NCBI GenBank assembly: GCA_030017685.1
Contig: JASEHH010000033.1
Coordinates: 1 to 33,742 of the forward strand
Length of the DNA stretch: 33,742 nucleotides
Direction of reading: 5' to 3'
From: Thermodesulfobacteriota bacterium
Lineage (GTDB): Bacteria; Desulfobacterota; BSN033; UBA1163
In this document: positions 1 through 33,742 of the stretch, one piece after another
Numbering within the stretch: the first letter of the stretch is position 1
How the letters are laid out: each line of letters opens with the position of its first letter
Notes under the pieces: model-generated
Database searches by the model: none
Seen by the model: only the letters and a program-made list of their open reading frames with translations
What the model was told of the DNA's origin: nothing
Translations under genes and position numbers: made by a program

Positions 1-91
1 CGCTCCGATTTTTCCTTGACCTCTTGCTTGCTTTCGTCAACAGGTGATCGAGATCTTTATCCAGCCGGATGGTTAATGTGGCGGTTTTCAT
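1..91 (-). CDS. Ribbon-helix-helix (CopG-type) antitoxin-like protein, N-terminal part
   Basis: The reverse strand from the ATG at 91 reads an open frame of 30 codons that runs off the left edge of the window. The residues begin MKTATLTIRLDKDLDHLL and continue with a basic SKRSRKNRS segment. This is the usual start of a CopG/RHH DNA-binding protein: a beta strand (TLTIRL) followed by helix A and the SRSE-type turn. Such small proteins are usually autoregulated antitoxins or plasmid/copy regulators, with the partner gene downstream, here outside the window. No Shine-Dalgarno sequence precedes the ATG and the predicted promoter would start transcription almost at the ATG, so the message may be leaderless. 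The fold is well supported; the toxin-antitoxin role is inference. Confidence 0.6.
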   Translation of the reverse strand, partial: MKTATLTIRLDKDLDHLLTKASKRSRKNRS

Positions 92-164
92 GTAAAACAA
101 TGTAAGACATTTCCACAGAGATGTCAATATAAATTTTTCCAACCCATCATATCTGTTTTACATG
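89..164 (-). promoter_or_regulatory. Promoter and palindromic operator of the RHH gene
   Basis: On the reverse strand TTGACA (127-122) and TACATT (104-99) are 17 bases apart. The sequence catgtaaaaca (89-99) is exactly inverted as tgttttacatg (154-164), and a near-identical direct copy, atgtaagaca, abuts the first (100-109). Three related half-sites around one promoter fit autoregulation by the RHH protein that starts at 91. Confidence 0.55.
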
Positions 165-261
165 TCATATTTTGCAGGACAAAGGTAGGCCCTACAGGTT
201 ACAAAAGTCTCTTAAAATATAACAGGAAAAGATTTGTGCAGAGCAAGTTGGAGAGTGGGAT

Positions 262-303
262 AAAAAGCCACTTGAATATCGGCCAAGTTTCTTTTTAAGT
301 GGC
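262..303 (-). terminator. Intrinsic terminator of the arr operon
   Basis: On the reverse strand GCCACTT (303-297 side) pairs with AAGTGGC (273-267) and is followed at once by five T residues (266-262). A smaller nested ACTT/AAGT pairing lies in the loop. It sits 27 bases after the stop codon of the chaperone gene, so it closes the arr transcript. Confidence 0.65.
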
Positions 304-329
304 CTAACAAAGCTGCCTTTAACTCTTCA

Positions 330-959
330 TCAATCTCGACTTTGGTTTGTAATAAATGTTGAAAGGCAGTCAGCGAGGGCAAGGTAAAAGGGGTTATCTG
401 TCGTCTCTTTGATTTTTTCGCAGAAGGGAGGAATCCACGGACTGATAAAACGATTAAAAAAACGATTTCTCGTTTCCCCGAAGGCTAGCGCCTTCTCTTT
501 TTCCGACTTCTCCAAGGCTTCCACTTCCTTGTAAATCAAATAGTACATAAATTCCAGTTCCACGGCGATATGGTCTGGAAGTTCCTTAAAGTTCTTATCC
601 ATGACCATCCCTGCCTCTTCATATGACCTGATCACTTCCATTGTGGAATCGCCCATCACCCTTCTTTCCCCATCAAGATAGACGGAGCCATAGGGCGGGG
701 CCTTCAGTTCGAAAGGACCAACGAAGAGTCTGGCATATTCAATAGAGAGTTCTTCTTCGTCTGCCTCTAAAAAGGCCTTTTCCATCTCTGAGGAAAATAC
801 CGCTGCCTCGGCACAGGTTCGGGTCAATGAATGGGTGAGGTTTTTGAAGAGGTTCTCCTGGAAAAATAGCTCTCTTTTGGGAAGACAGAAACAGGCTGAC
901 AAAAACCGGTAACTGTCAGCCCTAAATCTTTCTTCCATGATATACTGTTGATTTTCCAT
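330..959 (-). CDS. arrD: TorD/DmsD-family chaperone of the arr molybdoenzyme
   Basis: A TorD-family cytoplasmic chaperone of about 209 residues. These proteins bind the Tat signal of a molybdoenzyme and hold it until cofactor insertion is complete. The family signature is visible in the middle: EYARLFVGPFELKAPPYGSV, then ELPDHIAVELEFM. It is the last gene after the arrA- and arrB-like genes, where a dedicated chaperone is expected. An open frame reaches ATG 1001, but those extra 14 codons lie in a hairpin (979-1015) and lack a ribosome site. I prefer the ATG at 959, which has GGA 7 bases upstream; ATG 965 is also possible. Family assignment is firm; the symbol arrD depends on the arrA assignment. 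Confidence 0.75.
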   Translation of the reverse strand: MENQQYIMEERFRADSYRFLSACFCLPKRELFFQENLFKNLTHSLTRTCAEAAVFSSEMEKAFLEADEEELSIEYARLFVGPFELKAPPYGSVYLDGERRVMGDSTMEVIRSYEEAGMVMDKNFKELPDHIAVELEFMYYLIYKEVEALEKSEKEKALAFGETRNRFFNRFISPWIPPFCEKIKETTDNPFYLALADCLSTFITNQSRD

Positions 960-978
960 ATCCATTTCCAAAATATAA

Positions 979-1015
979 GGGGACAGCCATACCTCAGGCA
1001 TTCAGGGCTGTCCCC
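979..1015 (-). repeat. 10-bp perfect hairpin between arrB and arrD
   Basis: ggggacagcc (979-988) is perfectly inverted as ggctgtcccc (1006-1015) with a 17-base loop. It lies between the arrB stop and the preferred arrD start. GGGGACAG-type palindromes are typical REP-like units. It may weaken transcription or stabilise the upstream message, lowering chaperone output. Confidence 0.6.
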
Positions 1016-1036
1016 CCACCACAATAAGCAGCTTTT

Positions 1037-1834
1037 CTAAGCCTTTCTAACTTCTGCCTTGTAACTCCTTATATAATAGACATTAGGTCTTGCGCCCTTC
1101 TCGCCCGGTTTTATAAACTCACCTTTATTGTTCTTCAGTTGATTGGCCTTATATTTCTTGAGTAACTCACTCACATCACTGTTCTTGTCGGTGAGGTCTC
1201 CGAAAACCCTTGCTTTCGATGGACAGACGACAACACAGTAGGGTTGTTCCCCATGGATGACCCTGTGCTCGCAGAAGATACACTTTTCAACAATATCCCC
1301 GCGTCTTACGCTCGCATAGTCGGAGTGTTTATAAAGTGTGCGGTGAGGAGGAACATCACCTGCTCTCTTGGCAACCTCTGCCCCTGAGGCCGTCCCGCCT
1401 TTGATCGCTTCAGAGGTATCCCTGAAAAATCCGTGAGGGGCGTCATGGTTAAAGCTGATCACACTATAAGCGGCCTTCTCTTTGTCGACATCCTCAGCAC
1501 TGTAAGGGCAGGCCTTTTGACACTGGCGGCATCCAATACACCTCTCATTATTGTGTATGGTAATTCCATTGTCATGTTTATGCATGGCCTTCGGGGTAAC
1601 AGGACATGCTTTAATGCACGGCGCATCAGTACAATGATTGCACAGAACCGGCATAATGGAATATTTGACGTTAGGGAACTGCCCCTCTACTTTCGTGATA
1701 AAATCTGCCCAATTAAACGCCTGTCCTTTAGCCTTGTCCGGTGTGTTGTTTTCCGTCTTGCATGCCAAAGCGCAGGCTCCGCATCCGGTGCACTTCAGCA
1801 AATCTATGACCATTGCCAATTGTTTCTTAGCCAT
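1037..1834 (-). CDS. arrB: Four-cluster ferredoxin subunit of a molybdopterin reductase (ArrB-like)
   Basis: Electron-transfer subunit of 265 residues in the DmsB/PsrB/ArrB family. It would pass electrons from the quinol side to the catalytic subunit through four Fe-S clusters. Four cysteine sets are visible: CTGCGACALAC from residue 15, CNHCTDAPCIKAC, CIGCRQCQKAC, and CIFCEHRV with a distant CVVVC. There is no signal peptide, as expected for a partner that is co-exported with a Tat-borne catalytic subunit. The start has a strong GGAGGG site and lies 20 bases after the natural end of the arrA reading frame. The ENNT segment and the ISFN...PHGFFRD region resemble ArrB as I know it. No membrane anchor subunit is encoded nearby, so the quinol oxidase partner must be elsewhere. 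Confidence 0.78.
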   Translation of the reverse strand: MAKKQLAMVIDLLKCTGCGACALACKTENNTPDKAKGQAFNWADFITKVEGQFPNVKYSIMPVLCNHCTDAPCIKACPVTPKAMHKHDNGITIHNNERCIGCRQCQKACPYSAEDVDKEKAAYSVISFNHDAPHGFFRDTSEAIKGGTASGAEVAKRAGDVPPHRTLYKHSDYASVRRGDIVEKCIFCEHRVIHGEQPYCVVVCPSKARVFGDLTDKNSDVSELLKKYKANQLKNNKGEFIKPGEKGARPNVYYIRSYKAEVRKA

Positions 1835-1854
1835 TTATTTTTCCCTCCTTTCCC

Positions 1855-2052
1855 TTAAGCTTTCTCAATTTTAACGCCGGTGAATCCGCCGTTGCGCGCA
1901 GTAGACCCGCTCAGGTGATCGTAATCATCCGGCATGATCTCGTTGAAGTTTGCGCCCCTTGGCTCAAGCTTTGTTAAGTCTTTTGTCCCCACGCGGCCAT
2001 AAAACCAGTGCCCCTGACCATAGCATTTTGCCACCGAGCCGGGACGAACCCC
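1855..2052 (-). pseudogene. arrA: C-terminal 65 codons of arrA beyond the in-frame TAA
   Basis: The arrA frame continues after the TAA without any shift, starting GVRPGSVAKCYGQGHWFYGR and ending with LSGSTARNGGFTGVKIEKA and a TAA at 1855-1857. This is the usual C-terminus of ArrA-type proteins, where the cofactor-binding cap is completed. The whole frame would be 851 residues, close to the roughly 854 of known ArrA. A single base change (for example GAA to TAA) explains the stop. There is no ribosome site for separate translation. It may be a genuine loss of function, a strain polymorphism or a sequencing error. Confidence 0.75.
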
Positions 2053-4410
2053 TTACCATAAACGGGCCCGAACTTTCAAACTGCCGATGGTAGAGGTCAC
2101 CCTTGCCATATCGCCTTCCTTGATGCCGAGTTTTTTCGCATCAGAGGGGTTGATATGAATGACATCTTCATAGCTCACATCACCCGGATCGCATTTTTTG
2201 AAGGCATGGTACCATGGAAGGTTTGCGCTCCGGCCTTCCCGGTTGAGCCTCGATTTCATATCAATGAGGTCAAAAGGATATTGACTCCGGTCGCCATGTC
2301 TTCTGGGAGATTCATAGTGGGGCACGAATGCTTTCTCTCCGCGGGCCTCATAGTTTGTCGCTTCCAGAACGCCGTCAACCGTTGTCTTATTTTTCTCGGC
2401 ATGCTCGATGAGGGCCTTCTTGAGAGTCTCGCTGTAGAACTCAAACTTCTTTGTCACGGTGGGGAAGTTACCCTGCTCGGGCGTGCCCCATTTCTTTCGG
2501 AATTCAAAGCGCGGGGAGTTCACAACCCCCTTTTTTCTGAAGTCTTCCCAGCCATTGGGTCGGTCTCCTTTATAATCTTTGTTTTGGCCGGGATCCCATG
2601 CCTTCTGGCTGCGAATCTTTGTGGCGTAAAGGGCGAATTCCTCGGCATTGGCCGGGTTCTTACCGGTTTCTGGATCCTTGTATTCGTTGTAAAGCCAGTC
2701 ATGGATGTTTGAAAAACCTTTTGCTTTCAGTTTTTCCGCAAGAAGCCACACGATCTCCGTTTCAGCGCCCTTCACATCAAACAGGCGCTTGATAACAGGC
2801 TGATGGATGGAGATATGCCCGTGCATATTTCCCTGGTTGCGGGAAATAGCCCAATCTTCCGAATGATGCAAGGCGGCAGGCAAGACGATATCTGCAAACT
2901 GTGTCATCTCGGAAACCATGGGAACGATATGAACGAAGAAGGGAGTCTTTGCCATGGCCCTGTCCCAACGTCCGGCTTCCGTTCCGGAAAAATTGAAGTT
3001 GCAGAAGTAGCCTATGGCCACCTTGATGTCATACGGGTCATTTGCCAGCATGGCGTTGGCCACATTATTGGTGGAAACGCCGCTGCCTGGCCTGCCGGAA
3101 GCGAGATTGGGGAATTTAAGAGTTCCTCTCTGGTCAATCTTTTTTTGCTTCGCTCCGTCCTTGGCTACATCATCCTGATATTTATCGAACTTGGGATAAC
3201 TGCTGCTCGGAGCGCCTGTGCCGGTGATGAGACCGCCTTCGCTGTCGCTGGCGCCGACAAGCCCGTTCAGGGCGTGGATGGACAGGGCAGCATAAGTCCC
3301 GCGGGGCATCATGGTTGGCCCGTACCAGATGGCGCATTGGGGAGCGGCCTGGGCAAAGCCTTTTGCAACGCGGATAATCTGGTCTTTGGAAAGTCCTGTC
3401 ACAGTCGCTGCCCAGTCAGGCGTTCTGTCCTTCAGTTCGATATTCCACCATTTTACAAGGCCGTGGGTATGCTTCTCAGCAAAGCCGGCCTCATCAACAG
3501 TCTGCCCGGTTTTGAACTGGTTCTTTCCGTCCTTGAAATCACCCACAAACTCCTTGTTCCAAAGCCCTTCGGTTAAAATCACATGGGCCATTGCGGTAGC
3601 GAGCGATCCGTCTTCGCCGGACTTTATGGGGAGCCATTCATGCGCCTTGGCTGCGGTATTGTTCATGCGGGGGTCTACGACAACCACTGTGCCCGCTTCA
3701 AGAAGGCGGCTCAGTTTATCAGTGGTATTGGGAACATTGCGGTTGGATGAAACAGGGTCGCAGCCCCAGACGATGAGATATTTCATCTTCTCAAGATCGT
3801 AATCGCAGTATCCCCAATAACCTTCGGTAAAGAAACGCCCCATCTTCTCAACCTCAGCGCACAGGGCGCTGTGGGAAATGTTATTGGGAGAGCCGATCAT
3901 CTTGGTGAGGTTATCATAGAGGATTGTATTATGATCCGAATAGCGTCCGCGCATCAACAGGTATTTATGCGTTTCTTTAATTTTGCGTAGTTCCATGATT
4001 TTGTCGGCTACCAGGTCCATCGCCTCATCCCATGAGATGGGAACGAACTTTGGATCAATCCCCCTACCCTTCTGCGGGTTGGTCCTTTTCATGGGAACCT
4101 TTATCCTATCGGGGTCATAAATCTGCTGAAGGATCAGATGGCCCCTCACACAGCAGTAACCGTTGTTGACCTTGCTGAGCTGATTTCCTCTGACCTTTAC
4201 CGCCCGGCCGCCCTGCGTGAAAATTTCAATTGGACACCACTGCGTGCAGCCCTGACAGGTTGAGGGTATCCATTGACCAGGTTCGGTTCCCCCTGTTCCA
4301 ATCTTCGTGTCCTTGCCATTGGCAAAGGCATTCAGGGGCAGACCGTTTAGGGCAATGGATGCTCCTGCCGCCACACCTACCTTCAGAAAATCCCTTCTCC
4401 TAATCTCCAT
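2053..4410 (-). CDS. arrA: Tat-exported molybdopterin reductase catalytic subunit, ArrA-like, ended early by TAA
   Basis: Catalytic subunit of the DMSO reductase family. The N-terminus has a twin-arginine signal (RRRDFLKVG), followed by the Fe-S motif CQGCTQWC (C52, C55, C59) and a fourth cysteine near residue 86. The molybdenum ligand is probably C184 in HSALCAEVEKMG. With a constant offset of nine, R156, H180, S181, C184, K189 and Y201 match what I recall of the Shewanella ANA-3 ArrA active site (R165, H189, S190, C193, K198, Y210). The RGRY motif (154-157) is reported for ArrA rather than ArxA. This makes respiratory arsenate reductase the best guess; another ArrA/PsrA-clade substrate remains possible. 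The frame stops at codon 786 (TAA, 2053-2055) but continues for 65 more family-like codons. The start has an AAGGAGG site. Confidence 0.72.
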   Translation of the reverse strand: MEIRRRDFLKVGVAAGASIALNGLPLNAFANGKDTKIGTGGTEPGQWIPSTCQGCTQWCPIEIFTQGGRAVKVRGNQLSKVNNGYCCVRGHLILQQIYDPDRIKVPMKRTNPQKGRGIDPKFVPISWDEAMDLVADKIMELRKIKETHKYLLMRGRYSDHNTILYDNLTKMIGSPNNISHSALCAEVEKMGRFFTEGYWGYCDYDLEKMKYLIVWGCDPVSSNRNVPNTTDKLSRLLEAGTVVVVDPRMNNTAAKAHEWLPIKSGEDGSLATAMAHVILTEGLWNKEFVGDFKDGKNQFKTGQTVDEAGFAEKHTHGLVKWWNIELKDRTPDWAATVTGLSKDQIIRVAKGFAQAAPQCAIWYGPTMMPRGTYAALSIHALNGLVGASDSEGGLITGTGAPSSSYPKFDKYQDDVAKDGAKQKKIDQRGTLKFPNLASGRPGSGVSTNNVANAMLANDPYDIKVAIGYFCNFNFSGTEAGRWDRAMAKTPFFVHIVPMVSEMTQFADIVLPAALHHSEDWAISRNQGNMHGHISIHQPVIKRLFDVKGAETEIVWLLAEKLKAKGFSNIHDWLYNEYKDPETGKNPANAEEFALYATKIRSQKAWDPGQNKDYKGDRPNGWEDFRKKGVVNSPRFEFRKKWGTPEQGNFPTVTKKFEFYSETLKKALIEHAEKNKTTVDGVLEATNYEARGEKAFVPHYESPRRHGDRSQYPFDLIDMKSRLNREGRSANLPWYHAFKKCDPGDVSYEDVIHINPSDAKKLGIKEGDMARVTSTIGSLKVRARLW

Positions 4411-4431
4411 TTTGACCTCCTTATCTTAGAA

Positions 4432-4468
4432 ATAAAAAGGGGGGCACAGATCTCTCTATGTTCCCCCC
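4432..4468 (-). terminator. Intrinsic terminator after the ABC module, upstream of arrA
   Basis: On the reverse strand a ten-base G/C-rich stem (4468-4459 with 4448-4439, one mismatch) with a 10-base loop is followed by TTTTTATT. It lies 63 bases past the stop of the ABC ATPase gene. Only about 21 bases separate it from the arrA start, so it may equally act as an attenuator in the arrA leader. Confidence 0.65.
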
Positions 4469-4530
4469 TAAAGAACTAAAGAAACTGCTAACACAATAAA
4501 TTTTTAAGGTCAAGAGCTTCTTAAAAGTTT

Positions 4531-5214
4531 TTAATCCTCACCTCCATTCGCCACCCGTCCATCTCGGAGAGAGATCGTCCTCGAAGAAAAGGCGGCATTT
4601 TCCGGGTTATGGGTCACCATGATGATCGTCTGACCTTCTCCATTTAGGGATTTGAATAACTCCATGATCTCCTTTCCAGTCTTGGTATCCAGATTCCCGG
4701 TTGGCTCATCCGCAAGAAGAATGGGCGGCGCATTGACCAGAGCCCTGGCAATGGCAACCCGCTCTTGCTCTCCTCCCGAGAGTTGATCCGGAAGCCTTTT
4801 TTCCTTTTTCTTCAATCCTGTCCTCTCCAGTATCTCCTCCGCCATTCTACTCTGTTCCCGGTTTGATCTTTCAGTGATCGATAGCGGAAGCATCACATTC
4901 TCGATCACTGTCAGGTAGGAAATCAACTGGAAGGACTGAAAGATGAATCCCAGATACTCCCTTCTGAAATCGGCCAGTCTCTCCAGAGGAAGTTGATAGA
5001 TGGCAATATCATCCACGACCACCTCACCGGCCGTGGGATGATTGAGCCCGCCGAGAATCGTGAGAAGAGTTGATTTCCCTGAACCCGAGGGGCCCATCAC
5101 AGATATAAATTCTCCCCTCTCGATATGGAGCCCCACATCGACAAGGGCATGAACTTTTTCTTCTCCGCCTTCGTAGGTTTTGGATAGGTTTTTAATCTCA
5201 ATCAAGCTCATCAT
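4531..5214 (-). CDS. ABC transporter ATPase, LolD/MacB type
   Basis: Nucleotide-binding subunit of about 227 residues, the usual length of LolD/MacB-type ATPases. It has Walker [11 protein letters not shown]-loop region FIFQSFQL, signature [15 protein letters not shown], Walker [13 protein letters not shown] and a switch histidine in MVTHN. It would power the FtsX/MacB-like permease encoded 110 bases upstream. Two ATGs in tandem (5214 and 5211) are available and the upstream site is weak, so the exact start is uncertain. It is the last gene of the four-gene module and is followed by a terminator. The ATPase is certain; the substrate is not, since the clade includes lipoprotein sorting, peptide efflux and metal-linked systems. 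Confidence 0.85.
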
Positions 5215-5323
5215 CAAACCCGTTTGAGGAGCGTTTCACTTTAGGGTGGAGGAGCGCTTCGCTCGAGGTAGAAATGTTTTGCCTCAAACGAAGTGCCCCT
5301 CAAACCTCCATCCTCCATCGCCC

Positions 5324-6484
5324 TTAGAGCGCTCTCAACGCCTCGGTGGGATCCATCTTTGAGGCATGGAGAGCTGGATAGATGCTCGATAGAACGCCTA
5401 CCAACGCTGAAAGAAAGATTGCCCCGATGGCTAAAGCCGGGTCGATCACCCATCTGACGTTCTTCATCCCAAGGACCATCGGCCCGACGAAATGGGAGAT
5501 TCCAAGCCCCAGGAGATACCCTGTCACTCCCGCGACCAATCCCACAATCAGCGCCTCTAAAAAGATGATTCTCATGATATGGGATTTTCTGAACCCGATA
5601 GCCCGGAAGATCCCGATCTCCCTCTTCCGTTCATTAACCGATGCCATCATATTGGTAAAGACGATCAGGGCCCCGATGAGAAGAACGATGATCGATATCC
5701 CGAGGGAGAACTTTTTAAAATGGTCGAGCGCCTCCATCTTGGTTTGTAGCGTCTGTTTGATGGCCGTTACCTTGGCATGGGGCAGCTTCTTCGAAATCTG
5801 ATTCACGATCTCTTCAATCGGGCAGGTGTTGCAATAGGCGGAGACTTCAATCAGGCTCACCGCCTTGGGCTTATTCAGAGCCTCCTGGACAAAACCCAGG
5901 TCAGCGTAGATGAGAAAGTCGTCCTGAGAACCTGTCTCTTCAAGTATTCCTGAAATCCTGACCCTCTTTCCGTTAATCGCTAAATGATCATTTGTACTTT
6001 TAAAAAGTCTCACAGCCACCTCATTCCCAAGAAGCACCTCCTCCTTGCTCTTAGGAATGGCTCCGTGGACCTTCCACCACTTTTTCAGCCGACCCTCCTC
6101 CTGAAAATAGACGCCCATGAGAGGAATCTTCTTTCCCTCGATCTCCACCGCTCCGACGAACTTCGGTGAAACAGCGCTGATGTTCTCCCGGACCTCGATC
6201 TCGCGGATCTTCGGAACATCGGAATCATTCAGTGTGCGGGCATCCATCGCCACCCCCCCAATGTTCATTCCTCCATAGGAGAGGGAAAGGTCGTCCGATC
6301 GGGGAAGGATGAGGATATTCGCTCCGTATTCATCTAATTTGTTGGCAATATCCTCGTTCATCAACCGCGAAATGGAAATCAGAGAAACTACCGTCGTAAT
6401 GCCAATGGTGAGCCCCAAAATGAGGAAGAAAACCTTTCCCTTCCGCCTTCGAAGATTGTTAATCGAGATATCTTTCAGTCTCAT
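5324..6484 (-). CDS. ABC transporter permease, FtsX/MacB type, with periplasmic CxxC
   Basis: Permease of 386 residues with the four-helix MacB/FtsX layout: one N-terminal helix (about 18-40), a large extracytoplasmic MacB_PCD domain (about 45-255), and three C-terminal helices (about 260-282, 306-330, 350-372). The NERKREIGIFRAIG coupling segment between helices 2 and 3 is typical. Unusually, the extracytoplasmic domain holds CNTC (C218, C221), a possible metal or disulfide site. It starts 4 bases after the DUF2318 gene stop, so the two are translationally linked. MacB-type pumps do not move substrate through the membrane but drive a periplasmic partner, which fits neighbours with extracytoplasmic cysteine domains. 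Substrate unknown. Confidence 0.85.
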   Translation of the reverse strand: MRLKDISINNLRRRKGKVFFLILGLTIGITTVVSLISISRLMNEDIANKLDEYGANILILPRSDDLSLSYGGMNIGGVAMDARTLNDSDVPKIREIEVRENISAVSPKFVGAVEIEGKKIPLMGVYFQEEGRLKKWWKVHGAIPKSKEEVLLGNEVAVRLFKSTNDHLAINGKRVRISGILEETGSQDDFLIYADLGFVQEALNKPKAVSLIEVSAYCNTCPIEEIVNQISKKLPHAKVTAIKQTLQTKMEALDHFKKFSLGISIIVLLIGALIVFTNMMASVNERKREIGIFRAIGFRKSHIMRIIFLEALIVGLVAGVTGYLLGLGISHFVGPMVLGMKNVRWVIDPALAIGAIFLSALVGVLSSIYPALHASKMDPTEALRAL

Positions 6485-6488
6485 CGGA

Positions 6489-7145
6489 TTAAACTCTCGG
6501 CTTCCAATTTATAACCACTTTCTCATCGATGACAATCGAATCTTTCTCCAGCGTGTTAGGGATCACCTCCGGAGGGTAATTCATACATCCTCCGCTGATC
6601 CCTTTGAGTGTCTCAAGATTCCATTCGGTATAGCAGGCATTACACACCATGGATTTGTCCTTGATATGGAAGCGGGTCGATTTGCAGGGTTCGCACATGC
6701 TGATCGCTGTGACCACTCTTCCCGCCATGGTCAGATAGGCTAAAAGAGGTATTTTAAGTCCCTTCCCTTCATATTCGAATCGAACGATCTTTTTCTCCTT
6801 GACCTCATGGACGGGGATTATAATCTTCCCATTTTCCACCTTTGCCACCACATCGGTCATTCTAACTGTCTGTCCGCTGTAATCGACCTTTCCGCTCACC
6901 TTCGGCTGTGAGGAAACCTTGGGGCTGGCTCCGGAATTTCCCTGGATGAGCCAGTAGGCTACCCCTCCGAGAGCGATGGCGACGACGATTAAAAGGACAA
7001 TCGACCATGAAGGTCTCCCCTTTTTTTCTCCCAATACCTTCTCCTTCTTGTGCTGGAACGAGGAATCCGAAAGTTCGAGCCCGCACTTCTTGCAGAAGCG
7101 GTTCGATTCCTCATTCTCTTCCCGGCATTTTGGACATGCTTTCAT
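6489..7145 (-). CDS. Zinc-ribbon, membrane-anchored DUF2318 protein
   Basis: Protein of 218 residues in three parts. Residues 1-25 form a zinc ribbon (C4-x2-C7, C18-x2-C21). A transmembrane helix lies at about 47-67. The outer domain is DUF2318, annotated as Fe-S-containing membrane protein, with CEPC (C151, C154), CNAC (C168, C171) and C187 in GISGGC, followed by YPP. DUF2318 proteins occur with MacB-type ABC transporters in loci linked to iron uptake (the Campylobacter P19 region as I recall it), so a metal-binding or redox role outside the membrane is likely. A strong AAGGAGG site precedes the ATG. The stretch just upstream is filled by a foldback repeat. The direct role is unproven. Confidence 0.8.
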   Translation of the reverse strand: MKACPKCREENEESNRFCKKCGLELSDSSFQHKKEKVLGEKKGRPSWSIVLLIVVAIALGGVAYWLIQGNSGASPKVSSQPKVSGKVDYSGQTVRMTDVVAKVENGKIIIPVHEVKEKKIVRFEYEGKGLKIPLLAYLTMAGRVVTAISMCEPCKSTRFHIKDKSMVCNACYTEWNLETLKGISGGCMNYPPEVIPNTLEKDSIVIDEKVVINWKPRV

Positions 7146-7166
7146 AAAATGATCCTCCTTTTTTGA

Positions 7167-7398
7167 AACTGTTTAGCCAAATCAAGCACAAAATCGTATA
7201 ACGGAGATGGACAAGCCGTTCGGAAAGGCTTCGTGGCGCACCTTTCGGAGTATTGGCACCGGCCTTCAACTTGGTCTATGGGGCTGGTTCAGATGAAATC
7301 GCCCGCTTCCCATTCAATCTAAAGACCGCCATTCGAAGCCTTGGAGAGCGGCTTGCCCATCTCCGACTCCGTGGGAACCTATATTTGGCTAAACGGTT
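7167..7398. repeat. Foldback (MITE-like) element of about 232 bp
   Basis: The outer arms, 7167-7182 and 7383-7398, are inverted at 15 of 16 bases. Inner arms 7202-7238 and 7327-7365 are also inverted, with a shared core of ccatctccg and aagcc. The element fills nearly the whole gap between two genes of the ABC module. CTTTTTTRAA flanks it on both sides (7158-7167 and 7402-7411), a possible target duplication. It shares a GCGCACCTTT...TTGGC core with the repeats at 8409 and 19655. Confidence 0.6.
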
Positions 7399-7406
7399 AT
7401 GCTTTT

Positions 7407-8342
7407 TTAAATTTCCTGAACCTCTCCCCGGTCATAAGTGAGGGACAGCACGACTTTTCCTTCTTCGATGATATCAATCTGGATGTGGCACCCGAAATTG
7501 ATCACCCGGGCGCTTGCCCCATTCTTCCCCTTTTTGGCTTCATAATATTGCAGGGCCTTCGCTCTGGCCTCCTTTTCAATCTTCGGATCGAGAGACCTTA
7601 CCTTCTCCCCTCCCCCGCATCCTCCTCCCTTGCAACAGACCGACTGAATCGGAGGAGGAACATCGAACTTCTCGTAGGTTTCGACCTTGCCTCTGCTTTT
7701 GGCTGCCGTAAGCCATTCCTGAAAAAGTTGCTCTCTGCTGTCCTGACTGCCTTTCAGAACGGCTTTCTCAACGAACTGCGAAATCAACCAATCCTTTTTT
7801 AGCTCCTCCTTGAACTCGAGGAGCACGACACCCAGTTTATTTTTGAAGTCTGCCTCCGATAATCCGTGGTTCTTCTTGATCGCCTCTATCTGTTCGTCGA
7901 TCTCCTTTTCGGGAACGTTGGTATAGCCGCCGTTCTTTGCTTCCTGAAGAAGGAGTTTCTCCATGACGACCTCCTCGAGAAGCTGGGCCTTCAATCGGAT
8001 TAAGTTCTCCTCCCCCGCCGCCCCCTTGAAGAAATCTTTTCCGAAACGGAACTCATAGAGCCTCTTGGCCCGATCGAGCCTGCTTGAAAACTCTTTCCGG
8101 GTGATCTCCTCTCCGTTAACTCTGCCCACCAGTTTCGATTCAAATCCGCCGGCGATGATGTATCCTGCTATGCCTGCCAGGGCGAGGCTGATCAATCCGA
8201 ACAGGAGGATCGAAGTCTTAACCCTTCTTCTTCCTTTTTGCAGAGACCGGCCGCAACGGACACAATAGGCATTCTGCCGATCATTCCCTTCGCCGCAGTT
8301 GGGACATGGGCGATCGCTATGGTTTCCTGAAATCTCATTCAT
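7407..8342 (-). CDS. Zinc-ribbon, membrane-anchored SurA-like protein with Cys-rich loop
   Basis: Protein of about 311 residues. An N-terminal zinc ribbon (C13-x2-C16, C27-x2-C30) is followed by a basic stretch, a transmembrane helix (about 44-66) and a SurA_N/PpiC-type chaperone domain (about 70-205) beginning VGRVNGEEITRKEF. No peptidyl-prolyl isomerase domain follows; instead there is CCKGGGCGGG (C236, C237, C242) and a further cysteine (C285). The frame can be extended to a TTG at 8369, but the ATG at 8342 has GAGG six bases upstream and is preferred. It shares the ribbon-plus-helix architecture with the next gene, DUF2318, suggesting the two sit side by side in the membrane. Function is inference: a periplasmic chaperone or metallochaperone feeding the ABC pump. 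Confidence 0.72.
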   Translation of the reverse strand: MNEISGNHSDRPCPNCGEGNDRQNAYCVRCGRSLQKGRRRVKTSILLFGLISLALAGIAGYIIAGGFESKLVGRVNGEEITRKEFSSRLDRAKRLYEFRFGKDFFKGAAGEENLIRLKAQLLEEVVMEKLLLQEAKNGGYTNVPEKEIDEQIEAIKKNHGLSEADFKNKLGVVLLEFKEELKKDWLISQFVEKAVLKGSQDSREQLFQEWLTAAKSRGKVETYEKFDVPPPIQSVCCKGGGCGGGEKVRSLDPKIEKEARAKALQYYEAKKGKNGASARVINFGCHIQIDIIEEGKVVLSLTYDRGEVQEI

Positions 8343-8408
8343 CTTGATCCTCTTTCTCCCCCCTATCAATAGACAACTTCATACAACTTTACCCCCCAGT
8401 GGCAAAAA

Positions 8409-8596
8409 ACGATATCGAAAACCGGGCGGGGGTGCTGGAAAAGCCTTGTAGCGGCACCTTTGGAAGTTGGCTACATGCGTTTTTAGGCAAAACTGGGAAC
8501 TCACATAAAGTGAAATCCTACGTAACCCTACCTTTTCTAAAAATCCGCAATTGCAAGGGTTTGGAAGCACCCTCGTCCGGGTTTCGGTATTGCAAC
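8409..8596. repeat. Foldback (MITE-like) element of about 188 bp
   Basis: The left arm (about 8414-8453, with cgaaaaccgggcgggggtgc) returns inverted at about 8545-8594, where the reverse strand reads cgaaacccggacgagggtgc. The arms are about 70-75% matched over 40 bases. The core gcggcacctttggaagttggc next to the left arm relates it to the elements at 7167 and 19655. It fills the gap between the ThiI-like and SurA-like genes; the apparent open frame across it (8379-8657) is not a gene. Confidence 0.55.
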
Positions 8597-8604
8597 ATCC
8601 TGGT

Positions 8605-9609
8605 TTATTCAAAGATCCTCCCTCTCTGAATCTCCGCTTCAGAAAGGGGAGAGACAAATATCGACTTTTCTTCCTCTCTCTCCACCTTCTGGTAGTGGAC
8701 TTCCATCTTCTCCATTCCCTTCGCCTTGCTATAGCGGGCTGTAATGGAGGCCGCCCTCTCCCTCTCCGTCTCGTCGGCTTCTCCTCTCAGAAGAGAGACG
8801 GGCCCTGGATAGCGGACTGTTTTCAGCAGGACATCTCCAGCCTGTGAAAAGGTTTCGATCTTCTGATTCTCCTCCTCGTTCCTTCCGACCACCAGTTTGG
8901 CTGTCGGAGAGAGGCGAAAATGCCTCCCGAACTTCAAAAGGTGAACATCGTTGAGAGAAAAATCATATTGATGCTCCATCAGATCTCTGATCCGCCGGGC
9001 AAACCCAGGATCGGTGAGAAGGCATCCTCCTGCCGGACAGGGATAGTCATGGATATTGAACTGCTCTGCTAATTTCATCTGTGGTTTTCTTGATCGGCCC
9101 TGAATATTTAAAAGTTTCTCACGGTCGACCCATCCTTCCCTCTCCGGAAGAGTGACCGGAAGGAATTGAGCTGAGAGAGGCCGTAGGATAAGACCCTCCA
9201 GCCCGGCCTCCTTTTCGATCAGACGCATCGCATCCCTTCTCTGTGACATGGGTCTCTGTCCTAATACTTCACCGGTGATAATGAAAGATCCTCCGGATTC
9301 CTCCATATAAGCCTTTGCCTTCTTCAGCATGAAGATCCGGCAGTCGATGCAGGGATTCATGTTGCTTCCATACCCGTGCTTGGGATTTCTTACGACATTG
9401 AGATACTCTTCGGAGACATTGAATACCCTTAATGGAATACCAAGGATCTCTACTGCCTTTTGTGAGGCCAGACAGGTCGCTCCTCTGTTGGTGCAGGTGC
9501 AGAAGACCGTCATAAAATTGAGGGCTTCCAGCTCGATCCCCTGGTCAAGGATCAGTCTGGCCGCAAGCGTGCTGTCAAGGCCTCCGGAAAGGAGGGCAAT
9601 CGCCTTCAT
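8605..9609 (-). CDS. PP-loop tRNA thiolation-like protein (ThiI/TtuA-like)
   Basis: Protein of 334 residues with an N-terminal PP-loop ATPase motif (LLSGGLDST, residues 7-14), the mark of enzymes that adenylate tRNA or another acceptor before thiolation. Cysteines are abundant: CTC (37, 39), C46, CIDC (C87, C90) and CPAGGC (C191, C196). CxxC plus a distal cysteine is what Fe-S dependent thiolases use. Homologues are often annotated as thiamine/4-thiouridine synthase or 2-thiouridylase, but no THUMP or rhodanese domain is visible, so the substrate is open. Its ATG overlaps the larE stop by four bases (9606-9609), showing tight coupling. The C-terminal third resembles the unassigned tail seen in such proteins. 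Confidence 0.65.
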   Translation of the reverse strand: MKAIALLSGGLDSTLAARLILDQGIELEALNFMTVFCTCTNRGATCLASQKAVEILGIPLRVFNVSEEYLNVVRNPKHGYGSNMNPCIDCRIFMLKKAKAYMEESGGSFIITGEVLGQRPMSQRRDAMRLIEKEAGLEGLILRPLSAQFLPVTLPEREGWVDREKLLNIQGRSRKPQMKLAEQFNIHDYPCPAGGCLLTDPGFARRIRDLMEHQYDFSLNDVHLLKFGRHFRLSPTAKLVVGRNEEENQKIETFSQAGDVLLKTVRYPGPVSLLRGEADETERERAASITARYSKAKGMEKMEVHYQKVEREEEKSIFVSPLSEAEIQRGRIFE

Positions 9610-10421
9610 CTCAAAACCTCATTCATCGATCCCGAACGGAATCCCTGAAGGTCCAGGGTGATGTATTGGTAACCGATCTTCTTCAGATGTTCGACCACTT
9701 TCTCTCTGATCGCTCTGTCCAGTAATCTTCCTATCTCTTCCTTAAAGATTTCGATCCTCGCAAGACCTTTATAGTGCCGAACCCGGACCTGTTTAAAACC
9801 CAATCCGATGAGAAAATCCTCCGCCTCACTCACTTTCTTTAAACCATCGGCTGTAATCTCTTCCCAGTATGGAAAACGGGAGGCGAGGCAGGCAAATGAA
9901 GGCTTATCCCAGGTCGGAAGCCCCAGCGCCTTCGAAACTTCCCTCACACCCGCTTTGGTGAAGGATGCCTCGACAAGAGGGCTCCGGATTCCCAGCTCTC
10001 CGATTGCCTTCTTTCCCGGCCGGTGATCCTTCTCGTCATCGAGGGTTGAACCTTCAACGATACAGGATATGTTCTCCTGTTGAGCCGTCTTTTTTAACTC
10101 TCCAAAGAGCTCTCTTTTGCATAAATAACAGCGGTCGGGCGGATTCTTTGAGAATCCGTCTATCTCCAATTCGTTCGACTCGATCAAGAGATGTTTCACT
10201 CCCATCTCTTCGGCCATCTTCTTGGCTCCTCTCAATTCCCTTTCCGGATAGAGAGGAGATAGGGCGGTCACCGCAAGGACATTTTCAACTCCAAGGGTAT
10301 CTCTGGCTATTTTCAGGAGAAAGGTGCTATCCACCCCCCCCGAAAAAGCCACCAGCACTTTCTTCATGGAGTGAAATATCTCTTTTAATCGCTCCGACTT
10401 CTGTTTGGCTAATTGATCCAT
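9606..10421 (-). CDS. larE: ATP-dependent sulfur transferase LarE (nickel-pincer cofactor)
   Basis: LarE adenylates a pyridinium dicarboxylate precursor and adds sulfur, one step in making the nickel-pincer nucleotide of lactate racemase-type enzymes. The PP-loop is AFSGGVDST (25-33). Cysteines at 98, 101 (CYLC) and 178 (SFACLASRFPY) match the three-cysteine LarE class that holds a 4Fe-4S cluster and uses an external sulfur source, rather than the single sacrificial cysteine of Lactobacillus. The frame extends to an ATG at 10487, but those 22 codons lie in a low-complexity repeat and lack a ribosome site; MDQLAKQ at 10421 fits the family (271 residues). larC lies 8 kb away; larA and larB are not in the window. 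Confidence 0.85.
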   Translation of the reverse strand: MDQLAKQKSERLKEIFHSMKKVLVAFSGGVDSTFLLKIARDTLGVENVLAVTALSPLYPERELRGAKKMAEEMGVKHLLIESNELEIDGFSKNPPDRCYLCKRELFGELKKTAQQENISCIVEGSTLDDEKDHRPGKKAIGELGIRSPLVEASFTKAGVREVSKALGLPTWDKPSFACLASRFPYWEEITADGLKKVSEAEDFLIGLGFKQVRVRHYKGLARIEIFKEEIGRLLDRAIREKVVEHLKKIGYQYITLDLQGFRSGSMNEVLR

Positions 10422-10506
10422 ATTCCGTGTTGCGTGCTTCAGGTTTCCAGTTTCGAGTTTTGTGTTTCGAGTTTCAAAATAACTCATAACTCTTAATTCA
10501 TAACTC
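10421..10506. repeat. Low-complexity degenerate tandem repeat before larE
   Basis: Units such as tcgagtttt/gtttcgagtttc and taactcttaattca/taactcttaactctt follow each other. It separates mnmA from larE and has no credible coding content. Similar short-period tracts with different units fill other gaps on this strand. Confidence 0.5.
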
Positions 10507-11592
10507 TTAACTCTTCATCACTTCTTTAATCCACCCTCCTCCGAGAACGGTCTCCCCGTCATAGAAGACAGCAGCCTGTCCGGGAGTAATGGCCTTCTGC
10601 GGAGTCTTAAGATTCACCTCCAATGCATCTTCTTCCATGGGAGAGAGGGTGGCCTCCGCACCGGGGTGGTTGTATCGTATCTTCACCTTGCAAGAAATAG
10701 GTGAAGCCATATCCTGAGATCGAATCCAGTTGACGAAATGGGCAATGAAAGTATCCCCATAGACCTCTCTCTCCTCTCCCACAATGACCGCATTCTTCTC
10801 TCTGTCTATTCCGATCACATAGAGAGGCTTTCCCTTTGCAAGACGGAGTCCCCTTCTCTGTCCGATTGTGTAGAAAGGTATCCCCTTATGCTTTCCGAGA
10901 ACATTTCCCTCCCTGTCAAGGATAGGTCCCGCTATGATCGCCTCTTTTAGCCTCTCGGATAAAAAAGAGTGATAAGAAGTCTCGGGAATAAAACAGACCT
11001 CTTGACTCTCAGGCTTGTCATGGACTCGAAGGCCTGTTTCAAATGCCATCTTCCTCACTTCTTCCTTTTGAAACTCCCCGAGCGGGAAAAGAGTATGCTT
11101 GAGCTGATCCTGCCTGAGGGAGAATAAGACATAGGATTGGTCTTTTTTCCGGTCGATCCCTTTCTTTAAAAGATACTGACCGCTCCCCTCATCAAATTCG
11201 AGCCGCGCATAATGGCCTGTGGCTACATAATCGGCTCCCAATTCCATGGCCCTTTTTAAAAATGATCCGAATTTCAACTTTTCATTGCAGAGGATACAGG
11301 GGTTGGGCGTTCTTCCCTCTCTGTATTCTTTACAGAAATAGTCGATGATCTCCTTCTCGAACTCCTCTTTAAATTGAAAAACATAAAAGGGTATTTCCAG
11401 TTGAAGGGCAACGCGCCTCGCATCTTCTATGTCCGAAAAACCGCAACACCGGTTCGCCCCCGTTTCGTTTCTGTCCGGTGTCTCGATGCACATCGTCGCT
11501 CCGATCACTTCGTAGCCCTTCTTCTTGAGAAGCCAGGCCGCAGTGCTCGAATCGACTCCGCCGCTCATCGCCACCACCACTCTTTTCTTCAT
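10507..11592 (-). CDS. mnmA: tRNA-specific 2-thiouridylase MnmA
   Basis: MnmA adds sulfur to U34 of tRNA for Lys, Glu and Gln using ATP. The 361-residue length is normal. The PP-loop is AMSGGVDSS (8-16); the catalytic cysteines are C102 (in NPCILCN) and C200 (in SQEVCFI), matching C102 and C199 of E. coli. The additional C99 makes a CxxC, as in MnmA proteins reported to carry a 4Fe-4S cluster. The tRNA-binding and beta-barrel domains follow (GQRRGL, GEREVYGD). It lies between the NIL-ferredoxin and larE genes on the same strand, so it is probably part of a sulfur-transfer operon rather than a translation operon. Confidence 0.95.
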   Translation of the reverse strand: MKKRVVVAMSGGVDSSTAAWLLKKKGYEVIGATMCIETPDRNETGANRCCGFSDIEDARRVALQLEIPFYVFQFKEEFEKEIIDYFCKEYREGRTPNPCILCNEKLKFGSFLKRAMELGADYVATGHYARLEFDEGSGQYLLKKGIDRKKDQSYVLFSLRQDQLKHTLFPLGEFQKEEVRKMAFETGLRVHDKPESQEVCFIPETSYHSFLSERLKEAIIAGPILDREGNVLGKHKGIPFYTIGQRRGLRLAKGKPLYVIGIDREKNAVIVGEEREVYGDTFIAHFVNWIRSQDMASPISCKVKIRYNHPGAEATLSPMEEDALEVNLKTPQKAITPGQAAVFYDGETVLGGGWIKEVMKS

Positions 11593-11643
11593 GCCCGCTC
11601 TTTATGACAGAAGCTCGACCCCTTGAATCCTTGAACCCTTCTC

Positions 11644-12051
11644 TTAAAACAGAATCTCCATCGCCTGATAGGGGCAGACCGGAATACATAGCTCGCAGGC
11701 AATGCACTTGTCCCGATTGAAGGAGACCTCCATCGTTTTTCTATTGACGTCCAATGCCTGCGGGTGACAGACGGAAATACAAGCCGTACAATGGGTACAT
11801 CGATCTTCATACCATTTTACATCCTGGGCTAAAGGCTGGACCTCAACTCCAATCTCTTTCATATAGTTGAGTCCGGCCTCAAGGGCCGACCTTTTCCCCT
11901 CCATCTCAAGAACCAGCCTTCCTTCCTCCTTAGGGGTAATTCGTGCCCTTAAAATATTGACCGTAAGATCATAATCCTTCACCAATTTTGAGATCACAGG
12001 TTGATCCACAAGGTGGGATGGATAATTAAAAACAACGCGTTTCTTCTGCAT
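11644..12051 (-). CDS. NIL-domain ferredoxin for homocysteine synthesis
   Basis: Protein of 135 residues. A NIL domain (about 1-75), named after the C-terminal domain of MetN, is fused to a two-cluster bacterial ferredoxin with CTHCTACISVC and CIACELCIPVC. In Methanosarcina a NIL-ferredoxin works with a DUF39 protein to turn aspartate semialdehyde and sulfide into homocysteine. The same pair is here, in the same order on the same strand, 112 bases apart. The ATG at 12051 is preceded by GAGGGGG and is preferred to the upstream in-frame ATG at 12081. Role is inferred from the partner gene and is well supported. Confidence 0.85.
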   Translation of the reverse strand: MQKKRVVFNYPSHLVDQPVISKLVKDYDLTVNILRARITPKEEGRLVLEMEGKRSALEAGLNYMKEIGVEVQPLAQDVKWYEDRCTHCTACISVCHPQALDVNRKTMEVSFNRDKCIACELCIPVCPYQAMEILF

Positions 12052-12061
12052 GTTAACCCCC

Positions 12062-12163
12062 TCTCTTAAGAAACATTGCAAAATGGAAATTTAGCAATGC
12101 AAAATTCAAAATGTTTCGAATTTTTGAGAAAATTCTCAATTTGCAATTTACAATTTGCATTTT
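12062..12163. repeat. Low-complexity AT-rich tandem repeat
   Basis: Variations of ttgcaatttgc, attttgcatt and gaatttt alternate in both directions between the DUF39 and NIL-ferredoxin genes. No gene or clear terminator is seen. The type matches the other degenerate short-period tracts at 10421 and 13400. Confidence 0.5.
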
Positions 12164-13378
12164 TCAATGATGTTTTTTGATGGGTCTCTCTTTCAAGGGC
12201 TTGAAGACAATCCCTGAATCGACCGAAGGAAGAAGTTCAACCGGTTGGGTTAAAAAAAACTTTCCTACCTCGATCCATTCTTTCAGGATCCGGGCAATCT
12301 CTCCTGCCTTAAGATAACTGGAAAGTCCGGAGGTGGGGACTTCCTTGCCCTGAACTGTTATCCTTCCGCTCTTCAGTTGTTTGTAATTAACCTCTCCCAA
12401 ACTTCCCGGGATGAACTGGGGATAGGCGTCGCTATAGTCTATGACCTGGGCCCAAATCTCTTCATCCCGAATCATCGTATATTGGAGGATCTCCTCATTC
12501 AGGATGGGGATTGGAACACCAATCCCAACGGTGAGGGTCACCCCATATCCAGTGTAAGAAGTTCCTTTAAGCCATTTCGAACTCATCATCTTCAAGTCCC
12601 CTTTGACCGCAAGTGTCCCGGAGGTCATCTTGGGGACCCCTTTCTCCGTCCTTTTCACATCAGGGTTATGCTGTGTTCCGCTTCCAACGACATACCCAAC
12701 CCCTCCCCCCAGAAAGATCCGCGTGCCGATGCCGATCGTTTTGTAATACGGGTCATTGAGAAGAGGGCTCAACTGGCCCGCATTGCAGTAATTGGCATTC
12801 CCCAGTTTGGGCTGGATAACTCCCATATAGGTATAGATCATCCGGTCTGAGAGGTTCACAGCGACATTATAATTTTGATAGGCATTCCTCATATTGAATA
12901 GAACAGCTTCATTCATATCTTTTAGAGAGATGTAGGTTTCCAGTGATTTTCTCGGATAACAATCCGTTCCATAAGCCGTCGCAGTGAGCCGGACATCCTT
13001 TCCCGAAACCAGTTCCTCGATGATATGTGCCCCGCCGTAAGAAAATTTCCCGGGGTAGATTTTGTTTCTTGGGTCATCTTCAGGCATGGCTGTTGCTCCA
13101 AGGAAAAAATCAACGGCGGCCAGGCCCGTATAAACCGGAACATCGTTGAGATAGGTCCTTCCTCCTCCAAGTTTAATTCTGGGTTTCGAATGCCCCACAT
13201 TGAAATATGCCCCTGAGGAACACATCGGACCGAATGTCCCTGTGGTCACGACATCCACCTCCTGCGCCGTCTTCTTAACTCCCTTTTCAGCGGCATAATC
13301 GATAATCTCCTCAGCCGTCAGAACAACCGCCTTTCCTCTCCTGATCTTCTCATTTATCTCCTCAATGGTCTTCGCCAT
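12164..13378 (-). CDS. DUF39 homocysteine-forming sulfurtransferase
   Basis: Protein of 404 residues of the DUF39 (homocysteine biosynthesis protein, HcyBio) family, proposed to transfer sulfur to L-aspartate semialdehyde to give homocysteine in anaerobes that lack the usual MetX/MetY or cystathionine route. Conserved features include GTFGPMCSSGAYFNVGHS with C53, the LGATAMPEDDPRN segment and TAYGTDCYPRK with C140; the archaeal homologue relies on two conserved cysteines in similar places. There is a strong GGGAGG site before the ATG. It leads a run of sulfur genes: NIL-ferredoxin, mnmA, larE and a ThiI-like protein. In this context sulfide is the likely sulfur source. Confidence 0.88.
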   Translation of the reverse strand: MAKTIEEINEKIRRGKAVVLTAEEIIDYAAEKGVKKTAQEVDVVTTGTFGPMCSSGAYFNVGHSKPRIKLGGGRTYLNDVPVYTGLAAVDFFLGATAMPEDDPRNKIYPGKFSYGGAHIIEELVSGKDVRLTATAYGTDCYPRKSLETYISLKDMNEAVLFNMRNAYQNYNVAVNLSDRMIYTYMGVIQPKLGNANYCNAGQLSPLLNDPYYKTIGIGTRIFLGGGVGYVVGSGTQHNPDVKRTEKGVPKMTSGTLAVKGDLKMMSSKWLKGTSYTGYGVTLTVGIGVPIPILNEEILQYTMIRDEEIWAQVIDYSDAYPQFIPGSLGEVNYKQLKSGRITVQGKEVPTSGLSSYLKAGEIARILKEWIEVGKFFLTQPVELLPSVDSGIVFKPLKERPIKKHH

Positions 13379-13380
13379 CT

Positions 13381-13490
13381 TTTCCTCCCATTGTCTTTTG
13401 ATTTTTTTTCATCGTCCATCGTCTCTTGCTTTTCTTCCATTGTTCATCGTTCATCGTTCATTGTTCATCGTTTATCGTCCCTCGTCCCCT
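13381..13490. repeat. Tandem ATCGTTC-type low-complexity tract
   Basis: The tract is built from ttcatcgttca, ttgttcatcg and tcgtccctcg variants just upstream of the DUF39 gene. It has a period of 7 to 10 bases with many errors. It lies in the 5' leader of the DUF39 message. Confidence 0.5.
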
Positions 13491-13517
13491 CACGGGGTGA
13501 CACATGATCCATAACAT
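13458..13517 (-). CDS. Possible 19-residue leader peptide upstream of the DUF39 gene
   Basis: A short frame, MLWIMCHPVRGRGTINDEQ, starts at 13517 behind a very good GGAGGGGG site (7-base spacing) and ends at 13458, 80 bases before the DUF39 start. It contains one cysteine and two methionines. Its second half lies inside low-complexity sequence. It may be a regulatory leader or chance; no terminator/antiterminator pair is evident. Confidence 0.2.
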   Translation of the reverse strand: MLWIMCHPVRGRGTINDEQ

Positions 13518-13541
13518 ATCACTACCCCCTCCTTAAATCAG

Positions 13542-13579
13542 AGTTCGGAGTTAAATATTTAAACTACGAACTCCGAACT
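13542..13579. repeat. 11-bp perfect inverted repeat
   Basis: agttcggagtt (13542-13552) and aactccgaact (13569-13579) form a hairpin with a 16-base AT-rich loop. A further half copy, ctccgaact, occurs near 13782. It lies in the 415-base gap between the DUF39 gene and cysK; it may be an operator or the stem of a weak terminator. Confidence 0.45.
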
Positions 13580-13621
13580 AATACAAAAGCATTAAGTAAA
13601 TTGACATAAACATATAATGTT

Positions 13622-13744
13622 GTCATTCCCGCGCAGGCGGGAATCCAGGGTTTCCTGTGAAAACAGGAATCCAGTTTCATATTAATGTGTAGTTCCCTGC
13701 TTTCGCAGGGACGGCGTCTGGATTCCTGCTTTCGCAGGAATGAC
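13622..13744. repeat. Composite REP-like palindromic repeat downstream of cysK
   Basis: The element starts gtcattcc and ends ggaatgac. Inside are four small hairpins: attcccgc/gcgggaat, ttcctgt/acaggaa, tccctgc/gcaggga and attcctgc/gcaggaat. The gtcattcccg...gcgggaatccag unit is a widespread dispersed repeat (dRS3/REP-like). It lies just after the cysK stop and could protect or end that transcript. Confidence 0.65.
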
Positions 13745-13793
13745 GGGAAAGTGTAACATTATTAATTGCGTTTGTATTAAATACTCCGAACTT

Positions 13794-14726
13794 TCATTTA
13801 AAGTCATTAAACAGTCCCGTGATGAGGTACCGCTCACCTGTATCGGGAAAGATGACGACGATCATCTTCCCTCTGCTCTCCTCCCTTTTCGCCACCTCAA
13901 TCGCTGCCCAGGCCGCCGCGCCGGATGAGATCCCGGCAAGCAAACCTTCTTCCTGTGCCAATCTTTTTGTAAATAGGACTGAGTTCTCATTCGAGACTCT
14001 GATGACCTCATCAACCAAATCCATCCGGAGCACTTCCGGGATGAAACCCGCCCCGATCCCCTGGATTTTGTGGGGTCCAGGCTTTCCTCCGGAGAGCACA
14101 GGAGAACTTTCCGGCTCTACAGCAACGACTTTCAATTCCGGTTTCTTCTTTTTAATGACCTCTGAGATGCCTGTGATGGTTCCGCCGGTTCCAACGCCTG
14201 CGACAAGAATATCAATCCTTCCATCCGTGTCCTCCCAGATCTCTAAGGCAGTGGTCTTTTTATGGATCTCCGGGTTAGCAGGATTCCTGAACTGTTGGGG
14301 GATGAAATATCGGGAATCTGTCCGGGCCATCTCCTCCGCTTTTCTCACAGCGCCGGTCATTCCTTCATTCCCCGAGGTCAGGATGACCTCAGCTCCAAAT
14401 ATTTTAAGAAGATGGATTCTTTCCTCTGACATGGTATCAGGCATCGTTAAAACCAATGGATAGCCTTTGGAGGCGCAGACAAAGGCAAGAGCGATTCCTG
14501 TATTGCCACTGGTGGGTTCTAAAATGATCGTATCCTTTCGGATGAGTCCGGCTCTCTCTGCTGCATCAATCATCGACACACCGATACGGTCCTTGATGCT
14601 GCCGCATGGATTGAACGACTCCAGCTTTGCCACCACCTCTCCCTGAGAGCCTTCTGTAATTCGTTTCAGTTTTAACAAAGGTGTATGACCAATCAGTTCG
14701 GAAATCGAGTGAGCAATTCTCGCCAT
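13794..14726 (-). CDS. cysK: Cysteine synthase A
   Basis: O-acetylserine sulfhydrylase of 310 residues, which makes cysteine from O-acetylserine and sulfide with pyridoxal phosphate. PLP lysine is K45 in NPCGSIKDR; the phosphate/substrate loop is PTSGNTG (71-77); [10 protein letters not shown] binds the PLP phosphate; a serine in the SSPVLSGG region and the C-terminal SSGAAAWAA are in place. An AGGAGA site precedes the ATG. It lies downstream of an Rrf2 regulator with a cysteine triad, a common pairing for cysteine/Fe-S control. REP-like repeats flank it on both sides. Confidence 0.93.
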
Positions 14727-14789
14727 CTCTTGTCTCCTAAAAATCTAAATCCTATCCAAAAATATTTGAAATTTTGGCATCAAATTTTC

Positions 14790-14865
14790 GTCATTCCTGC
14801 GGAAGCAGGAATCCAGGATTTTCTTTGTGGAGTTTTTTCTGGATTCCCGCCTGCGCGGGAATGAC
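14790..14865. repeat. REP-like inverted repeat between rrf2 and cysK
   Basis: Two 27-base arms (14790-14816 and 14839-14865) are inverted with only a few mismatches; each arm itself folds (attcctgc/gcaggaat and attcccgc/gcgggaat). It is the same family as 13622-13744 and lies in the presumed rrf2-cysK leader. Confidence 0.65.
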
Positions 14866-14979
14866 AGGAATCATTGACCAGTGTTAGAGATAAATTCTAA
14901 GACTTTACGTGTAAGAATCTAATATCTAAATTTCTAAAATCTTAATTCGGATTTCGTGCTTAGAATTTAGAATTTCCTC

Positions 14980-15423
14980 TCAGATCTGGTACATCGGAGG
15001 GTTTTTCCCCTCCTTTTCCTTTTTTCGATTGACCATCTCTTCAAAGGTAATGGAACGGAATATTTTATTAATCGCATCAGAAGCTTCCTGCCAGATATCC
15101 CGGGTCACACAAAAAGGGGCTTTCTTGCAGCCTTTTGGATCTTTTAAGCATTCAATGAGTTGGATTGTTCCGTCCAGGATTTCGACGACATCATTGAGAC
15201 AGATTTCGGAAGGCGGTTTGGCAAGAGAATACCCTCCCTTTGAGCCACGAACCGATTTCACAAGACCGGCTGTCCTCAACGGAATGATGACCTGTTCGAG
15301 ATACTTCAAAGAGATATCTTCCTTCTTTGCGATCTCTTTCAAATCAATCGGCCCCTCCCCGTAACGGAAGGCAAGCTCGAGCATTGCCCTTGCCCCATAC
15401 CTAATTTTAGTTGAAATTCTCAT
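14980..15423 (-). CDS. Rrf2/IscR-family transcriptional regulator with Fe-S cysteine triad
   Basis: Protein of 147 residues with an N-terminal winged helix (MRISTKIRYGARAMLELA, then LKYLEQVIIPLRTAGLV and GGYSLAKPP) as in IscR and CymR. Cysteines at 92, 99 and 105 sit where IscR holds its 2Fe-2S cluster, so it probably senses Fe-S or cysteine status. It is encoded just upstream of cysK on the same strand and probably controls that gene and itself. Immediately upstream of the ATG is a CTATA-N7-TATAG palindrome. Whether it is an Fe-S sensor or a CymR-like protein cannot be told from sequence alone. Confidence 0.85.
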   Translation of the reverse strand: MRISTKIRYGARAMLELAFRYGEGPIDLKEIAKKEDISLKYLEQVIIPLRTAGLVKSVRGSKGGYSLAKPPSEICLNDVVEILDGTIQLIECLKDPKGCKKAPFCVTRDIWQEASDAINKIFRSITFEEMVNRKKEKEGKNPPMYQI

Positions 15424-15434
15424 AGGTTATAAAA

Positions 15435-15491
15435 CTATACTTTTTCTATAGGAATTCCTTTTTACTAACTTATCCAACTGCACAATGTCAA
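15435..15491 (-). promoter_or_regulatory. Candidate promoter and operator of the rrf2 gene
   Basis: On the reverse strand TTGACA lies at 15491-15486, with a weak TAGTAA 18 bases downstream. A 17-base palindrome, CTATA-N7-TATAG (15451-15435), lies between it and the ATG at 15423. Its position fits autorepression by the Rrf2 protein. The -10 element is poor. Confidence 0.35.
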
Positions 15492-15591
15492 GGGGATGAT
15501 CCGGGGATTTTTGAAAAACGATTCCTTTTGAAAATCTGCCAAAGAGAGGGATAGTTGTTATAAGAGGTGGGTGTTATGAGAAGCTCATTCC

Positions 15592-16980
15592 TTAATGGAC
15601 TTCTACTCTTAAGACTCTCCTTGTTTCTAAAGTGATCTTCACCCGTTCATCGATTCTGTACCCGACGATCCAGGCGATCATCTCGCCTGAGATGAGAAGA
15701 GGGATACTTGGCCTTTCGAACTTTGGAATCTTATGGTCGATAAAAAAATTCTTTAATTTCTGGGTCCCTTCTGTCCCCAGGGGCTGAAACCGGTCGCCGG
15801 GCCTGAAATTTCTCATCCTCAACGGAAGATGGAGGCGTTCATAATCGAGGAGAACCACGTTTCGGGATTCATCAATTGGTTTAGACCTGTCCCATTCTCT
15901 CTCCTCAGCCACCACCTCTCTTTCGATCTCTCTGATATAAGTCTGGCCGGGCACATGGAGTTCCACTTCAAAGGGGGGGATCGTTGTTGGCCTCTCCCTC
16001 CTTAACAATACCCTATCATATCGCTTCTCAAAACAGAGACCATGGGATAATTCTAAGAGAAGGCTTGCCGGGGGGGACTGGAGTCTCCGGTAGATCAAAT
16101 TCACATCCGACCATTCACCCTCGTCCATCTTCGAACCATCTTCCATCTTTTCCAACATCTTTTGAATTACCCTCCATTGGATGGCTTGATGGAGGGATTG
16201 ATACGCTGAGAATTTAAAAGTAATTTGTTCCTCCTCCTCGCGGGTGATCCTTTGATAAGCCTCACCCGCCTCTTTTTCAATAAAATCATTCTCTTCCCTG
16301 AGGAGGGTCGATGTTTTGATGACTGCCCGCTGGAAACCGGGTTGATACTCCTGTTCGATCAGGGGAATGAGGTTGAGTCGAAGCCGGTTTCGTAGATAGT
16401 CCTTTTTAAGATTGGATGAATCGAGGAGGTAGGGAATGCCATTTTCTTGAGCATAAGTTTCGATTTCTCCTCTCCGGACTTCGAGGAGAGGCCGGATCAC
16501 CCTCTTCTCCCTGATTGGAAGCATTCCTTTGAGGCCCTTCAATCCCGATCCCCTGAGCAATCTTAGAAGAACGGTCTCCACCTGGTCGTCCGCATTGTGG
16601 CCCAGGGCGATCTTGCCCCCACCATATTTTTTTAGGAGATCATGAAAAAACTGAAAACGAATCCTCCTGGCCGCATCCTGCAGGGAGAAGCCCCCTGACT
16701 CCTGAAACTCCTTCACATTGAACTGTCCGTATTCGAAGGGCAGACCGAGTCGAGCTGACTCTTTTCGAACGAGTTCAGCTTCTTTTTCTGATTCAACAGG
16801 TCGGAGGCCGTGATGGATATGGGCGACAATGAGAAAGAGGTCGAATTCCTGGCGGAAGGCATTCAATAAGTGGAGGAGGACCATTGAGTCCACTCCGGCT
16901 GAGACACCCACGATCACCCGGTCGCCTTTCTCCAGCAGACGGAAATGATCGATGGTCCTTCTGACTTGCTCGAACATCAT
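15592..16980 (-). CDS. tilS: tRNA(Ile)-lysidine synthase TilS
   Basis: TilS attaches lysine to C34 of the CAU-anticodon isoleucine tRNA, so that it reads AUA. The 462 residues contain the PP-loop (VGVSAGVDSMVLLHLL, with alanine in place of the second glycine of SGGxDS), the HNADDQVETVLLRLLRGSG motif, and a C-terminal TilS domain (RPGDRFQPLG, KNFFIDHKIP). Two ATGs stand at the start (16980 and 16977). It is transcribed with the lipoprotein gene that ends 9 bases upstream. A tRNA with CAT anticodon is found at 21145, though that may be the methionine type. Confidence 0.93.
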   Translation of the reverse strand: MMFEQVRRTIDHFRLLEKGDRVIVGVSAGVDSMVLLHLLNAFRQEFDLFLIVAHIHHGLRPVESEKEAELVRKESARLGLPFEYGQFNVKEFQESGGFSLQDAARRIRFQFFHDLLKKYGGGKIALGHNADDQVETVLLRLLRGSGLKGLKGMLPIREKRVIRPLLEVRRGEIETYAQENGIPYLLDSSNLKKDYLRNRLRLNLIPLIEQEYQPGFQRAVIKTSTLLREENDFIEKEAGEAYQRITREEEEQITFKFSAYQSLHQAIQWRVIQKMLEKMEDGSKMDEGEWSDVNLIYRRLQSPPASLLLELSHGLCFEKRYDRVLLRRERPTTIPPFEVELHVPGQTYIREIEREVVAEEREWDRSKPIDESRNVVLLDYERLHLPLRMRNFRPGDRFQPLGTEGTQKLKNFFIDHKIPKFERPSIPLLISGEMIAWIVGYRIDERVKITLETRRVLRVEVH

Positions 16981-16989
16981 AGAAAATTC

Positions 16990-17454
16990 TCACATCTTCT
17001 TCTCTCCCAGAGGACCGACCCTGATCTCGACCTCTGTGGTGCCATGCCATTTCTCTGTGATCTTGATCGTACAGGTCTTGTCAGGCTTTGAAAAATTGAG
17101 GATGGATTCCTTCCCCTTAAAACTGTTCACCAGTTTCCAGTTATCCTTCTCCATTTGGTAGTTGAAGAAATCGATCAGGGATTCCACATCGATCCTCCAT
17201 TTCGTGAAGATCAGGATACCTGTTTTAAAACGGGGGGTCTCATAGACAAAAGACTTATTCTGTTTATAATTTAATTCCCTTGGAATGCGGACATCATCAA
17301 AATGGTAATATTTCCCCGCTGCCTCCCCTTCCCTTTTCACCGGTTCCTCTCTTCTCTCCTTAACGGTTGATCGACACCCCGCATAAACCAGGCTGAGGAG
17401 AAGAAGTGCAAATAAAAAATATACTGCCTTTCTTTCAGAAATCGCCTGTCTCAT
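16990..17454 (-). CDS. Putative lipoprotein of unknown function
   Basis: Protein of 154 residues with a hydrophobic signal and a cysteine in LLSLVYAGC that looks like a lipobox, although tyrosine at -3 is unusual. The mature part starts with a charged linker and contains a compact region with DVRIPRELNYKQNKSF and IDVESLIDFFNYQMEKDNW, a pattern I know from short deltaproteobacterial lipoproteins without assigned function. It has a strong AAAGGAGGGAG ribosome site and is followed 9 bases later by tilS. It probably sits at the outer membrane. No function can be given. Confidence 0.6.
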   Translation of the reverse strand: MRQAISERKAVYFLFALLLLSLVYAGCRSTVKERREEPVKREGEAAGKYYHFDDVRIPRELNYKQNKSFVYETPRFKTGILIFTKWRIDVESLIDFFNYQMEKDNWKLVNSFKGKESILNFSKPDKTCTIKITEKWHGTTEVEIRVGPLGEKKM

Positions 17455-17509
17455 AATCTCCCTCCTTTATTATGTGTGGATATAAAAAATGTTTACCACC
17501 CTGTGGTGA

Positions 17510-17554
17510 AAAAAGCAAGAAAAAACAAAAAGGTCCCCGAATCGGAGCCTTTAA
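17510..17554 (-). terminator. Intrinsic terminator after the secreted-protein gene
   Basis: On the reverse strand a hairpin with AAAGG/CCTTT and CCGA/TCGG pairs (17552-17529, small internal loop) is followed by TTTTTGTTTTTTC. It separates the gene at 17600 from the lipoprotein gene that starts at 17454. Confidence 0.6.
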
Positions 17555-17599
17555 AAAAGTTTAAGCATCTCCGGATGAGCTATTCGATGAAGAGCCGTA

Positions 17600-18142
17600 T
17601 TAATCCGTCCGTGGGTCTGCTCCCATCTGGGTGGGTTCAAAGAGATCGATGTGGATGTAACCCAATCTCGGCAACCCCTCTTGATTAAAAGGAGCGGGAG
17701 GTTTGGCTTCACGATGGGCTCTGGAAACAAATTCAAATGGAAAGACGACCACATTGCTCTCATGTCCGGCCTTATCGAGAATGGATACCTTCAGGGTAAT
17801 GTTGGTCCATTCTCTCAAATAGGATGCCCGGCTGCTGAAGGTATTCCACTGGAGGTATCCCCTAAATTTCCCTCGATACGGCGATTTGAGGATGGTCCAA
17901 TCAACCGGGTAACGCCCATAACCTGTTTGATCGACTTCAACCGCAATTCTCGACATATCTCCGTCCGGGTCTTCTGCCTCGAGATAAATTCTCAAGACAT
18001 ATCCATAATATCCTTTCTCCACAGCGAAAGAGGCGGTAATCACAGGGGGATTCCCTTTGGGCTTGCTCTCGGACCACGCCATCAGCGGGACGAGTAGCGC
18101 GGCACAAGCAAAAAATGCAACCATATAGATTAGTTTTTTCAT
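17600..18142 (-). CDS. Secreted protein of unknown function
   Basis: Protein of about 180 residues. The preferred ATG at 18142 has an AAAGGAGGG site and starts a clear signal peptide (MKKLIYMVAFFACAALLVPL). The mature part has an immunoglobulin-like look: beta-rich stretches such as YGYVLRIYLEAEDPDGDM and NITLKVSILDKAGHES, ending in a proline-rich tail. The DPDGDM segment suggests a calcium-binding or PKD/cadherin-like fold, but I do not recognise a named family. It has its own promoter and terminator, so it is a single-gene unit between larC and the lipoprotein gene. Confidence 0.6.
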   Translation of the reverse strand: MKKLIYMVAFFACAALLVPLMAWSESKPKGNPPVITASFAVEKGYYGYVLRIYLEAEDPDGDMSRIAVEVDQTGYGRYPVDWTILKSPYRGKFRGYLQWNTFSSRASYLREWTNITLKVSILDKAGHESNVVVFPFEFVSRAHREAKPPAPFNQEGLPRLGYIHIDLFEPTQMGADPRTD

Positions 18143-18161
18143 TTTACCCTCCTTTAATAAA

Positions 18162-18190
18162 AATATAAGGATGGGCGGTGCAAATTTCAA
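18162..18190 (-). promoter_or_regulatory. Promoter of the secreted-protein gene
   Basis: TTGAAA (18190-18185) and TATATT (18167-18162) on the reverse strand are 17 bases apart, about 20 bases before the AAAGGAGGG site and ATG at 18142. Confidence 0.55.
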
Positions 18191-18220
18191 GGAAAGAATG
18201 AGGACAGGGGGTCCTATTTA

Positions 18221-18357
18221 CCCCGTTAGAAATAATGGACCGCCTGCGTGGCCGAAGCCATTCCCGCCGTGCTCGCCCGCTGCGCCGGCGCATGCGCGGC
18301 GAGCGCACCGTCGCGGCAGGTCGGCCCGGCGAAGGCCCGCTGGAATTTCTAACGGGG
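18221..18357. repeat. GC-rich foldback element at the 3' end of larC
   Basis: A perfect 13-base inverted repeat, ccccgttagaaat (18221-18233) and atttctaacgggg (18345-18357), bounds a core that is far richer in GC than its surroundings and contains its own gctcgcc/ggcgagc pairing. The right arm holds the larC stop codon (18349-18351). It looks like a small mobile palindromic repeat. Confidence 0.65.
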
Positions 18358-19560
18358 TTTACGACTTTGTGATCGATTCCTGAACCGACCTTCCCGAAAT
18401 ATCATCGCCGCTCTTTTCGCCTCCTCGAAGATCTCCTTGATGGAAACCTTATGGCTTAAAGCCAGTTTTTTGCAATCCTCATATTCAGGAGAGAGATTGA
18501 CAATCTTCCCCTCCCACCGGGCCAGCTTGAAGCGAATCTTTCCATATCTCGTCTGAAGCGTCAAAATCTCCCGGTCTGCACAACTCCTCTCTTCCTCTCG
18601 CCATCTTAAACCGAGCGTGGTCGTCTCCCTGATCAGAAAATCGATGACCGATGAAAGCTTCTCCGCGGAGCAGATGACAGTGATTAAGGTTGCCGGCCGG
18701 CTTTTCTTCATCAGAATGGGTGTAAGAAAGACCTCCTGCACCTCCATGCCCAAAAGCTTCTCCATCACATAGTCATACAACTGGGGATTCATATCGTCGA
18801 TGTTCGTTTCAACAACCATCACCTTCTCTTTTCCTGCAATCGGCTCTTTCCTCCCGATGATCAGCCTGAGAAGGTTCGGATGGGGAAGGTCATCCCTGCC
18901 GGCTCCGTAACCGATCCTCTCCACCTCCATCCCGGGCATCTTGCCGAATTCGGACCCCAATGAGGTTAACAGTGCTGCGCCTGTGGGGGTAAGAAGTTCC
19001 CTTTCCACACCCGAAGAGTAGATGGGTTTCCCCTTCATCAGAGCAAGGGTGGCAGGTGCAGGAACAGGAAGGAGGCCATGTTCACATCTGACAAATCCCG
19101 TGCCCACATTAACTCTTGAAACATAAAGTTTCTCGATCCCCATCTCACGAAAACCCCAGATTGCTCCGACGATATCGACAACAGAATCCAGCCCCCCGAT
19201 CTCATGGAAATGGATCTCCTCCATGTGCCTCCGGTGAATCTTCGCCTCGACAGAAGCGATCTGTTCAAAGACCTCCCCGCTCTTCTCTTTCACTTCGGAT
19301 TCCAGATGGCTCTGGTCGATGATCTGTAAGATGTCTTTCAAGCTCCTGGAGTGTCTCTTCTCATCCTTCCCCTCCACGATCGCCTGAGTGGCGGAGATCC
19401 CCCCTCTCAGAACTTTCTTAACCTTCAGAGAAACATTTTGAAGCCGGAGTTTTTTCAGCTCCCCTCTCAACCCTCCCGGACTCAGCCCCGCATCGATCAT
19501 CGAGCCAAGGATCATATCCCCGCTCGCCCCTGAAAAACAGTCAAAATAACCGATCTTCAT
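18349..19560 (-). CDS. larC: Nickel-pincer cofactor nickel insertase LarC
   Basis: LarC inserts nickel into the pincer nucleotide using CTP, the last step of cofactor synthesis. The protein of about 403 residues starts MKIGYFDCFSGASGDMIL and includes IHFHEIGGLDSVVDIVGA, TPTGAALL and ETNIDDMNPQLYDYVMEKL. In Lactobacillus the gene is split as larC1/larC2 and joined by a frameshift; here it is one frame. The ATG at 19560 has GGGAG upstream and is preferred to an upstream in-frame start at 19602. The last codons and the TAG stop come from a repeat element, so the C-terminal few residues (SRKPR region) are probably not ancestral. Confidence 0.88.
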   Translation of the reverse strand: MKIGYFDCFSGASGDMILGSMIDAGLSPGGLRGELKKLRLQNVSLKVKKVLRGGISATQAIVEGKDEKRHSRSLKDILQIIDQSHLESEVKEKSGEVFEQIASVEAKIHRRHMEEIHFHEIGGLDSVVDIVGAIWGFREMGIEKLYVSRVNVGTGFVRCEHGLLPVPAPATLALMKGKPIYSSGVERELLTPTGAALLTSLGSEFGKMPGMEVERIGYGAGRDDLPHPNLLRLIIGRKEPIAGKEKVMVVETNIDDMNPQLYDYVMEKLLGMEVQEVFLTPILMKKSRPATLITVICSAEKLSSVIDFLIRETTTLGLRWREEERSCADREILTLQTRYGKIRFKLARWEGKIVNLSPEYEDCKKLALSHKVSIKEIFEEAKRAAMIFREGRFRNRSQSRKPR

Positions 19561-19593
19561 TTCTTCGCTCCCATCGACATTCAAACTTATTTT

Positions 19594-19622
19594 ATTATCC
19601 AAAAGAAATCAGGGAAAATCAA
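19594..19622 (-). promoter_or_regulatory. larC: Promoter of larC
   Basis: TTGATT (19622-19617) and GATAAT (19599-19594) on the reverse strand, spacing 17, sit 34 bases upstream of the preferred ATG. Confidence 0.6.
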
Positions 19623-19654
19623 ACGAAATTTAAGAACCGTATACATCTTTTTCC

Positions 19655-19886
19655 CCGTGATAGAAATCCATGGGAATGTCAAATCCAGAGGGGCAGGCGG
19701 GCCAGCGGAGAAAGATTTAGGGCGGCACCGCTTAAGGATTGGCTCCAGACGCTCCAAGAACAATAAAAACCTCATTTTCATTGACTACGAAAGTTTCCCT
19801 TAAACGTCTAATGATCCGCAATCCTAAAGATTTCGGAGTCTGGTCCGCCTGCCCCTCTGGAGTCCATTCTGTCATCACGGAATTGG
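19655..19886. repeat. Foldback (MITE-like) element of about 230 bp
   Basis: Arms 19684-19705 and 19840-19861 are inverted at 21 of 22 bases (core ccagaggggcaggcgg). Weaker pairing continues outward (ccgtgat near both ends). Next to the left arm is gcggcaccgcttaaggattggc, related to cores in the elements at 7167 and 8409. It fills the 415-base divergent gap between larC and yeiH, which otherwise holds only the two promoters. Confidence 0.6.
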
Positions 19887-19938
19887 AGATGCTTCCTTAA
19901 GACCCTCAATGCCCTTTCCCTCATTCTTCAAATTGGGT

Positions 19939-19968
19939 TTGATTTTTAAGCCGGATATACGATATATA
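19939..19968 (+). promoter_or_regulatory. Candidate promoter of the YeiH-type gene
   Basis: ttgatt (19939-19944) and tatata (19963-19968) are 18 bases apart, 50 bases before the start codon, which has a gaaaggatgg ribosome site. Confidence 0.4.
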
Positions 19969-20017
19969 AGAGGTAATTTTGGAAAAGGATCTTGACCATC
20001 GATTGTAGAAAGGATGG

Positions 20018-21070
20018 ATGATGGACTCTATAAAAAATAACATTGCTTCTCTTCCGGGCTGGGGGTTAATGATCGGGATTGGACTTTTCTCAATTTTGAT
20101 TTCAAAACAGATTGTCGTAGGATCTAAGAACCCTTTGGAAAGTGTCACGATTGCCATCCTGCTGGGTCTCTTGCTGAAAAACCTCTTCCCTTTGCCTCCC
20201 TTCTTCAATCCCGGCCTTTCAAGATACGAGGTGGCCCTCAAATCAGGAATCGTCCTTCTGGGGATCGGTCTCAGTTTCTTTGCTCTACTTGAAATCGGAA
20301 CAAAGGCCATCACTGTCGTCGTCCTCTGTCTTCTCATTGCCCCAATCCTTTTCTTCTTTATAGGCCGGAAGGCCGGGCTCTCTGAAAAGATGAACATCCT
20401 GATAGGAATCGGCACGACGATCTGTGGAAGCACCGCCATTGCGATCACGGCTCCTCTCATTGAAGCCGAAGGAGATGATGTTTCTTACGCCATCGCAACG
20501 ATCTCACTCTTCGGCCTTGCTGCGATGTTCCTCTTTCCAATCGTTGCAAAGCTCTTGGGATTGAATCAATCGATCTTCGGCCTCTGGGCTGGAACGGCCA
20601 TCCATGCAACACCACAGGTTGTGGCCGCAGGCTATATGTACGGAGAAGTGGCCGGTCAGGTCTCAACAGTGGCCAAGCTGACCCGGAACATCTTCATGGC
20701 TCCAGCCGTCTTTCTCATTGGTTTATGGTATATAAAAATGAGGTTGAAAACAGCGGGGGGTCTTTCGAAAAAGGGCCAATATTCGAAAGCCATCCCTCTC
20801 TTCTTATTCGGGTTCGTGGCAATGGCCATCATCCGGACCATCGGGGATGCCATATGCCCAATTCCTGCCTCTCAATGGCAATGGTTGGTTCAACATATCA
20901 ATGGATTGGGCAAGTTTCTTGTACTGGTTGCCATGGCGGGGATTGGACTGAATACGAAATTCATGACCATGCGTCGGACCGGACCCAAACCTTTTCTGGT
21001 CGGGCTGGTGGCCTCCATCCTCCTTGCCATCATCAGCCTCCTCCTTATTCACCTGCTGGGGATATCCTGA
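20018..21070 (+). CDS. YeiH/UPF0324-family membrane protein (putative sulfate/anion exporter)
   Basis: Integral membrane protein of 350 residues with about ten hydrophobic helices. Family motifs include LKSGIVLLGIGLSF, IGIGTTICGSTAIAITAPLI, WAGTAIHATPQVVAAGYMYG and VAMAGIGLNTKF. YeiH relatives are annotated as putative sulfate exporters and are found near cysteine and taurine metabolism, which fits a sulfur-rich neighbourhood, but the transported ion is not firmly known. Two ATGs in tandem (20018 and 20021) share the ribosome site. It is the first gene of the plus-strand group and is divergent from larC. Confidence 0.82.
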   Translation: MMDSIKNNIASLPGWGLMIGIGLFSILISKQIVVGSKNPLESVTIAILLGLLLKNLFPLPPFFNPGLSRYEVALKSGIVLLGIGLSFFALLEIGTKAITVVVLCLLIAPILFFFIGRKAGLSEKMNILIGIGTTICGSTAIAITAPLIEAEGDDVSYAIATISLFGLAAMFLFPIVAKLLGLNQSIFGLWAGTAIHATPQVVAAGYMYGEVAGQVSTVAKLTRNIFMAPAVFLIGLWYIKMRLKTAGGLSKKGQYSKAIPLFLFGFVAMAIIRTIGDAICPIPASQWQWLVQHINGLGKFLVLVAMAGIGLNTKFMTMRRTGPKPFLVGLVASILLAIISLLLIHLLGIS

Positions 21071-21104
21071 GGGTGATATAATATAGCGCAGTTCAATAAT
21101 TTAT

Positions 21105-21132
21105 TTGACAATTGAGGGGGATTAAGTAAAAT
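21105..21132 (+). promoter_or_regulatory. Promoter of the tRNA gene
   Basis: ttgaca (21105-21110) and taaaat (21127-21132), spacing 16, lie just upstream of the tRNA, whose first base is 21145. Confidence 0.6.
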
Positions 21133-21144
21133 TTATTCTAACCT

Positions 21145-21221
21145 GGCGGTGTAGCTCAGTCGGTCAGAGCATGCGGCTCATATCCGCAGTGTCCGGGGTT
21201 CAAATCCCTGCACCGCCACCA
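21145..21221 (+). tRNA. tRNA with CAT anticodon (Met or lysidine-type Ile)
   Basis: A complete 77-base cloverleaf with encoded CCA: acceptor stem GGCGGTG/CACCGCC, D-arm with GTAGCTCAGTCGGTCAGAGC, anticodon stem TGCGG/CCGCA, loop CTCATAT (anticodon CAT) and T-arm with GGGGTTCAAATCCC. The same anticodon serves elongator methionine tRNA and the isoleucine tRNA that TilS modifies; the sequence alone does not decide, although elongator methionine is the more common. It is not the initiator, as the acceptor has a G1-C72 pair and the anticodon stem lacks three consecutive GC pairs. Confidence 0.95.
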
Positions 21222-21405
21222 AAATTGAAAAGATTAAGGTTCTGATGCCTAAAAAAGAACCGATTCGATATCTTAAATAAAATCTTCCACAACACCTCAT
21301 TTCCAAATTTAATAGAAACAGGGTCAAGGATGAGATATTCTTGTGTTTCTTCTTTGAGTCAAAATTGAGAGCATAAGATACCTCAGACCATTTCGGGGTG
21401 ATCAA

Positions 21406-21430
21406 GATAGGGAGAAATTTTCTCCCTGTC
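21406..21430 (+). repeat. Hairpin upstream of fabH
   Basis: agggagaa and ttctccct pair with a 3-base loop, extended by gat/gtc to 11 pairs, and are followed by ttcttt. It lies 24 bases before the fabH start. It could terminate tRNA transcription or shape the fabH leader. The rest of 21222-21453 shows nothing else. Confidence 0.45.
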
Positions 21431-21453
21431 TTCTTTCCTATAAGGGGCTTTTT

Positions 21454-22452
21454 ATGCATCATGCCAGCATTATTGGTACGGGATCCTATGTCCCTGAGCG
21501 GATTCTCACGAACCACCATCTGAGGGAAATGGTGGATACCAGTGACAAATGGATCATAGAAAGAACAGGCATCCGGGAGAGAAGGATTGCAAGCGGGGAA
21601 GAGACCAATGTGACCATGGGTAGGATAGCGCTCGAACGAGCCATCGAAAATTCAGGAATCCGATGTGAGGAGATTGAATTTCTGGTGGTGGGCACAAACA
21701 CAACAGAACCCGTATGGCCCTCCGCCTCAGGCCATATTGCAAATCTTCTGGGTCTTCGTAAAGATCTGCCTTTCCTCGACGTGCAGGCGGGATGCACCGG
21801 ATTCAATTACGCTCTTTCGGTTGCAGAAATGTCCATTAAGGCTGAACAATACAGGACGGTGGCGGTGATCGGAACGGACAAACTTTCAGCCATCACAGAC
21901 TATCAGGACCGCAACACCTGTGTTCTTTTTGGGGATGGCGCCGGCGCTCTCATCCTGAGACAATCGATGAACGAAGGAATCATTCGTTCTCATCTCGGAG
22001 GGAATGCCAAGGCCCGTGATCTACTCATCCTTTCCAAAAAGGACGGCACTGGAAATGGATATATCAAGATGGAGGGAAGAAAGGTCTATACCTTTGCGAA
22101 AAGGGCGATGGTTGAAAGCTGTTTTCGTGTCCTTGACCCTTCCGGAACAGCCGGGAAAAACGAACTCCGGGCTCTGTTTGAACAGGTGACCAAAATCATT
22201 CCCCATCAGGCGAATGCAAGGATCATTATGGGTGCTGCTGAGGAACTCGAATCGCGGCTGGAGCTCCCTGCCGGTGAGGCAAAAAATAAAATGATTATGA
22301 CGATTGAACAGTACGGGAATAACTCCTGCGCTTCAATCCCGCTTGCACTGGATCTATCCCTCCGAACAGGAAAGCTCAGAAAAGGAGATCTTGTCATCTT
22401 TGTAGGCTTCGGGGCGGGCCTGACCTATGCTGCAAACCTCGTCCGGTTGTAA
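21454..22452 (+). CDS. fabH: 3-oxoacyl-ACP synthase III (FabH)
   Basis: KAS III of 332 residues, which condenses acetyl-CoA or another short acyl-CoA with malonyl-ACP to begin fatty acid synthesis. The catalytic triad is complete: C114 (QAGCTGF), H251 (PHQAN) and N289 (YGNNS). The N-terminus SIIGTGSYVPERILTN and FVGFGAGLTYA near the end are typical. The gene stands alone: no fab or acp gene is next to it, and a hairpin follows. A second copy serving a special acyl primer is possible. An AAGGGG site precedes the ATG. Confidence 0.92.
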   Translation: MHHASIIGTGSYVPERILTNHHLREMVDTSDKWIIERTGIRERRIASGEETNVTMGRIALERAIENSGIRCEEIEFLVVGTNTTEPVWPSASGHIANLLGLRKDLPFLDVQAGCTGFNYALSVAEMSIKAEQYRTVAVIGTDKLSAITDYQDRNTCVLFGDGAGALILRQSMNEGIIRSHLGGNAKARDLLILSKKDGTGNGYIKMEGRKVYTFAKRAMVESCFRVLDPSGTAGKNELRALFEQVTKIIPHQANARIIMGAAEELESRLELPAGEAKNKMIMTIEQYGNNSCASIPLALDLSLRTGKLRKGDLVIFVGFGAGLTYAANLVRL

Positions 22453-22517
22453 TAGATTCGGTTCTTCGGGCTTTTATGTGGGTGCTTTCCCCCTCTTAAG
22501 AATAACCCCCCTCTATT

Positions 22518-22538
22518 CCCCCCTTAAATGAAGGGGGG
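22518..22538 (+). terminator. Hairpin terminator after fabH
   Basis: cccccctt (22518-22525) and aagggggg (22531-22538) form an 8-pair stem with a 5-base loop, 65 bases after the fabH stop. The T tract after it is short, so termination may be partial. Confidence 0.45.
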
Positions 22539-22618
22539 TTAAGCCTTATGTTAATGGGAGGTTACCCACTCAATACTCGGATGAACCATAGATTCATGTA
22601 ATAAATGAAGGAGGTTTT

Positions 22619-24637
22619 TTGACCAGAAAGATTAAAAGATCGGTCTGCCCCTATGATTGTCCGGATGCCTGCGGCCTTCTGATAGAGGTGGTTGACGGAA
22701 AAGCGATCAAGGTCACTGGCGATCCTGACCATCCATTTACAAGGTCCACTCTCTGCCCCAAAATGAATCGGTACCAGGAGACGGTCCACTCCCCGCTTCG
22801 CCTTACCCGCCCTCTCCTCCGGACAGGAGAAAAAGGCACGGCCCAATTTCATCCCATCTCCTGGGAAGAGGCGATTGACCGGATTGTCAATCACTGGCAG
22901 GGTATCATCAAACGCTCTGGAGCAGAAGCCATTCTCCCCTACTCCTATGCCGGAACCATGGGGCTCATTCAGAGAAACGCCGGACATCCTTTCTTTTACC
23001 GAATGGGAGCCTCCCGCCTCGAACGCACGATATGTTCTCCTGCCAAGGAAGCAGGCTGGCAAGCGGTGATGGGAAACACCCCTGCCCCTCATCCTGATGA
23101 GGTGGCTGAGAGCGATCTTGTAATCTTATGGGGAATCAATGCCGTCGCAACCAACATCCACTTCCTGCACGGCGTGAAAATAGCTCGAAAAAAAGGAGCC
23201 AAGGTCTGGCTGATCGATACCTATAAAACCCTTACCTCTTCTGTTGTGGACCAAACCTATATCGTTCGGCCGGGAAGTGATGGCGCGCTTGCCCTGGGCT
23301 TGATGCATCTTCTGGTCCGACACAGTCTCATCGATAATGATTTTTTAGCTGCTCATGTGCAGGGTTTTGAAGAATTGAAGGAGAAGATCCTCCCTGACTT
23401 TCCGCCCGAAAAAGTAAGCCGCCTTACAGGACTCTCTCCTGAAACTCTCGAATCTACGGCCAAAGCCTATGGCAAGGCAAAAGCTCCATTGATCCGGCTG
23501 GGAAGTGGTCTTTCCCGGTACGGAAACGGGGCGATGAATGTGCGTACGATTGTCTGTCTGCCTGCCCTTGTCGGAGCTTATGGAAAGAGAGGGGCCGGAT
23601 GTTTTACAGGCACCAGTACTGCAGAAGCCTTTGCCATGAGTGAGGTCTTTCGAGAAGATTTCATGAAGGGGAAGACCCGTATCGTCAACATGAACCGGAT
23701 CGGCTGGGCTTTAAATGAGATTCAGAATCCACCTATTCAAAGCCTTTATGTCTATAGCTCCAACCCTGCAGCAGTTGCTCCGGATCAGAATCAGGTCTTA
23801 AAGGGTCTGGCAAGGGAAGACCTCTTCACCGTAGTTCACGAGAGGTTTCTCACGGATACGGCCCGTTATGCGGATATGGTGCTTCCTGCCACCTCTTCTC
23901 TGGAACAGAGTGACCTCTATCGGTCCTACGGCACATACTGCATCCAGCGCGCAAAACCGGTCATCCCTCCTGTAGGGGAGAGCAAACCGAACTGGGATGT
24001 CTTCTGCCTTCTTGCCAGGGCAATGGGATTTGATGAACCCTTTTTCCATCAAACTGCCGATGACCTCATCGACCATCTGCTTTCCCTTCCCGCTCCGATG
24101 AGAAACGGTATTGACCTGAAAGCCTTTTCTACAGGGAAGGCGGTCGAAATTCCTCTTCCATCAGATGCACGAATCAGGTTCAGGACCCCTTCCGGAAAAG
24201 TTGAACTCCTCAACCCAAAACAGTCTCATCCCCTTCCTCTCTACATTCCTCCTTATGGCGGCGATGAGCCCTTCTATTTGATGGCAGCCCCGAGCTTCTA
24301 TGCCTTAAACTCCTCCTTTCGCGAGCGGGCCGACCTTCTAAAAAAAGAGAGGGGCATGCTCCTTAAGATGAACCCCGCTGATGCAGAGGGAAAAGGGTTC
24401 AAGGAGGGTGATCCTGTGATCGCTTTCAATTGGTTAGGTGAGGTTTCTTTTGTCCTAAGCGTTACCCCCGATGTTCCGCAGGGGGTTGTGGTGGCAGAAG
24501 GGGTTTGGTGGCTGGAACACTCTCCGGGTCCCCGTTCTGTCAATGCCCTGACCTCCCAGCGCTTGACAGACCAGGCCCATGGAAGCACCTTCTACGACAA
24601 TACCGTGGACGTGAGGCCCGATCAAAGAGAGCTCTGA
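22619..24637 (+). CDS. Cytoplasmic molybdopterin oxidoreductase
   Basis: Member of the DMSO reductase superfamily with 672 residues and no Tat signal, so it acts in the cytoplasm. The N-terminal Fe-S motif is CPYDCPDAC (C10, C14, C18) with the fourth cysteine at C46 (STLCPKM). The metal ligand is probably C139 in RTICSPAKEAG. Further family blocks are PGSDGALALGLMHLL, DTARYADMVLPATSSLEQSDLYRSYG and the C-terminal dinucleotide domain (KMNPADAEGKGFKEGDPV). It is closest to YoaE/BisC-type oxidoreductases of unknown substrate. The start is TTG at 22619, chosen because a strong AAGGAGG site precedes it. No electron-transfer subunit lies nearby, so a soluble ferredoxin or NAD(P) partner is likely. 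Confidence 0.82.
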   Translation: MTRKIKRSVCPYDCPDACGLLIEVVDGKAIKVTGDPDHPFTRSTLCPKMNRYQETVHSPLRLTRPLLRTGEKGTAQFHPISWEEAIDRIVNHWQGIIKRSGAEAILPYSYAGTMGLIQRNAGHPFFYRMGASRLERTICSPAKEAGWQAVMGNTPAPHPDEVAESDLVILWGINAVATNIHFLHGVKIARKKGAKVWLIDTYKTLTSSVVDQTYIVRPGSDGALALGLMHLLVRHSLIDNDFLAAHVQGFEELKEKILPDFPPEKVSRLTGLSPETLESTAKAYGKAKAPLIRLGSGLSRYGNGAMNVRTIVCLPALVGAYGKRGAGCFTGTSTAEAFAMSEVFREDFMKGKTRIVNMNRIGWALNEIQNPPIQSLYVYSSNPAAVAPDQNQVLKGLAREDLFTVVHERFLTDTARYADMVLPATSSLEQSDLYRSYGTYCIQRAKPVIPPVGESKPNWDVFCLLARAMGFDEPFFHQTADDLIDHLLSLPAPMRNGIDLKAFSTGKAVEIPLPSDARIRFRTPSGKVELLNPKQSHPLPLYIPPYGGDEPFYLMAAPSFYALNSSFRERADLLKKERGMLLKMNPADAEGKGFKEGDPVIAFNWLGEVSFVLSVTPDVPQGVVVAEGVWWLEHSPGPRSVNALTSQRLTDQAHGSTFYDNTVDVRPDQREL

Positions 24638-24711
24638 AAAACTACCTGACGCTCTCTCGTTTCATAAGCTGCCGTTCTCCTTCGACAAGCCCCCAAGCCC
24701 TGACACCTATA

Positions 24712-24728
24712 CAGCTCCTGGGGAGCTG
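24712..24728. terminator. Small hairpin between convergent genes
   Basis: cagctcc and ggagctg form a 7-pair stem with a 3-base loop between the ends of the oxidoreductase and the DsbA-family gene. On the plus strand it is followed by ataaaattt. Weak candidate for a shared terminator. Confidence 0.3.
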
Positions 24729-24740
24729 ATAAAATTTCTT

Positions 24741-25364
24741 TCAATGATTACGTTTTTTAGCGCCGAAGTTTATTAGGAATTGTTCCAGATCTTCGTAAGG
24801 CTGGAATCCAACGGCCACACGGTGATCGACCAAAAAGGTTGGGACTCCTGTGATTCCAAGGGCACGTGAACGAGACCAGTCGGAATCCACTGCCTCCTTA
24901 AAGGTTCTCAATCCAAGAACAGATTTTGCCTCCTTGCCTGAAAGGCCTATCGATTTTGCCAGATCGACTATTTCGTTAACTTTGCCTATATTCTTACCAT
25001 CGACAAAATAGGCTCGAAAGACAGTCTCGTGAAATTCGTCTCCCCTTCCCTTCGATTCTGCCCACTTTGCCAATTCCTGAGCAAGTCGGCTATTGTAGGT
25101 CTTTTTTCGCTCACCGATAGGCAAACCTAATTCATCCGCCACTTGCTTCAACCGGGCCATGATCTTCTTAATGTCTTTGGGCTGTCCAGCGAAGAGTTCT
25201 TCAAGAGTGAGCCCCTCTTCCGGCGTCTCGGGATGAAGAGGAAAAGCCGCCCAACGAACTTCGATGTCATAATTCTTTCGCAATTGCTCAATACGCACGG
25301 TACTGAAATAGCACCAGGGTCAAACATAATCGGAGAAGATCTCCAGAATCACCGGCTCATTCAT
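24741..25364 (-). CDS. DsbA/FrnE-family thiol oxidoreductase, apparent selenoprotein (UPWC)
   Basis: The reverse-strand frame starts at ATG 25364 behind AAGGAG and reads MNEPVILEIFSDYV, then TGA (25322-25320), then PWCYFSTVRIEQL and the rest of a DsbA-like domain with the inserted helical region of the FrnE type. Family members have CPWC here, so TGA replaces the first active-site cysteine, giving U15-P-W-C18. The remaining 192 residues are intact, including the cis-proline segment TGVPTFLVD. A hairpin suitable for selenocysteine insertion follows the TGA. A conventional annotation would start at 25298 and lose the active site. Role: thiol-disulfide exchange, faster with selenium; cytoplasmic, as no signal peptide is visible. 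selA, selB and selC are not in the window. Confidence 0.8.
25280..25312 (-). promoter_or_regulatory. Candidate bacterial SECIS hairpin
   Basis: In the message, UCAGUAC (25306-25300) pairs with GUAUUGA (25294-25288) around the loop CGUGC; below it GCUAUU (25312-25307) pairs with AAUUGC (25285-25280) with one mismatch, after a 2-base bulge. The loop G at 25298 is 22 bases after the UGA, inside the usual 16-37 range, and is followed by U, as bacterial SECIS loops prefer. Confidence 0.6.
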
Positions 25365-25429
25365 ATGTTTCTCCTTTTCGGCCTCACTCGACAGGACCAA
25401 CTTTTTTAGGGAGGATACCTAAACTCTTC

Positions 25430-25693
25430 TCATTTCCGGCCTCGAACCTGAGCGACGGCAGCATCTACATCCATTCTCTTTAATCCTGACCTGCGTGCTT
25501 GTTGCCTGGCCTGCGCAATCAAATTGTCAAACTTTTTCATAGAGGGTGCAGCGATGGCTTTAAAAATCACCACATCCCGATCGCCCACGACGACGAACTG
25601 AGTCCCCGATTGGAGGCCTAACCGATCTCGGATTTCTTCCGGGATAACGACTTGCCCCTTCGAAGACATTCGGGTTGTTGTCAATGTTGACAT
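25430..25693 (-). CDS. AbrB/MazE-type antitoxin without adjacent toxin
   Basis: Protein of 87 residues with a SpoVT/AbrB swapped-hairpin domain at the N-terminus (TRMSSKGQVVIPEEIRDRLGL) and a helical tail rich in basic residues, as in VapB-type antitoxins that pair with PIN toxins. The domain binds DNA and represses its own operon. A toxin would normally follow within a few bases on the same strand, but the next gene is the selenoprotein 65 bases later and the gap has no PIN-like frame. So it is an orphan or the toxin has been lost. The gene has a good GGAGG site and promoter. Confidence 0.78.
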   Translation of the reverse strand: MSTLTTTRMSSKGQVVIPEEIRDRLGLQSGTQFVVVGDRDVVIFKAIAAPSMKKFDNLIAQARQQARRSGLKRMDVDAAVAQVRGRK

Positions 25694-25719
25694 AAAACAC
25701 CTCCTTTCTTACTGGTAAA

Positions 25720-25748
25720 ATTATAGAAGATTTCCCTTAAATGATCAA
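25720..25748 (-). promoter_or_regulatory. Promoter of the AbrB-type gene
   Basis: TTGATC (25748-25743) and a perfect TATAAT (25725-25720) on the reverse strand are 17 bases apart; the ATG is at 25693. Confidence 0.65.
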
Positions 25749-25768
25749 GCAGATGTTCGGGTTTATGG

Positions 25769-25797
25769 TTGACAGACTACTCCCGTTTTTGTATATT
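25769..25797 (+). promoter_or_regulatory. Promoter of the MFS transporter gene
   Basis: ttgaca (25769-25774) and tatatt (25792-25797), spacing 17. It leaves a leader of about 190 bases before the preferred ATG at 25997. The leader has pairings such as agcggtt with aaccgct (about 25909 and 25955), so some structure is likely. Confidence 0.6.
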
Positions 25798-25996
25798 GAC
25801 CCCGTGCTAAAGGAAAGTCCTGTCATTCCTTGACCTGCGTTTGAAGGAGCAGAAAGGGCTCCCCTTCCTGGGCGTCTTTCCCGTCGCCACGCAAGAGCGG
25901 AAGCCTTGTAAGCGGTTGCGGTTGTTAAGTCGTTCACTGAAAGTGCCTGCAATGAACCGCTGCTTCCTATCATCTTTTACCGGGAGAAAAACATCC

Positions 25997-27283
25997 ATGG
26001 AACCCTCAGATCGCGTTGCCGCAGAGGTGAAACAACGGTCTGTTCCCGCCTACTGGATCATTGGGCTTTTTGTTTTCGCGAACACCATGATCTGCTATTT
26101 TGACCGGGTCAACTTTTCCGTCGCGGCCCCGACGATCATGAAACTCTTCCACTGGGACATGGGCATCCTGGGGCTGGCCATGTCCATGTTCGGGGTCGGG
26201 TATATCCTCACGCAGATTCCCGCAGGACTTCTTGGCGACCGGTTCGGCGGACGGAAAGTTCTCGCAGTCGGGAGCGTGGGATGGTCTTTCTTTACGCTAT
26301 TGACGCCGTTTGCCTCCACTCCGCTCCTCATGTATCTGGTCAGGGGATTGTTGGGCCTGGCTGAAGGCCTAAATTTCCCGGGGGCTACCAGTGTGCTCTC
26401 AAGGTGGGTGCCGCGAAAAGCAAGGGCTCGAATTCAGGGGCTGAATCTTTCGGGCGTTGCCGCCGGACCGTTGATTGCTACGCCGCTGACCCTATGGATC
26501 ATGACCGTGTTCGGCTGGAAGGCCATGTTCTATTTCTATGGCATTTTGGGCTTCCTGTGGGCCGGCGCCTGGCTGTTCTATAGCACTGAAAATCCCTCCG
26601 AGCACAAGGGCATGAGCAGAGAAAACCTCAGAGAGATTGAAGCAGGTCTGGCGGCGGAGGCAACTGTATCCGTTGGTGATGCCCCGATTCGCTCGAAAGC
26701 TGTCTGGGGGCTTGCCACCGCCTATTTTTGTTTCACCTATACCTGGTGGTTGTTCCTGAATTGGCTGCCGACCTATCTTGTCCAGGCGCGCGGTTACACC
26801 ACCATCAAAATGGGGTTCTTTGCATCCCTGCCCTGGCTGGCGGCATTGATCAGCACGAATGGAGGGGGTTGGCTATCGGATGCACTTGTGAAGAGGGGTT
26901 TTTCAACCGGCAGTGCAAGGCGAACCATGATCTATGCCGGGGCGCCGGCAATGGCTGCGTGTTTGTGGTTTGTGACCCAGGCGGGGAATGCCGAGGTGGC
27001 CGTGGGGCTCATCACCGTAACCATCTCCCTGGCAGGCATGAACTTCCCGGCCTTCTGGAGTCTGCCCATGGACATGAACGTGCGAAAGGCAGGGTTCATC
27101 ACTGGGATGATGAATACGGGAAGCGCGCTTGCCTCCATCGTGGCGCCGGGCGTAACCGGCTATGTGGCCATGTGGTTTGGCTGGACGGCCGCCCTCGGGC
27201 TCGGGTCGGTCCTTGCCTTGCTCTCTGCAATAGTCATGTACCTCACGGCGCCGAAACCCACATCAAAACAGCACAGGATGTGA
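25997..27283 (+). CDS. MFS transporter, anion:cation symporter (ACS) type
   Basis: Twelve-helix secondary transporter of about 428 residues. The ACS signature is FDRVNFSVAAPTIM in helix 1, followed by GVGYILTQIPAGLLGDRFGGRKVL between helices 2 and 3 and RGLLGLAEGLNFPGA in helix 4. Members carry organic anions such as hexuronates, glucarate, phthalate or tartrate; the substrate here is unknown and no catabolic genes are adjacent. The open frame can be extended to a TTG at 25841, but the residues before M53 (MEPSDRVAAEVKQ) are not family-like, so ATG 25997 is preferred (GGGAG about 10 bases upstream). It is richer in GC than its neighbours, and a transposase remnant abuts its end, suggesting acquisition. 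Confidence 0.82.
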   Translation: MEPSDRVAAEVKQRSVPAYWIIGLFVFANTMICYFDRVNFSVAAPTIMKLFHWDMGILGLAMSMFGVGYILTQIPAGLLGDRFGGRKVLAVGSVGWSFFTLLTPFASTPLLMYLVRGLLGLAEGLNFPGATSVLSRWVPRKARARIQGLNLSGVAAGPLIATPLTLWIMTVFGWKAMFYFYGILGFLWAGAWLFYSTENPSEHKGMSRENLREIEAGLAAEATVSVGDAPIRSKAVWGLATAYFCFTYTWWLFLNWLPTYLVQARGYTTIKMGFFASLPWLAALISTNGGGWLSDALVKRGFSTGSARRTMIYAGAPAMAACLWFVTQAGNAEVAVGLITVTISLAGMNFPAFWSLPMDMNVRKAGFITGMMNTGSALASIVAPGVTGYVAMWFGWTAALGLGSVLALLSAIVMYLTAPKPTSKQHRM

Positions 27284-27284
27284 A

Positions 27285-27419
27285 AATACTTGTTGTCACT
27301 CAAGAATTCAAGGTATTTAAGGAATCTTTCTCTTCGATGAAAACCTTCTGTCCCTGGTTGCCACGGGTAATAACCTGGTAGAACCCACCCTCAAACTCTA
27401 TCCGGAGTTTCCTGGCCAT
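27285..27419 (-). pseudogene. Fragment of a REP-associated tyrosine transposase (Y1_Tnp)
   Basis: From ATG 27419 the reverse strand reads MARKLRIEFEGGFYQVITRG, then NQGQKVFIEEKD, the well-known N-terminus of REP-associated (RAYT) transposases. After residue 32 the frame shifts and the continuation FLKYLEFLSDNKYFHIL is found in another frame, running into the 3' end of the MFS gene. The catalytic HUH and tyrosine parts are missing. It is a dead fragment of about 135 bases. RAYT proteins mobilise REP palindromes, several of which lie in this window. Confidence 0.75.
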
Positions 27420-27566
27420 GGTGGCAAATTACAAATATTCATTTTAAATGTCAATATTTAAGTCCGCAAACGTTAACCGTAGAGGCGTAATTCAAATGTG
27501 ACTGTACCGCCGAACGCGAGAATTCAGGCACGCGGGCCGGAGGCCTGCCACGGTTGGAATGAAGGG

Positions 27567-27872
27567 TTAGTCACAATGTTCACTAAAGATGATTTCCTCT
27601 TTCTTGGCCCGAGGCATCGCTTTTATCTGCGCTTCTCGAACAAGAGCTTCGGAACGCGTCAAGCCTTCTCGTTGATATAACAGCTTGACGGGCAGGCGAG
27701 TTCGGGTGTAGGTTGCCCCCCGACCCTCACTATGTTGCTTGACCCGAGCCCGCACATCTTTTGCTATCCCCGTGTAGAGCGACCCATCCCCGCAGCGGAG
27801 GATGTAGACTGTCCAATCCTTTCGTCCCTTTCTCTTCATCCCTTGGATCATTCTTAGGTATTTAGTCTCCAC
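27567..27872 (-). CDS. GIY-YIG domain protein (UPF0213/YhbQ-like)
   Basis: Small single-domain GIY-YIG nuclease-like protein of up to 101 residues. The motif reads VYILRCGDGSLYTGIAKD, with the conserved arginine in ARVKQH and the glutamate in REAQIKAM. UPF0213 members are common in bacteria and have a poorly defined role in DNA repair or exchange. The longest frame starts at a GTG (27872); ATGs at 27851 and 27839 are alternatives and no start has a convincing ribosome site. It is a stand-alone gene between a transposase remnant and a palindromic repeat. Confidence 0.82.
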   Translation of the reverse strand: METKYLRMIQGMKRKGRKDWTVYILRCGDGSLYTGIAKDVRARVKQHSEGRGATYTRTRLPVKLLYQREGLTRSEALVREAQIKAMPRAKKEEIIFSEHCD

Positions 27873-27894
27873 GTTCTTTCTCTCTATATTGGGC

Positions 27895-28045
27895 TGCTGA
27901 AAAAGTCAATTTTCATAGGTTGCTCAAAAATGCCCGGATGTAAGGCTCCCGAAATCCTGAGGAGTGAGGCGTACTTGAAGGTACGCCGCAACGACGAAGG
28001 ATGAGGGGAACGCAGCAGATGGGCATTTTTCAGCAACCTGATAGA
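27895..28045. repeat. Palindromic MITE-like element of about 150 bp
   Basis: Arms 27917-27935 and 28021-28039 are inverted at 18 of 19 bases (aggttgct...aaaaatgccc). The centre has a perfect ggcgtac/gtacgcc hairpin (27968-27987). The layout, with gcagatgggcatttttcagcaac at the right end, is a dispersed repeat type I recognise from deltaproteobacterial genomes. The following 28046-28283 has no gene I can support. Confidence 0.65.
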
Positions 28046-28283
28046 GCTTTATTACAGACGATTATGGGGATTGGAAGTTATCAATCATCAATTATGGTAT
28101 GTAACATACACCTTTCCTTGAATCTTTGGAAGTGTAAAGTTCAGGGAGAACTCATTTATTTTATCTGCCAAAATATTTTAGGAAGGTGGAGAGGGAAAGA
28201 AAGGCGGAACAAAAAAGGGGGAGGAAAAGGCAATTAAAAGTGACAGTGCTAACTTTTTTATGGATGACACCTTAAAATAAATT

Positions 28284-29021
28284 TCATGACAAATGAAGAT
28301 GTGACCCCGGAATCCCTTCCTTCTGGATATTGTCAATCAGCTTATTAAAATAATTTGGCACTTTGGTTTCAAAAGTCATCTGCTCGCCGCTGGTGGGGTG
28401 TTTGAAGGAAATCGATTTGGAATGAAGCGCTAAACGCCTGTACCCATCCTTGGTTTTACCATATTTACGATCGCCTACGATCGGATGTCCCTTATCAGCC
28501 ATATGTACACGTATCTGATTCTTCCTGCCAGTCAAAAGATTAATCTCCAGCAGACTAAACTGCTTGGTCTCTTTAAGCACCTTATAAGCAGTATGTGCCA
28601 GCTTGCCTTTTGTGACATCAGTTGTGGAATAGACGACATAAGCCTTGTTCTCAGACAGGTATGAGGTAATCATTCCCTCTTTTTGTGCCAACTGACCATA
28701 AACCACTGCAACATATTTCTTTTCCGTGCCTTTCCACTGAGCCTGCAAATGTAACTTAACTTCTTCGCTTTTTGCGAATATCAGTACGCCGGATGTCCAC
28801 TGGTCCAGCCTATGAACAATGAAAATTCGGTTTCGCGACTTTAGACAGCCTTTGCGTACATAATCGGTTAGAATGTAGTAAGCCGTCTTGAATTTATTAG
28901 TCTCCGTACCCACTGTCAATAGCCCCGCAGGCTTATCTACCACCAAGATATCTCTATCTTCGTAGAGTATTTCTAACCCTCTTGGTAGATGTTTGCTGGT
29001 CGAATGTTTTTTCTTAAGCAT
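28284..29021 (-). CDS. RluA-family pseudouridine synthase
   Basis: Pseudouridine synthase of 245 residues that isomerises specific uridines in rRNA or tRNA. The catalytic aspartate is D73 in VHRLDQWTSGVL (family HRLDxxTSG). Other family blocks are ILVVDKPAGLL, LLTGRKNQIRVHMADKGHPIVGDRKYG and LALHSKSISFKHP. No S4 domain precedes it, which suggests an RluA/TruC-like or short stand-alone type rather than RluD or RluC. The target site cannot be told. The sequence is noticeably more AT-rich than the genes of the left half, so it may have been acquired. Confidence 0.88.
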   Translation of the reverse strand: MLKKKHSTSKHLPRGLEILYEDRDILVVDKPAGLLTVGTETNKFKTAYYILTDYVRKGCLKSRNRIFIVHRLDQWTSGVLIFAKSEEVKLHLQAQWKGTEKKYVAVVYGQLAQKEGMITSYLSENKAYVVYSTTDVTKGKLAHTAYKVLKETKQFSLLEINLLTGRKNQIRVHMADKGHPIVGDRKYGKTKDGYRRLALHSKSISFKHPTSGEQMTFETKVPNYFNKLIDNIQKEGIPGSHLHLS

Positions 29022-29359
29022 ACTGAGTACTCTTCTATCTTGTGCAAGTTTACTTGTGCAGTTTATAGCCTATTGCCACATTGCTATCGAGTCACAAAGC
29101 ATGAGGAGTAATAAAGTGGACGGTTCTATTTATTTAGATTCTTTTGTAATATTGCAAGACCCAAGTAGCTTTCTGCTTTTTCTTCGATTCATCAACCTTG
29201 TAAAGTGTATAATTTAGCTTTGACCCCAAGTCTTGGACCCCAAGTCTTGTGAGTCTTGTGCGCCTGCCAAAGATCTTGTTCGGCGGGCAGGCTGAGCCAG
29301 TCGAAGGGCAAATGGTTGGTTTGGGCAACAGCCCGTGAAGATGTGGCCCCATTTCCCGG
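29022..29359. other. 338-base gap with a short tandem repeat
   Basis: No gene is supported here. The 14-base unit gaccccaagtcttg occurs twice in perfect tandem (29222-29235 and 29236-29249). Near 29285-29310 is ggctgagccagtcgaaggg, a fragment of a common dispersed repeat. The open frames across the gap have no family resemblance. Confidence 0.5.
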
Positions 29360-29689
29360 TTAACTTACGCCACACTTTAATGTGATCTTATCAGGATTGG
29401 ACTCCCAGGGCCAAAGAGCCGCGTATATCACTTCATTACCATCTTGCCTGTAGTAAAAAGATTGCTCCTTTCTCAACCCCCCTAACCCATCAACCCTTTT
29501 CTGAATTTCTTCAGGCAGATTTGCTTCTTTGCCGGATTCCTTGGCCGCCGGGCCTAAATGTTTTTTTAATAAAGAATGAAGCAATTCAAGGTCCTTCTTG
29601 TTAATAACCGCCTCCAGATATTCGGACCCTTGTGAGTACGGTCTAATCTCCATGCTAAGAGATTCCTTTATCTCTTCAATCAGGTTCAT
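29360..29689 (-). CDS. Small protein of unknown function next to the maturase
   Basis: Frame of 109 residues, MNLIEEIKESLSMEIRPYSQ at the start and a C-terminus with WPWESNPDKITLKCGVS. It is soluble and charged, with an amphipathic first half. It starts 50 bases after the radical SAM maturase gene stops, on the same strand, with an AAAAGGACGAG site, so they may be cotranscribed. A single cysteine four residues from the end is notable next to a maturase that acts on cysteine or serine, but there is no CxAxR or RiPP leader motif. I do not recognise a family. Confidence 0.5.
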   Translation of the reverse strand: MNLIEEIKESLSMEIRPYSQGSEYLEAVINKKDLELLHSLLKKHLGPAAKESGKEANLPEEIQKRVDGLGGLRKEQSFYYRQDGNEVIYAALWPWESNPDKITLKCGVS

Positions 29690-29738
29690 CGCTCTCGTCC
29701 TTTTAAGAAATTGGGATTCGTTCCTAAGGGTTAAATTT

Positions 29739-30836
29739 TTATTTTAAGAAGTTTTGCTTCAATAGATCAAAACGTTTTTGTGCATAGCTGAAAAATTCCT
29801 TGTAGGCATCACAAAGATAATTTTTCCCATCAGATAAGCGATAATGCTGACATCCGGAATGACATATAAAATTCCACTTACAGCTATGGCATCCGGAGGA
29901 TTGCTGAATTTTACGGCTGTTGAATGTCTGCATCTTCCGGTTTTTAATAATTTCATGAATCGGCGTTTCAAGCAGGTTTCCCGCCATCCATTGGTCTTCC
30001 ACAAAAAAATCACAGGGATATACATCCCCGTTATATTCGATCACAACGTAACTGCCGCACTGATTTTGGAATGCACATATCTCGGGATCCATCCCCATAG
30101 AGACGGCCAGAATATTCTCGAAAAGCCTTATTGAGGCAAGGGGTTTCCCTTTGTTATACCAGACATCAAAAAGGGAACAGAGAAAATCCCTGTAATTCTC
30201 AACACTGACAGAGTAGCCTTTCATTTCCTGCGTATCTCTGTCAATCTCCACACAGGGGATGAACTGCAAAAAATAGAGTCCATTTTTTATGAAAAAATGA
30301 TAGAGCTCCGCCGGTCTCTTAACCGTCACATCATTGAGGACGGTGAGAATACTGAATTCCACCTGATGATCCCTGAGGGTCTGGATTCCTTTCATCGCCT
30401 GGTGAAAGCTGTTATGACCGTTTAGCGAATGGCGGTAGGTGTTGTGATATTCTTCAGTACCATCCAGGCTCAAACCGATGAAGAAGTTATAACGTCTGAA
30501 GAACCTGGCCCATTCGTCGTTGAGTAACGCGCCGTTGGTCTGCAAGTTGTTGCTGACGAGCTGTGCCGACAAACCATATCGTTGCTGATAGTCCACTACC
30601 CTTTTAAAAAAATCGAGGCCGGCCAGAAGGGGCTCCCCACCCTGCCAACCAAATGAGGCGCTTCTTCCGGCTGATTTCATATATCCGGATATCATGGTTC
30701 GGAGGGTCGTATCGTCCATGACAGGATGCTCTTCGGAACGATACGGATCGCCGGGTCGTATATAAAAGCAATATTGACATCGCATATTGCAATCTGCGGA
30801 TACAGGTTTTATCAAAAGGCTCAGCTCGCCCGCCAT
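29739..30836 (-). CDS. Radical SAM/SPASM maturase, anaerobic sulfatase maturase (anSME) type
   Basis: Protein of 365 residues. The radical SAM cluster motif is CNMRCQYC (C16, C20, C23); the GGEPLL SAM-binding segment and LSLDGTEEYHN follow. The C-terminal SPASM domain has the cysteines expected for two auxiliary clusters (ICAFQNQCGSYV, YPCDFFV, SGCHSCKWNFICHSGC, YLCDAY). Such enzymes oxidise a cysteine or serine in sulfatases to formylglycine under anaerobic conditions. No sulfatase with CxAxR or SxAxR is present in the window, so the substrate may be elsewhere, or this may be a related peptide maturase. A weak AAAGG site precedes the ATG. Confidence 0.85.
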   Translation of the reverse strand: MAGELSLLIKPVSADCNMRCQYCFYIRPGDPYRSEEHPVMDDTTLRTMISGYMKSAGRSASFGWQGGEPLLAGLDFFKRVVDYQQRYGLSAQLVSNNLQTNGALLNDEWARFFRRYNFFIGLSLDGTEEYHNTYRHSLNGHNSFHQAMKGIQTLRDHQVEFSILTVLNDVTVKRPAELYHFFIKNGLYFLQFIPCVEIDRDTQEMKGYSVSVENYRDFLCSLFDVWYNKGKPLASIRLFENILAVSMGMDPEICAFQNQCGSYVVIEYNGDVYPCDFFVEDQWMAGNLLETPIHEIIKNRKMQTFNSRKIQQSSGCHSCKWNFICHSGCQHYRLSDGKNYLCDAYKEFFSYAQKRFDLLKQNFLK

Positions 30837-30874
30837 GGAGAAAATAATCCTTTCAAAACTTATTAGCCCATTCT

Positions 30875-30902
30875 TCCATTATTCCACGATTCCATTATTC
30901 CA
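30875..30902. repeat. Two copies of ttccattattccac
   Basis: The 14-base unit occurs twice almost in tandem between the hydrolase and maturase genes. It is another short-period tract of the sort seen at 10421 and 13381. The gap is otherwise empty. Confidence 0.4.
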
Positions 30903-30916
30903 CTTTGATACTCTTC

Positions 30917-31776
30917 TTATGATGTCTTCAGGTATTTTGCGAACCAGTTCAGAACCCGTTTCCATGAGTCCTTTGCAGCCTCCGCATGGTAATTCGGCCC
31001 CTCCCTGTGAAAGGCGTGTTTCGCATCCGGGTATATCTTGAAATCAAATATCTTATTGTTTTTCGTCAATTCTTCTTCGAGTTTCTTGACGTCGGCAACT
31101 GGAATAGCCGCATCCGCTTCTGCGAAATTTCCAAGAAGCGGGACAGTGATCTCCGGCGCAAAATCGATCGGCGATTTTGGCTGTAAAGGGGTGATCCTGT
31201 TTATGGTGCGACCATAAAAGACCACCGCCGCCTTTAACTCTTTCCTGTGTGCCGCAAAAAGGAGAGAATACCTTCCCCCCATGCAAAACCCCATACAGCC
31301 AATGGAGTTTGTGAATACGACGGGCTGCCTTTTAAGATATTCGACTCCGGCATCCAGATCAGCCATTGCCTCGGCATCCGATAATTTACCCAGAGCATTA
31401 AGCGCCTCATCTGAACCGCCGGGATAATCCGGCCCGAGGCTGCGGGATACAAGATTAACGGCAAGGCCCACATATCCTTCTTTTGCAAGGCTTTTGGTAA
31501 CGTCTTTAATATAATCCGTGACACCTCTGTTCTCATGGATCACAATAACCCCCGGATAAGGCCCTTTCCCCGAAGGCCTGGAAAGATAACCTCCCAGCGC
31601 CCCCCCTTGCCCTCAAACCGAACATTCTCAGATAGGACATCTGATTTTTCCTGTGAATGGGCGACTCCGGTTATTTTTGTAAAAACACCTGTCATGGTTA
31701 ACCATCCCAAAACTTTCAGAAACATCCGCCTTGAAAGACTCTCCTTTTGATGGTGGTTCTGCTGACTGACATCCAT
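30917..31776 (-). pseudogene. Tat-secreted dienelactone hydrolase, frameshifted in a G7 run
   Basis: Alpha/beta hydrolase of the dienelactone hydrolase family. The start at 31776 has AAAGGAGG and leads into a twin-arginine signal (SRRMFLKVLGWL). Frame 1 reads to VRFEGKGG; after a run of seven G (31606-31600, reverse strand) the family sequence continues in another frame as ALGGYLSRPSGKGPYPGVIV, then IHENRGVTDY. One more G would restore one protein of about 286 residues. The active site is intact: the nucleophile cysteine in GFCMGG, the aspartate in AEADAAIP, the histidine in DAKHAFH, and the glutamate of HENRG. The shift may be real, a phase-variable tract or a sequencing error. An internal start at 31543 would give an incomplete protein. 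Confidence 0.78.
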
Positions 31777-31815
31777 AGGATTGCCTCCTTTCAGAATTAA
31801 ATTCACGCTTTTCAA

Positions 31816-31843
31816 GTTATACATAGATTCATATGATTGTCAA
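31816..31843 (-). promoter_or_regulatory. Promoter of the dienelactone hydrolase gene
   Basis: TTGACA (31843-31838) and TATAAC (31821-31816) on the reverse strand, spacing 16. The insertion sequence target duplication begins 8 bases upstream of the -35 element, so the IS sits just clear of this promoter. Confidence 0.55.
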
Positions 31844-31890
31844 CCGGACCATTTTTTGCGGGCCTGCGACATAAAAGTGGGGTTTGAGTC

Positions 31891-31936
31891 TTGACATTTA
31901 TTGGGGGGCGTGATATTGTAGATATATATCTACAAT
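31891..31936 (+). promoter_or_regulatory. IS promoter with a 22-bp perfect palindrome
   Basis: ttgaca (31891-31896) and tattgt (31914-31919), spacing 17. A perfect 22-base palindrome (attgtagatat and its inverse, 31915-31936) covers the -10 element and the start of the transcript, and ends 2 bases before an AAGGAGG site. It has the place and shape of an operator. Confidence 0.6.
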
Positions 31937-31949
31937 AAGGAGGCCCCCG

Positions 31950-32327
31950 ATGGATACTGTCAAGCAACTGGAAGCCCGGCGTAATAGAATCCTTGAAGAA
32001 ATGCGTTCCATTCGATCCATGAGGCGCGGGACCATCAATGAACAATATTTCAAAACCCGCCTCAAAGGAAGAAAAGGGATGGTGCACCAAGGCCCTTATT
32101 ATATTTTGTCCAGGCGGGAAGAGGAGAGGACGGTCAGCAGGCGTCTTCGATCGGCGGCCGAACTGCAACAGGCGCAAAAGGATGTAGCCGAATACAAGAG
32201 ATTTCTTGGGCTTTGTCAGGAATTCGAACAATTGACGGCACGTCTTGGAGCATTGGAGAGAGGCGGACAGGGTTTGGAGCAGGAAAAAAAACGGTTCAGA
32301 TCATCATCGAGCAAGACGGAGAGATAA
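31950..32327 (+). CDS. ISKra4 first frame (DUF6788-type)
   Basis: Frame of 125 residues starting MDTVKQLEARRNRILEEMRS after an AAGGAGG site. It contains RRGTINEQYF and HQGPYYILSRREEERTVSRRL, the pattern of the small DUF6788 proteins found with transposons, and a coiled-coil-like N-terminus. It overlaps the transposase frame by 115 bases. The last 11 residues after EQEKK are probably read only when the ribosome does not shift at the A8 run. Its own role is unknown; it could bind DNA or regulate transposition. Confidence 0.75.
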   Translation: MDTVKQLEARRNRILEEMRSIRSMRRGTINEQYFKTRLKGRKGMVHQGPYYILSRREEERTVSRRLRSAAELQQAQKDVAEYKRFLGLCQEFEQLTARLGALERGGQGLEQEKKRFRSSSSKTER

Positions 32328-33628
32328 GACGGATTCTCGATAAGGTGGCAGAGTCCAAGCATGCAGACTTGGAGGCATGGGAGACAGCGTTGCGGGCTGC
32401 GGTTCTGTCTGCGGGGGCCAAAGTTCTTGAGCAGCTGCTCCAGGGGATTGGCTCGGGTCGAGAGCCCCGAGCCATTATTTGCAAGTGTGGTGCACGGATG
32501 GAGAGTCAAGGATTGAAGCATAAGGAGGTGTTGACAATCCTTGGCCCTGTCACCTACTGGCGTTCGATGTTTCAATGTCCCGCTTGCCAAAGCACGCGGT
32601 ATCCTGGTGACGAGGAGTTCGACATTATGGAGACGACCCGTTCACCGGGGCTACGCCGAATGATGGCTCGAGCTGGAAGCCGCTCCACATTCAAAGAGGG
32701 ACGTGATGATCTTAAGATTTACGCAGGGATAGAAGTGAGCGCCAAGGATATTGAGCGAGTGGCCGAAGGCATCGGCCAACAGATGGACGCCTGGGTGTCT
32801 CAAGAGCGAAAGGAGATCTTACAAGATCATGGGCTGTTACGGCCTGAAAAAACCATTCCCATCCTCTATATCAGCTATGACGGGACTGGAGTGCCGATGA
32901 CCCAAGAAGAACTCACGGGCCGTAAAGGTAAACAGGTCGATGGTTCAGCAAAAACTCGTGAAGCGAAACTGGGATGTGTCTTTACCCAGACGACGACAGA
33001 TGGCAGGGGATTTCCTGTGCGTGATCCCGATTCGACCAGCTTCGTCGGGGCGATTGAGTCTGCAGAGGACTTTGGTTGGCGGATTTATGGAGAAGCGGCG
33101 CGTCGGGGTTTATCCAAAGCCGAACGGGTGGTCGTTTTGGCAGATAGTGCGCAGTGGATCAAGAACCTGGCACAGATGCACTTCCCAGAAGCGACGATCA
33201 TTATCGATCTCTACCATGCTCGGCAACATGTCTCTGAGTTATGCAAAACTCTCTTTGTCAGAAATGAGAAAAAGATTAGACAACAGCGCATTCGCTGGTG
33301 GACGGACTTAGATGACGGAAAAGTAGAGAAAATCATTCGCCAAACACAACAGCTCCTGCCTCAAGATGCTGAAGCCAAGAAGAAAGCGGAAACAGAAATA
33401 CATTATTTGGAGAAGAATACAGAATATATGCGCTACGCGGAGTTCCGTGCCCAAGGCTTATTTGTCGGTTCCGGCGTGGTCGAGGCTGGATGCAAGACCC
33501 TTATTGGTCAGCGCCTAAAACAGTCTGGAATGGAATGGTCGGTCAGGGGAGCCAACGCCATTATTTCCCTGCGATGCATCCTCACGTCCGGCCGCTTCGA
33601 AGACTACTGGGAGTCACGGGCGCTATAA
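32213..33628 (+). CDS. ISKra4-family transposase (UPF0236)
   Basis: Transposase of the ISKra4 family with a zinc-binding section (ICKCGARM, FQCPACQS) and a DDE-type core: YISYDGTGVPM, then LADSAQWIKN and IIDLYHARQHV, and a C-terminal VGSGVVEAGCKTLIGQRLKQSG. ELTGRKGKQVDGSAKTREA is the family hallmark. The frame is open from 32213, but there is no ribosome site; the residues before TVQIII are probably not translated from there. The likely product is the fusion with the first frame by -1 slippage at 32285-32291, giving about 559 residues. Confidence 0.88.
   Translation: MSGIRTIDGTSWSIGERRTGFGAGKKTVQIIIEQDGEIRRILDKVAESKHADLEAWETALRAAVLSAGAKVLEQLLQGIGSGREPRAIICKCGARMESQGLKHKEVLTILGPVTYWRSMFQCPACQSTRYPGDEEFDIMETTRSPGLRRMMARAGSRSTFKEGRDDLKIYAGIEVSAKDIERVAEGIGQQMDAWVSQERKEILQDHGLLRPEKTIPILYISYDGTGVPMTQEELTGRKGKQVDGSAKTREAKLGCVFTQTTTDGRGFPVRDPDSTSFVGAIESAEDFGWRIYGEAARRGLSKAERVVVLADSAQWIKNLAQMHFPEATIIIDLYHARQHVSELCKTLFVRNEKKIRQQRIRWWTDLDDGKVEKIIRQTQQLLPQDAEAKKKAETEIHYLEKNTEYMRYAEFRAQGLFVGSGVVEAGCKTLIGQRLKQSGMEWSVRGANAIISLRCILTSGRFEDYWESRAL
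32284..32291 (+). promoter_or_regulatory. Slippery A8 run for -1 frameshifting
   Basis: In the first frame the codons are GAA AAA AAA CGG; in the transposase frame GGA AAA AAA ACG. The heptamer A-AAA-AAA followed by C is a classic slippery site, and a slip of -1 there joins the two frames without stop. Confidence 0.6.
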
Positions 33629-33664
33629 TTTACCCCACTTTTATGTCGCAGACCCATTTTTTGC

Positions 33665-33742
33665 GGGTCTGCGACAAAAATATGGGCAGATTTGACAATT
33701 CTTTTTATTTGGCCTATAATCTGAATGCTTGTTAAGCATACA
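33665..33742 (+). mobile_element. Possible left end of a second, related element
   Basis: Directly after the right target duplication, gggtctgcgac repeats the IS terminus in direct orientation, then the sequence diverges (aaaaatatgggc). It is followed by ttgaca (33692-33697) and tataat (33715-33720), spacing 17, and the palindrome atgctt-gtt-aagcat. The layout of terminus, promoter and palindrome mirrors the left end of the IS. The window ends here. Confidence 0.45.

Follow-up and report, generated by a model that had tools for sequence, protein, structure and literature searches.

The best match of the protein considered here, by sequence and by fold, is FrnE of Deinococcus radiodurans (DR_0659; PDB 5cnw, 5co3 and 5cp1), which carries a CPWC active-site motif. 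In the account given in PMC8945050, this protein is predicted to be cytoplasmic, has isomerase and insulin-reduction activity, and reduces DTNB in the presence of NADPH and thioredoxin reductase, while the frnE mutant is sensitive to cadmium and diamide. A C-terminal CxxxxC pair of Deinococcus FrnE is proposed there to regenerate the active site. Since the same account describes an additional CXXXXC in many FrnE members and other named FrnE proteins without it, the pair is not strictly defining for FrnE (PMC8945050).

Selenocysteine-containing proteins of this general kind have also been described. COG2761 is given as the group to which D. radiodurans frnE is assigned (PMC1978522), and a 2005 survey of the Sargasso Sea lists nine DsbA-like UxxC selenoproteins under that group (PMC1088965). 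Further DsbA-like selenoproteins are reported from two Deltaproteobacteria genomes and one Clostridia genome (PMC1794560) and listed in GOS data (PMC2398784), and a 2026 review includes a 'DsbA-like protein form 1' with PF01323 and UxxC (PMC13188914). By these accounts, the published examples come mostly from marine metagenomes (9 in PMC1088965; 63, 18 and 5 in PMC2398784), with 4 from bacterial genomes (PMC1794560). Set side by side by description, the Sargasso Sea and GOS proteins share PF01323 and the UxxC placement with the protein described below. Our literature searches found no paper combining UPWC with selenocysteine and none besides PMC1088965 combining 'selenoprotein' with COG2761; the matches for FrnE together with selenoprotein, judged from their listing, included none on a bacterial FrnE.

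The window, the whole stretch of 33,742 nucleotides analysed here, contains on its minus strand a DsbA/FrnE-type reading frame of 207 residues (24741-25364) that very probably encodes a selenoprotein. The frame starts at the ATG at 25364 and ends at a TGA stop codon (24743-24741). Six bases before the ATG lies the ribosome-binding site AGGAG (25375-25371), the good ribosome site that the original prediction had placed there. Codon 15 is an in-frame TGA (25322-25320) standing, as predicted, for the first cysteine of a CxxC motif, so that with TGA translated as U the N-terminus reads MNEPVILEIFSDYVUPWCYF and the active-site motif V-U-P-W-C-Y. Cys18 of this motif (TGC, 25313-25311) is the sole cysteine of the protein apart from U15, and the U/C15 and C18 pair is invariant in a 60-row alignment. 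Pro175 (codon 24842-24840, in V174-P175) is likewise invariant in the 60 rows, and we take it to be the cis-Pro position of the thioredoxin fold.

The mechanical list of open reading frames holds only a 185-residue frame in this place (24741-25298), and because that frame starts at an internal GTG, the active site is lost, which is the truncation expected of a standard gene call. The listing of this frame would agree with a reading in which translation truly ends at the TGA and a 185-residue protein without the active site is made from the GTG at 25298. We give that reading negligible probability: the codon at this place is GTG in 14 of 49 TGA-bearing rows and GGG in 32, conservation extends to residues before the TGA (D12 is invariant in the 60 rows, F10 and Y13 nearly so), and AGGAG sits before the upstream ATG. 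A gene caller that stops at the TGA would miss the active site of a recurrent redox enzyme. NCBIfam release 20.0 has no model over its cut-off for the window protein; the best match among the 60 members scanned is to NF041057 (Rcas_1661 family thioredoxin-like (seleno)lipoprotein; E 5.7e-12), which scores 35.8 bits against a cut-off of 190 bits and covers residues 109-196 only. Annotation therefore probably truncates or misnames the gene.

Assignment to the DsbA/FrnE family holds at the level of both sequence and fold. Residues 7-197 match Pfam DSBA (PF01323, E 3.6e-37), and Deinococcus FrnE is the first match both by profile (E 8.6e-34) and by single sequence (E 1.1e-23). An AlphaFold model built on the 60-row alignment (mean pLDDT 97.1, pTM 0.92) has FrnE 5co3 as its closest solved structure (TM 0.88, E 5.7e-15), followed by a Streptomyces DsbA-like protein, YjbH, HCCA isomerases, DsbM and kappa-class GSTs. 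The window protein thus has the PF01323 domain and FrnE as best match that mark the FrnE subfamily, with selenocysteine for the first cysteine. At 207 residues it is shorter than D. radiodurans FrnE, whose PDB sequence has 260; it has UPWC where that protein has CPWC, and lacks the C-terminal CxxxxC pair, which is absent from all 49 TGA-bearing rows as well. By eye, there is no room for a signal peptide, with selenocysteine at residue 15 and strand 1 beginning at residue 5. Given the apparent lack of a signal peptide and the missing CxxxxC pair, the product is most likely, by analogy with Deinococcus FrnE, a cytoplasmic thiol-disulfide oxidoreductase. DsbM of Pseudomonas aeruginosa (5hfg and 5hfi), titled a cytosolic disulfide reductase, has the DsbA fold in common with it (TM on query 0.66-0.69) at 19-20% identity; DsbM is a Cys enzyme.

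The DsbA-type fold is also shared with 2-hydroxychromene-2-carboxylate (HCCA) isomerases and kappa-class GSTs, and a selenoprotein with GSH-dependent isomerase or transferase chemistry, and not protein disulfide exchange, could be envisaged. These proteins appear among the fold matches with TM on query of 0.71-0.78, after FrnE, the Streptomyces DsbA-like protein and YjbH, and by profile an HCCA isomerase (E 4.3e-10) comes behind FrnE and the Streptomyces protein. FrnE is nevertheless far ahead of the HCCA isomerase in both sequence (8.6e-34) and fold. The five HCCA-type loci among the relatives (L213-L217, from four genomes of the phylum) form a group apart in the tree, and all five have serine at the place of residue 15, where the window protein has U; serine at this active position marks HCCA isomerases and kappa GSTs, and in HCCA-type proteins it serves GSH chemistry. 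The invariant pairing of U or C with C18 in the 60 rows also argues against such a role, which we consider improbable, and we retain thiol-disulfide exchange as the preferred reading.

As the original prediction had proposed to check, homologues were aligned to compare CPWC with UPWC. In a set of 112 loci (L023-L134, one of which does not cover codon 15), residue 15 is encoded by TGA in 53, by TGT in 30 and by TGC in 28, and nothing else occurs; homologues thus have Cys or Sec opposite the in-frame UGA, as is required of a bacterial selenoprotein. The 53 TGA loci represent 49 distinct proteins, and the ratio of 53 TGA to 58 Cys loci is not a frequency, because one of the samples of relatives was drawn with a query pattern carrying Cys at residue 15 (best 80 of 133 kept), which favours Cys relatives. 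All 32 loci L023-L054 have the TGA within a UPWC motif. At the level of the UBA1163 family, the gene was found in 7 of the 17 genomes searched, each time with one TGA in the gene (7/7). The nearest named record, from the metagenome-assembled genome Deltaproteobacteria bacterium CROMO_BS_46_3 (L055), is 93% identical, and exactly the same protein as in this record occurs in G006, which belongs to the window's genus; L055, L056, L059 and L068, being identical to other proteins, were dropped before the codon-entropy and tree analyses. Additional loci, 40 in number and in 38 cases chosen for a reported TGA, comprised 38 TGA and 2 TGC, and another 20, of which 19 were chosen for having no reported stop, comprised 14 Cys, 5 Ser and 1 TGA.

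The source genome (G000; 3.96 Mb, 92% complete) is a single draft in 326 contigs, which would permit the TGA to be a sequencing error or the gene a decaying pseudogene. The same TGA at codon 15 in 53 loci and 49 distinct proteins, a frame that is open on both sides of it, and a conserved downstream hairpin leave this explanation hardly any probability.

That hairpin, a putative bSECIS element, lies at 25306-25288 on the minus strand, 14-32 bases after the TGA. Counted from the T of the TGA, it consists of seven pairs joining columns 17-23 with columns 29-35, and its loop, CGTGC (25299-25295), holds a G 22 bases downstream of the TGA (25298), where the original prediction had located it. Covariation was measured in 46 of the 49 TGA-bearing rows, three identical over 45 bases having been dropped. 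Over the seven pairs (17-35 to 23-29), 93.2% of cells are paired in these 46 distinct rows, and shifting the partner by one to three columns leaves only 19-52% paired. Eleven cells are changed on both sides, against a mean of 2.0 in shuffled alignments, a count reached in none of 500 shuffles. Two of the five hairpin measures do not stand clearly above the shuffles, namely the number of pairs changed on both sides (64/500) and the number of pair types (240/500).

The same columns are paired, with different letters, in two more DsbA/FrnE-type subfamilies that have TGA at residue 15: a UPFC/UPYC subfamily (L175-L189 and L193) and a third, distant UPWC subfamily of VWSDVL-UPWC type (L190-L192, L194 and L218). 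Across the three subfamilies together, 78 distinct rows have 91.0% of their cells paired, against 76.3% in shuffles (0/2000), and at least six of the seven pairs form in 71 of the 78. By group, pairing stands at 93% for UPWC, 89% for UPFC/UPYC and 68% for the distant UPWC rows, of which there are four. Among Cys rows, of which 50 distinct ones were compared, pairing is 54%, and six pairs are found in one row only (L093). Synonymous codon usage gives a parallel picture: in the 49 TGA rows, synonymous codon entropy is 0.45 bits over residues 16-26 against 1.40 elsewhere, and residues 20-24 form the lowest of 202 five-codon windows, whereas the 58 Cys rows have no such dip (1.42 at residues 16-26 against 1.27 elsewhere). 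Judged from the aligned sequences, compensatory changes preserve the hairpin where codon 15 is TGA, whereas the Cys rows have not retained it.

Folding of the mRNA, a check suggested with the original prediction, gave a divided answer: the conserved hairpin can form, at -5.9 kcal/mol, but the minimum free energy (MFE) structure of the folded region is a competing hairpin at -9.5 kcal/mol. The core of the conserved hairpin appears in the single-sequence MFE structure of 28 of 91 TGA rows and 1 of 60 Cys rows, and folding is uninformative here; the case for the hairpin therefore rests on covariation and frozen synonymous sites, and not on folding energy.

The prediction that the organism decodes selenocysteine is borne out by its genome, which contains the full set of selA, selB, selC (tRNA-Sec) and selD genes that a bacterial selenoprotein calls for. 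There is one full-length selB (on C174; 373.9 bits against a cut-off of 242.25), a tRNA-Sec (82.2 bits against a gathering score of 47) with anticodon tca according to ARAGORN, a selA (632.2 bits) on the same contig as the tRNA-Sec (C296), and a pair of selD genes that pass the cut-off (L018 on C295 and L019 on C121). Both selD genes themselves have one in-frame TGA, in a U-x-x-K motif; UxxK is the motif given for selD in PMC13188914.

An open frame with TGA as a residue leaves the identity of that residue unspecified, and under a reassigned code UGA might instead be read as Trp or Cys. Against this stand the complete selenocysteine machinery, Cys as the sole alternative to TGA in the 111 covering relatives, a hairpin that is preserved alongside TGA but not alongside Cys codons, and the window gene's own TGA stop, which together make reassignment scarcely credible. 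Sequencing error, pseudogene decay, an internal start and code reassignment were accordingly all rejected, on the conserved TGA, the upstream residues, the hairpin, the machinery and the gene's own TGA stop.

Across the phylum, selA is over the cut-off in 355 of 395 genomes, and its presence consequently discriminates only weakly. It is present in 68 of the 69 genomes bearing the TGA form and in 13 of the 16 with Cys in the copy read (Fisher p 0.02; counted by hand, G272 being treated as a genome without selA in view of its absence from the matches listed), and the difference between UPWC genomes and all others (47/48 against 308/347) is not significant (p 0.07). In one genome, G208, whose stated completeness is 100%, the TGA gene is present with its hairpin (L157), but no selA, selB or tRNA-Sec exceeds the cut-offs. 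A missing contig, a foreign contig or a recent loss are possible readings of this case.

The original prediction had also called a cytoplasmic FrnE-type scaffold with a UPWC motif an uncommon combination. This does not hold. A search of the phylum matched 114 of 395 genomes (E <=0.001), and codon 15, read in 87 of the 114, is TGA in at least 69 of the 395 sampled genomes: 48 with UPWC relatives, 16 with the UPFC/UPYC subfamily and 5 with the distant UPWC subfamily. With UxxC DsbA-like selenoproteins listed under COG2761 in 2005 (PMC1088965), a DsbA-like UxxC selenoenzyme is a kind of protein known since then and not rare in this bacterial group. The gene is patchily distributed all the same: within the family 10 of the 17 genomes lack a match, as do 281 of the 395 in the phylum.

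In a tree of 107 proteins, the Sec/Cys label needs five changes, at least four of which are forced by well-supported branches. A well-supported branch sets apart a group in which 48 of the 49 TGA rows are joined by six Cys rows (L093; L074; L105, L108, L114 and L123); from their placement, these six read as Sec-to-Cys replacements. One of the six, the Geobacteraceae homologue L093 (L093:3104), has TGT at codon 15 and keeps six of the seven hairpin pairs, likely a fossil bSECIS that outlasted such a replacement. The TGA row L104 (L104:4953) is from a member of the Granulosicoccaceae (Gammaproteobacteria) and lies on a long branch among Pseudomonadota Cys rows, and its letters downstream of the TGA are close to those in Desulfobacterota rows; transfer or a separate gain are possible readings. 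A wider tree of 148 rows (of 167, 19 Cys rows having been thinned), made by a quick method and with many weak deep forks, needs at least 12 Sec/Cys changes. We suggest tentatively, and with rather less than even confidence, that the cytoplasmic FrnE-type enzyme of this phylum is for the most part a selenoenzyme, in which at least three divergent subfamilies (UPWC, UPFC/UPYC and VWSDVL-UPWC) carry Sec and hairpin at the same residue and columns, possibly from one ancient Sec ancestor, with repeated later Sec-to-Cys replacement able to leave a fossil hairpin. The Sec rows, the Cys rows and the likely fossil hairpin make a clean data set on the gain and loss of selenium in cytoplasmic disulfide enzymes.

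Taken as a whole, we are highly confident in reading the gene as one for a selenoprotein from the cytoplasmic FrnE branch of the DsbA family, most likely a thiol-disulfide oxidoreductase using selenocysteine; that the product is a selenoprotein is close to certain. Ribosomes would start at the ATG at 25364 and meet the UGA 14 codons on, where the hairpin at bases 14-32 would recruit SelB with Sec-tRNA(UCA) for the insertion of selenocysteine, and translation would run on to 24741. In the model, U15 directly precedes helix 1 (residues 16-31). On the basis of this fold and of Deinococcus FrnE, Sec15 at the N-terminus of helix 1 may attack a substrate disulfide, with Cys18 resolving the mixed selenenyl-sulfide, in a cytoplasmic reductase. 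The resulting U15-C18 selenenyl-sulfide would then be reduced by a cellular thiol or the thioredoxin system. By the same analogy, we lean modestly towards the reductase direction and this source of electrons.

In the gene neighbourhoods of 101 loci, with flanks of at most 7 kb, no conserved neighbour pointing to a substrate emerges among the first 45 families listed, of which eight were scanned. The neighbour families that recur in many loci are those of the Pseudomonadota Cys relatives, and the others occur in small groups. In the window, a molybdopterin oxidoreductase gene of the Fdh/DMSO reductase-like type (22619-24637, plus strand) stands tail to tail with the selenoprotein gene; its product stays under the cut-offs of all 25 NCBIfam models listed for it, and a molybdopterin oxidoreductase is also near the selenoprotein gene in L055 and L056. 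A scan of the window for in-frame TGAs in motif-like surroundings with at least 60 codons downstream returned 20 places, one of which is the selenoprotein gene; the other 19 were judged by eye to be gene ends or out-of-frame stretches. Elsewhere in the window, an anaerobic sulfatase maturase of the radical SAM type (29739-30836, minus strand) and an ISKra4 family transposase (32213-33628, plus strand) are both over their NCBIfam cut-offs.
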